The notes under the pieces: generated by a model
Seen by the model: only the letters and a program-made list of their open reading frames with translations
Told to the model about the DNA's origin: nothing
Database searches by the model: none
Assembly (NCBI GenBank): GCA_003168215.1
Contig: PMSW01000073.1
Span: 1 to 44,856, forward strand
DNA length: 44,856 bases
Source of the DNA: Actinomycetota bacterium
GTDB lineage: Bacteria > Actinomycetota > Actinomycetes > Streptosporangiales > Streptosporangiaceae
Direction of reading: 5' to 3'
Made by a program: the position numbers and the translations under genes
In this document: positions 1-44,856 of the stretch, one piece after another
Position numbering within the stretch: the first letter of the stretch is position 1
Layout: each line of letters opens with the position of its first letter

Positions 1-409
1 GCTGGTGGATCTGGTTCATCAGGGGCGAGGAGATCATGAAGTCAGCGGTTGCCCGGTTGCAGGCGACGGGGATGTTGCAGACGACCGCGACCCGCAGCAG
101 GGCCTTGACGTCGGGGTCGTGCGGGTGCGGCTCCAGCGGGTCCCAGAGGAAAACCAGCAGATCGATCCCGCCTTCGGCGATGCGGGCGCCGATCTGCTGA
201 TCGCCGCCGAACGGGCCGCTGCGGAAGCAGGTGACCGGAAGCCCGAGTTCCTCTTGCAGCAGGCGGCCGGTGGTCGCTGTCGCGAACAGCTCGTGCCCGG
301 CGAGCAGCGCCAGGTTGTACTCAGCCCACTCCAGCATGTCCTGCTTCTTGTTGTCGTGCGCGATCAGCGCGATCCGCCGTCCGGCGGGCACTGGCAGGTC
401 GATAGCCAT
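1..409 (-). CDS. mgsA: Methylglyoxal synthase (3' end cut by window edge)
   Basis: The protein reads from an ATG at 409 toward the window edge and 136 codons are visible. The family converts dihydroxyacetone phosphate to methylglyoxal and phosphate in the cytoplasm, a bypass of lower glycolysis. The visible part carries the family blocks in order: AHDNKK near residue 17, TATTG near 44, SGPFGGDQQIGA near 64-75 with the catalytic aspartate at 70 (equivalent to E. coli Asp71), the WDPLEPHPHDPDVKALLR block with further active-site Asp and His, and NIPVACNRATADF. The family is about 130-155 residues, so only a short C-terminal tail is missing. A GAGAGGAAC Shine-Dalgarno lies about 5 nt before the ATG. 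The stop codon lies outside the window. Identity is very secure. Confidence 0.95.
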   Translation of the reverse strand, partial: MAIDLPVPAGRRIALIAHDNKKQDMLEWAEYNLALLAGHELFATATTGRLLQEELGLPVTCFRSGPFGGDQQIGARIAEGGIDLLVFLWDPLEPHPHDPDVKALLRVAVVCNIPVACNRATADFMISSPLMNQIHQ

Positions 410-706
410 GCAGTTCCTCTCGATGGTTGAGTCAGCAGGGAAGCGTCGTACACGGCGGGCCGGCAGGCCGGCGAACGTGCTCTCGTCAGGCCGCGGGGCG
501 GGGGCATTGCGGCCCGCTGGTGGTAACTCCCGCTGCTGCCGATGTCATTCCCGCCGCCAGCTGAACAGCTCATGGGCAACTGGCAGCGGTGCCGGTACGT
601 CCAGGAACGGGAACCGCAGCGACTGCGGCACTATGGACGCGCCGGATGCTTGGGCAGGCGCGGGCCGGCGAGTTCAGGAAGCTCGATGGAAAGAGGATGA
701 GCAGCC
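410..706. other. Divergent intergenic region, mgsA / methyltransferase
   Basis: About 300 bases separate the divergent mgsA and methyltransferase starts and must hold both promoters. I see no convincing gene. Short GC-rich inverted repeats around 458-472 could fold, but no clear operator or riboswitch stands out. The only clear signal is the Shine-Dalgarno of the methyltransferase at its right end. Confidence 0.4.
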
Positions 707-1588
707 ATGACGGAGGGTCCTGACCGCTGGCACCGGTGGCTCATCGACGTGCGCCATGGTGGCGATGCGGCCGCGCGCGAGCAGTTGCTGACCGGGCTCC
801 TGTACCCGGTCAGGGATCACCTGCTCGACAAGGCTCAGCTGCGCCCCGGCGACACGCTGCTGGACGTCGGTGCCGGCGACGGGCTGATCGCATTCGGCGC
901 GCTTGACCGGCTTGGCCCCTCCGGCCGGGTGATCTTCTCCGACGTCTCGCAGGATCTGCTTGATCACTGCCGGGAGGCTGCAGCCGACGGAGGGGCGCTC
1001 GCGCGGTGCAGCTTCGTCCTGGGCTCTGCGGACTCCCTGACCGGCGTGGCGGACGCATCGGCCGATGTGGTCACCACCAGGTCAGTGCTCATCTACGTGC
1101 AGGACAAGGCGGCGGCGTTGCGGGAGTTCTGTCGCGTGCTGAGGCCTGGCGGGCGAGTCAGCCTCTTCGAGCCGATCAACCGGCTGATGTCCGGCGACCC
1201 TGATCGCTTGCTCGGCTACGACATGCGCCCGGTTGCCGCGCTGGCGGAGAAGATCACGGCGCTCTACGAATCCATCCAGCCACGGGCGACCGGGCCCATG
1301 GGGAATTTCGACGACCGTGATCTGGTGCGCTGCGCGGAGAGCGCCGGATTCCCGGAGATCGGTCTCGAATTGCAGGTCAGCGTAAAAGCGACAAAGCAGC
1401 CCTGCCCCTGGGAGGTGTTCCTGCGCATGTCAGGTAACCCGCTCATCCCGCCGTTCGGCGAGGCGCTTGACCGCGCGCTGACCACCCGGGAGGCCACGGA
1501 GTTCAGCGACTATCTCAGGCCTCTTGTCGAATCTGGTACCGGCCAGGAGCGCACGGCATTCGCCTACCTGACCGCCGTCAAGGACTAG
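707..1588 (+). CDS. Class I SAM-dependent methyltransferase
   Basis: A 293-residue soluble protein with a complete Rossmann methyltransferase core. Motif I is LLDVGAGDGLIAF at about residues 50-62. An acidic strand-2 end follows in VIFSDVS, and the post-I segment VVTTRSVLIYV is followed by LREFCRVLRPGGRVSLFEP. These show SAM binding, but the substrate cannot be read from sequence. The C-terminal 100 residues are a family-specific cap. AAAGAGGA lies about 7 nt before the ATG and supports the start. The gene converges on the metallophosphoesterase: the two stop codons share the four bases CTAG at 1585-1588. It could be a small-molecule or ubiquinone/menaquinone-like methyltransferase; I would not go beyond the class. 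Confidence 0.8.
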   Translation: MTEGPDRWHRWLIDVRHGGDAAAREQLLTGLLYPVRDHLLDKAQLRPGDTLLDVGAGDGLIAFGALDRLGPSGRVIFSDVSQDLLDHCREAAADGGALARCSFVLGSADSLTGVADASADVVTTRSVLIYVQDKAAALREFCRVLRPGGRVSLFEPINRLMSGDPDRLLGYDMRPVAALAEKITALYESIQPRATGPMGNFDDRDLVRCAESAGFPEIGLELQVSVKATKQPCPWEVFLRMSGNPLIPPFGEALDRALTTREATEFSDYLRPLVESGTGQERTAFAYLTAVKD

Positions 1589-2325
1589 CCGGAAAACGCC
1601 ACCAGGGCGAGGGCGTCAGACGGAACGGTCAGCACGTTCTCCGCGATGAACTCGGCCAGGTCCGGGTAGCCGGGCGCGGCGGCCAGGAACATCTCCCCCG
1701 CAGCCTCGCCGTCATACTCGGTGCGCCGCAGGACCACGTCCGGGCCGAGCAGCGCCCAGTACGCGCCGGTGCCGCCGTAGGGCATGCCGACACTGCCGGG
1801 GTTGACGAACCGGCGGCAGTCGGCGAGCCGCTGGAACGGCATGTGCGTGTGGCCGAGCACCACGGTCTGCTCCGCGGTGCCGGCGAAGGCGTCACGGTAG
1901 CGGTCCAGCTGCGAGTCCACCAGCACGATCTCGGTGTCGCTGCGAGTCGTGGCGTGGCAGAACCGGACAGCGCCCAGCCCGGTCACGTCCAGGCTGACCG
2001 ACAGCGGCAGGCCGTCGAGCAGGTCCCGGTGGCGGCGATCCAGGCGGGACGCGCAGTACTCGGTGGGCACCCGTGCGACGTCGGGCAGGCCGGGGTCGAG
2101 GGCGCCATCGTAGGCGGCGACGAGCTCGCGGTCGGCGTTGCCGCGCACCCAGATCGCCTTGTCGCCCAGCCCGGCCAGCCGGTCCAGGGTCTCGGCCGGC
2201 ATCGGCCCGGTGGCCAGGTCGCCGTTCAGCACGATGACGTCAGCGCCGGCCGCGCCGACGTCGCGGAGCACCGCGTCGAGCGCGGGCAGGTTGCCGTGGA
2301 TGTCAGCAAGGACCGCGAGCCGCAT
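1585..2325 (-). CDS. Calcineurin-like metallophosphoesterase (YfcE/MJ0936-like)
   Basis: A 246-residue protein with every metal-binding block of the family: ADIHGN at the N-terminus, LNGDLATGP, VRGNAD and VLGHTHMPF. A typical NPGSVGMPYGG stretch follows the histidine block. Members are dinuclear metal phosphodiesterases or phosphatases acting on nucleotides or small phosphoesters; the substrate is not predictable. The open frame extends 41 codons further upstream. I place the start at the ATG at 2325 because GAAAGGAA lies 5 nt before it and because the DIHGN motif then sits at the usual distance from the N-terminus. It lies downstream of glnA2 on the same strand, 282 nt away, so it may have its own promoter. 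Confidence 0.85.
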   Translation of the reverse strand: MRLAVLADIHGNLPALDAVLRDVGAAGADVIVLNGDLATGPMPAETLDRLAGLGDKAIWVRGNADRELVAAYDGALDPGLPDVARVPTEYCASRLDRRHRDLLDGLPLSVSLDVTGLGAVRFCHATTRSDTEIVLVDSQLDRYRDAFAGTAEQTVVLGHTHMPFQRLADCRRFVNPGSVGMPYGGTGAYWALLGPDVVLRRTEYDGEAAGEMFLAAAPGYPDLAEFIAENVLTVPSDALALVAFSG

Positions 2326-2356
2326 GGGGATTCCTTTCGGGTAGTACCCCACGATT

Positions 2357-2394
2357 CTCGCCGCCACGGCGAGCTTCGCCGCGAATATTCGCGG
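2357..2394. repeat. Hairpin plus 16-bp perfect palindrome upstream of the phosphoesterase
   Basis: Two symmetrical elements lie side by side, 30-70 nt before the phosphoesterase start. CTCGCCG-CCA-CGGCGAG (2357-2373) is a 7-bp stem with a 3-nt loop. CCGCGAATATTCGCGG (2379-2394) is a perfect 16-bp palindrome with an AT core. The second looks like a dimeric regulator operator; the first could be a 5' UTR hairpin or the tail of a terminator for glnA2. Function is inferred from symmetry only. Confidence 0.4.
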
Positions 2395-2607
2395 ACGGCT
2401 GAAGCCCGCCGCAGCCCTGCTGGACTGGCGCGCCGGTCTCAGGATCACCGACCGGGCCGACCAGCTGAGACAACGCGCTGGCGGCTGCCGCCCTTGCCGC
2501 TGCGTGAGACTCGTCTGGCGCCGCGGCCGCGGCCGTATCGGATACCAGCCGCATGACCTGATGCCGATAGCTCATCGCGCTCATCGCACGCGCTCAGCGC
2601 ACCGGCG

Positions 2608-3969
2608 TCAGAGCACGGGCAGGTAGCGGTCCAGCTCGAACTCGGTCACATGGCGCCGGTACTCGTTCCATTCGGCGCGCTTGTTCCGGAGGAAGAAGCC
2701 GAAGACCTGCTCGCCGAGCGTCTCGGCGACGAGTTCGCTGCCCTCCATCACGTCGCACGCCTCCGACAGGCTCTGCGGCAGCGGCGCGATGCCCAGTGCC
2801 CGCCGCTCGGCGGACGTGAGCGCCCATACGTCGTCCTCCGAGCCGGGCGGCAGCTCGTAGTCGTTCTCGATCCCCTTCAGGCCGGCCGCCAGGATCACCG
2901 CGAACGCCAGGTACGGATTGCAGGCGGGATCCAGCGAGCGGAACTCGATCCTGGTCGCGTTTCCCTTCTGCGGCTTGTACATCGGCACCCGGACTAGTGC
3001 CGACCTGTTGTTGTGTCCCCAGCAGATGTACGCGGGCGCCTCTCCCCCCGCGCCGGCGATCCGCTCGTCCCCGCCCCAGAGCCGCTTGTAGGAATTCACC
3101 CACTGGTTGCAGACCGCGGTGACCTCCGCGGCGTGCTGGAGCAGCCCGGCGATGAACGCGCGCCCGAGCTTGGAGAGCTGGAACTGCGCGCCGGGCTCGT
3201 AGAAGACATTGCGGTCGCCCTCGAACAGGGACATGTGCGTGTGCATTCCCGAGCCGGGATGCTCGGTGAACGGCTTGGGCATGAAGCTCGCGTAGACCCC
3301 CTGCTCCAGCGCGACTTCCTTCATCGCCAGCCGGAACGCCATGATGTTGTCCGCGGTGCTGAGCGCATCGGCGTAGCGGAGGTCGATCTCCTGCTGGCCG
3401 GCCGCGGCCTCGTGGTGGCTGAACTCCACCGAGATGCCCATGCTCTCCAGCATCGTGATCGCACTGCGGCGGAAGTCGTGCGCGATGCTGTGCGGCGTGT
3501 GGTCGAAATAGCCGCCAGAGTCGATCGGCTGCGGCTTCACGCCCGGCTCCGGCTTCTCCCGCAGCAGGAAGAACTCGATCTCAGGGTGGGTGTAGAAGGT
3601 GAAGCCGAGATCGGATGCGCGGGACAGCGCCCGCTTGAGCACGTGCCGGGGATCGGCGTAGGATGGCGTGCCGTCCGGCAGCAGGATGTCGCAGAACATC
3701 CGCCCCACCCCCGGCATGTGGCCGCTCAGCGGCATCAGCTGGAAGGTCGACGGGTCCGGCTTGGCGATCATGTCCGCCTCGTAGACCCGCGCGAAGCCCT
3801 CGATGGCCGAGCCGTCGAAGCCGATTCCCTCCGCGAACGCGCCCTCCAGCTCAGCGGGGGCCACGGCGACGGATTTCAGCTGGCCGAGCACGTCGGTGAA
3901 CCACAGCCGGACGAAGCGGATGTCACGCTCCTCGAGCGTGCGGAGCACGAACTCTTCCTGCCTATCCAC
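2608..3969 (-). CDS. glnA2: Type I glutamine synthetase family protein, GlnA2-like
   Basis: A 453-residue GS-I protein whose N-terminus (MDRQEEFVLRTLEERDIRF) matches what I recall of actinobacterial GlnA2 rather than GlnA1. Family blocks include GIGFDGSAIEGF, an EIEFF metal-ligand strand, HHEAAAGQQEID, SGMHTHMSL, and NNRSALVRVP with the ATP/phosphate-contacting arginine region. The enzyme ligates an amine to the gamma-carboxyl of glutamate. The Streptomyces GlnA2 was reported to make gamma-glutamylpolyamines, so true ammonia assimilation should not be assumed. A tyrosine sits at the usual adenylylation position (DYELPPG), but the flanking residues differ. The GTG start is adjoined by GAGGAG with no spacing, unusable as a Shine-Dalgarno, whereas CAGACT lies exactly 6 nt upstream, so initiation is probably leaderless. 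It is divergent from nadE. Confidence 0.9.
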   Translation of the reverse strand: MDRQEEFVLRTLEERDIRFVRLWFTDVLGQLKSVAVAPAELEGAFAEGIGFDGSAIEGFARVYEADMIAKPDPSTFQLMPLSGHMPGVGRMFCDILLPDGTPSYADPRHVLKRALSRASDLGFTFYTHPEIEFFLLREKPEPGVKPQPIDSGGYFDHTPHSIAHDFRRSAITMLESMGISVEFSHHEAAAGQQEIDLRYADALSTADNIMAFRLAMKEVALEQGVYASFMPKPFTEHPGSGMHTHMSLFEGDRNVFYEPGAQFQLSKLGRAFIAGLLQHAAEVTAVCNQWVNSYKRLWGGDERIAGAGGEAPAYICWGHNNRSALVRVPMYKPQKGNATRIEFRSLDPACNPYLAFAVILAAGLKGIENDYELPPGSEDDVWALTSAERRALGIAPLPQSLSEACDVMEGSELVAETLGEQVFGFFLRNKRAEWNEYRRHVTEFELDRYLPVL

Positions 3970-3975
3970 CTCCTC

Positions 3976-3981
3976 AGTCTG
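3976..3981 (-). promoter_or_regulatory. -10-like box of glnA2 (leaderless start)
   Basis: Read on the minus strand, CAGACT is followed by exactly six bases and the GTG start of glnA2. The conserved second A and sixth T of the actinobacterial -10 are present. This geometry predicts transcription starting at or beside the start codon and explains why the GAGGAG touching the GTG need not act as a ribosome site. Confidence 0.45.
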
Positions 3982-4051
3982 CCTGCCCCATGTTTCGGAT
4001 GAGTTACGCAGGGTCCGGGTGCCAGCCGGCCTGCGCTCGCCGGTGCCGTCC

Positions 4052-4057
4052 TAAGCT
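4052..4057 (+). promoter_or_regulatory. -10 box of nadE (leaderless start)
   Basis: TAAGCT fits TANNNT and is followed by exactly six bases and the GTG start of nadE. No purine-rich ribosome site is present. The pattern predicts a leaderless mRNA beginning at the GTG. It faces the similar glnA2 box across about 70 bp, giving a compact divergent promoter. Confidence 0.55.
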
Positions 4058-4063
4058 AGGCAG

Positions 4064-6013
4064 GTGCCCCAGATCCGCGTCGCGCTCGCCCAGGTCAATG
4101 CCACCGTCGGAGATCTTGAGGGCAACGCAAGGCTGCTGGTCGAGTGGACCAGGCTGGCCGCCGGGCACGGTGCCCGGATCGTGGTATTCCCCGAGATGAT
4201 GCTCACCGGCTACCCGGTCGAGGATCTCGCCTTGCGCGCGTCGTTCGTGGACGCCTCGATCGCCGCGGTGGCTGGCGCGGCGCGGCGGCTGGCTGCCGAG
4301 GACCTCGGCGGCATTGCCGTGGTGACCGGCTACCTGGGCCGCCGGGCCGGCCTGCGACCGCGCGTGGGACTGCCGTTCGGGGCACCGCTCGACGCCGCCG
4401 CCCTGCTGTATGCCGGGACGGTGGCAGTGACCTCGGCCAAGCACCACCTGCCGAATTACGGGGTCTTCGACGAGTACCGCTATTTCGTGCCCGGGGACTG
4501 CCTGCCCGTCTTCCGGCTGCAGGCGGCGGCCGGCCAGCCGGTAGACGTCGCGATCGCGATCTGCGAGGACCTGTGGCAGGACGGCGGCCCGGTCGCAGTC
4601 ACCCGGCAGGCCGGCGCGGGCCTGCTCGTGGTGCCCAACGCCTCACCGTACGAGCGCGGCAAGGATGACACCCGGCTGGAGCTTTGCCAGCGCCGGGCCC
4701 GCGAGGCGGGCGCCGCGCTCGCGTACGTCAACATGGTCGGCGGCCAGGACGAGCTGGTGTTCGACGGCGATTCGATCATCGTGGACGCCGCTGGCACGCT
4801 GCTGGCCCGCGGCCCGCAGTTCGAGCAGGCGCTGATCATCACCGACCTGGAGCTGCCCGCCGCCGACCAGGCCATCGGCCCTGGCGAGACGCCGGCTGAC
4901 GCCAGCGACGGCACGGTCATGACGATCAAGCGGCTCACGCTGGCCGCGCCGGACGGCCCGGGCGCCAGTGCGCCAGCCGGCCGCGCTGCTGGCGGCCCCC
5001 GGGTGACCAGCCCGGCGGCCGGCGGCCCGGCCGTTCATGATCCCGAAGGAGCCGTTCATGATCCCGAAGGATTTGCGTCATCCATGGCGCCGGATCCTTC
5101 GGGATCATGGCCGACGGCAGGGACAAGCTGGCCCCGGCTCACCGATCTCGCCGAGGTCTACGCGGCCCTGGTCACCGGCACGGCGGACTACGTCCGGAAG
5201 AACGGCTTCCGCTCCGTGATCATCGGCCTGTCCGGCGGCATCGACTCGGCGCTGACCGCTACCATCGCCGCCGACGCGATCGGGCCGGACCGGGTGCACG
5301 TCGTGCTGATGCCCAGCCGGTACTCCTCCGGCCACTCCGTCAGCGACGCCGACGACCTGGCGAAGCGGCAGGGCCTGCATGCCAGGACGGTGCCGATCGC
5401 CGCGATGGTCGACGCCTTCGAGTCGGAGCTTGACCTGCATGGCCTGGCGGCGGAGAACCTGCAGGCCAGGATCCGCGGCATGATCCTGATGTCGCTGTCC
5501 AATGCCGACGGCCATCTCGTGCTCACCACGGGTAACAAGAGCGAGATTGCCACCGGGTACTCGACGCTCTACGGCGACGCGGCCGGCGGGTTCGCGCCGA
5601 TCAAGGACGTGCTCAAGACGCTGGTCTGGGACCTCGCGCGGTGGCGCAACCAGCAGTCGGAGGATCGCGGCGAGACTCCCCCGATCCCGCCGAACTCGAT
5701 CACCAAGCCGCCGAGCGCCGAGCTTGCGCCCGGGCAGCTCGACAGCGATTCGCTGCCGGACTACCCGGTGCTCGACTCGCTGCTGCACGACTACGTCGAA
5801 CGCGACATGGGGGCTGCCGGCCTCATCGCCGCAGGTCATGATCCCGGCCTGGTCAGCCGGGTGATCACGATGGTCGACCGGGCCGAGTACAAGCGGCGGC
5901 AGTACCCGCCGGGACCGAAGATCACGGCGAAGAACTTCGGCCGCGACCGCAGGCTGCCGATCACCAGCGGCTGGCACGAGCCCCGGCCCCCGGCCGATCA
6001 CCCCGCGTCCTGA
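4064..6013 (+). CDS. nadE: Glutamine-dependent NAD(+) synthetase
   Basis: A 649-residue two-domain enzyme that makes NAD+ from deamido-NAD+, ATP and glutamine, the last step of NAD biosynthesis. Residues 1 to about 285 form the nitrilase-fold glutaminase, with the triad visible as Glu44 (VFPEMM), Lys126 (SAKHHLP) and Cys167 (AICEDLWQ). From about 365 the synthetase domain begins, with the ATP pyrophosphatase loop IGLSGGIDSALT and later TTGNKSEIATGYSTLYGD and NSITKPPSAEL. Between them is a low-complexity Gly/Ala/Pro linker (about 295-360) containing two tandem AVHDPEG units encoded by an embedded repeat element (separate entry). The GTG start follows a -10 box at 6 nt and lacks a Shine-Dalgarno. 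The neighbouring divergent glnA2 is another glutamine-related amidotransfer gene. Confidence 0.95.
   Translation: MPQIRVALAQVNATVGDLEGNARLLVEWTRLAAGHGARIVVFPEMMLTGYPVEDLALRASFVDASIAAVAGAARRLAAEDLGGIAVVTGYLGRRAGLRPRVGLPFGAPLDAAALLYAGTVAVTSAKHHLPNYGVFDEYRYFVPGDCLPVFRLQAAAGQPVDVAIAICEDLWQDGGPVAVTRQAGAGLLVVPNASPYERGKDDTRLELCQRRAREAGAALAYVNMVGGQDELVFDGDSIIVDAAGTLLARGPQFEQALIITDLELPAADQAIGPGETPADASDGTVMTIKRLTLAAPDGPGASAPAGRAAGGPRVTSPAAGGPAVHDPEGAVHDPEGFASSMAPDPSGSWPTAGTSWPRLTDLAEVYAALVTGTADYVRKNGFRSVIIGLSGGIDSALTATIAADAIGPDRVHVVLMPSRYSSGHSVSDADDLAKRQGLHARTVPIAAMVDAFESELDLHGLAAENLQARIRGMILMSLSNADGHLVLTTGNKSEIATGYSTLYGDAAGGFAPIKDVLKTLVWDLARWRNQQSEDRGETPPIPPNSITKPPSAELAPGQLDSDSLPDYPVLDSLLHDYVERDMGAAGLIAAGHDPGLVSRVITMVDRAEYKRRQYPPGPKITAKNFGRDRRLPITSGWHEPRPPADHPAS
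5031..5109. repeat. REP-like repeat element inside nadE coding sequence
   Basis: Two direct copies of a 20-nt unit (5031-5050 and 5052-5071, period 21) are followed by an inverted copy. The 16-bp arm CATGATCCCGAAGGAT (5057-5072) pairs perfectly with ATCCTTCGGGATCATG (5094-5109) across a 21-nt loop. All copies are in frame and fall in the interdomain linker of NadE. A further copy with one mismatch lies between genes at 16687-16702, so this is probably a dispersed genomic repeat rather than a nadE-specific motif. Confidence 0.75.
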
Positions 6014-6054
6014 CGTCCCGGCCGGCCCTGCGCCCCGGCAGCACGCGCACACCG

Positions 6055-6110
6055 CCTCGTCAATGTGAAAATACGCGGGTTCGATGCCGCGTATCTTCAC
6101 ATTGACGAGG
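6055..6110. terminator. 24-bp inverted repeat between convergent genes
   Basis: Arms 6055-6078 and 6087-6110 are complementary at 23 of 24 positions with an 8-nt loop (GTTCGATG). It lies 41 bases after the nadE stop and before the convergent DUF2891 fragment. The arms are AT-richer than their surroundings and there is no T-run. It may work as a bidirectional terminator or be a dispersed repeat; the structure is certain, the role is inferred. Confidence 0.6.
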
Positions 6111-6171
6111 GCCTGCAGGCCGCCGGACGGTCGGCCCGATGGCCGCGCCAGGGCGGCGGTGCGGGTGCGCC

Positions 6172-6510
6172 TCAGCTGAGCAGCAGCACCGCGTAGCAGG
6201 CCAGCCAGTGCTCGACCGCGTAGTCGTCTCCGACGACATGCGGAAGCGCCGCGTCCGCGTGCCGGCCGGCCGCCGCCAGGGCAGGGCCGATCCGCGGGTC
6301 CGCAGCCGGGAGGCTCTCCGCGATCCGGCGCCAGCACCAGGCCCGGCTCGCGTTCAGGCCGTGCAGGTGGGCTATCTGCCCGTCGCTGGAGTCCGACACC
6401 ACCGCGGGAGTGAACAGGGCCACCGGCTCGCCGGCCATGATGCCGGGCAGGAAACGCCGCAGCCAGCCGGCGGGCGAGCGGCACCCGGCGATCACCGCAG
6501 CGCATCTCAT
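6172..6510 (-). pseudogene. DUF2891 protein, C-terminal fragment only
   Basis: The 112-residue frame matches, from memory, the last third of DUF2891 proteins, which are normally about 320-340 residues. Recognisable blocks are LPGIMAGEPVALFTPAVVSD, DGQIAHLHGLNASRAWC, DPRIGPALAAAGRHADAAL and GDYAVEHWLACYAVLLL. The N-terminal two thirds are missing: upstream of 6510 lies intergenic-looking DNA with the promoter of the next gene. No Shine-Dalgarno precedes the ATG. It is most likely a truncated remnant. An independently expressed C-terminal domain is less likely. The function of intact DUF2891 is unknown to me. Confidence 0.6.
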
Positions 6511-6545
6511 CTGTCGAACAATCCTGAGATCAGGTGTTTTGGGCC

Positions 6546-6574
6546 TTGACCGTGATCGGGCGCACCGATAGTTT
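6546..6574 (+). promoter_or_regulatory. Sigma-70-type promoter of the secreted protein gene
   Basis: TTGACC (6546-6551) and TAGTTT (6569-6574) are separated by exactly 17 bases, close to the housekeeping consensus. It would give a leader of roughly 90 nt before the ATG at 6675, which is preceded by a good AGAGGTGA ribosome site. No competing gene start lies downstream. Confidence 0.5.
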
Positions 6575-6674
6575 TCGCGCGCGGCGCACTGTGCCTTGCA
6601 TCTGGGGGGGCCACCCAGTGCAGCCGCTAGATCCTGCCCAACGGCGGGCGGGCACTACCGAGAGGTGAACGTGC

Positions 6675-8558
6675 ATGGGTAATCGGATGTTGATGCGGCA
6701 TCGGTCTGCCTGGGTGCTCGTGATGACGCCCGTCATGGCCCTTGCCGGTATCACCATGGCTGCCTCAAGTCAGGCAGCCGTCATGCGGCCCGCAAGCCAG
6801 GCCACGGTGGTGGCCAGCCACGCCCAGTCGGAAGTGACGCCGAATCCGGTCAATCAGCTCGACTGCAACGGGTACAGCACGAAATACAAGGCGCTCAACC
6901 CTGGTCAGAAGATGCGCTGCACCGACCCGCTCAGCACGCGCACGGTGACGTACGACGGCGAGAAGTACATCCGCGGCTACCGGTTCACCGACAACGGCCA
7001 TTACATCGGGCACGATGAGCCGAGCGTGAAGTTCATCTCGCACGCGGCCGGGTCCGGCAACACGATGACCTACCTCATGAAACTGCCTGTCGACCCGAAG
7101 AAGCAGCCCACCGCCGACGGCAGCGTCACGGACTACAACGAGCTGAGCATCGCCCCGTGGTTCGGCCTGCCGATGTGCGACCCGCATTCCTACCCGGAGA
7201 ATCCGTGCAAGCCGGACAGCGACAGCAACTCCGGGGAGATCGGCAACCCGAAGGATGCGGGCTCCGCGTTCATGGAACTCCAGCTGTACCCGCCGGGGGA
7301 CGCCCCGTTCGTCGACGACGTCAGCTGTACAAGCCACCAATGGTGCGGGGCGCTGACCATCGACAGCCTCGAGTCCAAGTTCAACTTCGTGGGCCTCAAC
7401 CCGGCCTGCGAGGAGCCAACCAACTTCGCGTTCCTGCAGAAGAACGGCGTTCCCACCGGCCCGCCAGCTCCGCAGCTGGCCGATGTGGCGACCGAGACCC
7501 CGAACGCCCACACGCTGCTGATGAATCCCGGTGATGTGCTGAAGATAGCGATCAGCGACCCCGCGGCCGGGTTCACGACCAGGATCACTGACCTGACCAC
7601 CGGCCAGAGCGGCTACATGGTGGCAAGTGCGGGCAACGGCTTCGCGGACACCAATTACAAGACCTGCGCCGGGATCCCGCACACCTTCCACGCCGAGTAC
7701 AGCACAGCACGCCAGCGGAACCAGGTGCCCTGGGCCGCGCTTGAGGGCGGCGTGATCATGCAGCAGGAAATCGGCCACTCCGAGGCCTGCAACTCGGTGA
7801 CCAACGCCCTCGGGATCAGCGAGACCGGGTTCAGCGACCCGGACGTGTACCAGACCTGCATGGGTGGCTCTGAGGGCAAGAAGGCCGTCGGCGAGGGTCC
7901 GTGCGATGCCAGCACCGGCATCTGCCAGCACTCGACCACGGAAGGCTTGAAGGGCCCGGTCGCCTGCCCGAGCGACAGCCTCGCAAGTGGCGACCTGTGC
8001 GAGTTCGCCGACGCGGAATGCTTCCCGAAGGGAAACCGAGTCGTCATGTTCGACGGCGTCGCGACAAAGGAACACGCGGCGGTAGCCCAGTGCCTGGACA
8101 ACTTCTTCCAGAACGGCGACCTGGACTGGGATGGAACCAGTTACCAGACGTACACCTGGCCGAACGGGAGCAAGGATCACCCGACCGCGGCCAGCTACCT
8201 GGGACCGTTCGACGCGGCGGGAAATCCGTATCCGGAGATTCAGTACGAGACGGACGCACCAGGCTCGGAGTCGCTCTGCGACGTCACCACCGGCAAGGAC
8301 TGCGTGGTGAAGCCGCTGGGCTCGAAGTTCTATCCGTTCTGGAGCCTGAACAACAGCCAGCACCTGGCCGGGGCGCACGCTCCGTCCGGCGCCTGCGTCT
8401 GGAACTTCGGCAACGTCCTGCCCGGCGTGACCACGCGGACATTCGGAAAGGACGCCGAGTACGGCAAGTCGGATATCGCGCGGTACGGCGGCACGGACGC
8501 CAGCAAGGTGTTCCCCAACCCGGCAGTCAACGGGAACTGTCCCTCGTTCAGCATCTAG
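6675..8558 (+). CDS. Large cysteine-rich secreted protein of unknown function
   Basis: A 627-residue protein with a clear Sec signal: basic MGNRMLMRHR, a hydrophobic stretch to about residue 30, and an ASSQAA-type cleavage site. The mature part has many cysteines, often in CxxxxxxC-like spacing (for example MCDPHSYPENPC, SCTSHQWCG, CDASTGICQH), expected to form disulfides outside the cell. It has no transmembrane anchor, sortase motif or catalytic signature I recognise. AGAGGTGA about 7 nt before the ATG fixes the start. A TTGACC-N17-TAGTTT promoter lies upstream and a strong terminator downstream, so it is a monocistronic unit. A diverged copy of its C-terminus lies after the terminator, showing the family was once duplicated here. 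It could be an extracellular binding protein or enzyme; nothing in the sequence decides this. Confidence 0.75.
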   Translation: MGNRMLMRHRSAWVLVMTPVMALAGITMAASSQAAVMRPASQATVVASHAQSEVTPNPVNQLDCNGYSTKYKALNPGQKMRCTDPLSTRTVTYDGEKYIRGYRFTDNGHYIGHDEPSVKFISHAAGSGNTMTYLMKLPVDPKKQPTADGSVTDYNELSIAPWFGLPMCDPHSYPENPCKPDSDSNSGEIGNPKDAGSAFMELQLYPPGDAPFVDDVSCTSHQWCGALTIDSLESKFNFVGLNPACEEPTNFAFLQKNGVPTGPPAPQLADVATETPNAHTLLMNPGDVLKIAISDPAAGFTTRITDLTTGQSGYMVASAGNGFADTNYKTCAGIPHTFHAEYSTARQRNQVPWAALEGGVIMQQEIGHSEACNSVTNALGISETGFSDPDVYQTCMGGSEGKKAVGEGPCDASTGICQHSTTEGLKGPVACPSDSLASGDLCEFADAECFPKGNRVVMFDGVATKEHAAVAQCLDNFFQNGDLDWDGTSYQTYTWPNGSKDHPTAASYLGPFDAAGNPYPEIQYETDAPGSESLCDVTTGKDCVVKPLGSKFYPFWSLNNSQHLAGAHAPSGACVWNFGNVLPGVTTRTFGKDAEYGKSDIARYGGTDASKVFPNPAVNGNCPSFSI

Positions 8559-8567
8559 CAACCGCTA

Positions 8568-8594
8568 GGGTGCCCGGCCCCAGGCCGGGCACCC
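8568..8594 (+). terminator. Hairpin after the secreted protein gene
   Basis: GGGTGCCCGGCC (8568-8579) and its exact complement (8583-8594) form a 12-bp stem with a 3-nt loop, 10 bases after the stop codon. It has no T-tract; it probably works with the stronger hairpin just downstream. Confidence 0.6.
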
Positions 8595-8603
8595 GATGAA
8601 CTA

Positions 8604-8650
8604 ACCGGGCCTGCCCGCACGCATGACGTGCGGGCAGGCCCGGTGTTTTT
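8604..8650 (+). terminator. Intrinsic terminator
   Basis: A perfect 17-bp GC-rich stem (8604-8620 with 8628-8644, 7-nt loop) is followed by GTTTTT. This is a textbook rho-independent terminator for the secreted protein gene. It separates that gene from the paralogue remnant. Confidence 0.85.
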
Positions 8651-8655
8651 GGCCT

Positions 8656-8763
8656 GACGCTGAGTACGGCAAGCCCGATGTCGCGCGGTTCGGCGGCACG
8701 AACATCAGCGCCGTCAGGGCTACCCCCGCGTTCCGCGGAAACTGCACCAGGTTCAGCATCTAG
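8656..8763 (+). pseudogene. C-terminal remnant of a second copy of the secreted protein
   Basis: Translated in frame to the TAG at 8761-8763, this stretch reads DAEYGKPDVARFGGT and ends GNCTRFSI. The last 35 residues of the intact upstream protein begin DAEYGKSDIARYGGT and end GNCPSFSI. By eye 22 of 35 positions are identical with no gaps, and the stop plus the next five bases (TAGCAACCG) are also shared. There is no start codon or signal sequence. It is the tail of a tandem paralogue whose body was deleted. Confidence 0.85.
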
Positions 8764-8804
8764 CAACCGGGCGGCTGCGGGACCCGTGCCCGGCACCCGC
8801 CCGG

Positions 8805-9833
8805 TCAGCGGCTGAAGTCGACGGCGGTCGTGTTCGCCCCGCTGATGACGACGGCGACGGCCTCGTCCGGCCCGGGAACGTACTGGCCGGACAGCAGCGC
8901 CGCGAGCGCCGCGCAGCCGCCCGGCTCGGCTACCACCCGGAGCCGGTCCCAGAGCAGCTGCTGTGCCGTCAGGATCGCCTCATCGCTGACCAGCACGACG
9001 CTGCCGGAATACCGCGCGATGACCGCGAAGGTCAGCTCGCCGACCCGGCGCGGAGCAAGCGAGTCAACCGCGACGCTGCCGACGGGGGCGTCAGCGGGCT
9101 GTCCTGCCTTCAGCGCGCAGGTGAGGGTCGGGGCGTCCGCAGGCTCGGCGCCGACGACGCGGGCCTGCCCGGCGTAGGCAGCGGAGATGCCCGCCAGCAG
9201 CCCGCCGCCGCCCACCCCGGCCAGCACGGTAGTGACGGAACTTGCCTGCTGGCCGAGCTCGATCGCCACCGTGCCGGCCCCGAGCATGGTCTCGACCTGG
9301 TCATAGGCATGCACGGACATCGCCCCGGACGTCGCGATCCAGTCCTGGCTGAGCGCGAGGGCCTCGGAATACGAGGCGCCCGCCACGACGAGGTCGGCGC
9401 CATACGAGCGGATCCGGCTGACCTTCGCGGCCGAGGAGACCTCCGGAACGAAGATCCGGGCAGGCACACCGAGGATCCCGGCCGCGTAGGCGACCGCCGC
9501 GCCGTGATTGCCCCCGGACGCGGCTACCACGCCGGCCGCCGGGATCTCGCGGCGCAGCAAGTTAGTGAAAGCGCCACGGGCCTTGAACGAGCCCGAGTGC
9601 TGCAGCTGCTCCAGCTTAAGTACGAGTTCCCCCGTGGCCAGTCCGAAGTCGGCCCGATCGAGGCTGATCACCGGCGTGCGGCGGATGTACGGCCGGATCT
9701 GGGCTGCTACCGCCGCGATGGCAGCGCTCGTGACGCCAGCACTGGCGGCTGCGGCACTCGTCGCTGCGGCGCTCGCGGCTGCGGCGCTCGTGACGGCTCC
9801 GGCCCGGATGGCCGGCCGCTCAGCGGGCGCCAA
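8805..9833 (-). CDS. PLP-dependent threonine/serine dehydratase family enzyme
   Basis: A 342-residue fold-type II PLP enzyme. The PLP lysine is Lys84 in SGSFKARGA, followed by the ASGGNHGAAVAYAA phosphate/substrate loop and the GVGGGGLLAG glycine loop that cradles the PLP phosphate. Likely chemistry is deamination of threonine or serine, or serine racemase/hydroxyaspartate dehydratase-type activity; the substrate is undecided. No C-terminal ACT domain is present, pointing to a catabolic-type form. The first 43 residues are an Ala/Ser/Thr-rich tract encoded by a 15-bp tandem repeat. The only start after the in-frame stop is TTG at 9833, overlapping the tetR stop by 14 nt, so translation is probably coupled. 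It is the last gene of the exporter-tetR operon. Confidence 0.85.
   Translation of the reverse strand: MAPAERPAIRAGAVTSAAAASAAATSAAAASAGVTSAAIAAVAAQIRPYIRRTPVISLDRADFGLATGELVLKLEQLQHSGSFKARGAFTNLLRREIPAAGVVAASGGNHGAAVAYAAGILGVPARIFVPEVSSAAKVSRIRSYGADLVVAGASYSEALALSQDWIATSGAMSVHAYDQVETMLGAGTVAIELGQQASSVTTVLAGVGGGGLLAGISAAYAGQARVVGAEPADAPTLTCALKAGQPADAPVGSVAVDSLAPRRVGELTFAVIARYSGSVVLVSDEAILTAQQLLWDRLRVVAEPGGCAALAALLSGQYVPGPDEAVAVVISGANTTAVDFSR
9748..9792. repeat. 15-bp tandem repeat encoding the Ala-rich N-terminus
   Basis: Three near-identical 15-bp units (GCTGCGGCRCTCGYS-like, at 9748, 9763 and 9778) run in frame through the 5' end of the dehydratase gene, with partial units on both sides. 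Copy-number change would lengthen or shorten the Ala-rich N-terminal extension without shifting the frame. Confidence 0.7.
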
Positions 9834-10425
9834 TGCCGCTCAGCATCTCGTCGACAACGCGCCTGGCATAACCGGGTTCGACCGGCGCGTCGCCGTACCT
9901 GCTGCGGGCGAGCACGGAGCCGATCATCATGAACAGCGCCGCGTCGACGTCAATGTCCTCGCGCAGCTCGCCGGTCACGGCGCCGCGGCGCAGCACTGCC
10001 CTGATCACCTCGCGCCGCGGCTCGATCACGGTCTCGGTATATCGCGTCATCAGCCTGGGGTACGCCGCCCCCTCCCCCAGCAGCAGCGCGAATTCCCGCA
10101 TATGGCACGGATCGGCGAACTGCTCGCACATGGCCTCCAGCAATGCCAGCAGATCGTCGCGGACCGACAGGCCGCGCGGCTCAGGCAGCGGTGCCTTCAG
10201 GCACGCGACCGCGTCCAGGAGCAGGTCTTCCTTGCCCGGCCAGCGCCGGTAGATCGTGGCCTTGCCGACGCCCGCCCGCGCGGCCACCTTCTCGATGCAC
10301 AGGCCGGCCGCGCCGGACTCGGCCAGCAGGGCAAGCGTAGCCTCGATGATCGCGCGCTCCGCCCGCTCACTGCGCGGGCGCCCCGGCCGCCGCTGCCCGG
10401 TGGCAGCCGTACTAGCAGTGCCCAT
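9820..10425 (-). CDS. TetR family transcriptional regulator
   Basis: A 201-residue regulator. The N-terminal helix-turn-helix is complete: RAERAIIEATLALLAESG, then GLCIEKVAARAGVGKATIYRRW at about residues 41-62. The remaining 130 residues are the helical ligand-binding and dimerisation domain. A GAGAGGTGA ribosome site lies about 6 nt before the ATG and contains the TGA stop of the exporter gene, so the two are tightly coupled. By context it represses the MFS exporter operon, including itself, through the palindrome at 12100-12125. The inducer is probably an exported small molecule; its identity is not visible. Confidence 0.9.
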   Translation of the reverse strand: MGTASTAATGQRRPGRPRSERAERAIIEATLALLAESGAAGLCIEKVAARAGVGKATIYRRWPGKEDLLLDAVACLKAPLPEPRGLSVRDDLLALLEAMCEQFADPCHMREFALLLGEGAAYPRLMTRYTETVIEPRREVIRAVLRRGAVTGELREDIDVDAALFMMIGSVLARSRYGDAPVEPGYARRVVDEMLSGIGAR

Positions 10426-10431
10426 GCCGCG

Positions 10432-12009
10432 TCACCTCTCCGCCCCGGCGGTCTCGGCCGGCTGGATTGCCTGCGGCTCCGGCCTGGCTTCGGGTGCTCC
10501 CGGCTGCCGCCCCGGCATCCAGATCGCCAGCACCACCGCGCCGAGCAGCGCGATGACGAACGAGATGACCGTGGTCAGGTGCATGGCGTGCACGAACGAC
10601 TGGTCGGCCGCGGTCAGCAGGCTCCGGCCGGCCGGGCCGAGTTGCTGCGCGGCCGCCTGCGTCGCGGCAATCGACGCGAACGCCGAGTTCCTGGCGGCGG
10701 GCGGCAGCGCGCCGAGGTGCGGAGCCAGCTGGGCGCGGTATGCCTGGGCCAGCACCGAGCCGAGCACGGCAACGCCGAGCGCCACCGCGACCTGCCGGGA
10801 GATGTTCGTGATCGCGGACCCGGCGCCGCCGCGGTCCCTGGGGACGACCGACATGACCAGCTCGGTGGCCGGCGGCATCACGGTGCCCATCCCGGCACCC
10901 TGGATGAAGAAGGTCACCTCGAGCACCCAGATCGGGGTGCCCGTGCCCAGCAGGTGATATCCGACCATGGCCACCGCCACGAGCAGCAGCCCGGTCGCGC
11001 AGACGATCTTCGCGCCGAACCGCCGGACCATGGTCGCGCTGCGCGATGCGCAGAACAGCTGGCCCGCGGCCAGCGGAATCGTCAGCAGGCCGGCGTGCAG
11101 CGGACTGTAGCCGCGCACGTTCTGCAGGTAGAAGCTGATGAAGAAGAATGCCCCCGCCAGCGCGAAGAAGACCAGGGCGATCGCGCCCGCGGCCGACGAC
11201 AGGCGCGGGTCGCGGAACAGCCGTACGTCCAGCGACGGGTGCTCGATCCTGGCCTCATACCACCCGAACGCAGCCAGCACCGCGAGCCCGGCGAAGACCG
11301 GCCCGAGCACGCCGAGGCCCAGCCACGAGCCGCTGTCCCCGCCCTGGATGATGCCGAACACGACAAGCACCAGGCCGGCGATGGACAGCAGCACTCCCAG
11401 GTAGTCGATCTTGCCGGGCACCTTGCTCCTGGATTCCGGCACGAGGAACAGGATCGCGACCACGCCCACGGCGGTCAGCGGCACGTTGATCAGGAAGACC
11501 GAGCCCCACCAGAAGTGGTCGAGCAGCAGGCCGCCGGCGATCGGGCCGGCCGCGATGGCCAGGCCGACCGCGCCGGCCCAGATGCCGATGGCACGGGGCC
11601 GTTCCTTCGGATCGAAGACGGTCGTGATGATGGACAGCGTCTGCGGCATGACCGCGGCACCGCCCAGGCCCATCAGTGCCCTGGCCAGGATGAGCTGCGT
11701 GGGCGTCTGTGCATAGGACGACAGCAGGGATGCGAGGCCGAACATCGTCATGCCGATCATCAGCATGCGCTTGCGGCCGATCCGGTCGCCGATCACGCCG
11801 AACGTGAACAGCAGCCCGGCGAACACCAGCGTGTAGGAGTTGATCGCCCATTCCAGCTGGCTCTGGCTTGCGCCCAGCCCGCCCTTGGGCTCGGAGATCG
11901 TCTTGAGCGCGATGTTCAGGACCGTGTTGTCCAGGACGATCGCTACCAGGCTGATGACCAGGACGCTGAGGATGATCCATCGGCGTCGCTGAATTGTCTG
12001 CGAATCCAT
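10432..12009 (-). CDS. MFS drug exporter, DHA2 (14-TM) family
   Basis: A 525-residue multi-spanning protein of the EmrB/QacA drug:H+ antiporter-2 type. Signatures visible are LDNTVLNIALKTI in helix 1, the FGVIGDRIGRKRMLMIG loop between helices 2 and 3, and the motif C-like GAVGLAIAAGPIAGGLLLD in helix 5. Length and hydrophobic pattern fit 14 membrane segments. The frame opens 41 codons earlier, but the ATG at 12009 has AAAGGA 5 nt upstream and begins with the expected short basic segment (MDSQTIQRRRW) before helix 1. It heads the operon with tetR and the dehydratase. Likely role: export of an unknown toxic or secondary metabolite. Confidence 0.9.
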   Translation of the reverse strand: MDSQTIQRRRWIILSVLVISLVAIVLDNTVLNIALKTISEPKGGLGASQSQLEWAINSYTLVFAGLLFTFGVIGDRIGRKRMLMIGMTMFGLASLLSSYAQTPTQLILARALMGLGGAAVMPQTLSIITTVFDPKERPRAIGIWAGAVGLAIAAGPIAGGLLLDHFWWGSVFLINVPLTAVGVVAILFLVPESRSKVPGKIDYLGVLLSIAGLVLVVFGIIQGGDSGSWLGLGVLGPVFAGLAVLAAFGWYEARIEHPSLDVRLFRDPRLSSAAGAIALVFFALAGAFFFISFYLQNVRGYSPLHAGLLTIPLAAGQLFCASRSATMVRRFGAKIVCATGLLLVAVAMVGYHLLGTGTPIWVLEVTFFIQGAGMGTVMPPATELVMSVVPRDRGGAGSAITNISRQVAVALGVAVLGSVLAQAYRAQLAPHLGALPPAARNSAFASIAATQAAAQQLGPAGRSLLTAADQSFVHAMHLTTVISFVIALLGAVVLAIWMPGRQPGAPEARPEPQAIQPAETAGAER

Positions 12010-12099
12010 GCCGTCCTTTAGCTCGCCGGGAGACCGTGCCCGGCTGGTCGGGTGCTGCCAGATGGCTGCCGCGGCTCGGCCGGCGGCAGCGCTACTATC

Positions 12100-12125
12100 G
12101 ATACGATACGTTACCGTATCGGATC
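12100..12125. promoter_or_regulatory. TetR operator palindrome
   Basis: GATACG-TTAC-CGTATC (12105-12120) is a perfect 6-bp inverted repeat. With outer bases included, GATACGATACG pairs with CGTATCGGATC at all but one position across 12100-12125. It lies about 90 bp before the exporter start, in the exporter/panB intergenic region, and resembles known TetR/QacR-type operators in which GATACG repeats occur. It probably overlaps the exporter promoter and binds the adjacent TetR protein. Confidence 0.75.
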
Positions 12126-12234
12126 TCGGCAAACACGCAGCGGGATCGCGCGGTCTGTTCCGCGGGAGCGTTGCATGTCATGATCGATGAGTCCGGGTAC
12201 GCCGCAGGGGCGCCTCGAGACGTGGAGGATCCAG

Positions 12235-13116
12235 ATGACATCGCATCAGGGTGACCGGGGCACGGCCGCGACCAGCCAGCGGACCGCAGCGCAGGCCGAA
12301 CCGCTGTACGGAGGCAGTCCCGGACGGCGCCGCACCGTCCGCGACATCGCCGCCGCCAAGGCCCGCGGCGAGAAATGGCCCATGCTCACCGCTTACGACG
12401 CGCTCACCGCGCGGGTCTTCGACGACGCCGGGATCCCGGTGCTGCTCGTCGGCGACTCCGCGGCGATGGTCATCTTCGGCCATGACAGCACCATCCCGGT
12501 CACGGTCGACGAATTGCTTCCTCTCACCGCCGCCGTCGTCAGGGGCAGCAGCCGGGCGATGGTCGTCGCCGACTTGCCGTTCGGCTCCTACCAGGCATCA
12601 CCGCAGGCGGCGCTGACCGCGGCCACCCGGTTCCTGAAGGAGGCCGGCGCGCACGCGGTCAAGCTGGAGGGCGGCCACCGCGTGCTCCGGCAGGTCGAGG
12701 AGCTCGTCGCGGCGGGCATCCCGGTGATGGGGCACCTCGGGCTGACGCCCCAGTCGGTCAACGCGTTCGGCGGGTACCGGGTCCAGGGGCGCGGCGAGGA
12801 TGGCGAGCAGCTGCTGCGCGACGCCAAGGCACTGCAGGCAGCCGGCGCGTTCTCGGTCGTCCTGGAGTGCGTGCCCGCGCGGCTGGCCGCCGCCGTTACG
12901 GCCAGCGTCTCGATCCCGACGATCGGGATCGGCGCCGGCCCGGACTGCGACGCCCAGGTGCTCGTCTGGCAGGACATGGCGGGACTCACGCCGCGGACCG
13001 CGAGCTTCGTGAAGAAGTACGCAGACGTCGCGGGGACTCTCCGGCAGGCCGCGCAGTCTTTTGCCAGCGAGGTCGTGGCTGGCGAGTTCCCGACGCAGGA
13101 GTATTCCTACCGCTGA
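12235..13116 (+). CDS. panB: 3-methyl-2-oxobutanoate hydroxymethyltransferase
   Basis: A 293-residue ketopantoate hydroxymethyltransferase, which adds a hydroxymethyl group from methylene-tetrahydrofolate to alpha-ketoisovalerate, the first committed step to pantothenate and CoA. Diagnostic stretches are [35 protein letters not shown] with the metal-binding aspartate, [36 protein letters not shown] and [20 protein letters not shown]. The frame opens 16 codons earlier, but GGAGG 7 nt before the ATG at 12235 decides the start. The leader to residue 35 is variable. No panC or panD lies nearby in this window. It is convergent with the F420:NADPH oxidoreductase gene. Confidence 0.95.
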
Positions 13117-13162
13117 CGGCTGGCGCCCGCTGGCCGGCCTCCGGCCGGGCTGGCCAGGCAGG

Positions 13163-13194
13163 GCCTGGCGACCACCCCGGGCGGGCCGCCAGGC
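13163..13194. terminator. GC-rich inverted repeat after panB
   Basis: GCCTGGCG (13163-13170) and CGCCAGGC (13187-13194) form an 8-bp stem with a 16-nt GC-rich loop between the convergent panB and npdG genes. Further GGCC-type symmetry lies just upstream. There is no T-tract, so a terminator role is only a guess from position. Confidence 0.35.
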
Positions 13195-13251
13195 GCCGGC
13201 TACGCAGGGGCAGCCCGCACTGGTGCTCGTTATAGCGATATGTCGGTAAAG

Positions 13252-13941
13252 CTATATGTCGGTAATCCGCAGCCCGGCATGCGCCTTGTACCGGCGGTTG
13301 ACCGAGACCAGGTTCGCGGTCAGCGCCTCTACCTGCCCGCAGTTGCGCAGCCGGCCGGCGTAGACGCCGCGCACTCCCGGTATCAGGCTGGCCAGCGCCT
13401 GGACCAGGTCGGTGGCCTTCCGGTCGTCGCCGAGCACCAGCACGTCCAGGTCAAGCTCGGCGACCTCGGGGTCGAGCAGCAGCACGGCCGAGACATGGTG
13501 GAACGCGCCGACCACGCGGGTGCCCGGCAGCACTTCGGCTGCCTGCTGCGCCGCGCTGCCCTCCGGCACCGGCAGCGGATAGGCGCCGCGGGCGTCGAAG
13601 CCGAGCGGGTTGACGCAGTCGATCAGGATCTTGCCGTCGAGTGCCCCGGCGAGCGAGGCCAGCAGCTCCCGGTGGCCTTCCCAGGGCATCGCCGCGATCA
13701 CCACGTCGGCAGCCCTGGCCGCATCCTCGTTGGCGGCGCCGGTGAGCTGCGGCGGGCTGCCGATGCTGGCCGCGGCTGCTGCCGCGCGGCCCGCGTCCCG
13801 CGACCCGATGATCACCCGGCTGCCCGCCATGGCCAGCCTCCTGGCCAGGCCGCGGCCCTGGTCACCGGTGCCGCCGAGGACCCCGATCACCAGCCGGGTG
13901 ACATCATCGGCGGATTCGGGCGATATCTGCGCAGCGGCCAT
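13252..13941 (-). CDS. npdG: F420:NADPH oxidoreductase (NADPH-dependent F420 reductase)
   Basis: A 229-residue Rossmann protein of the Fno/NpdG family, which transfers hydride between NADPH and the deazaflavin coenzyme F420. The dinucleotide loop is VIGVLGGTGDQGRGLARRLA, followed by VIIGSRDAGRA (arginine at the NADP 2'-phosphate position), then VVIAAMPWEGH, LIDCVNPLG and VVGAFHHVSAVLL. The C-terminal CGQVEALTANLVSVNRRYK is also typical. No Shine-Dalgarno precedes the ATG, but CAAGAT lies exactly 6 nt upstream, suggesting a leaderless mRNA. It supplies reduced F420, which the luciferase-like oxidoreductases elsewhere in the window could consume. The stop codon lies inside a short direct duplication (ATATGTCGGTAA at 13238 and 13254). 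Confidence 0.92.
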   Translation of the reverse strand: MAAAQISPESADDVTRLVIGVLGGTGDQGRGLARRLAMAGSRVIIGSRDAGRAAAAAASIGSPPQLTGAANEDAARAADVVIAAMPWEGHRELLASLAGALDGKILIDCVNPLGFDARGAYPLPVPEGSAAQQAAEVLPGTRVVGAFHHVSAVLLLDPEVAELDLDVLVLGDDRKATDLVQALASLIPGVRGVYAGRLRNCGQVEALTANLVSVNRRYKAHAGLRITDI

Positions 13942-14009
13942 CCCCCGATCTTGCCAGAGACTGCAGTGACCAGACGATCCCGCTGCGTGCCCGGACTCGG
14001 TCAGGCACC

Positions 14010-14612
14010 ATGGTCGTCATGAACGCGGACCAGGTCGCCGCGCTGCGCGCGCTGCTGGGTCCCAGCGGCTGGATGGAGCAGACGCAGGAATTCTCCCGCG
14101 CGCTCCGGGTCTCCGCGCGCACCCCGGGCGGGCTGCTGCTCGTCGGCACGCCGGATGACGAGCCGTGGCACCTGACCGCGCACCTGGACGACGAGAGCCG
14201 GCTGGCCGGGATCCCCGGGCTCGCGCCCACGCTGGTGCGCTGGTCACCACCGGCGGATGCGCCCGCGCACCTGCGGGTCGGGATGGCCAGGCTGGAGGCG
14301 GCCAGGCGGGGCGAGACGCTGCTGGTAGTCAGCGCGGAGGCGGCCCCGGCGTCGCTGCTTGAGCGGGTCGACGACGCCCGCCGGACCGGCGCGACCATCC
14401 TCGCGCTTGACCAGGGCGATCCGGAGCTTGACGGCCTGGCGCACGAGTCGCTGATCGTGCCGGCCGGGTCAGCCCTCGTTTCCTTCGACGCCGCCCAGCA
14501 CCTGGTCAGCGCCGCCGCAGGCGGCCAGCACGACCGGCCGCGCGACCGCAGCCTGCGCCGGCGGCTCGCGCGTCTTCTCGACGCGCTCAGCGGAACGCCG
14601 CCCCCCGGCTAG
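14010..14612 (+). CDS. Conserved hypothetical protein, weakly SIS-like
   Basis: A 200-residue soluble protein I do not recognise by name. The middle alternates hydrophobic strands and helices (TPGGLLLVGTPDDEPWHL, GETLLVVSAEAAPASLLERV, ATILALDQGDPELDGLAHES) in a way that recalls sugar-isomerase (SIS) domains, but no catalytic residues can be assigned. The C-terminus RRRLARLLDAL is a basic amphipathic helix. The start may be the ATG at 14010 or the one at 14019; neither has a good ribosome site. It is the last plus-strand gene before a 52-bp palindrome and the convergent YbjQ genes. It is probably real because of its coding-like composition and its divergent spacing from npdG (68 nt). Confidence 0.6.
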   Translation: MVVMNADQVAALRALLGPSGWMEQTQEFSRALRVSARTPGGLLLVGTPDDEPWHLTAHLDDESRLAGIPGLAPTLVRWSPPADAPAHLRVGMARLEAARRGETLLVVSAEAAPASLLERVDDARRTGATILALDQGDPELDGLAHESLIVPAGSALVSFDAAQHLVSAAAGGQHDRPRDRSLRRRLARLLDALSGTPPPG

Positions 14613-14625
14613 CCCCGGCAAAGGC

Positions 14626-14677
14626 GGTGAATCCCCGGATCGCTCACCTTCGAAGGTGAGCGATCCGGGGATTCACC
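14626..14677. repeat. 52-bp perfect palindrome between convergent genes
   Basis: Two 26-bp arms are perfectly complementary with no spacer: GGTGAATCCCCGGATCGC begins the left arm and the centre is TTCGAA at 14649-14654. It starts 14 bases after the hypothetical gene's stop and lies before the convergent double-YbjQ gene. There is no T-run. It may act as a bidirectional terminator in RNA, a cruciform or REP-type element in DNA, or a large operator. Confidence 0.85.
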
Positions 14678-14744
14678 ACGTGAACCGAGCACGCGAAGCC
14701 GGCGCTGGCCGGGAGCCGTTCAGGGGGCCAAGGGCTGAAACCGA

Positions 14745-15590
14745 TCAGGAGTCCAGGCTCAGCACCATGGTCGGCCGCTCGATGACATGGTCGTCGCGCA
14801 GCGGCCGCACGGCCGTGCCGATCGCGAAGAACTCGGTCGTGTGCGAGCCCCAGGTGTGGCTATGCTGGCGCAGCTGCACCCCGACGATGCCTTCGGCGCG
14901 ATACTCCTCCGCCTCGGCCTGCATGCGGCTCATCGCCAGCTCGCGGGCGTCGTACAGCGCCTGGGTGAACTGCTCGAGCTCCACGTTCCTGCCGATGTTG
15001 CCGAGCTTCCCGCCGAGCTTCTGGTGCGCGATGTGGTAGACGCAGGAACCCATCACCATGCCGAGCGGCGCGTAGCCCGCCCGGATCAGCGTCCAGAAGT
15101 CCTGGCCGGACAGGTCGGAGGTGAAGGGCAGGTTCTTGTTGTTCCGCCACTCCTTCACTCCCCCGCCGCCCGCGTCCGGCTCGGCGTGCACCGCCGTGCC
15201 GACCGCGATGAATTCCGCGATGTCGTTGCCGAATTCCTTCATCTCCACGTCCAGCCTGACGCCGACGATGCCGTCCGCGCCCAGCGCCTGGGCCTCCGCT
15301 TCCATCCGGGTCATGGCCAGCTCCCTGGCGTGGTACATGGCCTGGGACAGCACGTCGAGTTCCTGGTTCTTGCCCCAGCGGCCGACCTGCAGGCCGACAT
15401 GGTAAATCGAGCTGCCGAGCACCAGCCCGAGCGGGCGGAACCCGCACTCCCGCACGAGCAGGAACTCGTTGACCGAGAGGTCCGAGGTGAAAATGGCGCC
15501 AGGCTTTCCCGGCCGCAGCTCGGCGAGGCGCTTCATCGCGTCCTGCGGCACGCCCAGCACGCCGAAATCCGTGCTCTGCTGCTCGGTCAT
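14745..15590 (-). CDS. Double YbjQ/UPF0145-domain protein (first)
   Basis: A 281-residue protein made of two YbjQ (UPF0145, heavy-metal-binding-like) domains, about residues 30-135 and 155-265. Each begins with an FTSDLS block ([25 protein letters not shown]), has GFRPLGLVLGSSIYH or GYAPLGMVMGSCVYH, an ARELAMxRMxAEA helix, a GADGIVGVRLDV-type strand and ends in EFIAVGTAV or EFFAIGTAV. Single-domain members form ring pentamers in crystal structures; the biochemical role is unsettled. GGGAGAG just before the ATG supports the start. It lies 57 nt downstream of a second double-YbjQ gene on the same strand, and the two are diverged tandem paralogues. Confidence 0.85.
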   Translation of the reverse strand: MTEQQSTDFGVLGVPQDAMKRLAELRPGKPGAIFTSDLSVNEFLLVRECGFRPLGLVLGSSIYHVGLQVGRWGKNQELDVLSQAMYHARELAMTRMEAEAQALGADGIVGVRLDVEMKEFGNDIAEFIAVGTAVHAEPDAGGGGVKEWRNNKNLPFTSDLSGQDFWTLIRAGYAPLGMVMGSCVYHIAHQKLGGKLGNIGRNVELEQFTQALYDARELAMSRMQAEAEEYRAEGIVGVQLRQHSHTWGSHTTEFFAIGTAVRPLRDDHVIERPTMVLSLDS

Positions 15591-15647
15591 TACTCTCCCT
15601 TGACTGCGTTCGGCCCCGTCATTCGCCCGGCCGGGCTGGCCAGCCGG

Positions 15648-16577
15648 TCAGCTCCCCAGCTTGATCCGCGCCGCCTGGCGGCGCTGCGGGTCGAGGGACA
15701 TGATGGCAAGACTGGAGGCGGGCGCCGGATGGCGCGGGCCGGCGAACCGCACCGTGGCCGTTCCCATGATCGTCACCTCCACGATGTGATCTTTCCTGTG
15801 CTCCTGCATCGGGCACTCCCGGTCACGGACCTGCATGTCCATGCTGGACACCACCACTCCCTCGGCCCCGAGCCTGCTCACGTCCCGTTCCAGCTGGGTG
15901 CGGGCGTCGTGCCTGCCCTGGTTGACCAGGTCGGTGTAGCCGACCACCTCGGAGTTCCCCGCCCCCCAGCTGGTCTGGTTCACGGTCAGCCAGTCATCGT
16001 GCCTGGCGCCGATCGAGATGCCGAGCACGAAACCCGCCGGCACCCAGCCTGCCATGATCAGCTTCGCGAAGTCCTGGCCGGACAGGTCCGAGGTGAACGG
16101 CCTGCGGAGCTCGACGCCGCCGGGCGCGCGCACCGCGGTGCCGATCGCCTTGAACTCAAGGCCGCCGGCCGGGAACCGGCCGATCTCGATCGACGCGCTG
16201 ACCACGCCGTGCCCGCCCAGCGCGGCGCACTCGGCTGACATGCGGTCGATGGCCTTGTGCCGTGCCTCGTACATGGTCCGCACGAGGGCGTTATACGAAC
16301 CCAGGCTGCCCGCCCCGGAGACCGCCGTGATGCTCCGGTAAGGCGCGACGTACCCCCCGTAGCCCGCCCAGGCGCCCGGGCAGCTGTACCCGCCCGTGTA
16401 GCCGATGTTGTAGACCGCCGCGCCGAGCACCTGCCCGACCGGCTCGAAGCCGACGCTCCTGATCGCCGAGAATTCGTCGGCGGACAGCGCCGATCCCCAG
16501 GTCCCGCTGCGGCGGATCTCGGCCATCCGCGCCCTGGCGGCCGGCGGCAGCCCGCCGCCGGACTGATCCTCGGTCAC
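15648..16577 (-). CDS. Double YbjQ/UPF0145-domain protein (second, divergent)
   Basis: A 309-residue paralogue of the downstream gene with the same two-domain plan. The first domain (about 20-145) is unusual: it lacks FTSDLS and carries a Gly/Tyr-rich insertion ([17 protein letters not shown]) between the first two strands. The second (about 155-285) keeps [35 protein letters not shown] and a TIMGTATV end. Two in-frame GTG codons compete. I chose 16577 because AAAGGGG is then about 8 nt away and the resulting MTEDQ resembles the MTEQQ of its neighbour; the GTG at 16583 is too close to the ribosome site. Function unknown beyond the family. Confidence 0.8.
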
Positions 16578-16686
16578 CCGCACGCCCCTTTCGGGCCGGT
16601 TCGGCAGTTGCCCCCACGATACCGGCCGGAGGCCCCGGCCCGGAGCATGCGCGCCGCAGCGGCGCTCAGCCAGACGGGCGACGCGA

Positions 16687-16702
16687 ATCCTTCGGGATCA
16701 CG
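16687..16702. repeat. Intergenic copy of the nadE repeat arm
   Basis: ATCCTTCGGGATCACG differs by one base from the 16-bp inverted arm found inside nadE at 5094-5109. It lies between the second YbjQ gene and the small 58-residue gene, about 11.6 kb from the nadE copy. Confidence 0.6.
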
Positions 16703-16728
16703 ACATCAGCGCCGCTCACCGCCAGGGT

Positions 16729-16905
16729 TCACCCGCCTTCGTCCTGGGCATCCCACTCCTCGTTCCGCCGCCTGGCGGTCTCGAGCGCGTTCGCCGCCGC
16801 TTCCCGGCTCGGATACGGCCCGAGCCGGTCCTTGCCCGGGCAGCCGTCATCGGGCTCGACGGTCATGTGTTTCAGGCAGAACCACCAGTGCTGCTCAGCG
16901 TTCAT
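16729..16905 (-). CDS. Small conserved actinobacterial protein beside map
   Basis: A 58-residue frame begins [13 protein letters not shown], continues with [20 protein letters not shown] and [19 protein letters not shown], and ends at the TGA at 16729. This matches my memory of a small protein commonly annotated as hypothetical in actinobacteria, with a WxxCLKH...EPxxGC...RLGPYP layout; the Cys/His arrangement could bind a metal, and the GPYPSREEA-like part resembles a SPOR-type fold. Its ATG is only 20 bp from the divergent ATG of map, so the two promoters must overlap each other's coding sequence. It is shorter than most gene callers' cut-offs and easily missed. Confidence 0.75.
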
Positions 16906-16925
16906 GGCTACTACACTTCCAGATC

Positions 16926-17774
16926 ATGACAACGTTGCTCCAGCCCGGCCGGATTTCCCCGCTGCGAAAGGTGCCCGCGAACATCGTGCCCCCGGAGTAC
17001 GTGGGCAGGCGGTACCCGAAAACCGGCGAGCCCGACGTCAAGGATGCCGAGACGATCGCGCGCATGCGGGTTGCCGGGCGGCTCGCGGCCCGCGCCCTGG
17101 CCGAGGTCGGCAGGCACGTGGCGCCCGGCGTCACCACCGACGAACTGGACCGCATCGGGCACGAGTTCCTCTGCGACCACGGCGCCTACCCGAGCACGCT
17201 CGGCTACCGCGGGTACCCCAAATCGCTCTGCACGTCGCTCAACGAGGTGATCTGCCACGGGATCCCGGATGACACGGTGATCGCCGACGGCGACATCGTG
17301 AACATCGACATCACCGGCTTCATCGGCGGCGTGCACGGCGACACCAACGCGACCTTCCTGGCCGGGAATGCGGACGAGGAGTCCCGGCTGCTGGTCGAGC
17401 GCACCGAGGAGGCGATGATGCGCGGCATCCGCGCGGTCGCTCCGGGACGGCCGCTGAACGCGGTTGGCCGGGTCATCGAGTCGTATGCGCGGCGGTTCGG
17501 CTACGGGGTGGTCCGTGACTTTACCGGGCACGGCATCGGCACTAATTTCCACTCTGGCCTGATCGTGCCCCATTTCGACGATCCGGAGACCGACGTGATC
17601 ATGGAGCAGGGGATGACCTTCACGATCGAGCCGATGCTCACCCTCGGCACGATCGCCTATGACGTCTGGCCGGATGGCTGGACGGCCGTCACCCGGGACG
17701 GCAGGCGCACCGCGCAGTTCGAGCACACGCTCCTGGTCACCGGCGACGGCTACGAGATCCTGACGCTCCCGTAG
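16926..17774 (+). CDS. map: Methionine aminopeptidase, type I
   Basis: A 282-residue enzyme that removes the initiator methionine from new proteins. All metal and active-site residues are visible: His111 (ICHGIP), Asp128 and Asp139 ([14 protein letters not shown]), His202 (GHGIGTNFH), Glu235 (TIEPML) and Glu266 (QFEHTLLVT). The frame extends far upstream, but the ATG at 16926 gives the normal actinobacterial length, with the short N-terminal [13 protein letters not shown] leader. No Shine-Dalgarno is seen; TACACT lies 8 nt before the ATG, so the mRNA may be leaderless. Its last 25 bases overlap the convergent mycosin gene. Essential in most bacteria. Confidence 0.95.
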
Positions 17775-19063
17775 CGGCGATCGCGCCGCGCGCCGCCGCC
17801 CCGGCCGGAGTTCCTCGCGACCCGGAGGAGGACGACCGCCAGGGCCGCAAGCGCGATCAGGAACCCGGCGGCCCCCGCGGCCGCGAGCCGCTCCGACCCG
17901 GCGATCCGCGCCCTATCGCGGTGCACGACCTGGATCGGCCCTGGCAGCGGCCCGGAGCCGAAATGGGCGGCCGGAGCCAGGCCGGGCCCGGGCCGCTGCG
18001 CGGCAAGCCCGGCCGCTGCCTTGAGGGCGGCACCGGCATCGACCTCGCCGAACCCGACGCCCGGGCGGTACCCGCCGGCTGGCCGGTACCTTGCGGAGCT
18101 GACCAGCGCCTGCCGGACCTGGGCCGGGCTCAGCCGCGGGTACCGTGACCTGATCAGCGCGGCCACGCCGGCGACGAACGCCGACGCCGGGCTGGTGCCG
18201 TTGACGGCCAGGTAGCCGCCGCCGGGCGCGGCGCCGACCACGGCCACGCCTGGCGCGCAGATCACGACCGACGCGTTGCGGTCGGAGAACGCCGCTCGCT
18301 GGTGGTCCCCGCCCACCGCCCCTACCGAGATGACCCCCGTGAAGGATGCCGGGTAGGAATACCGGGACGACCGGCCCGGCGCGGCGCCGTTGTTCCCCGC
18401 CGACGCCACCACCACCACGCCGCGGGAGATCGCGTAGCCGACGGCCGCACGCACCGGCCGCGCGGCGCTGGCCGAGCCAAGCGACATGTTGATCACCGCC
18501 ACGCCATGGCGGACCGCGTACCGGATTCCGCTGGCGATCGCGGTTTCGTAATGATCGTTCGCGTTGTAGATGGGGAAACCCGGCTCGTCGTCGTCAAGGA
18601 TGACCCGGACCGACAGAATCCTCGCCGCCGGCGCGACCCCGATCACCCCGCTGGCCCGCCCTGGCCCGGTCCCGTGGCCGGCGATCAGCGAGGCGATGAA
18701 GGTGCCGTGCGAGTGCGGCGGCCGGTAGCCGGGAGGATCGGCGGCCCCGGTGAAGTCCGGCCCGGTCGTCACCGAGCCGCTGAGGTCCGGCACCGCCTGG
18801 TCGACGCCCGTGTCGAGTACCCCGACGGTGACGCCCCGTCCCCTGGTCACCCGCCAGGCGGCCGGCACCCCGATGGACGCAAGCTCCGCCAGGTCGCTGG
18901 CCCGGGCCTGCTGGCCGGTGCTCTCGGCCGCCCCGCGTGCTGGCGTAGCGGCAGGCCCGGCGGCTCCGAGCGCCACGATGACGGCGGACGCCGCGAACGC
19001 CGTTACGCGGCGGAAAGTGGCGCGGGCGCGGGCGCGGGCAGGGGCCGCGGCTAGCAAAGCCAC
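17750..19063 (-). CDS. Mycosin-like S8 subtilisin protease, secreted and membrane-anchored
   Basis: A 437-residue S8 serine protease. An Ala-rich signal sequence (to about residue 46) precedes the catalytic domain with Asp84 (GVLDTGVD), His119 ([13 protein letters not shown]), the oxyanion asparagine in ASAGNNG, and Ser291 ([17 protein letters not shown]). A C-terminal hydrophobic helix ([20 protein letters not shown]) followed by a basic tail anchors it with the protease outside the cell. This is the layout of type VII secretion mycosins, but no ESX core genes are in the window. The GTG start overlaps the end of the upstream membrane-protein gene by 13 nt, indicating a coupled pair. The 3' end overlaps map antisense by 25 nt. 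Confidence 0.9.
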
Positions 19064-19971
19064 TCCGGCTGCGCGCAGGTGACGTCACCGGGTGCGCTGA
19101 GCGGCCCGAGAACCTCCGCGGCCAGCTGCCGGGCCGGCCGGAAGATCGCGTAACGGGGCTGCCGGCTGGCGGCAGCCGGCCGGCCGTCGGCGTAGCCGGC
19201 GACCGCCAGCACGACATACGGCCCCTGCTGCCGCCCCGTCATGACCTGCCGGGCCGCCTCGGTGAAACTCGCGCCGGCGGTGCCGGGAACGGCGAATGCG
19301 CGCAGGCCGTACCAGGGGAATCTCCCGGTTGCCAGGACTGAGAAATCCCCGTAGTCATGGAGGCAGCGAACGGCACGCGGGTCGCTGCCGAATGCGCACG
19401 GGCCGGCCTGGCCGCGGTCTGCGTCGCCGGCCAGGGCGCGGATGAAGGCGCCGGCCTCGCGCGGTCCGGTGAAGGCAAAGACCCCGATCGTATAGAGGAC
19501 GCCCTGGAGCTGATCCGCATAGGTTGCCCGCAGCGCCGCGCGGCAGCCGTCCCGCAGCGCCTGCCGGCCGGCCGCGGCCGCTACCGCCGCCGTGCAGCCA
19601 GCTCCGGCCGAGATCCCGACCCGCCGGGCAGTCTCCCTGGTCTGCAACGCCGTGGTGTAGCGGAGCACGGCGGGGAAGATCCGGCCGGCCGGCCAGGAGC
19701 GCCAGCGGCCGGCTACCTCGGACGCGGCCGCAGCGGACCGCTCCGCCGCCGTCGGCGGCCTGGTCAGCTCCGCATGGGCACTGGACCCGGCCGTCACCGC
19801 AAGCGCAAGGCAGCAGAGCGCGGCCGCCACGAGACAGGCGGCCGGCAGTACCCGCCTCGCCCTGCCGGACCCGCCAGACCCGCCGGGCGGGCCGGACCCG
19901 CCGGGCGGGCCTGGGCATGGCTGGCACTCATCCGGGGACGGGACAGGCCCGCCGGATGGTGGAGTAGTCAC
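19051..19971 (-). CDS. Single-pass membrane protein partnered with the mycosin
   Basis: A 306-residue protein: a Pro/Gly-rich cytoplasmic N-terminus (about 37 residues, containing PPGGSG repeats), one transmembrane helix (VLPAACLVAAALCCLALAV), and an extracytoplasmic domain of about 240 residues with several cysteines ([38 protein letters not shown]). I do not recognise the fold. It overlaps the mycosin-like gene downstream and is probably its partner or substrate. The GTG start lacks a Shine-Dalgarno but has TAGCAT exactly 6 nt upstream, a strong leaderless signal. Function unknown. Confidence 0.75.
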   Translation of the reverse strand: MTTPPSGGPVPSPDECQPCPGPPGGSGPPGGSGGSGRARRVLPAACLVAAALCCLALAVTAGSSAHAELTRPPTAAERSAAAASEVAGRWRSWPAGRIFPAVLRYTTALQTRETARRVGISAGAGCTAAVAAAAGRQALRDGCRAALRATYADQLQGVLYTIGVFAFTGPREAGAFIRALAGDADRGQAGPCAFGSDPRAVRCLHDYGDFSVLATGRFPWYGLRAFAVPGTAGASFTEAARQVMTGRQQGPYVVLAVAGYADGRPAAASRQPRYAIFRPARQLAAEVLGPLSAPGDVTCAQPEWLC

Positions 19972-19977
19972 CCGGGA

Positions 19978-19983
19978 ATGCTA
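19978..19983 (-). promoter_or_regulatory. -10 box of the membrane protein-mycosin operon
   Basis: On the minus strand TAGCAT (TANNNT) is followed by TCCCGG and then the GTG start. There is no ribosome site, so transcription probably begins at the GTG. Confidence 0.5.
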
Positions 19984-19999
19984 GTGGCCAGCAGCCCGG

Positions 20000-20917
20000 T
20001 CATACTCCGCTGGCAACTCGCTCCTGCACGCCTTCCCACCACCGAGGTTCCGGCTTGGCCGTCTCGATCCACCAGGTGGCGCCGCTGGCCTGGTAGGGCA
20101 GCGCAATCTCGGGGACCCCGGCCGGCACGGCCGCCACCTCTGCCCACACCACCAGGTCATAGTCCGGGGCTGGCCCGCCCGCCGCGCCCTCGGCTGCGCT
20201 GCCCGCCCCGCCCTCGGCTGCGCTGCCCGCTCCGCCGCCGGCGGAGCCGCGCGCCGCGGCGATCTTCGCGCCGACGTCGGCGACGTCCGCGGCGGACGGC
20301 CGGACCAGGCTGCCCCCGGCGAACCGGATCGGCACCATGCCGTCCCAGCGCGCGGCCCTGGCGATCGGCCTGGCCGCGGGAAGCACCCCGCCCACCCACA
20401 CCGGAATCCGCGGCCGCTGGACTGGCGTCGGCGCGAACCGGACCGGATCAAGGGTGAAGTGCCTGCCCTGATAGGAGAAACGCTCACCGCCCCACAGGCC
20501 GGCCAGGACATCAAGCCCTTCGTCGAGAAGCTCGGCGCGAACACGCTGGCCGGCCGGCTCATGAAAGATGCCGAAGTCGCCGTAAGCCGGCGAGCCGATT
20601 CCCACGCCAAGGATCAGCCGGCCGTTGCTGAGCCGGTCCAGAGTGGTTGTCTCCTTGGCGAGCTGCCATGGCCTCCGGCGGGGCAGCGGCGTGATCATCG
20701 TCCCGAGGCGGATGCGGCTGGTGCTCGCGGCAACTACGGCCAGAACGAGCCATGGGTCGACGATCGGCGGGCCCTCGCCGGTGTTGGAGAAGACGATGTG
20801 GTCCCAGAGGAAGAACCCATCAAATCCCGCGCGCTCGGCGCCGATTCCCAGCTGGGCCAGCTCCATCGGGTCTTCGGCAAAGCACGGCACGGCCAGGCCG
20901 CGCTGCAGGATGGCCAT
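20000..20917 (-). CDS. LLM class flavin/F420-dependent oxidoreductase (1)
   Basis: A 305-residue luciferase-like TIM-barrel protein. Family features are GAERAGFDGFFLWDHI, TSRIRLGTMITPLPRRRPWQLAKE, LDRLSNGRLILGVGIG and RPRIPVWVGG. In F420-containing actinobacteria such proteins mostly bind F420 rather than FMN, but this cannot be told from the motifs alone. A low-complexity insertion near residues 220-250 (two GSAAEGGA units) is encoded by a 24-bp tandem repeat. GAAAGGGA 6 nt before the ATG fixes the start. It is a single gene divergent from the class III aminotransferase. Substrate unknown. Confidence 0.85.
   Translation of the reverse strand: MAILQRGLAVPCFAEDPMELAQLGIGAERAGFDGFFLWDHIVFSNTGEGPPIVDPWLVLAVVAASTSRIRLGTMITPLPRRRPWQLAKETTTLDRLSNGRLILGVGIGSPAYGDFGIFHEPAGQRVRAELLDEGLDVLAGLWGGERFSYQGRHFTLDPVRFAPTPVQRPRIPVWVGGVLPAARPIARAARWDGMVPIRFAGGSLVRPSAADVADVGAKIAAARGSAGGGAGSAAEGGAGSAAEGAAGGPAPDYDLVVWAEVAAVPAGVPEIALPYQASGATWWIETAKPEPRWWEGVQERVASGV
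20186..20230. repeat. 24-bp tandem repeat inside the LLM oxidoreductase gene
   Basis: A 21-base segment beginning GCCCTCGGCTGCGCTG occurs at 20186-20206 and again at 20210-20230, period 24. It encodes two copies of an eight-residue Gly/Ser/Ala/Glu unit in what should be a surface loop of the barrel. The reading frame is preserved. Confidence 0.75.
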
Positions 20918-21069
20918 AGTCAGTCCCTTTCACGAGTGCGGCCCGGGCACCGCCGGTCCCCCCGCCCGCACCACTAGACAGCATCGCGGAACAGGACGGT
21001 CATGCCCGGCCGAATGGGCAGGAAGACCCCGGCCGTCCGGCGGGCTGCCGCGAGCGCGAGACTGCGGTC

Positions 21070-22443
21070 ATGGGATTCGACTTGCCAGGTCTCCTCGCCG
21101 CCCGGCGTGATCAGGGATACGAACTGCATGCCCGCCACCTGAATCCCCAGCTGCCGCGCATGCTGCATGCCATCGGCTTCGACAGGGTCTATGAGCGAGG
21201 GGAAGGTTGCTACCTCTACGACCGCGACGGCAGCCGCTACCTCGACTACCTGAGCGGCTTCGGCGTCTTCGGCGTGGGCCGCAACCATCCGGTGGTCCGC
21301 AGGGCGCTGCACGACGTGCTCGACGGCGGGCTCGCGGACATGGCCCAGTTCGACTGTGCTCTGCTGCCCGGCCTGCTCGCCGAGCAGTTGCTCGCCAAGG
21401 CGCCGGGACTGGACCGGGTGTATTTCTGCAACAGCGGCACCGAGGCGGTGGAAGCGGCGCTGAAGTTTGCCAGATATGCGACGGGCCGGTCGCGGATCGT
21501 CTACTGCGATCGCGGCTACCACGGTCTCACGGTCGGCTCGCTGTCGGTGAACGGCTCGGCCGAGTTCCGGCGCGGCTTCGATCCGCTGCTGGCCGACACC
21601 GGCATCCCGCTCGGGAGTCTTGATGCGCTGGAAGCCGAGCTCCGCAAGGGAGACGTCGCCGCGCTCATCGTGGAGCCGATTCAGGGCAAAGGCGTCCAGG
21701 CGGCACCGCCGGGGTTCCTCACTGCCGCCCGGACGATGCTGCACGACCATGGGGCGCTGCTCATCTGCGATGAGGTGCAGACCGGCCTCGGGCGAACCGG
21801 GCGGTTCTTCGGCTACCAGCATGAGGCTGTCATACCGGACATCATCTCCGTCGCGAAGGCACTGTCCGGCGGGTTCGTCCCGGTGGGCGCCACCCTGGCC
21901 AAGGACTGGATCTTCGAGAAGGTCTACTCCTCCATGGACCGGGTGCTCGTGCACGACTCGACCTTCGGCGCGAATGCGTCAGCCATGGCCGCCGGCCTGG
22001 CCTGCCTCGCGGTTATCGAGGACGAGCAGCTCGTCAGCAACGCCGAGCGAACCGGGAAGGCGCTGCAGGACGCGCTCAAGGACATGGCCCAGGACTACGA
22101 ACTGCTCGCCGACGTGCGAGGACGCGGGCTGATGCTCGGATTGGAGTTCACCAAGCCTCGCTCACTCAAGCTACGGGCCGGCTGGAACATGCTGCAAGCG
22201 GCCAGGCACGGGCTGTTCGCGCAGATGGTGGTCGTCGCGCTGTTTCAGCAGCACCACATCCTCACCCAGGTGGCCGGCGACCACATGGAGGTGATCAAGC
22301 TGCTGCCGCCGCTGACGATCGGAGACGCAGAGGTAAAGCAGTTCTGCGACGCCTTCGCTACCGTCATGGACGAGGCGCATCGGGGCACCGGCCTGATGTG
22401 GGACTTCGGGCGCACTCTCGTCAAGCAGGCGGTGATCCGCTGA
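21070..22443 (+). CDS. Class III (ornithine/acetylornithine-type) PLP aminotransferase
   Basis: A 457-residue class III aminotransferase. GTEAVEAALKFAR (about 123) and RGYHGLTVGSLSVNG position the cofactor, LICDEVQTGLGRTG (about 231) carries the aspartate that pairs with the PLP nitrogen, and SVAKALSGGFVPVGA contains the Schiff-base Lys263. It probably transfers the omega- or alpha-amino group of a diamine or amino acid; the C-terminal extension after LLPPLTIGD (to MWDFGRTLVKQAVIR) is longer than in ArgD. No ribosome site precedes the ATG, but GAGACT ends 6 nt upstream, so initiation may be leaderless. A Gfo/Idh/MocA oxidoreductase follows 66 nt later on the same strand and may be co-transcribed. 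Confidence 0.85.
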   Translation: MGFDLPGLLAARRDQGYELHARHLNPQLPRMLHAIGFDRVYERGEGCYLYDRDGSRYLDYLSGFGVFGVGRNHPVVRRALHDVLDGGLADMAQFDCALLPGLLAEQLLAKAPGLDRVYFCNSGTEAVEAALKFARYATGRSRIVYCDRGYHGLTVGSLSVNGSAEFRRGFDPLLADTGIPLGSLDALEAELRKGDVAALIVEPIQGKGVQAAPPGFLTAARTMLHDHGALLICDEVQTGLGRTGRFFGYQHEAVIPDIISVAKALSGGFVPVGATLAKDWIFEKVYSSMDRVLVHDSTFGANASAMAAGLACLAVIEDEQLVSNAERTGKALQDALKDMAQDYELLADVRGRGLMLGLEFTKPRSLKLRAGWNMLQAARHGLFAQMVVVALFQQHHILTQVAGDHMEVIKLLPPLTIGDAEVKQFCDAFATVMDEAHRGTGLMWDFGRTLVKQAVIR

Positions 22444-22509
22444 CAGAAATGCGGCCAGGTGCCCGGCAGCTGAATCTTCCGCAGCACGAGAGGCAGGACT
22501 GACGCGAAA

Positions 22510-23514
22510 ATGACCGGAACCGGAGCTGTGCGCTGGGGAATCATCGGCACCGCGAACATCGCGCGATCTGCCTTCCTGCCCGGGCTGCGGCGGGCTGGCG
22601 GAGTGGCCGCCGCGGTGGCCGGCCGCGACGCCGGGCGCACCGGACAGTACGCGCGGGAACACGGTATTGAACGCGCCGTGACGGGATACCTGCGCCTCAT
22701 CGAGGACCCCGCCGTGGACGCCCTCTACATCCCGCTGCCGAACTCGCTGCACGCCGAGTGGACCATCCGCGCGCTGGAAGCGGGCAAGCCCGTGCTGTGC
22801 GAGAAACCGCTCTGCGGCACGCTGGCCGACACCGAGCGCGTGCTGGCCGTGGCCAGCGACACAGGAACGCTGCTCTGGGAGGCGTTCGTCTTCCCGTTTC
22901 ACGCGCAATTCTCGCAGGTCACCCGCTTGCTGGCCGACGGCGCCATCGGCGAACTGCGGGAGATCCAGTCCAATTTTCACTTTAACCTGAGCCGTCCGGA
23001 CAACATCAGGCTGTCCAGGGAACTCGACGGCGGCGCGCTCAACGACGTCGGCTGCTACCCGGTCCGGCTCGCCCTCGAGTTGTTCGGGCCCGGGTACGAG
23101 AGCGCCTGGGCGGCCGCCGAATGGGGCGGCCAGGACGTGGACACCGAGACCCGGGGCAGCCTGGGCTTCGCCGGAGGCCGGCGGCTGCTGCTGTCCTGCA
23201 GCATGCGACGCAGCTACGACACGTTCACCAGCCTGCAGGGAACCGGCGGCCAGATCCATCTCAGCAACCCGTTCCACCCCGGCCGCGCCGACCGGTTCGA
23301 GGTGCTCGCCGCCGGGGCGGAGCCCCGCAGCTACCCGGCCGCCGGGGACGAGCCGTCCTTCACGGCCGCCATCCGGCATATCCAGGCTGTCCTGCACGGC
23401 GAGGAGGCCCCCCGCCAGCTCGCCACCGAGGTTTCGCTCCCCTCCGCCCTTGCGCTGCACGACCTGGCCGAGTCCGCGGCCGCCGCCCGCCTCCCCAGCG
23501 CCCCGCACCAATGA
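22510..23514 (+). CDS. Gfo/Idh/MocA family oxidoreductase
   Basis: A 334-residue NAD(P)-dependent oxidoreductase. The N-terminal Rossmann loop WGIIGTANIAR, then VDALYIPLPNSLHAEW and the family hallmark CEKPLCG (the lysine/proline pair of the active site) are present. The C-terminal half is the alpha/beta substrate domain with NDVGCYPVRLALELFG, which includes the conserved DxGxY/H element. Family members oxidise sugars, inositols or related polyols, or reduce imines; a trans-dihydrodiol/xylose dehydrogenase-like role is plausible. It follows the aminotransferase closely, which would fit an amino-sugar or aminocyclitol step, but no other pathway genes are adjacent. Confidence 0.85.
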   Translation: MTGTGAVRWGIIGTANIARSAFLPGLRRAGGVAAAVAGRDAGRTGQYAREHGIERAVTGYLRLIEDPAVDALYIPLPNSLHAEWTIRALEAGKPVLCEKPLCGTLADTERVLAVASDTGTLLWEAFVFPFHAQFSQVTRLLADGAIGELREIQSNFHFNLSRPDNIRLSRELDGGALNDVGCYPVRLALELFGPGYESAWAAAEWGGQDVDTETRGSLGFAGGRRLLLSCSMRRSYDTFTSLQGTGGQIHLSNPFHPGRADRFEVLAAGAEPRSYPAAGDEPSFTAAIRHIQAVLHGEEAPRQLATEVSLPSALALHDLAESAAAARLPSAPHQ

Positions 23515-23561
23515 GCCTGGCCCACTCGCCCGCTGTGGCCGGCTAAGCGATGATGTGACTC

Positions 23562-24155
23562 ATGGGAGAGCTGATCCTCGTCAGGCATGGTGAGACCGAG
23601 TGGAGCAAGGCCGGCCGGCACACCGGCAGGACCGACATCCTGCTGACCGCCGACGGCGAGGCCCAGGCGGCCGAGCTCGCGCCGGTGCTCGCGCGGCTCA
23701 AGATCAGGGCCGTGTTCACCAGCACGGCAACCCGGGCTGTCCGGACCGCGGAGCTAGCCGGCCTGACCGGCGCCCGGCAGGATCCGGACCTGCAGGAGTG
23801 GGACTACGGCGGCTACGAGGGCCGGACCACGGCGGACATCCAGGCCGGGCGCCCGGGCTGGTACCTGTGGCGGGACGGGGTCATCCCCGGTGACGCGGCC
23901 CACCCCGGCGAGACCGTTGACCAGGTCGGCGCCCGCGTCGACGCGGTCCTTGCCCGGGTTCGGCCGCTGCTCGATGAGGGTGACGTGGCACTCGTCGCGC
24001 ACGGGCACCTGCTGCGCGTGCTCACGGCCCGGTGGCTCGGCCTCGAGGCGGCGGGCGGGCGGCTGTTCCGGCTCGATACCGGCACGCTGTGCTCGCTCGG
24101 CACCGAGCACGACGAGCCGGTGATCCATACATGGAATGTGCCCGCCGCGGGCTAG
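23562..24155 (+). CDS. Histidine phosphatase family protein
   Basis: A 197-residue phosphoglycerate-mutase-like phosphatase. LILVRHGETEWSKAGRHTG holds the phospho-accepting histidine (RHG, about residue 9) and the second arginine, TSTATRAVRTAEL the second substrate arginine, LQEWDYGGYEG the catalytic glutamate region, and VALVAHGHLLRVLTARWL the second active-site histidine. It dephosphorylates small phosphoesters; the Streptomyces-type relatives I recall are annotated only as phosphatases. The start ATG has no clear ribosome site; GATGAT lies 7 nt upstream. It ends convergent with the second LLM oxidoreductase. Confidence 0.88.
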   Translation: MGELILVRHGETEWSKAGRHTGRTDILLTADGEAQAAELAPVLARLKIRAVFTSTATRAVRTAELAGLTGARQDPDLQEWDYGGYEGRTTADIQAGRPGWYLWRDGVIPGDAAHPGETVDQVGARVDAVLARVRPLLDEGDVALVAHGHLLRVLTARWLGLEAAGGRLFRLDTGTLCSLGTEHDEPVIHTWNVPAAG

Positions 24156-24215
24156 CGCCGCAGCGTTCGGGCCAGCGGCTGAACGTCCGTAGCGGTAGCC
24201 CCGCCGGCCGGTCGT

Positions 24216-25238
24216 CTACGCCGCCGGTCCGGCCCGGCGCAAGCCTGGCGCGACCTTCTCGGCGATCAGCTCGAAGGAACGGACCCGGTCCTCGATGTCG
24301 TACACCATCGCGGTGAGCATCAGCTCGTCGGCGCCGGTCCGCTCGAGCAGGCCGGCCAGTTCCCTGCGAACCGTTTCCGGGGAGCCGACTGCCTGCCCGT
24401 CAGAGCGCTGCCGGACGAATACCCGCTCGAATTCCGTATACGGATAAGCGGCTGCCTCCTCGGGGCTGGCCAGCGCCTGCGGCGTACCGGCGCGCAGCTG
24501 CAGGAATGACAGGGCAGCCGGGCCGGCGAGCCATTGCGCCCGCTCGTCGGTGTCCGCGCAGATCGCGCTCACCGCCACCATCGCGTGCGGGCGCTGCAGC
24601 CATCGCGACGGCCGGAAATGCTGCCGGTAGAGCGCCAGCGCGGGCACCGTGTTCACGGCGCTGAAATGGTGCGCGAACGAGAACGGCAGCCCCATCATCC
24701 CGGCTAGCTGCGCGCTGAAACCGCTGGAGCCAAGGAGCCAGATGGCCGGCATGTCGCCCCGCCCCGGCATCGCGGTGATGCGCGCCTCCGGATCCTCGCC
24801 GGTAAACAGCTCGATCAGGTCAATGAGCTCCTGCGGGAAGTCCTCGGCCGACAGTCCCGCCATCGTGCGGCGCAGCGCCAGGGCGGTCAGCTGGTCGGTT
24901 CCCGGTGCGCGGCCGATACCCAGGTCGATCCGGCCCGGGTGCAGCGCCTCCAGCGTGCCGAACTGCTCGGCCACCACCAGCGGCGCGTGGTTGGGCAGCA
25001 TCACCCCGCCGGACCCCACCCGGATCGTGCCGGTCGCCGATGCCAGGTGCGCGATCAGCACGGCCGGCGCCGAGCTGGCGATCGCGGGCATATTGTGGTG
25101 CTCGGCCACCCAGAACCGCTGGTATCCCAGCTCCTCGGCGCGCCGGGCCAGTTCGGTGGTCTGCCGCAGCGCCTGGCCCGATGTGGTGCCTGCGGCTACT
25201 GGTGAAAGGTCGAGAACGGATAGCGGTACGTCAGTCAC
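24216..25238 (-). CDS. LLM class flavin-dependent oxidoreductase (2), MsnO8-like
   Basis: A 340-residue luciferase-like protein of the widespread PLSVLDLSP type. Signatures are PLSVLDLSPV at the N-terminus, RFWVAEHHNMPAIASSAP, GSGGVMLPNHAPLVVAEQFG, HPGRIDLGIGRAPGTD and IWLLGSSGFSAQLAG. These usually bind FMN and their natural substrates are unknown. The longest frame starts with TTG at 25250, but I prefer the GTG at 25238 because the mature-looking MTDVPLSVLDLS follows and AAGG lies 3-4 nt before it. It lies 88 nt downstream of another LLM gene on the same strand and may belong to the rnhA-LLM transcription unit. Confidence 0.87.
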   Translation of the reverse strand: MTDVPLSVLDLSPVAAGTTSGQALRQTTELARRAEELGYQRFWVAEHHNMPAIASSAPAVLIAHLASATGTIRVGSGGVMLPNHAPLVVAEQFGTLEALHPGRIDLGIGRAPGTDQLTALALRRTMAGLSAEDFPQELIDLIELFTGEDPEARITAMPGRGDMPAIWLLGSSGFSAQLAGMMGLPFSFAHHFSAVNTVPALALYRQHFRPSRWLQRPHAMVAVSAICADTDERAQWLAGPAALSFLQLRAGTPQALASPEEAAAYPYTEFERVFVRQRSDGQAVGSPETVRRELAGLLERTGADELMLTAMVYDIEDRVRSFELIAEKVAPGLRRAGPAA

Positions 25239-25326
25239 GTACCTTGGCAACTCGCGCCTGTGCCGCTTTCTTCCGTCGCCCCGGAGCGGCCCCGCCGCAG
25301 CCCTGGAAGACCCGCGCCCGGGTCTT

Positions 25327-26175
25327 TCAGAGCGCGAGCGCCTGGGCGAGCTGCCGGTAGCCAGCTAGCGGATCGGCGTCGCCTGCGGTCAGCAGCTGGA
25401 TGGCCACGTGGTCGGCGCCGGCGTCGAGGTGCCCGGTGAGCTTTGCCGCTACCTCGGCGGCGCTGCCGTGCGCGACGAGCGCGTCGATCAGCGCGTCGCT
25501 GCCGGCTCCGCTGAGGTCGTCCTCGCTCCAGCCCAGGCGGCGCAGGTTGTTCGTGTAGTTGACCAGCCCGAGGTAGGGCGTGCGCACCCGCGGGCGGCCG
25601 ATGGCGCGGGCCCGCTCCGGGTCGGTGTCAAGGACCACCTTGTGCTCCGGGGCCAGCAGCGGCCCGGCGCCGAGGATCCGGCGCGCCTCTCGCGTGTACT
25701 CGGGCGTGACCAGGTAGGGGTGGGCTCCGGCCGTCCGCTCCGCGGCCAGCCGCAGCACCTTCGGGCCGAGCGCGGCCAGCACCAGGCTCGTCTTCGGAAC
25801 GCCCTCGCCGAGCAGCACGCCGACATAGCCGGCGAGCGTCTCGTAGGGCTTCGCGTACTGCTGGGTGGCCTCGCGGTGGCCGGTGCCGACGCCGAGCAGG
25901 AACCGGCCGGGATGGCGGCCCTCGATGCGCGCGAACGACGCGGCGACCGTGCGGGCGTCGTCCTTCCACATATTCACGATGCCGGTGGCCAGGGCGAGCG
26001 TCGTGGTGGCATCCAGCAGCTGCTCCACCTGCATGAGCTCACCATCGGGCGAGCCGCCCACCCACAGCGCGCCGAAGCCCAGCTGCTCGATGCCGGCGGC
26101 CAGCTCCGGCGTCAGCTGACTCCCGCCGCGCCAGATCCCGAACCGCCCCAGGTGATCACGCACATGCTGGGTCAT
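25327..26175 (-). CDS. LLM class F420-dependent oxidoreductase (3), MSMEG_4141-like
   Basis: A 282-residue luciferase-like protein resembling the F420-dependent MSMEG_4141 group from memory. Features are LGRFGIWRGG, GIEQLGFGALWVGGSP, LALATGIVNMW, IEGRHPGRFLLGVGTGH, AALGPKVLRLAAERTAGAHPYLVTPEYT and a C-terminal GADHVAIQLL. Cofactor assignment to F420 is a family inference, supported in context by npdG 12 kb away. The frame opens further upstream, but the ATG at 26175 has GGGAGCGG about 6 nt before it and gives the usual N-terminus. It starts 41 nt after the rnhA stop on the same strand. Confidence 0.87.
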   Translation of the reverse strand: MTQHVRDHLGRFGIWRGGSQLTPELAAGIEQLGFGALWVGGSPDGELMQVEQLLDATTTLALATGIVNMWKDDARTVAASFARIEGRHPGRFLLGVGTGHREATQQYAKPYETLAGYVGVLLGEGVPKTSLVLAALGPKVLRLAAERTAGAHPYLVTPEYTREARRILGAGPLLAPEHKVVLDTDPERARAIGRPRVRTPYLGLVNYTNNLRRLGWSEDDLSGAGSDALIDALVAHGSAAEVAAKLTGHLDAGADHVAIQLLTAGDADPLAGYRQLAQALAL

Positions 26176-26216
26176 TGATCCGCTCCCTGGGCTCGGGATA
26201 TGGCGACGATGGCTGG

Positions 26217-26750
26217 TCACCTCGACGATATCCAGCGCGGGCTGGACGTGCCTGCCTCTTCGGCACCGCGGCAGGCAAGCTCGTCGGCACGTTCGTTCTC
26301 GGGATGTCCCGCGTGACCCTTGACCCAGAACCACCGCACTTCGTGGTTCCTGGCCGCTGAGTCGAGCTGCATCCAAAGGTCGGCGTTCTTGACCGGTTTC
26401 TTTTCCCTCGTTCTCCAGCCATTACGTTTCCATCCGGGCAGCCACTCGGTAATGCCTCTTCGCAGATACTGACTGTCGGTGTACACGTGCACATTCGACG
26501 GCCGGGTCAGGCACTCAAGCCCCCGGATAGCGGCCATGATCTCCATGCGGTTGTTGGTGGTAGCCGGCTCTCCGCCGTAGAGTTCGCGCATATGGCGGCC
26601 GTATCGCAGGATGACACCCCACCCGCCAGGGCCCGGATTGGGCGCGCATGCCCCATCCGTGAAGATCTCGACGACCCTCTCCGCCTGACCTGCCAGCGCC
26701 AGGCGGGGCTCGGGCCCGGTCTGGGACATCGGCTCTGGCATATCGGCCAC
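26217..26750 (-). CDS. rnhA: Ribonuclease HI
   Basis: A 177-residue RNase HI that cuts the RNA strand of RNA-DNA hybrids, for example R-loops and primer remnants. All catalytic residues are visible with E. coli-like spacing: Asp32 ([14 protein letters not shown]), Glu70 ([10 protein letters not shown]), Asp92 (YTDSQYL), His146 (VKGHAGH) and Asp156 ([10 protein letters not shown]). The basic-protrusion region is also present as [20 protein letters not shown]. Three in-frame starts are possible (GTG 26750, ATG 26741, ATG 26729), none with a convincing ribosome site; the first 25 residues are not part of the fold. LLM oxidoreductase genes follow it. Confidence 0.94.
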
Positions 26751-26948
26751 ACCAGGCTCTCGTAGCTAAGGGGTGATGCAGGTGACGGTGATCCTCGCAG
26801 TTTGCCGTCAGCCGCCACCACTTGGACGGGCCTGACCGCCGCTGGGTCCCGTTTCGCTGCCAGCGGACCGCATGTTCGCTGGCGCGCGCCTTGCATCCAG
26901 CCGACAGCGGGCTCCAGTTCAGGCGGGCAGGCCTCTAGCGTGGGCCGT

Positions 26949-27194
26949 TCATGCAGGAGGTGAACCGTGCCGGGCCAGTTGGCTCATCGTCTGCTGGGTG
27001 TTTTCGCTGGCGCCGCGGTATTCCTTGCCGAAGTGGACGTGGTCTTCCAGGCCGGTGAGCAAGAGCTGGCGCAGGGTCTGCCGGGATACTGAGCGCTCGG
27101 AGTTGATCTCGTCGGCGTCTCCCCGCAGCGGGATCGCGGCGGTGACCTTTTCTCATACACCGCGCACGACACCCGCGCCCGGCTGGACAATCAT
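26949..27194 (-). pseudogene. Decayed FAD-dependent monooxygenase
   Basis: An ATG at 27194 with a strong GGGAGG ribosome site opens a frame that stops after 13 codons. In a neighbouring frame the same DNA reads ARVSCAVYEKR, like the second strand of the FAD Rossmann fold (GVxVxVYEKR). Further on, a third frame reads GDADEINSERSVSRQTLRQ and LLLTGLEDHVHFGKEYRG, a typical stretch of aromatic-ring/TetX-like monooxygenases. At least two frameshifts and a deletion of roughly 60 residues are implied, and the C-terminal two thirds are gone. It is divergent from a MarR gene across operator-like palindromes, the usual arrangement for such an enzyme and its repressor. Confidence 0.7.
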
Positions 27195-27219
27195 TCTAGC
27201 CTCCCTCGAATAACTTATC

Positions 27220-27266
27220 ACTAGATTCTCTAGTTACCTGATTAGGATAAACTCTAAGGATAGAGT
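27220..27266. promoter_or_regulatory. Two palindromes, MarR operator candidates
   Basis: ACTAGA-TTC-TCTAGT (27220-27234) and ACTCTA-AGGA-TAGAGT (27251-27266) are perfect inverted repeats in an AT-rich stretch that stands out from the GC-rich surroundings. They lie between the decayed monooxygenase start (27194) and the MarR gene start (27305). The spacing is 31 bp centre to centre, about three helical turns. They probably bind the MarR dimer and control both directions. Confidence 0.65.
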
Positions 27267-27304
27267 CGCTAGAATGTCAAGTAGCCACTGATGAGGGGAC
27301 CACA

Positions 27305-27790
27305 GTGACCGCGGAACCAGCCCAGGAGGCCAAACTGCGTGCGCGGCTGATCGAGGAGCTCGGCCGGATCATGCAGGAGTTCCAGCGGTCGACCGACACT
27401 CTCGACCAGCACGTCGCCGACCGGCTCGGGCTCAACCGCACCGACCTGCGCTGCCTGGAGCTGCTCTTCGCTCCCACGCCCATGAGCCCCGGAGAACTGG
27501 CGGCGGCCGCCGGGCTGACCACCGGCGGTGTCACCACTGCCATCGACCGGCTAGAAAAGTCCGGCTACGCGACACGAACACGGGACACCGCCGACCGCCG
27601 AAGGGTGACGGTCCAGCCGACCGAGAAGGCGAATGCGATGGTCGAGGAGATTTTCGCCCCCATCGCCCGGGACGGCGCCGCTTACCTGCAGGAGTTCGAC
27701 ACTGCGGCACTAGTCGCGCTGTCGGAGTTTCTTCGCTTTGCCGCACGCCTGCAGCAAGAGCACGCCGCCCGCCTCGCCGTGCCCCGCTGA
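27305..27790 (+). CDS. MarR family transcriptional regulator
   Basis: A 161-residue winged-helix regulator. The DNA-binding core is LNRTDLRCLELLF, PMSPGELAAAAGLTTGGVTTAIDRLEKSGYATRTRDTADRRRV, where the wing carries the DxRRR signature. N- and C-terminal helices form the dimer interface. The GTG start has AGGGGAC about 5 nt upstream. It faces a decayed FAD monooxygenase across two palindromes, so its original target is probably lost, while the downstream methyltransferase and CMD-family genes (75 nt on) may still be under its control. The ligand is likely a phenolic or aromatic compound by family habit only. Confidence 0.9.
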   Translation: MTAEPAQEAKLRARLIEELGRIMQEFQRSTDTLDQHVADRLGLNRTDLRCLELLFAPTPMSPGELAAAAGLTTGGVTTAIDRLEKSGYATRTRDTADRRRVTVQPTEKANAMVEEIFAPIARDGAAYLQEFDTAALVALSEFLRFAARLQQEHAARLAVPR

Positions 27791-27865
27791 CCTTTACTGA
27801 GCTCGTAGCTGGCGGCAAACTTGTATTCCACCTGTACTGGATCGGGCGACGCGGAGGGAGCGGCA

Positions 27866-28675
27866 ATGACGACGCTGGGCACAGGCTCTCGCCAGTGGAC
27901 CATGGTGGACGAGGGCTGGGGCCGCAAAGCGGTGGACTTCGCGACCCTCAGCGAGCCGGGCAACTGCCGGGAGTACGTCGCCATGCACCATCGGCTCGGC
28001 GTGGATGCCGGAGACAGGCTTCTCGACGTGGCCTGCGGGTCCGGGCTCGCGATCGAGCTTGCTCGCCTCCGCGGCGCTTCCGGCGCTGGCATCGACGCCT
28101 CGGCCAGGCTGGTCGCGGTGGCCCGGGACCGGAACCCGGGATGCGACATTCAGGTCGGCGATATGAACGCCCTGCCGTGGGATGCGGCCTCGTTCGACTT
28201 TGTCACCAGCTTCCGTGGCATCTGGGGCACCACGCCCGGCGCGGTTGCCGAGATGCACCGGGTCCTTCGCCCCGGCGGACGCGCCGGGATAACGGTGTGG
28301 GGTCACCTGAAGGTCTCCCCCGGAGCCTGGGCGCTGGCACCGTTTCGTCTTGCGGCGGCGGAGAAGGTCGGCAACCAGGCCGTGATGGTGTCGCTCGGCC
28401 GGCCGGGCGCGGGCGAGCAGCTCCTCGAGTCATGCGGGTTCCTCGATATTGAGCGCACCGAAGTGCCGTTCGCGTGGGAGTTCGCGGACCCGCAGCTGTA
28501 TGCGCGCGCGCTGGCGGCTACCGGCCCGGCTTATGAGGCCATCCAGAACGTCGGCGAGGCTGAGTTCCATCGCGCAGCGGTTGAGCAGGCTCAGGGGCAG
28601 CTGCGGTCCGACTTGCCGCTCAGGGCGGAAATCAAGGTCGTGGGCTACCTGGCCCGCAAACCGGAAGGGGAATGA
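27866..28675 (+). CDS. Class I SAM-dependent methyltransferase
   Basis: A 269-residue methyltransferase. LLDVACGSGLAIELA (about residue 52) is motif I, GAGIDASARLVAVA the acidic second strand, CDIQVGDMNALPW motif II and MHRVLRPGGRAGITVW motif III. It belongs to the UbiE/COQ5-like methyltransferase-11 type. The ATG at 27866 has GGAGGGAG about 8 nt upstream, so I trimmed 15 codons from the longest frame. Its stop overlaps the start of the next gene as ATGA, so the two are translationally coupled. The substrate is unknown. Confidence 0.85.
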   Translation: MTTLGTGSRQWTMVDEGWGRKAVDFATLSEPGNCREYVAMHHRLGVDAGDRLLDVACGSGLAIELARLRGASGAGIDASARLVAVARDRNPGCDIQVGDMNALPWDAASFDFVTSFRGIWGTTPGAVAEMHRVLRPGGRAGITVWGHLKVSPGAWALAPFRLAAAEKVGNQAVMVSLGRPGAGEQLLESCGFLDIERTEVPFAWEFADPQLYARALAATGPAYEAIQNVGEAEFHRAAVEQAQGQLRSDLPLRAEIKVVGYLARKPEGE

Positions 28676-29280
28676 CGCGCATGACCGGCAGCTTTCTGAA
28701 CGAGCCCCCGGTGTCTGCCGAGGTGCAGGCGCTGTTCGACGAAGACCTCGCCGACGGCGGCTACGTGTGGAACGTGTCCCGATTGTGGGCGCACCAGCCA
28801 GATACCCTGAGGCGGCTGTTCGAGCTGATGTCTCAGGCCTTCAAGCCGAGCGGTCTGAGCTTCCGCCAGCGCGGGATCCTGGTGGCCGCGGCCGCCTCGG
28901 CCCTGGGTGACTCGTACTGCTCGCTCGCCTGGGGCGGGAAGCTAGGCGGAGCGTCGGACGCCGGGCTAGCGGCGGGGGTTCTCAATGGCAGCGACGCCGG
29001 GCTGAGTCCCCAGGAGCAGGCCATCGCCCGGTGGGCCCGCCAGGTCGCCAGGGACCCGAACGCGACGACACCCGCCGACATCCAGGCACTCCGCGACACC
29101 GGCCTCGATGACGGGCAGATCTTCGCCATCACCGGCTTCGTGGCTCTTCGCCTGGCGTTCTCCACGATCAACGACGCCCTCGGCGCTCAACCCGACGCGC
29201 AGCTCGCCCGGTCCCTGCCCCGCGAAGTGCGCGAGGCCGTGACCTACGGCCGGCCGGTAGCTCAAGAGCCGGCTATCTAG
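28672..29280 (+). CDS. Carboxymuconolactone decarboxylase (AhpD-like) family protein
   Basis: A 202-residue all-helical protein with the CMD/AhpD core: FRQRGILVAAAASALGDSYCSLAWG followed by SPQEQAIARWARQVARDPNATT and DGQIFAITGFVALRLAFSTIND. True AhpD has a CxxC redox pair; here only one cysteine (SYCSLAW) is present, so thiol peroxidase activity is doubtful and a decarboxylase-like or unknown role is likelier. Translation is coupled to the methyltransferase by the ATGA overlap; GGAAGGGGA ends at that ATG, and the ATG at 28681 is an alternative with better spacing. Both genes lie downstream of marR. Confidence 0.8.
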   Translation: MTRMTGSFLNEPPVSAEVQALFDEDLADGGYVWNVSRLWAHQPDTLRRLFELMSQAFKPSGLSFRQRGILVAAAASALGDSYCSLAWGGKLGGASDAGLAAGVLNGSDAGLSPQEQAIARWARQVARDPNATTPADIQALRDTGLDDGQIFAITGFVALRLAFSTINDALGAQPDAQLARSLPREVREAVTYGRPVAQEPAI

Positions 29281-29308
29281 ACCGCGGGACGTGCTGTGTA
29301 ACTAGCGG

Positions 29309-30193
29309 TTAGGCCCGCATCCACAGGTCGTGCGGGTCGCGGCCGGGCCGGAATCCCTGCGCCCGGACCATGGCGGCCGCGCTGGAAAAGCCGCGAGCCA
29401 GCGCGGCCGGATGGTGCGCGTCGCTGCCGAAGGCGACGGCATCGCCGCCGGCCTCATGCCACCAGCGCACGATCCGCGGGTGCAGCGGAACCCGCGTATT
29501 TACCTCCAGCGCCCGCGACGTGCTGGCCAGCGCCCGCAGCACTTCCCGGTACTCGTCCTCGAAACGGCACGGGTCAAACTGGCCGGCATTGCCGGGCCAG
29601 TAGCGCACCGGATAGTCGATGTGCGCGAGCACGGCGAAGACCTCGCAGGCTGTCACCATGCGTGCGACTTCCGCCAGGTAACCGCGCACCACCGCCTCGG
29701 CCGTCCGCTCACGGTAGGTATCGCTGATCTCCAGGTAGCGAGCGTTGCTCGCCGGAAGCGAGTGCACGGAGCCGAGCACCCGGTCAAATCCGCCCAGGTC
29801 GAGCACTTGTGCCGTCCGGCGGGTATGCCAGTGCGGCTCGCTGAGCTCCACACCTGACAGGATGCGCAGGTCAGGGTAGAGATCGCGGCACCGCTGCAGG
29901 CACTCCAGGTAGCCATCCACGTCGAGAACCGGCGGCACCACTACGCCTTCCGGCGTGACCTGGCCGCGAGAGCCCGGTGGCAGCCGGCCAGCTAGCAGCG
30001 TCCAGGGCGTGAAGTCCGCGTGCTCGGTGAACGCGACCGAGACGAGGCCGAGCTCCACGGCCCGCGCGCACGTGCGCTCCATCGAGCCGCCAGGCGCATC
30101 CCAGGACCATTCACTATGCACATGGCCGTCGGCCGGCAGCTCGATACCGTCTGGTGGCGGCTCACCACGCAGGTGGCCGTCCGGCGGCAGCAT
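29309..30193 (-). CDS. PHP-domain histidinol-phosphatase-like protein
   Basis: A 294-residue PHP (polymerase and histidinol phosphatase) metallo-hydrolase. The trinuclear metal site is complete: DGHVHSEWSWD, FTEHADF, LSGVELSEPHWH, GSVHSL, LAHIDYPVRYW, EVNTR and FGSDAHHP. The HisK-type histidinol phosphatases share this order, but relatives act on other phosphoesters, and no his genes are nearby. The first 20 residues, containing GxxPPPDG repeats, are not part of the fold. GGAG directly abuts the ATG, so the exact start is unsure. It begins 7 nt after the DUF2236 stop and is the last gene of a cutA-DUF2236-PHP operon. Confidence 0.85.
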   Translation of the reverse strand: MLPPDGHLRGEPPPDGIELPADGHVHSEWSWDAPGGSMERTCARAVELGLVSVAFTEHADFTPWTLLAGRLPPGSRGQVTPEGVVVPPVLDVDGYLECLQRCRDLYPDLRILSGVELSEPHWHTRRTAQVLDLGGFDRVLGSVHSLPASNARYLEISDTYRERTAEAVVRGYLAEVARMVTACEVFAVLAHIDYPVRYWPGNAGQFDPCRFEDEYREVLRALASTSRALEVNTRVPLHPRIVRWWHEAGGDAVAFGSDAHHPAALARGFSSAAAMVRAQGFRPGRDPHDLWMRA

Positions 30194-30200
30194 CTCCTGG

Positions 30201-31088
30201 CTAGACGGCGCCGGCCGGAGCGGCCGGCACGGCCTGGGAGCGCCCGCGCGCCCGCAGCCGCATCGCCGCCATGGCGGGCCAGAAGAGCAGCTGCCGCGGA
30301 ACGTGCGTCGTCGACTGGTGGAGGGCGCGGAGGCTCGCCGTGGCAGCGACGTCAGTCAGCGGGCTGGCGGGCATGCCGTACATCTTGCGCGCCCACCGCG
30401 GCAAGGTCGCGAAGGCCAGTGCGCCCAGCGTCGGCACGATCAGCTTCAGCGCCATGTACTCGGCGGGCACCGGCGGGTTGAAGGAGCCTCGCAGCGCCTC
30501 CTTGGCCTCATCGCATGCATACAGTCCGGGCGCGACCCGCAGGAAGTAGCTGTCGAGCTCGGCGACGCTGGCCGGCACCCCCGCCGGATCGAGGCCCACC
30601 ATCGCGGCACTGCGCCGCTGCTCATCCACGAACAGGTCAAGTTCCGCGGCGGTGAGCCCCATGCCGCTGCGCCGCACTATCTCCACGTAGGAGGCAACCT
30701 CGCCGCAGTGCACCCACAGCAGCAGCTCGGGCTCGTCGAGGCGGATAGTGCTCCCGTCGGCGTCGATCCCGGTGATGGTGGCATGGATCTTGCGGACCCG
30801 CCTGCCCGCTCGCTCGGCCTCGGCGCCGCTCCCGTAAGTCCGCACCCGGACGAACTCGGCGGTGCGGACGAACCTCCCCCACGCCTCCCGGCGGTCGGAG
30901 AAACCGGTGTTCTGCCAGGTCGCGCGCATTGCCCGGGGATGCAGTGCCTGCAGATAGAGGGAGCGCAGGCCAGCTACCCAGATGACCGGCTCGTTCATGA
31001 TCCGCCAGGTTTGGGAGCCGGGGCCGAACAGCCCCTCGCGCCCGGGCCAGGTCCCCGCGTCAGCACCAGGACCTGTCACCCCGCTCAC
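30201..31088 (-). CDS. DUF2236 (MpaB/Lcp-like) putative oxygenase
   Basis: A 295-residue protein of the DUF2236 family, related to latex-clearing protein Lcp and fungal MpaB. Visible blocks are VAGLRSLYLQALHPRAM, FVRTAEFVRVRTYGS, RRVRKIHATITG, LLLWVHCGEVASYVE and FNPPVPAEYMALKLIVPTLG. In Lcp a histidine in this kind of fold binds haem b and the protein cleaves polyisoprene; most actinobacterial members are uncharacterised. There is no signal peptide. The GTG start lies 19 nt after the cutA stop, and the PHP gene follows after 7 nt. Confidence 0.8.
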   Translation of the reverse strand: MSGVTGPGADAGTWPGREGLFGPGSQTWRIMNEPVIWVAGLRSLYLQALHPRAMRATWQNTGFSDRREAWGRFVRTAEFVRVRTYGSGAEAERAGRRVRKIHATITGIDADGSTIRLDEPELLLWVHCGEVASYVEIVRRSGMGLTAAELDLFVDEQRRSAAMVGLDPAGVPASVAELDSYFLRVAPGLYACDEAKEALRGSFNPPVPAEYMALKLIVPTLGALAFATLPRWARKMYGMPASPLTDVAATASLRALHQSTTHVPRQLLFWPAMAAMRLRARGRSQAVPAAPAGAV

Positions 31089-31107
31089 GGCGGTCCTTCC
31101 CCTGCGG

Positions 31108-31464
31108 TCACGTCGGGCGCGTTTCCTCCTCGAGCCAGCCTAAGTACGCGGGCGAGCCAGCGACGATAGGCATTGCGATTATCTCGGGCTCATCGTAGCT
31201 GTGCCGGTCGGTGAGGAACTCCGCCAGCTCCTGGTAGCGGTCGGCGGGCAGCTTGAGTATCAGCATCCACTCCTCGGCCCGCTCCAGCCCGTCGTCCCAC
31301 CAGTACGTGCTCGCCACCGGGCCGGCGACCTGAGCGCACGCGGCAAGCCGCGCCTCCACCGCGGCGCGGGCCAGATCCATTGCCTCTGCCCGCGAATCTG
31401 TGGTGGTCTGCACCTGTAGGTACCGCACGTCGGTGCCGGTCACCGCGCTACCCTGACTCGCCAT
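31108..31464 (-). CDS. cutA: CutA1 divalent-ion tolerance protein
   Basis: A 118-residue CutA1 protein, a small trimeric cytoplasmic protein with a ferredoxin-like fold. RYLQVQTTTDSRAEAMDLA, EARLAACAQVAGPVASTYWWDDGLE, EEWMLILKLPADRYQELAEFL and DEPEIIAMPIVAGSPAYLGWL all match. Copper tolerance was the original description; the actual role remains unclear. I placed the start at the ATG at 31464, 38 codons into the longest frame, which gives the normal family length. There is no good ribosome site, but TACGAT lies 8 nt upstream. It is divergent from the lipid kinase gene and leads the DUF2236-PHP operon. Confidence 0.9.
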   Translation of the reverse strand: MASQGSAVTGTDVRYLQVQTTTDSRAEAMDLARAAVEARLAACAQVAGPVASTYWWDDGLERAEEWMLILKLPADRYQELAEFLTDRHSYDEPEIIAMPIVAGSPAYLGWLEEETRPT

Positions 31465-31577
31465 GGCACCCGATCGTACGCCCGGCCCGGCCGGGGCGCC
31501 GCCCATGCCCGTGACCTGGTGATCAGGGCGCCGTGCCCAGGCCAGCGCAGGGACCCGGCAAGCGAAGGAGACTGGCA

Positions 31578-32501
31578 ATGAAGGGCCCGTTCTGTCTCGT
31601 GGTCAATCCCGCGGCAGGCGGCGGCCGGGCCTTGCGGGCGCTCCCTGCTGCGACCGCTGCGCTTGACAAGGCGGGCGCGGCCTATCAGGTCAGCCGGTCC
31701 GCGAGCCTGGATCACGCCAGGGAGCTCGCAGGCAGTGCGGCGCGGCGCGGGGACGTGGTGGTGGCCGTCGGCGGCGACGGCACGGCCGGTGCGCTGGCGG
31801 GCGCGGTGGCGGCCGCTGACGGACTGTACGGAATCATCCCGGCGGGGCGCGGCAACGATTTCGCGCTGGCACTCGGCCTGCCTGGCAGCCCGGCGGCCGC
31901 CGCTCGGATCCTGGTCGGCGGCCAGGCCAGGACCATGGATCTCATCGGTGCCGGCGTTCCCGGCCAGCCCGAGGCAATCGTAGCGATCAGCGTTTACCTG
32001 GGCCTGCCGTCCGTGGCCGGCCAGATCGCCAACCGCACCCGGCTGCTGCGCGGCCCGCTGGTGTACCCGGCAGCGGCGCTGCGCGCCCTTGCCGGCTGGA
32101 CGCCTGCCACGTTCCGGGTGGAGCCTGGCGGCCGGGACGGGATTCCCGGCGGCGACTTCGCCGCGTACGCCGTCGTCATCGCGAACTGCGCTTACTTCGG
32201 CGGCGGAATGAAGGTCGCTCCGCCGGCCAGGTTTGACGACGGGATTCTCGACATCGTGACGATGCGGCACGGCCCCAGGCTCGCCTTCATCCGCACGCTC
32301 CTGAAGATCAAGGACGGAACGCACGTCACGCTGCCGCAGATCAGCCTTGGCAGGGCAGCCGAGGTGACGGTGACCGTGGACCGGGACATGCTGGCTGCCG
32401 CCGATGGCGAGACGCTGCCATCTGCCGCACCGCTGCCCGCCGGGACGCCGCTCAGGATACGCGCGCTCCCCCGCGCCCTCCGGGTGATCACTCCGTCCTG
32501 A
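31578..32501 (+). CDS. Diacylglycerol/lipid kinase family protein
   Basis: A 307-residue lipid kinase of the DagK catalytic-domain family. LVVNPAAGGGRALRALPA at the N-terminus, VVAVGGDGTAGALAGAV (the nucleotide-binding GGDGT) and IIPAGRGNDFALALGLP are diagnostic, and FDDGILDIVTMRHG belongs to the C-terminal beta-sandwich. It probably phosphorylates diacylglycerol or a related lipid at the inner membrane face, recycling lipid for phospholipid or PIM synthesis. GAAGGAG 8 nt before the ATG fixes the start at 31578. The frame extends upstream, but that part overlaps the cutA promoter. Confidence 0.9.
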   Translation: MKGPFCLVVNPAAGGGRALRALPAATAALDKAGAAYQVSRSASLDHARELAGSAARRGDVVVAVGGDGTAGALAGAVAAADGLYGIIPAGRGNDFALALGLPGSPAAAARILVGGQARTMDLIGAGVPGQPEAIVAISVYLGLPSVAGQIANRTRLLRGPLVYPAAALRALAGWTPATFRVEPGGRDGIPGGDFAAYAVVIANCAYFGGGMKVAPPARFDDGILDIVTMRHGPRLAFIRTLLKIKDGTHVTLPQISLGRAAEVTVTVDRDMLAAADGETLPSAAPLPAGTPLRIRALPRALRVITPS

Positions 32502-32613
32502 TACTCCGCGCGCACGGCATACTCCCGCGCGCACGGCCCACCAGGCCTGCGGCGTTCCCGTACGACATCCGGCCGCCGGGAAGCGGCGAGACGCAGCGAG
32601 CAGCGGGACGGGC

Positions 32614-33204
32614 TCAACCGTGGCCTGCTTCCTGCGCTACGCCCTCCAGCCGGCCCCGGTAGTTCTCCCACCACGCCTGGTCGCCTGGCGCCATATTGTC
32701 GTTGCCGTCCCGCAGCCCGACGGCCCCGTCGATGAGTTCCCTGACGATATCGGCGTGCCCGGCGTGCCGGCCAGTCTCGGCGATCACGTGCACCAGGATC
32801 CGGTGCAGCGTTACCTCGCTGTGGTCATCGGGCCACCACGGCACGTGGCCGACCGCGTCCAGCGCCAGCGCGGCGATCGTCGCGTCCGAGTGCGCCCACG
32901 CCCGGCGGTACAGATCGACGATCTGTTCGCGCGACTCATCGGCAGTCGCCCACATGTCCGCGTTGGGCTCGGCGTCGTCCGCGAGCCAGGGCTGCGGCTC
33001 GCCGGACGGCCGTCCGAAGGTCTCCCCGAAGTACCCCAGCTCAACGCTGGCCACGTGCTTGATCAGGCCAAGCAGGTTGGTGCCGGTCGGCGTCATCGGG
33101 CGCCGGATGTCGTACTCCGAGAGCCCGTCGAGCTTCCACACCAGGGCCTCGCGGCCGGTTCGCAGGTAACGGTGAAGGTCCGCTTTCGGATCCGGTCCGG
33201 TCAT
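32614..33204 (-). CDS. DinB-like (DUF664) family protein
   Basis: A 196-residue four-helix protein of the DinB/DUF664 superfamily. TNLLGLIKHVASVELGYFGETFGR contains the first metal-type histidine, and LHRILVHVIAETGRHAGHADIVRELID contains the second and third in HVxxETGRHxGH, the usual DinB metal triad. The C-terminus PGDQAWWENYRGRLE is typical of the actinobacterial DUF664 group, where mycothiol-dependent enzymes also occur. The ATG at 33204 has no ribosome site but CAGACT sits 7 nt upstream; the longer frame to 33228 lacks support. It is a single convergent gene next to the lipid kinase. Confidence 0.83.
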   Translation of the reverse strand: MTGPDPKADLHRYLRTGREALVWKLDGLSEYDIRRPMTPTGTNLLGLIKHVASVELGYFGETFGRPSGEPQPWLADDAEPNADMWATADESREQIVDLYRRAWAHSDATIAALALDAVGHVPWWPDDHSEVTLHRILVHVIAETGRHAGHADIVRELIDGAVGLRDGNDNMAPGDQAWWENYRGRLEGVAQEAGHG

Positions 33205-33400
33205 GCCGGACAGTCTGCCAGCAGGCACCGACAGCCCCAGCGGGCGGTAAATTGCCAGTCGTCAGCCATCAGCAGCAACGGGCGGCCAGGCGTCGCCTCG
33301 CACTGCATGGGGACGCTGACGATGGGTTGCCAGCTGCGGGCTCCCGGACATTTAAGATCACTGCATCGGACGCCCGGGCCGGCCGGGGACGGGAGACGCC

Positions 33401-34402
33401 GTGGTGAATGTGGTGGTCACTGGCGGCGCGGGTTTCCTGGGGTCGCGCCTGGCCAGGGAATTGCTGGCTGCGGGCTCGCTGGAGGTCGCGGGCCGCGGGG
33501 CACGCCCGCTGTCCCGGATGGTGCTCATCGACCGCGCGCCTGTCGCTGCTGATCTTGCCGCGGACGAGCGGGTGGCTGTGATCTGCGGCGACCTCAGCGA
33601 ACTGCCCGGCCCCGTGCTCACCGGGCGGGACGCGCTCGCCGGGGCCGATGTGGTCTTCCACCTCGCTGCGGCGGTCAGCGCGGAATGCGAAGCGGACTTC
33701 GATCTCGGCATGGCCGCGAACCTGCGCGCTACCGAATCGCTGCTCGCCTCGTGCCGCGCGCTCGGGACCAACCCAGTCGTGGTGTTCGCGAGCTCCGTCG
33801 CCGTCTTCGGGGCATCCGGCGAGCACCCGCTCCCGGCGATCGTCAGCGATCACACCGCGCCGAACCCGCAGTCCAGCTACGGGGCGCAGAAAGTCATCGG
33901 GGAGCAACTGCTGGCCGACTACACCCGTAAAGGATTCCTGCGCGGACGGGCCGTTCGCCTGATGACCGTCAGCGTGCGCCCTGGGCGGCCCAACGCAGCG
34001 GCGTCAAGCTTCCTGTCGGGCATCATCCGCGAACCGCTCGCCGGCGAACGTGCGATCTGCCCCGTCGATGCACGGACCGAGGTGGCAATCATGTCCCCGG
34101 CGCGGGCCATCGACGGACTACTGTGCGCCGCCACGTCGACCGACCAGGCCTGGGGCGGCCGCAGCGCGGTCAACCTGCCAGCGCTCACTTTGACAGTCGC
34201 CGACATGGTCACCGCGCTGGAGCGAGTGGCCGGACCGGAGGCAAGTGCGCTGATCGACTGGGTTCCCGACCCCGCGGTGGCCGCGATAGTGACGGGCTGG
34301 CCCGCCCGATTCCGAACCGACCGGGCGGCCCGGCTTGGCCTCGTCCCGGATCCGGACTTCGATTCCGTCATCAACATGCATCTCGCCGAGACTCAGCACT
34401 GA
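33401..34402 (+). CDS. denD: SDR-type NAD-dependent epimerase/dehydratase, DenD-like
   Basis: A 333-residue extended short-chain dehydrogenase. VVTGGAGFLGSRLARELLAAG binds NAD; FASSVAVFG and SSYGAQKVIGEQLL hold the catalytic serine and the YxxxK pair. Long stretches such as VFHLAAAVSAECEADFDLGM, SVRPGRPNAAASSFLSGIIREP and NLPALTLTVADMV match what I recall of D-erythronate dehydrogenase DenD, which oxidises D-erythronate to 2-keto-D-erythronate. The usual denD partners (OtnK/OtnC/OtnI type) are not in the window, so the substrate is a family inference. GGGAG 6 nt before the GTG at 33401 supports that start; GTG at 33404 is an alternative. Confidence 0.82.
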   Translation: MVNVVVTGGAGFLGSRLARELLAAGSLEVAGRGARPLSRMVLIDRAPVAADLAADERVAVICGDLSELPGPVLTGRDALAGADVVFHLAAAVSAECEADFDLGMAANLRATESLLASCRALGTNPVVVFASSVAVFGASGEHPLPAIVSDHTAPNPQSSYGAQKVIGEQLLADYTRKGFLRGRAVRLMTVSVRPGRPNAAASSFLSGIIREPLAGERAICPVDARTEVAIMSPARAIDGLLCAATSTDQAWGGRSAVNLPALTLTVADMVTALERVAGPEASALIDWVPDPAVAAIVTGWPARFRTDRAARLGLVPDPDFDSVINMHLAETQH

Positions 34403-34487
34403 CGGATGCCCCTTGGGCGGCTGATGGGTCATGAAGGTCGTGACGTTGCGTTTGCTGGGAGTCAGGGCTGTCCGCCATCATGGCTCG

Positions 34488-35813
34488 TCATGCCGTTCGC
34501 TCGGCCGCGAAAGCAGCGCGAGCCCGCGCCCCGACCGCTTCCGCCAGCTCACCTGCGGCTGCCGCTTCCCGCGCGGCATCGGCGATGCTCTTGCGGCCCA
34601 TGCAGAATGCCCATGATTCGAAGATCACCGGGCGCGCCCTGGCCACCGCTGCCAGCCGCGACAGCTCCGCTGGCTCGAGGTTCACGTGGCGCCGGTACCC
34701 GGCGACGACGAGGTCGACCCGCCGCAGGTCCTTTGCTCCCTCGGCGAACAGCAAGAAGGCGAGCGGCCACAGCCGCGGCCCCCGGCCGGCGCCTGTCCAG
34801 TCGACTACTACAAGCCCACGGTCGGGCGATGCGATGACATTCGCGAGGACAAAGTCCGGATGGACCAGGGCCTGCGGCAGGCCCTGGCAGCTGTCAAGGG
34901 CTTCGAGTTCCGCCCTCATGGACTCGTAAGGGCGCCGCTCTCCGGCGGGAACGAGTACCTCGGCATCCGCCAGCAACCTGGCGGCCGCCGCGACCTCGTC
35001 GTGCGGATCGCCGTCCGCCAGATGGTGCCAGGCCCCGCCATCGCGGGCAACCGCGCCTGCCCCCTCGGGCAGCGCGTGCAGGCGGCCGAGCAGCTCACCA
35101 AGGTGGCGCAGCCCGCCGAGATCGCGGATCGCCGCTCTTCTCTCCGTCCGTGGAACAGCCGCGACGTGTTCGGTGACGAGCAGGCCCTGCCCGTCGAGGA
35201 CCGACACCGGCTCCGGTGTCGCGCATCGCTCTGCGGGAAAGTCGTGCTCGGCCAGGAACCGCAAGACCTCGGCATCGCCGGCCGCCGCCGCCACCGGCCG
35301 CACCGGAGGGAAAAGGCGAGCGACCCAGCTCGGGCCGTCGGGCCGGCCGACCAGGAAAACGCCGACATCAAGCTCGGATATCTGCGCGACCTGGATCCCG
35401 TACTGCGATTCCAGGTGCGGCTGCAGTCGCTGCGCGTCCGAGCGGCCAGGCAGCGGGGAGCCGAAGCGGATGAGGTTGCCGTCGGGGTCGACGTGCGAAC
35501 CTTCCCGCAACCGGTAGGCGGTACTTCCTACCGGGCGGGTGATCCCGCCGATTCCCGGGCGGCTCCACTCCGCGTACAAGGCGTCGGCATCCTCTACGTA
35601 GAGATAGGCCTCACTCGCGCTGGTCCCGGGATCGTGACCGGGCTTGGCGGCCAGGTGCAGTCCGATCCCGTCGCGATCAGCGAACCCGTACTCCCCGCCC
35701 CCGGCGTAGGCCCTGGTGACGAAGCCCAGCGACTCGTAATGCGCCAGGGCGCGGCGCAGGTCCCGCACGGGGAAGATCGGGCTGAAATGGGTGAGCCGGG
35801 CCGGCGGGCTCAT
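34488..35813 (-). CDS. Fusion of glyoxalase/bleomycin-resistance domain and aminoglycoside-phosphotransferase-like kinase
   Basis: A 441-residue two-domain protein. Residues about 8-120 are a VOC (glyoxalase/bleomycin-resistance) module: SPIFPVRDLRRALAHYESLGF, AYLYVEDADALYAEW and VDPDGNLIRFGSPL. Residues about 140-430 are an APH/choline-kinase fold: VLDGQGLLVTEHVAA in the hinge, the catalytic loop LVHPDFVLANVI (Asp320, Asn325) and VVVDWTGAGRGPR with the magnesium-binding Asp338. Each alone would suggest antibiotic resistance or small-molecule modification; the fusion suggests binding plus phosphorylation of one ligand. AGGAAGG 4 nt before the ATG at 35813 decides the start over the ATG at 35840. 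GTCAA half-sites lie upstream. Substrate unknown. Confidence 0.85.
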   Translation of the reverse strand: MSPPARLTHFSPIFPVRDLRRALAHYESLGFVTRAYAGGGEYGFADRDGIGLHLAAKPGHDPGTSASEAYLYVEDADALYAEWSRPGIGGITRPVGSTAYRLREGSHVDPDGNLIRFGSPLPGRSDAQRLQPHLESQYGIQVAQISELDVGVFLVGRPDGPSWVARLFPPVRPVAAAAGDAEVLRFLAEHDFPAERCATPEPVSVLDGQGLLVTEHVAAVPRTERRAAIRDLGGLRHLGELLGRLHALPEGAGAVARDGGAWHHLADGDPHDEVAAAARLLADAEVLVPAGERRPYESMRAELEALDSCQGLPQALVHPDFVLANVIASPDRGLVVVDWTGAGRGPRLWPLAFLLFAEGAKDLRRVDLVVAGYRRHVNLEPAELSRLAAVARARPVIFESWAFCMGRKSIADAAREAAAAGELAEAVGARARAAFAAERTA

Positions 35814-36082
35814 GGTCCTTCCTTCATCCTGCCTCGTCATCCGCGGGCTGGAGGTGGCATGCGAGGGAGGTTACCTCGGCTGAAGCTCGTAGTCAATATA
35901 GTTGACAGTCAAGACAGCGCACCGATGATTATCGAGGACGTCAGGACCCGCCGGCTAGATCAGAGTGCAATGCCCGTTGCCACGTCAGAGCTACTTGACC
36001 CATACTTGACCTGCGCCTTACCTAGTCGGTACGTTTGCCGCCCACTTATTTCTTATATTTCAGGCCGCTCCTGGAGGATCCG
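35814..36082. promoter_or_regulatory. AT-richer divergent control region with repeated half-sites
   Basis: This 269-base intergenic region is clearly AT-richer than its flanks. GTCAA-TATAG-TTGAC-A-GTCAA (35892-35912) gives two overlapping inverted repeats sharing one TTGAC half. At 35992-36011, TACTTGACC occurs twice with an 11-bp period. The second copy's TTGACC (36006-36011) is followed after 18 bases by TACGTT (36030-36035), a plausible promoter for the PH-like gene. Direct repeats at 11-bp period over a -35 are the arrangement bound by SARP/OmpR-type activators. Confidence 0.5.
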
Positions 36083-36451
36083 TTGGCGCTCCGTGATTCA
36101 ATGCGTGACTCTGCTGCTCAGTACCTGCAGCCTGGCGAGACCGTCCAAGCCGTATTCGGCGCACAGACCGCGAGCCAGTGGCTGGCGGGGCTGACCGGCA
36201 TCTTCGTATTCCTGGGCCTCAACCGCTACCGGATCTTCGTGGTCACCCCGCGTCGCATCGTGGTGCTCGACGCCGGCAAGGTGAGCATGAAGAAGGCCCG
36301 TGGTTTCGTGGCGGAGCTGCCGCGGTCGACTCGCCTTGGCCCGGGAGCAGGCCTATGGCACGTCATCCCCGTCGGCGACGAGAAGCTCAGGGTGCACCGC
36401 CGCTTCTTCAAGGACCTCGACACCGCAGACCAGCAGGCGACCGCCGCCTGA
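36083..36451 (+). CDS. Small PH-like domain protein
   Basis: A 122-residue protein with a short N-terminal helix (MRDSAAQYLQPGETVQAVFGAQT) followed by a bacterial PH-like beta domain (YRIFVVTPRRIVVLDAG, then GLWHVIPVGDEKLRVHRRFFKDLD). The stretch GLTGIFVFLGLNRYRIFVV is hydrophobic but probably a buried strand rather than a membrane helix. Such proteins are common, uncharacterised, and often membrane-associated. I placed the start at the TTG at 36083 because GGAGG ends 6 nt before it; the ATG at 36101 is the alternative. It precedes the large LuxR-type regulator by about 50 nt on the same strand and could share its transcript. Confidence 0.65.
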   Translation: MALRDSMRDSAAQYLQPGETVQAVFGAQTASQWLAGLTGIFVFLGLNRYRIFVVTPRRIVVLDAGKVSMKKARGFVAELPRSTRLGPGAGLWHVIPVGDEKLRVHRRFFKDLDTADQQATAA

Positions 36452-36502
36452 GGCCCCACGGGACCGTTGCGCAGGCGATCGTCGGGGTGGGAAGTTAAGC
36501 AT

Positions 36503-39469
36503 GTGCCGTGGCAGGCTCACTTCGTGAACGCGCACGCCGCCGCTGGTGCTCCTCGTTCCCGCCGAGGAGAGGAAGGGACTCGCGCGCACGGAGACCGCGT
36601 TCACCAGCTACTCGAACGTGACGGCGAGCTGCATCAAATCGAGCTTGCCTTGGCCGGTGCTGCACTCGGCCACGGAAGGCTCGTTGTTATCTATGGGACC
36701 GCGGGCATCGGGCTCTCCAGCCTGCTCGAGACGGCATTGCAGCTGGCCTCGTCGCGCAAGTTCGACATTTTCCGTGCTCGCGGAAGCGAATGGGAGCGCG
36801 GCTACGCATTCGGCGTGGCACGGCAGCTGCTGGAGACGCGCGTTGTCAAGCTGCAGGACGCTCAACTGGAGTCGTTGTTCGATGGAGCTGCGGCTGCTGC
36901 GCTTCCGGCCCTGGGGCTGGCCTCAGCGCAAGACGCCGTTCGCCGCAGCGACTTCGATCAGATTCACGGCCTGCACCTGGTCGTCTCGCGCCTAGCCGCG
37001 AACCGAGGCCTCGTCATCGCCGTCGATGATGTTCACTGGTGCGATCGCCCATCGCTCGACTTCCTGTGCTTTCTCGGGCACAGGGCCAGTCGGCTGCCGC
37101 TGGTCGTGGTGCTGTCGTGGCGTCGCGGGGAGCCAGCGGTGCGTGCCGGCCGACTGCAGGCCCTGGCGGGTGAGCGCGACACGATATTCCTTGCTCCGCA
37201 GCCGTTCAGTGCGGAGGCGGTGCGGAACATGATGGCGCAGGACCTGGACACGGATCTCGACGATGAGGTAGTGGACCTCGTGCGGACCCGGACGGGCGGT
37301 AACCCCTTCCTCGTTAGCGAACTCGTAGCTGCTCTTCGCTGGAGGCGTATAGCGCCAACGACAGCCGCCGCCGATACGATTGCCGCCCTGACGCCCGAAC
37401 GGACCCGCCGGGATGTCGCCGCCCGACTCGGCCGCCATCCGGAATCCGTGCGGCGACTGGCGTACGCGGTTGCCGTGCTCGGCGATGGGTGCTCGCTCGC
37501 GCAGGCCGCGCAGCTGGCCAGAGTCAGCCCCGAGAAGGCACCGCAGTTCGCGGACGCGCTGGTCCGCGCCGACTTCCTCCGACTCGACCAGACGCTGTCC
37601 TTTCTGCATCCGCTGGTGCGCGATGCGACATATGAGACGCTCAGCTCAGTCGAGCAGGCAAGCCTGCACTCCGCAGCCGCCGCGCTGATAGCCGGGACGG
37701 GAGAGGGTGCGGACGCCCGGCGGATTGCCGAGCATTTGCTTCATAGCGAACCGACCGGGGATCCGCGATTCGAACGAGTGCTGCGCGAAGCCGGGCTCTC
37801 GGCGATGCGCGAAGGCGCGCTGCCATTTGCGCACCGATGTTTGCAGCGCGCCCTCGAAGAACCCGGCGACGAGACGAGAGGCGAGAAGCTGGCGCAGCTG
37901 GGAGCGCTCAGCCTGCGCATTGGCGACCTTGGAGCTGCCGAGGAACAGCTGCGACAAGCATTGCCGCTTGCGAGATCGGAAGCAGACCGGCTCTCGACGG
38001 CAACCGCGTACGCGGAGGCAGTGGCCGCTGCCCGAGGTTGCGGGCCGGCCGTCCAGTTGCTGGACCAGGAACTCGACCGGTGCTCACGACGCGATTCCGG
38101 TTTCGGCCTCGGCCTGCAAGCCGCCATCGCGACCCTGCGGCTCTGCCACCACGTCGCGCAGCCTCAGCTCGCCACCGAACCGCTGGGCCGCGCTGGCGCC
38201 GGGACCACCGCGGAACTGGCGATGCTCGCTGCAAGAGCATCGCTCGCTGCGCTTCATGGGACTGCCAGTGCGCAGCAGGTTATCGAGGCCTGCAGCAGGG
38301 TGGTCGCCGATGGCCAGTGGGACGAGAAGGCCAGAAGGGGACCGGCGGCATGCTACTTCGCCTGCCGGGCAGCACTGCTCGCGGAGGGCATTGAGCTTGT
38401 GGAGGAAGCGCTTCCCGCCCAGAAGAACGAGCTCTCCGCGGAAACTGTCGCCGACCACGATCTCGCCGCTCTCGCAGTCCGCTGCCAGCTGCGCCTCTCG
38501 CGCGGCGATCTTTGGCACGCCGAGGCTGATGCAGCGGCCGTGACTGGCCTGATCAAGACGCTGCCGCCGACGTCGCTGCGGCGGCGGATGCGCGACGATG
38601 CCATGGTCGTTCGCGTCATCGTCGGGCTGCACCGGGGCAGCGCCGATGATGCCCGGCAGCGGCTTTCGGAGCTGACCGCTTGCGGCGGAAAGGAGCACCG
38701 CCACCCCGCGGTGCCGTCCCTGGTGATCATGCTCGGGCTGCTCGAAGGTCGCGTGCAGGAAGCTGTCAGTGACGGCGTCGGGGCCGGGGTCTGCGAGACG
38801 CCGGCCGGGCTTGCCGCACCGGGCGTGTCCTGGCGGCCGGTGCTTGCACTTGCCTACCAGAGCGCGGGCAAGCCCACGGAGGCGATGGCTCTCGCCACCA
38901 GGCACCTTGAGGCCGCACGGGCATGGGGTGCTCCGTCATATCTCGCGCGTGCCCTGCTGACCCAGGCGGCGATCTCATCGGGATCCTCCCGACGGGGACT
39001 CATCGAGCAGGCGCTCAGGCTGCTCGAAGGCAGACAGGCGGACCTGGAGCTCGCGCAGGCGCAGATAGACCTAGGCGCGGCCCTCCGGCGAGAGCGCCGG
39101 CGCAAGGAAGCGCAGAAGGAACTCACCAAGGGTGCCGACCTCGCCCGCCACTGCGGCGCTAGCGCACTGGTTGAACGCGCGCATTCAGAGCTTGTCGCGG
39201 CGGGCGCCCGGCCGCGCCGACGGGCATTCAGCGGGCTGGAGTCCCTGACGCCGAGCGAGCGGCGCGTCGCCGAACTTGCGGCAACCGAGATGACGACCCG
39301 GCAGATCGCGCACGCCTTGACGGTCAGCATGAAGACGGTCGCAGGCCAGCTCAGTGCCGTTTACCACAAGCTCGGCGTGCACGACCGCCAGGCGCTTACA
39401 GCCGCCCTGGCAGGTGCGGAGGACACCGGCTGGGGCGAGCCGGATGGCAGCGGGGAGGCGCCGTCGTGA
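36503..39469 (+). CDS. Large ATP-binding LuxR-family regulator (LAL) with degenerate P-loop
   Basis: A regulator of about 988 residues. After LLERDGELHQIELAL comes the AAA/NACHT-type ATPase region, whose Walker A reads GTAGIGLSSLLE (residues 65-76): the essential lysine of GxxGxGKS is leucine (codon CTC at 36713). Walker B is kept as GLVIAVDDVHWCD. A long helical TPR-like middle follows, then a C-terminal LuxR helix-turn-helix: SLTPSERRVAELAATEMTTRQIAHALTVSMKTVAGQLSAVYHKLGV. The frame can be read from TTG 36467; GTG 36503 has GGGAAG 8 nt upstream and is preferred. Its TGA overlaps the GTG of the next gene (GTGA), so it heads the peptide-maturation operon and probably controls it. Confidence 0.85.
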   Translation: MPWQAHFVNAHAAAGAPRSRRGEEGTRAHGDRVHQLLERDGELHQIELALAGAALGHGRLVVIYGTAGIGLSSLLETALQLASSRKFDIFRARGSEWERGYAFGVARQLLETRVVKLQDAQLESLFDGAAAAALPALGLASAQDAVRRSDFDQIHGLHLVVSRLAANRGLVIAVDDVHWCDRPSLDFLCFLGHRASRLPLVVVLSWRRGEPAVRAGRLQALAGERDTIFLAPQPFSAEAVRNMMAQDLDTDLDDEVVDLVRTRTGGNPFLVSELVAALRWRRIAPTTAAADTIAALTPERTRRDVAARLGRHPESVRRLAYAVAVLGDGCSLAQAAQLARVSPEKAPQFADALVRADFLRLDQTLSFLHPLVRDATYETLSSVEQASLHSAAAALIAGTGEGADARRIAEHLLHSEPTGDPRFERVLREAGLSAMREGALPFAHRCLQRALEEPGDETRGEKLAQLGALSLRIGDLGAAEEQLRQALPLARSEADRLSTATAYAEAVAAARGCGPAVQLLDQELDRCSRRDSGFGLGLQAAIATLRLCHHVAQPQLATEPLGRAGAGTTAELAMLAARASLAALHGTASAQQVIEACSRVVADGQWDEKARRGPAACYFACRAALLAEGIELVEEALPAQKNELSAETVADHDLAALAVRCQLRLSRGDLWHAEADAAAVTGLIKTLPPTSLRRRMRDDAMVVRVIVGLHRGSADDARQRLSELTACGGKEHRHPAVPSLVIMLGLLEGRVQEAVSDGVGAGVCETPAGLAAPGVSWRPVLALAYQSAGKPTEAMALATRHLEAARAWGAPSYLARALLTQAAISSGSSRRGLIEQALRLLEGRQADLELAQAQIDLGAALRRERRRKEAQKELTKGADLARHCGASALVERAHSELVAAGARPRRRAFSGLESLTPSERRVAELAATEMTTRQIAHALTVSMKTVAGQLSAVYHKLGVHDRQALTAALAGAEDTGWGEPDGSGEAPS

Positions 39470-40536
39470 GCAGCGCAGTGCCTGGGAGCTTCCAGGTCGA
39501 CCCAACGGAGCGCATCCGCCTGATGCTCAGCGCGACGATCGTCACCGTCGGGGGGCGGGACTGGACCGGGCGCGACCTGGTCACCGCGGGCGCGCTCTCC
39601 GGGCGATGGCACACGCTGGAGGCGGATCTGGCCCGCGGCCTCGCATCCCTGGAAGACTGGACACCGCCGCGCGAGCCAGTCAAGGCGGCACTGCGGGATT
39701 TCCGTTACGCCCGGCGGCTCATCAGCGCCGACGAGTTCTCGGACTGGCTGCGCCAGCGCGGATTGACCCAGGCGGAACTGCTCGGGGCGATCAAGCGCCG
39801 GTTGGCACACCAGCACGACAGCGGGACCCGAGCCGGCGACCATGCCGGCCAGCGTCCTGGGGCTCTCGCGGCGCTTCCCGCCGAGGCGGTCTACACGAGG
39901 GCACTGCTCGACTGCGCCGAGTGGCTGATCGACCGGATCCTCTGCCTCGCGGATGGATCAACTCAGCAGGTCGAGCCAGCCGAGCTGGAGCTCCTGCTCG
40001 AACGCGAGCGCGAGCTGATGGCATTCGAGGCCATCGCCGAGACCGACGGCGACCGCCGAACGCGCGCCGAGCTCTTGCTAGCGGCGAGCGCTGCGTACGA
40101 CGCGCGAGTCGCAGCCGTGTGCTCGGCAAAGGCGATCTCGAAGCTGCTGCAGCATCACGCACTCGACTGGCTGCGCTTCGAGCTCATCGGCTTCGCCTGC
40201 CCGGCGGCCGGCGCCGCGGCCGAGGTAGCGGCATTGTTGCGCGAGGGGACGCCCCCTGAACTGATTGCCGAGGTTTCCGGTGTGCCAGCCGAGCAGCTAC
40301 GCCTTTACCTCGAAGAAGCGCCGACGGCCATTCAGGGATGGCTGGGCGGCGCCGTGCCGGGCGCGGTGATCGGTCCGGTCGTGGATCAGGACACGCATCG
40401 CACGTGGCTCGTGCGAACTCGTCAATCCCCCGATTCGGAAGATCCCTCGATCGCGGAAAGAGCGCGCGCACAGGTCGTTGAGGAGGACATGCGCAGGCGA
40501 AGAGCAGGCAAGGTGAAGTGGCATGAGCGTCATTGA
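39466..40536 (+). CDS. Parvulin/SurA-like putative peptide-maturation protein
   Basis: A 356-residue soluble protein. The N-terminal half is helical (RDFRYARRLISADEFSDWL, RQRGLTQAELLGAIKRRL) and resembles SurA-type chaperone N-domains. The C-terminal part (GAVPGAVIGPVVDQDTHRTWLV, then ERARAQVVEEDMRRRRAGKVKW) has the ending of parvulin-type prolyl isomerase domains (GxVxGPVxxxxGxxLxxV), though I cannot identify catalytic residues. Similar proteins accompany peptide-exporting ABC transporters in ribosomal-peptide clusters, from memory. The GTG start overlaps the regulator's stop (GTGA) with GGGGAGG 8 nt upstream, and its own stop overlaps the transporter start by 14 nt. Likely acts on or holds a precursor peptide or the exporter. 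Confidence in the fold is moderate. Confidence 0.6.
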   Translation: MSSAVPGSFQVDPTERIRLMLSATIVTVGGRDWTGRDLVTAGALSGRWHTLEADLARGLASLEDWTPPREPVKAALRDFRYARRLISADEFSDWLRQRGLTQAELLGAIKRRLAHQHDSGTRAGDHAGQRPGALAALPAEAVYTRALLDCAEWLIDRILCLADGSTQQVEPAELELLLERERELMAFEAIAETDGDRRTRAELLLAASAAYDARVAAVCSAKAISKLLQHHALDWLRFELIGFACPAAGAAAEVAALLREGTPPELIAEVSGVPAEQLRLYLEEAPTAIQGWLGGAVPGAVIGPVVDQDTHRTWLVRTRQSPDSEDPSIAERARAQVVEEDMRRRRAGKVKWHERH

Positions 40537-43500
40537 ACAGTCCCAGCCGGAGAGACTCGAGGCCGTGCGCGAGCTTCCCATCATGGGAATGCTCGCCGCC
40601 TCGCTTCGCGAGCTTGTGATCGGCAGCTTCGAGGTTCGCTCGTACGGGTTCGGCGAGTACCTGGTGATCGAGGGTGAAGAGGCCGATGCCTTCTACGTGC
40701 TGCTGGAGGGCATGACGCGAGTCGTCACGACTGGATCGGACGGCAGCGAGAGAACGCTCAGCGTCATGCGCGCTGGCGAAAGCTTCGGAGAGCGGGCATT
40801 CCTCGAAAGCACGCCACGCACCGCGTCGGTGCGCGCGTCTTGCCCGGTGACCGCAGCCCGGCTCGATCGTTCCGTGTTCGGGTCGCTTCTGCACCTGCAC
40901 CCGCAGGTCGCGGAGGTGTTCGCGCAACAGGGACGCGCTCGGCGGCTGCAGGGCTTCCTGCGCCAGCACCCAGCCTTTGCCACGCTGGACCCCGACGCGG
41001 TGGGGCTGCTGCTCCGCAAGGCTCGGGAAGTGCACCTGGCCGCCGGACAGCAGTACGTCGCCGAAGGCGATCCCGCGTACAGCTGGTGGGTGGTCGAGGC
41101 GGGCCGGCTCACGGTGTTCACTTCAGAGCCCGCGCGGCGCGATCTGCGCTACCTGCGAACGGGCGACATCTTCGGGGAGGTTGCCCTGCTCACAGGGAGC
41201 GGGCGGACAGCGAGCATCGAGGCCACCACTGACGTGACCCTGCTCGAGTTCCCCAAGGAGACGTTCGACGTCCTGCTCGACAACCCGAGGTTCCGCGCCC
41301 GGATCGACGAGCGACTGGCCATGTACGCCTATGCGGCGCGGGCGCCGGTCGACCTCCCCGAGGCCGGGGGCGAGGCTGAGCCTGCAGCGGCCGCCGCGGC
41401 CGCCGCCCCCAGCGACCGGGAACTCCGTGAGCGCGAGATGACCAGGGGCGTGGAACTGGCCGAGAACCCGGTCGAAGGGCAGCCCTGGACGCCGCCGCGG
41501 CGCTTTCCCTGGCTACGGCAGATCGACGAGGCCGATTGCGGGGCGGCGAGTGTTGCCATGCTCTGCCGGGCTTTCGGCCACCGTGTCTCACTGACGTTCA
41601 TCCGCAGTGCCGTCGGGACGAGCGAGCAGGGAACGACGCTGCGAGGCATTCAGCGCGGCGGCGAGAAGGTCGGGCTCGAAGTCAAGGCGCTGAAATCGTC
41701 AGTGAGCCGCCTGGCAGCTCTGCCGCTCCCGGCGATCATCCACTGGGACGGGAACCACTGGATCGTGCTCTACCGCGTGGAGCGCGACCGCGTACGCGTC
41801 GCCGACCCCGGACGGGGACTGCGAACGATCCCGATGCCGGAGCTCGAGGAGAAATGGTCGGGGTACGTGGCCACGGCCCGGCCCACCCCCCGGCTCGCCG
41901 AGGCACCGCGCGAGAAGCTCCAGGTGGCGTGGCTGCTGCCGTTCCTTGCCCCGCAGCGCAAGAGGATCGTGATCGCGATCGTGATGGCGCTCGTCGCCGC
42001 CGGGGCAGAGATGGTCCCTCCGATCCTGAGCAACAACGTCATCAAAGCCATCCAAACCCACTTGGGCGCAGGGCGCGTGAACGAGCTGATCGCGATCATG
42101 TTCGCCTTCTTGCTGCTGTCGCTGGCCGCTTCACTGCTGCAGCGGCGCGTGCTCGCGCGCGCGTCCGTCGATCTCGACAGCGCGTCACTGGACTTCGTCA
42201 CCGGCCGGTTGCTTGGACTGCCACTTGCGTACTTCGAGTCGCGGCGCACCGGGGACATCGAACGGCGCCTCAACGGGCTCCGCCAGCTACGTCAGCTGCT
42301 CATCCAGAACGTCCCCGGGGCACTGGCGGGTGCTGTCCAGCTGATGGTCACGCTGGCGATCATGTTCTCGTACTCATGGGTGATCGGGCTGGCCTTCCTC
42401 GGCACGGCACCGGCATATGCGGCGCTGATGCGGATGTCCGCCAACCGGCTCAAGCCCACCTTCGACAGCCTCGAGGAGGCATACGGGCGACACGCATCCA
42501 AGCAGATCGATGCAATCAAGGGCATCGAGGCGGTCAAGACCGCCGGGGCGGAGCCCGGCATCCAGCATCGCATTCTGGAGGAGTTCACCCGGCTGGCCGA
42601 CAAGGTCTTCAAGAGCGACTTCGTGCTCATGTCCTACGACGCGGCGGTACAGCTCACCGGCTTCGCGATCTTCGTCGTGTTCCTCTGGGTAGCGGCACTG
42701 CTCGCCATCTCCGGGACCCTGAGCCTGGGGCAGGTCGTCGCGGTCGATTCACTCGTGTTGCTGGCAAACGGGCCGATCTTCGCGCTACTGAGCATGTGGG
42801 ACCAGATGCAGATCGCCACGGTGCTTCTCCGCAGGCTGCAAGACGTCCTCGAGCAGGACGCCGAGCAGTCAGACCCCGCCACGCGCCTGCTGCCCGTCAG
42901 GTCGCTGGGAGGCCGGCTTGCTCTCGAACGCGTCGGCTTGTGCTATGGCGATGCGCCGAATCGGCCGGTGCTCGACGGCGTCAGCTTTGAGCTCGAGCCG
43001 GGAATGTCGCTTGGCCTCGTCGGCCGGTCGGGCTCTGGCAAGTCGTCGCTGCTCCGCTGCCTCGCCGGACTGCTGATGCCAACATCTGGCCGGATCCTCT
43101 ACGACGGGGTGGACCTGCGGGAGCTGCGCTGGAGCGATCTGCGCCGGCGGATCGGGTATGTACTCCAAGAGCCCTATCTGTTCGACGACTCGATCGCCTT
43201 CAACATCGCCCTCGGGGAGACCAAACCGGACTGGGACAAGATCTATCGTGCCGCGGAGATCGCCGACGCGGCGGAGTTCATTCAGACCTTGCCGCTCGGC
43301 TATATGACCAAGGTCGGTGACAGCGGGCTACGGCTGTCCGGCGGCCAGGCACAGCGCGTGGCGATCGCCCGTGCCCTGTACCACGAGCCGCCGGTCGTCT
43401 TGTTCGACGAGGCGACGAGCGCCCTGGATACCGAGTCGGAGCGAACGGTTAAGGAGAACCTCGATCGCGTGATGGCTGACCGGACCACGGTGATCGTCGC

Positions 43501-43642
43501 ACACCGCCTGAGCACGGTCCGTGCCGCCGACGCGATCGGCGTGCTCGATCATGGCCAGCTCGTCGAGTGGGGCAGCCATGAGGAGCTGATGGCTCGCGAG
43601 GGACTCTACTTCCACCTGAACATGGTCCAGGTGGAGGCATGA
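40523..43642 (+). CDS. Peptidase-containing ABC exporter with two cyclic-nucleotide-binding domains
   Basis: A 1039-residue five-module protein. Two cNMP-binding domains come first (about 20-135, GEDIFGE-like motif FGERAFLESTPRTASVRA; about 150-275, FGEVALLTGSGRTASIEA); both keep the phosphate-cassette FGE...RTA. After an Ala-rich linker comes a C39 peptidase with Cys339 (IDEADCGAASVAML), His412 (DGNHWIVLY) and Asp428 (VADPGRG), which cleaves leader peptides, usually after double glycine. Then a six-helix ABC membrane domain (about 460-740) and an ATPase with Walker A GRSGSGKSS (Lys840), signature LSGGQAQR and VVLFDEATSALD. It processes and exports a peptide; the front domains suggest gating by a cyclic nucleotide or similar ligand. 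AAGGTGA lies 8 nt before the ATG. Confidence 0.93.
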   Translation: MSVIEQSQPERLEAVRELPIMGMLAASLRELVIGSFEVRSYGFGEYLVIEGEEADAFYVLLEGMTRVVTTGSDGSERTLSVMRAGESFGERAFLESTPRTASVRASCPVTAARLDRSVFGSLLHLHPQVAEVFAQQGRARRLQGFLRQHPAFATLDPDAVGLLLRKAREVHLAAGQQYVAEGDPAYSWWVVEAGRLTVFTSEPARRDLRYLRTGDIFGEVALLTGSGRTASIEATTDVTLLEFPKETFDVLLDNPRFRARIDERLAMYAYAARAPVDLPEAGGEAEPAAAAAAAAPSDRELREREMTRGVELAENPVEGQPWTPPRRFPWLRQIDEADCGAASVAMLCRAFGHRVSLTFIRSAVGTSEQGTTLRGIQRGGEKVGLEVKALKSSVSRLAALPLPAIIHWDGNHWIVLYRVERDRVRVADPGRGLRTIPMPELEEKWSGYVATARPTPRLAEAPREKLQVAWLLPFLAPQRKRIVIAIVMALVAAGAEMVPPILSNNVIKAIQTHLGAGRVNELIAIMFAFLLLSLAASLLQRRVLARASVDLDSASLDFVTGRLLGLPLAYFESRRTGDIERRLNGLRQLRQLLIQNVPGALAGAVQLMVTLAIMFSYSWVIGLAFLGTAPAYAALMRMSANRLKPTFDSLEEAYGRHASKQIDAIKGIEAVKTAGAEPGIQHRILEEFTRLADKVFKSDFVLMSYDAAVQLTGFAIFVVFLWVAALLAISGTLSLGQVVAVDSLVLLANGPIFALLSMWDQMQIATVLLRRLQDVLEQDAEQSDPATRLLPVRSLGGRLALERVGLCYGDAPNRPVLDGVSFELEPGMSLGLVGRSGSGKSSLLRCLAGLLMPTSGRILYDGVDLRELRWSDLRRRIGYVLQEPYLFDDSIAFNIALGETKPDWDKIYRAAEIADAAEFIQTLPLGYMTKVGDSGLRLSGGQAQRVAIARALYHEPPVVLFDEATSALDTESERTVKENLDRVMADRTTVIVAHRLSTVRAADAIGVLDHGQLVEWGSHEELMAREGLYFHLNMVQVEA

Positions 43643-43677
43643 TCGCCCCGCCGCACAGGTCACGTGCCGCGACATGA
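43639..43677 (+). other. 12-codon mini-ORF bridging exporter and kinase-LanC genes
   Basis: An ATG overlapping the exporter stop (ATGA at 43639-43642) opens a 12-residue frame, MIAPPHRSRAAT, whose TGA overlaps the ATG of the next gene (ATGA at 43674-43677). GGAGG precedes the first ATG by 1-2 nt. It could carry ribosomes from one gene to the next, since the downstream gene has no ribosome site of its own. It may equally be chance. Confidence 0.3.
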
Positions 43678-44856
43678 GTACAGAGCCGGCAGCTATGCCG
43701 ACGCTCGCCAGAGGAGCGTTCGTTGACGGGTTCGAGATCCGCGCTCACGTGCACGACGGAAACGGCTCGGTGGTGTATCAGGCACGTCGAGGCGATGGCC
43801 GGGTGGTCACGCTCAAGGTAGTGCGGGCGATTGGTTCGCACCGCCTCGAGCACGAGGCTCAGCTACTCGACCGGCTCGACGGCTGCCGCACGCCGGCCGT
43901 TGTCGCGCGCGGGCGGGTCGAGGGCCGCCAGTACCTCGTGACGACGTGGGCGCAAGGCATTGATGTGCGCACGATCGGTGCCGAGCTGCGCATCGGTCCC
44001 GCATCGCGTCGAACGCTCTCAGGTTTGTGCGCAGCAATCCTGGCCGGCTACGCGGACGTCCACGAGCGTGCGGTCATCCACGGCCAGGTGCACCCCCGGC
44101 ACGTGCTGGCCGGCGGTGGCGGCCTGGTCCAGATACTCGACTTCACGCGGGGCGCGTGGCGTGGTGGCCCGGTCCCGCCGGGCTCTGCTGACGCAGCCCT
44201 GCCGCGCTCTGCTGGCAGGGCGCTCGGGACGCTGAGCTCCCCTGAAGAGGCCGCCGCGTGGCGGAGCGGCGCGCACTGCGCGGTCACCGCCGCGGCGGAG
44301 CAGTATTCCCTTGCCGCACTGCTGTACCTGGTCGTGACAGGCCGTCTTTACGCCGGGTTCGCGAGCAGGCGGTCAGCCGTGGCGGAACAGATCCTGACGG
44401 CTCGGCCGCTGGCATTCAGCACGCAAGGCGTCGCGGCCTGGCCGGCCTTCGAGCAGCTCATGGCGCGCGGGCTCAGCAAGGACCCAGCTACGCGATTCGG
44501 TTCAGTGCGGGAGTTCGCTGACGAGGCCGCCACGCTGGCGGAGGGCACCCGCGAGCGCATCGCGCGATGGAGGCGCCCGCGACTTGTCGAGCCGCCGCTT
44601 GCGCTCCTGCTCGAGGATTTCCGCCAGGCAACACTAATCGGCGGACCGCTCGTTCGCCATGGTCTGCCGAGCCGGCCGACCTGCTCGATCAATCACGGCG
44701 CCGCGGGAATCGCGCTTGCGCTGTGCCGTCTGGCGCGGACCGGCGATGATGCGCCGGCGCTGAGGGCTGCCCGCGCATGGCTCGACCTTGGGGACCGCGA
44801 AAGTCAGCTACCGCGTGCTTTCTACCACGATGATGAGCTCACGCCAAAGACGGTCG
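43674..44856 (+). CDS. Kinase-LanC-like protein, kinase catalytic loop degenerate (3' end cut)
   Basis: 394 residues are visible and the frame is open at the window edge. Residues about 15-290 are a protein-kinase fold: RAHVHDGNGSVVYQARRGDG, Lys48 in VVTLKVV, Asp156 in QILDFTRG, GTLSSPEEAAAW like an activation segment, and EQYSLAALLYLVVTG. The catalytic loop reads HGQVHPRHVL instead of HGDLHPxNVL: the catalytic aspartate is Gln138 and the magnesium-binding asparagine is His143. From about 335, CSINHGAAGIALALCRLARTGDD resembles the first repeat of LanC lanthionine cyclases; the zinc ligands would lie beyond the edge. No lyase domain precedes the kinase, unlike LanKC/LanL. It follows the peptide exporter by 31 nt in the same operon. 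Confidence 0.8.
   Translation, partial: MSTEPAAMPTLARGAFVDGFEIRAHVHDGNGSVVYQARRGDGRVVTLKVVRAIGSHRLEHEAQLLDRLDGCRTPAVVARGRVEGRQYLVTTWAQGIDVRTIGAELRIGPASRRTLSGLCAAILAGYADVHERAVIHGQVHPRHVLAGGGGLVQILDFTRGAWRGGPVPPGSADAALPRSAGRALGTLSSPEEAAAWRSGAHCAVTAAAEQYSLAALLYLVVTGRLYAGFASRRSAVAEQILTARPLAFSTQGVAAWPAFEQLMARGLSKDPATRFGSVREFADEAATLAEGTRERIARWRRPRLVEPPLALLLEDFRQATLIGGPLVRHGLPSRPTCSINHGAAGIALALCRLARTGDDAPALRAARAWLDLGDRESQLPRAFYHDDELTPKTV

Follow-up and report, generated by a model that had tools for sequence, protein, structure and literature searches.

A perfect palindrome between convergent actinomycete genes as the likely copy of a lineage-specific REP-like repeat family

Among the described systems with which a short bacterial palindrome can be compared, REPINs are inverted doublets of REP sequences that form hairpins, with spacings that peak at 71 and 110 bp according to the available passages of their description (PMC3116915). 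Compensatory changes are common in the middle of these elements, between two conserved regions, in the same passages (PMC3116915). The GTAG- and CGTC-tagged REPs, whose tag stands beside a short stem, are found mostly in tandem and convergent gene settings, near stop codons and sometimes within genes; the CGTC families have no associated transposase, and untagged REP-like families are mentioned as well, among others in M. tuberculosis (PMC3733652, in its accessible portions).

Here, we analyze a perfect palindrome that lies between two convergent genes of an actinomycete; the whole stretch of DNA under analysis, 44,856 nucleotides in length, is referred to as the window. We consider it likely that the palindrome represents one copy of a REP-like repeat, approximately 66-68 bp long, that is dispersed and lineage-specific. 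With REPINs, the repeat shares its shortness, its symmetry, its extragenic location, its multiple copies and its occasional tandem clusters. It differs from them, as they are portrayed in the available passages of PMC3116915, in that no RAYT was found in the assembled part of the genome, in that its single arms fold weakly and are separated by essentially no spacer, and in that about two dozen copies stand against the hundreds known for REPINs. With the tagged REPs it has in common the prevalence of tandem and convergent settings, the vicinity of stop codons and the occasional intragenic position, and with the CGTC families the lack of an associated transposase; no GTAG or CGTC tag, as depicted in the accessible portions of PMC3733652, was evident by eye at the ends of our 22-copy consensus.

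The palindrome and its family within the genome

An inverted-repeat search of the window bore out the initial annotation, which had described a perfect 52-bp palindrome at 14,626-14,677: its arms (26 + 26 nt) are 100% complementary and join at TTCGAA with a spacer of 0 nt (Table 1). Among the inverted repeats of the window whose arms are spaced no more than 60 apart, the palindrome ranks first. The longest spacerless perfect arms reach 7-11 nt in 20 mononucleotide shuffles of the window as compared with the observed 26 nt, and the palindrome is therefore not a product of chance. Its flanking genes are indeed convergent, with a gap of 132 bp, and a terminator-like T-run is missing on both strands.

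Table 1. Coordinates of the palindrome and of its flanking genes in the window
Feature	Position	Strand	Basis or remark
Full family element, 68 model positions	14618..14685	strandless (palindromic)	both strands match model R1 (86.2 and 81.7 bits); this copy is part of the model's training set
Left arm, GGTGAATCCCCGGATCGCTCACCTTC	14626..14651	+	inverted-repeat search
Right arm, exact reverse complement of left arm	14652..14677	+	inverted-repeat search
Left convergent gene, without Pfam match (200 aa)	14010..14612	+	13 bp lie between its end and the perfect palindrome
Right convergent gene, 281 aa, YbjQ_1 domains (PF01906)	14745..15590	-	stop codon 67 bp past the perfect palindrome

Two further hairpins of the window were recorded. 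At 8604-8644, 18-bp perfect arms are followed by GTTTTT in the shape of an ordinary intrinsic terminator, and at 6055-6110, 24-bp arms that are 96% complementary enclose an 8-nt loop in DNA that by eye is AT-richer than its surroundings and has no evident T-run. Gene content such as an F420-dependent oxidoreductase, together with a GC content of 69%, points to an actinomycete.

The assembly from which the window stems comprises 4.65 Mb in 176 contigs, with a GC content of 69% and a completeness of 74.6%. Other genomic copies, whose search the initial annotation had proposed, are present in this genome: a plain DNA search found the palindrome family at 17 places, and a covariance model trained on 16 of these matched at least 24 places with E < 1e-7, plus a partial one with E of about 0.006; the number is a lower bound, as scoring extended to 150 of the 2817 candidates from the first look. 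A strict sequence pattern proved too strict and matched the window copy only. In Rfam, three sub-threshold matches of miRNA type were obtained for the palindrome, as long hairpins may give.

The copies are spread across many contigs, and their unit of about 66-68 bp extends slightly beyond the perfect part in the window. In the 16-copy alignment, the family consensus is a perfect palindrome of 66 bp, made of CCAAGGTGGTGAATCCGGGGATCGATCACCTTC and its reverse complement; its arms can be written as GGTGGTGAATCC ... GGATTCACCACC. Over 23 copies, arm pairing is high within about 31 bp of the dyad and farther out falls to a background of 0.30. The closest pair of copies is 85% identical and the median identity amounts to 72%; the family copies are thus old, and recent movement is not visible.

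Many copies are imperfect palindromes, and that at L073 is degenerate, with a best gapless palindrome score of 7. This weakens the proposal that palindromes of such length are unstable in replication and that their maintenance implies a role, all the more as the severe palindrome instability seen in Escherichia coli concerns far longer palindromes. The accessible part of a review on palindromes gives no length threshold for instability (PMC7999016).

A fold-back joining of both strands during assembly could in principle create a spacerless palindrome. Runs of N do occur inside the element in 3 of 25 copies (L070, L022 and L074) as compared with 0.11 expected, so that palindromes of this kind evidently hamper assembly. 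Against an artefact at our locus, the window is free of N, the flanks of its copy are different genes, and 23 other strong copies reside at independent places. In view of these further places and of the window without N, we regard a fold-back artefact as very unlikely.

Next to some copies, partial arms or arm-plus-flank units were observed in tandem (L019 2570-2690, L072 2580-2690, L012 2520-2560 and L009 2575-2640); in L019 and L072 their periods are roughly 33 and 55 bp, as if slippage had occurred at the hairpin. A pattern search furthermore revealed another palindrome family, TGATCCCGAAGGAT ... ATCCTTCGGGATCA, dispersed over about 16 places of the genome, including window positions 5038-5109 and 16682-16700 as well as L094 6812, L104 19052, L110 19929 and L117 6171; each of 59 other genomes searched holds 0-3 one-mismatch matches to it.

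Distribution and orthologous loci among relatives

Our comparison set consisted of 341 genomes from 68 genera of the same taxonomic family, within which the genome studied here is the sole representative of its genus. Matches to the covariance model with E <= 0.001 were present in 6 of the 341 genomes, strong or multiple in our genome only and at one weak place in each of the five others; these searches over more than 40 genomes used stricter filters, with 15 or 25 candidates scored per genome, and may miss weak single copies. The weak matches (G019, G102, G169, G190 and G234; E 2.6e-5 to 6.3e-4) were not counted as members of the family: four are hairpins of other sequence, including that of G102, which nevertheless has the family's outer boxes in common, and that of G234 is not clearly a hairpin. 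A pattern that brackets the element by its outer boxes matched 18 places in our genome, none with the reversed control, and 0-3 places in each of the other 340 genomes, being present in 9 of the 341 genomes overall.

The exact core of the palindrome occurs in six stretches of the genome_contigs collection (Marinobacter (2), Lewinella, a Chloroflexi MAG, Corynebacterium and Tropicibacter), a collection that may omit our genome or very near ones. We take these six as chance matches; a second outer arm within 80 bases was found in none of them, and their best model match has an E-value of 0.014. In the text-searched literature, which is not searchable by sequence, no paper evidently describes this palindrome family. 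As a separate observation, another genome of the taxonomic family, G073, has a near-identical 54-bp sequence, GGTGGATCC...GGATCCACC, at three places (L188 and two more) that by eye is a poor palindrome and perhaps part of another repeat.

The convergent gene pair of the window is syntenic in G002, G032 and G011, where 16, 56 and 39 nt, respectively, separate the matched ends as compared with 138 nt here. The conservation check that had been suggested for the palindrome was extended to five copies, and the element is absent from all 17 intervals beside the corresponding orthologous gene pairs: three for the window pair, four for aspS-rarA, six for tig-clpP, three for thiE and a prenyltransferase-like gene, and one for an epimerase gene and YceI, where the gene names are presumed unless a domain match provides them. 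The covariance model gave 0 matches in these 17 intervals; the interval beside aspS in G017, whose next gene is more than 1 kb away, was partly covered by reading, and the model search took in the whole loci. The sole model match in these loci, upstream of thiE in G011 (E 4.9e-5), was rejected, since it lies outside the interval and is a long palindrome with another sequence. This palindrome (L164 1186-1239) is near-perfect with arms of at least 20 bp (GGCGTCGATGTGGCAGCGCC), and its arm is absent from the other loci examined. Hairpins of unrelated sequence exist in some of the relatives' intervals, for instance one with an arm of 19 in the tig-clpP interval of G032. The contigs L126 (G035) and L134 (G014) end 31 and 2 bp, respectively, past the matched end of the YbjQ-type gene.

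One copy, at C102 (L009), lies in frame within a coding gene for a protein with CoA-binding and Succ_CoA_lig domains. Its contribution to the protein is a linker segment of about 17-23 residues, and partial duplicates of the outer box are found in the same linker. In the orthologues of G019, G035 and G024, the linker is short, with 3-5 residues opposite the element; the linkers of G017 and G011 are long and of unrelated sequence, and neither was counted as empty. Judged from these short linkers in three relatives and the long, unrelated ones in two, the linker site appears to tolerate changes in length, and three of five relatives look empty.

Three roles had been put forward for the palindrome in the initial annotation, namely bidirectional termination, DNA structure and a mobile repeat. 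The dispersed copies, their absence from the intervals of relatives and the intragenic copy favor the mobile repeat.

An effect at the level of DNA can be pictured as a site composed of two inverted, imperfectly symmetric boxes (GGTGA-ATCC-SS-GGAT-CGN-TCACC), with a protein of the nucleoid or of DNA topology as putative binder, for which the interplay of BIMEs with gyrase in E. coli provides a model. The GGTG/CACC boxes are intact at their four positions in 20, 15, 20 and 20 of 22 copies, and the dispersal of the copies across many contigs would likewise suit such a site. To our knowledge, no cognate protein is known; a single arm shows no clear gain in folding over shuffles, and lineage-specific turnover would be odd for a conserved site that structures the chromosome. 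A site of this kind is consequently an improbable explanation of the family.

Gene context, transcript ends and arm covariation

Intrinsic transcription terminators resemble the palindrome of the window as GC-rich hairpins between convergent genes. They possess a U-tract, while none is present in any of the 23 copies, and the palindromes studied here form a repeated sequence family that is also found in non-terminal contexts. A T-run, defined as at least five T in the eight bases after the stem on either strand, follows 0 of 23 copies (L022 and L074 were left out of the statistics on pairing, duplications and T-runs). The copy at L016 is adjoined by a separate hairpin and UUUUU on the strand of the YceI gene, as seen from sequence and fold; a terminator scanner with a loop limit of 8 listed nothing beside this copy.

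With respect to neighboring genes, 22 of the 25 copies could be classified (the intragenic L009 and the copies at L071 and L074, which have no right neighbor, were excluded), and 8 are in convergent, 11 in tandem and 3 in divergent settings; the underlying genes were called with a simple program based on codon usage, and the class is uncertain for L068, L019, L023 and L070, with one neighbor 0.65-2.1 kb off, and for L018 and L069, where a called start overlaps the element. A 636-kb background sample contains 43 convergent, 136 tandem and 72 divergent gaps of at least 60 bp. The convergent excess (8/22 versus 43/251) is accordingly borderline, with a Fisher p of 0.041 or, by base share, of 0.055, and the shortage of divergent copies is not significant (p of 0.21 or 0.10). 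In 16 of 22 cases, the copy is located no more than 100 bp downstream of a stop codon.

The arms of the family co-vary moderately, with a signal that is mixed in the first 16 copies and clear in 22. In the set of 22, 86.9% of the pairing cells are paired as compared with 82.7 +/- 0.9 in shuffles, both-sided changes number 32 cells as compared with 16.2 (0 of 500 shuffles reach either value), and pairs with a both-sided change number 12 as compared with 8.7 (reached by 8 of 500), where the shuffles ignore the relatedness of the copies and the count omits L022 and L070 with their N-runs and the partial L074. With the first 16 copies, 17 both-sided cells stand against 9.7 in shuffles (3 of 500 reach this value), and two of five measures give no excess (pairs, 6 versus 6.1; further pair types, 17 versus 17.3). 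The covariation term of RNAalifold is just -0.2. Individual copies range from five fully compensated pairs and one other changed pair at L067 to full agreement with the consensus over 27 pairs at L016. The compensatory changes observed in the hairpin, less marked when the first 16 copies alone were counted, are a further likeness to REPINs as outlined in the available passages of PMC3116915. Selection on the hairpin, descent of sub-families or arm-templated repair may each be the source of the compensation, and each is compatible with the data.

Dedicated bidirectional terminators, or stabilizers of mRNA 3' ends, that operate without a U-tract and were multiplied for their usefulness at gene ends would fit several of these data. 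The RNA hairpin is very stable (-64.6 kcal/mol for 101 nt around the window palindrome as compared with -34.6 +/- 3.6 when shuffled; z -8.4), 8 of 22 classified copies lie between convergent genes and 16 of 22 shortly past a stop codon, and the arms co-vary. Nevertheless, we hold such an origin to be unlikely, given the 11 tandem and 3 divergent copies and the one in frame within a gene, where a terminator would cut the gene, the missing T-runs, the separate UUUUU hairpin beside the L016 copy, the orthologous intervals of relatives that have no copy, and a convergent excess that is borderline. Bidirectional termination as the origin of the palindrome was thereby not upheld; a secondary effect on transcript ends may exist.

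Class of the element and possible mode of spread

The preferred reading of the palindrome as a copy of a REP-like repeat is in line with the generic traits of such elements: a short palindrome, dispersed copies, a mainly extragenic location, and strong matches in 1 of 341 genomes. Y1_Tnp (PF01797) had 0 matches in the assembled part of the genome, which is 74.6% complete; the control matched in 8 of 14 genomes and exceeded the cut-off in 6. MITE-like non-autonomous elements are similar in being small, dispersed, inverted-repeat units with no coding capacity, and they differ from the family in that neither a consistent target-site duplication nor a parent insertion sequence sharing its ends was found here. 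The search for duplications over 210 combinations of boundary and length in 23 copies, whose true ends are uncertain, peaked 20-24 bp away from the dyad and thus within the element; outside it, a 2-bp repeat at 36 bp scored best, with 21 of 46 bases, which is unremarkable as the best of 210. The 12-bp outer box has 80 matches with at most one mismatch in the genome as compared with 8 for the reversed control. Among eight outer-box sites that were read outside the palindromes, no autonomous parent carrying the arms was present; five lie in a well-scoring coding frame and three do not, and none matches the family model at the box. In four sequences, a single arm folds without a clear advantage over shuffles (z -0.1 to -2.1).

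As no Y1/RAYT gene was found in the assembled part, no consistent target-site duplication and no parent element among the sites read, and as a single arm does not clearly fold better than shuffles, we file the family as untagged REP-like, and neither as a REPIN nor as a tagged REP; it is probably a non-autonomous mobile repeat. The unit could have been spread by an enzyme acting in trans that recognizes either the hairpin or the conserved GGTG/CACC boxes. Selection would then purge most copies in promoters and genes and spare those at the 3' ends of genes, whose transcripts would carry a hairpin that may, as a by-product, block exonucleases or help to end transcription. At the window locus, an insertion between two already convergent genes would be the most likely course of events. 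A more specific proposal, which we put forward as a rather doubtful conjecture, is that the family spreads without a RAYT and that its arms are kept identical by arm-to-arm conversion of DNA and not by selection on RNA. If such a correction took place, perfect palindromes like that of the window would be renewed while the copies otherwise diverge.

By analogy, the untagged REP-like families appear to be the nearest slot for the palindrome family. M. tuberculosis, in which such families are present, is an actinomycete. What had seemed a unique structure would thus join a small repeat family, one that is missing from the matching neighborhoods of relatives. It adds a REP-like family from an apparent member of the actinomycetes, a group that the accessible portions of the survey on tagged REPs do not name apart from the untagged ones of M. 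tuberculosis (PMC3733652). The family offers a tractable case for studying the movement of REP-like elements for which no RAYT can be identified, and it cautions that long palindromes between convergent genes are not necessarily terminators.

Follow-up and report, generated by a model that had tools for sequence, protein, structure and literature searches.

Among the established mechanisms of producer organisms are the binding proteins BlmA, ZbmA and TlmA, which act by sequestration, and BlmB, which acts by acetylation (PMC6283892). Here we describe a protein in which a VOC domain related to such sequestering proteins is followed by an APH-type kinase domain. It is encoded by a soil-type actinobacterium in the window, i.e. 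the whole stretch of 44,856 nucleotides analysed. Both domains are intact and are genuinely fused in one polypeptide; the fusion is rare but conserved in two other genomes. Two known domain families are combined in a new architecture, and the function can be proposed only in outline. A paper describing such a VOC-APH fusion was not found in the open-access library searched, which is a weak negative result. The features of the locus are as follows.

34488..35813, minus strand: VOC-APH fusion gene, 441 aa plus stop (ribosome-binding site, homologues L004 and L019, dN/dS)
35454..35792, minus strand: predicted VOC (Glyoxalase/BRP-like) domain, residues ~8-120 (PF00903, AF2, Foldseek, 1jie profile)
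34506..35438, minus strand: predicted APH-type kinase domain, residues ~126-436 (PF01636, AF2, Foldseek)
34839..34862, minus strand: HPDFVLAN, predicted catalytic loop, residues 318-325, with Asp320 as putative catalytic and Asn325 as putative metal residue (sequence, YihE alignment)
34785..34802, minus strand: DWTGAG, residues 338-343, with Asp338 as putative metal ligand (sequence, YihE alignment)
35892..35906, no strand assigned: GTCAA-N5-TTGAC palindrome, putative operator (one match in the window, 0.01 expected by chance)

The frame contains no internal stop, and the plus-strand reading of the same interval is interrupted by a stop. A good ribosome-binding site, AAGGAAGGACC, lies in front of the ATG at 35813; a second possible start is the ATG at 35840. 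The GC content at codon positions 1, 2 and 3 is 0.78, 0.53 and 0.81, respectively, like that of the neighbouring genes. Judged by frame, ribosome-binding site, codon composition and homologues, this is a real gene. The original prediction had the coordinates right, the gene being on the minus strand, and the three motifs that it named are all present in the translation: VDPDGN at residues 108-113 and the two kinase motifs listed above. Pfam detected only the APH and Glyoxalase domains in the protein and no acetyltransferase (GNAT) domain.

Full-length fused homologues were found at L004, in genome G014 of the same family as the window (61-62% identity), and at L019, in a MAG deposited as Acidimicrobiaceae (72% identity). 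Both have the domain order and junction of the window protein and a linker of about equal length. The dN/dS values (NG86), calculated for each half separately, were about 0.2 between the window and L019 and about 0.2-0.3 between the window and L004; by these values both halves are under purifying selection. The kinase domains of the three fusions group in one clade (100/98), and their VOC domains fall into one clade with two VOC domains joined to MarR (99/83). In the window genome (G000) the fusion occurs in a single copy. It was present in 2 of 343 genomes of the family, namely the window genome and G014. Sampling of the class (395 genomes) and of the phylum (396 genomes) yielded none. A pattern-based scan of GTDB returned one fused locus, L019, and otherwise VOC-only loci in Mycobacterium, Nocardia, Microbispora and others. 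As a guide to the taxonomy of L019, a thiolase of this locus was compared with 60 relatives of the window; it matched none of them at E ≤ 1e-120, a weak negative without a positive control. Spread of the fusion on plasmids was set aside, because the matches in PLSDB were VOC-only and included no fusion.

An assembly chimera or a frameshift might also have joined two adjacent genes. The assembly is indeed fragmented (176 contigs, 74.6% complete), and the same genome has the VOC domain as a protein of its own (L003) and, separately, a gene resembling the kinase (L002). However, these separate copies are just 54% and 40% identical, respectively, to the corresponding halves, and the same fusion, with linkers of similar length, occurs in two independent assemblies. 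Since the fusion is found in three different assemblies, it is not an assembly chimera; L004 and L019 rule out an artefact with near certainty. The original claim of a VOC domain fused to an APH-type kinase is thereby borne out, and the case considered with it, that homologues always occur as two separate genes, fails.

In the VOC half, residues 8-117 matched PF00903 (Glyoxalase) with 20.0 bits, narrowly below the cut-off of 20.6, while the relatives L004 (30.0 bits) and L003 (33.2 bits) passed it. An AF2 model of this half, calculated from a 33-sequence alignment, had a mean pLDDT of 95, and its best structural matches in Foldseek were the bleomycin-resistance proteins of Tn5 and S. hindustanus, ZbmA and BLMA (TM about 0.75-0.8). 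Bleomycin N-acetyltransferase (2zw4, 2zw6) was also returned. When the VOC profile was compared with the PDB, the first nine matches were bleomycin- or zorbamycin-binding proteins (E = 1e-11 to 1e-9), 1jie matching at E = 1e-11. The profile scores of the homologues and the paired beta-alpha-beta-beta-beta fold of the model place the domain in the VOC/Glyoxalase superfamily, and by profile and predicted fold its nearest solved relatives are bleomycin-binding proteins. The curated NCBIfam cut-offs for Ble proteins were widely missed: ble_MBL gave 23 bits against 250, BLMT 20.6 against 210 and ZbmA 16 against 280, the Ble models as a whole giving 16-23 bits against cut-offs of 140-280. We therefore do not class the VOC half as a Ble protein. 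Two residues, His53 and Glu104, do not vary within the subfamily. The columns presumed from general knowledge to hold the metal ligands of Glo1 (glyoxalase I) are not conserved in the alignment: they vary in strand 1 and before V73, and in the last strand Arg116 replaces Glu. The original prediction had read VDPDGN as a sign that this half is active; the motif is a structural turn common in the VOC fold and is no evidence of activity, and the presumed metal-ligand positions are unconserved.

VOC relatives occur with other partners as well. A MarR domain is joined in frame to a VOC domain of the fusion's clade at L017 (G011; frame 1534-2397) and L062 (G051; frame 1516-2421). These VOC domains are 65-70% identical to that of the window, L062 being the closer at 70%, and their ligand could reveal what the window fusion binds. 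Among more distant VOC relatives, L091 has an SRPBCC domain as its partner and L085 an ankyrin domain. Because VOC relatives are found with kinase, MarR, SRPBCC and ankyrin domains, the VOC module has been joined to several partners. In some genomes of the family, VOC copies are identical to those of Microbispora and Sphaerisporangium, which makes Streptosporangiaceae its most likely identity. As for the kinase, the closest one without a VOC domain is L005 in G011 (56% identity), whose frame (L005:1366-3486) continues through a Pro/Ala/Arg-rich repeat linker into a leucine carboxyl methyltransferase domain. A further kinase, L104:1408-2967, is a 520-aa frame with intact catalytic residues and about 210 N-terminal residues without a Pfam match.

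The kinase half matched PF01636 (APH) over residues 152-366 with 64 bits against a cut-off of 23.2. In the AF2 model of the full-length protein, the pLDDT of the kinase was mostly 85-97 and the VOC half was poorly predicted; this model therefore gives no information on an interface or a common pocket. A mixed VOC plus kinase alignment (A2) placed kinase-only rows on the VOC half and was left out of the modelling. In the alignment with E. coli YihE, HPDFVLAN falls on HGDCHAGN and DW on VDLD (VDLDDA); HPDxxxxN and DW are kept in all fused members. By its score, its catalytic loop and metal Asp and its predicted protein-kinase-like fold, the domain is best assigned to the APH phosphotransferase family (PF01636). 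Both halves are complete, as originally proposed, and the active-site residues of the two kinase motifs are in place. Foldseek matched this half at similar strength and low identity to the amicoumacin kinase AmiN, YihE, choline kinase, MphH and homoserine kinase, with E values of 1e-10 to 1e-7 against APH enzymes; among the matches listed, homoserine kinase had the highest target TM-score (0.70). In the profile search of the PDB, E. coli YihE/SrkA was the best match, followed by TvaE and choline/ethanolamine kinases. Since metabolic and antibiotic kinases match similarly, the fold does not reveal which substrate is used. The best resistance-kinase model of NCBIfam, APH_3p (APH(3')), gave 11.9 bits against a cut-off of 205, and by NCBIfam scores no known resistance family claims the fusion protein.

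A kinase-only sister clade of the APH fold (L002, L006, L007, L063-L067, L069 and L087-L089) has Asn in place of both catalytic Asp residues (HGNLLHAPDH and INWKASG). Its N-terminus resembles MTKDASFKKVVRRHAEETGQRYTEAL, and it was found in the window's family and three others; the copy in the window's own genome is L002:1390-2460. This HGN/INW clade appears, from its residues, to consist of conserved pseudokinases. A 5' leader of about 150 nt, strongly conserved in sequence, precedes the pseudokinase gene at L002:1238-1389 and at 12 other loci (alignment A4; mean column identity 81%), and in a sample of the class the core pattern of the leader was found only at this gene. The leader had no Rfam match in any of the five loci that were searched. 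In the consensus structure that can be drawn, five pairs show double changes. Single leader sequences were not clearly more stable than shuffled ones (z -1.6 and -0.6), and therefore a riboswitch is not claimed. At L106:629-1679 a broken pseudokinase copy, its frame interrupted, has kept the leader core.

It had been suggested that GTCAA half-sites upstream of the fusion gene indicate regulation. The sites do exist: besides the palindrome, which is unlikely to arise by chance, there is one half-site next to it and there are two at 35995 and 36006. However, GTCAA is over-represented across the window (59 observed, 38 expected), neither L004 nor L019 has the palindrome upstream, and one half-site, read on the gene strand, begins TTGACT-17 nt-TAACCT and could be the -35 hexamer of a promoter. 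A scan for consensus promoters returned promoter-like sites on the opposite strand only. Regulation through GTCAA is therefore a local possibility, putative and confined to the window locus. The neighbouring genes encode a mycothiol-S-transferase/DinB protein, an epimerase, a LuxR-type ATPase regulator (36467-39469) and, downstream of the latter, a 1039-aa protein (40523-43642) with cyclic-nucleotide-binding, C39 peptidase and ABC exporter domains; this last locus looks like a peptide or bacteriocin-type exporter. None of these neighbours is shared with L004 or L019, and no biosynthetic cluster was seen around the three fusions. An explanation from operon or cluster context was dropped because the neighbours differ, and anti-phage defence was dropped because PADLOC gave no match. 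Rfam had no match in the window.

A BRP-type binding domain placed before a complete APH kinase suggests that a small molecule is bound and phosphorylated. The N-terminal VOC domain, with its bleomycin-binding-protein fold, would probably dimerise and would bind an organic ligand without metal catalysis. The APH-type domain would use the gamma-phosphate of a nucleotide triphosphate to phosphorylate a small molecule at a hydroxyl, with Asp320 acting as the base and Mg2+ bound by Asn325 and Asp338. The VOC part may bind that molecule itself or position it for the kinase, so that sequestration and inactivation would be combined. We infer kinase activity, ligand binding and cooperation between the domains from these features; the ligand-binding role of the VOC half is favoured because its sister domains are fused to MarR repressors. 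We therefore tentatively prefer, at somewhat less than even probability, a kinase of small molecules whose BRP-type domain captures the ligand, capture and modification taking place in one chain; bleomycin N-acetyltransferase is a precedent for joining a modifying enzyme to a BLMA-like domain. That the substrate is an antibiotic or another toxic natural product is a guess, and a role in resistance is plausible. The original prediction of a resistance enzyme with a new substrate went further than the data allow: the Ble and APH scores in NCBIfam are far below the cut-offs, and the kinase profile also matches metabolic kinases. A more specific form, in which the kinase phosphorylates the drug-like molecule held by its bleomycin-binding-type domain, possibly a glycopeptide-type DNA-damaging product for which no kinase is known, is unlikely.

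Nearly as likely as the reading preferred above is that the protein is a metabolic or stress-response kinase of small molecules (or of proteins), in which the VOC domain only dimerises or senses a cell metabolite and no drug is involved. The ranking of YihE/SrkA and the choline/ethanolamine kinases in the profile search and the TM-score of homoserine kinase agree with this, and a generic sensor module would fit the pairing of closely related VOC domains with MarR and of more distant ones with SRPBCC or ankyrin; the very patchy distribution within the family, however, is unlike that of a housekeeping enzyme, and the VOC half has its closest relatives among drug-sequestering proteins. VOC folds often catalyse, and the invariant His53 and Glu104 would fit a two-step catabolic or biosynthetic enzyme whose VOC half acts as an isomerase, lyase or dioxygenase and whose kinase acts on the product. 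We consider this improbable, since the presumed Glo1-type ligand positions, Arg116 among them, are not conserved and the nearest relatives of the VOC domain are non-catalytic binders. Finally, the kinase might be decaying or catalytically dead and retained for binding only, as is conceivable from its large sister clade (including L086-L089), in which the catalytic Asp is replaced by Asn and the metal position is occupied by Asn or Gly. Both Asp residues are nevertheless kept in the window, L004, L019, L005 and L104, and the low dN/dS also speaks against decay. Because the sister clade lost both residues and the fused kinase keeps HPDxxxxN and DW, their retention looks selected, and a dead kinase is very unlikely.

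Compared with known systems, the kinase half has the Pfam APH domain, catalytic loop, metal site and fold in common with AmiN, MphH, SrkA/YihE and homoserine kinase, but it is 12-22% identical to them and falls into no clear substrate group; to our knowledge, none of these enzymes has an N-terminal VOC domain. The VOC half resembles BLMA, Shble, BLMT and ZbmA in fold and profile and probably also in its lack of conserved metal-ligand positions. Those proteins, however, are free-standing domains, to which the window domain is about 25% identical. The MarR-VOC proteins L017 and L062 belong to the VOC clade of the window protein, but their partner is a DNA-binding domain and not a kinase. If the two domains of the window protein do not act on one molecule, they still show that one small ligand-binding VOC module is moved between kinases and MarR repressors among actinobacteria of the Streptosporangiaceae type. 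If they do, the VOC domain could give a hint at the class of substrate on which an orphan APH kinase acts, and the protein would both sequester and phosphorylate its ligand, as a counterpart of the acetylating bleomycin N-acetyltransferase BlmB/BAT. BAT is an acetyltransferase with its VOC-like part elsewhere in the chain. Like the window protein, it unites a modifying enzyme and a BLMA-like VOC domain in one chain; the window protein differs in having a kinase instead of the acetyltransferase and its VOC domain at the N-terminus.
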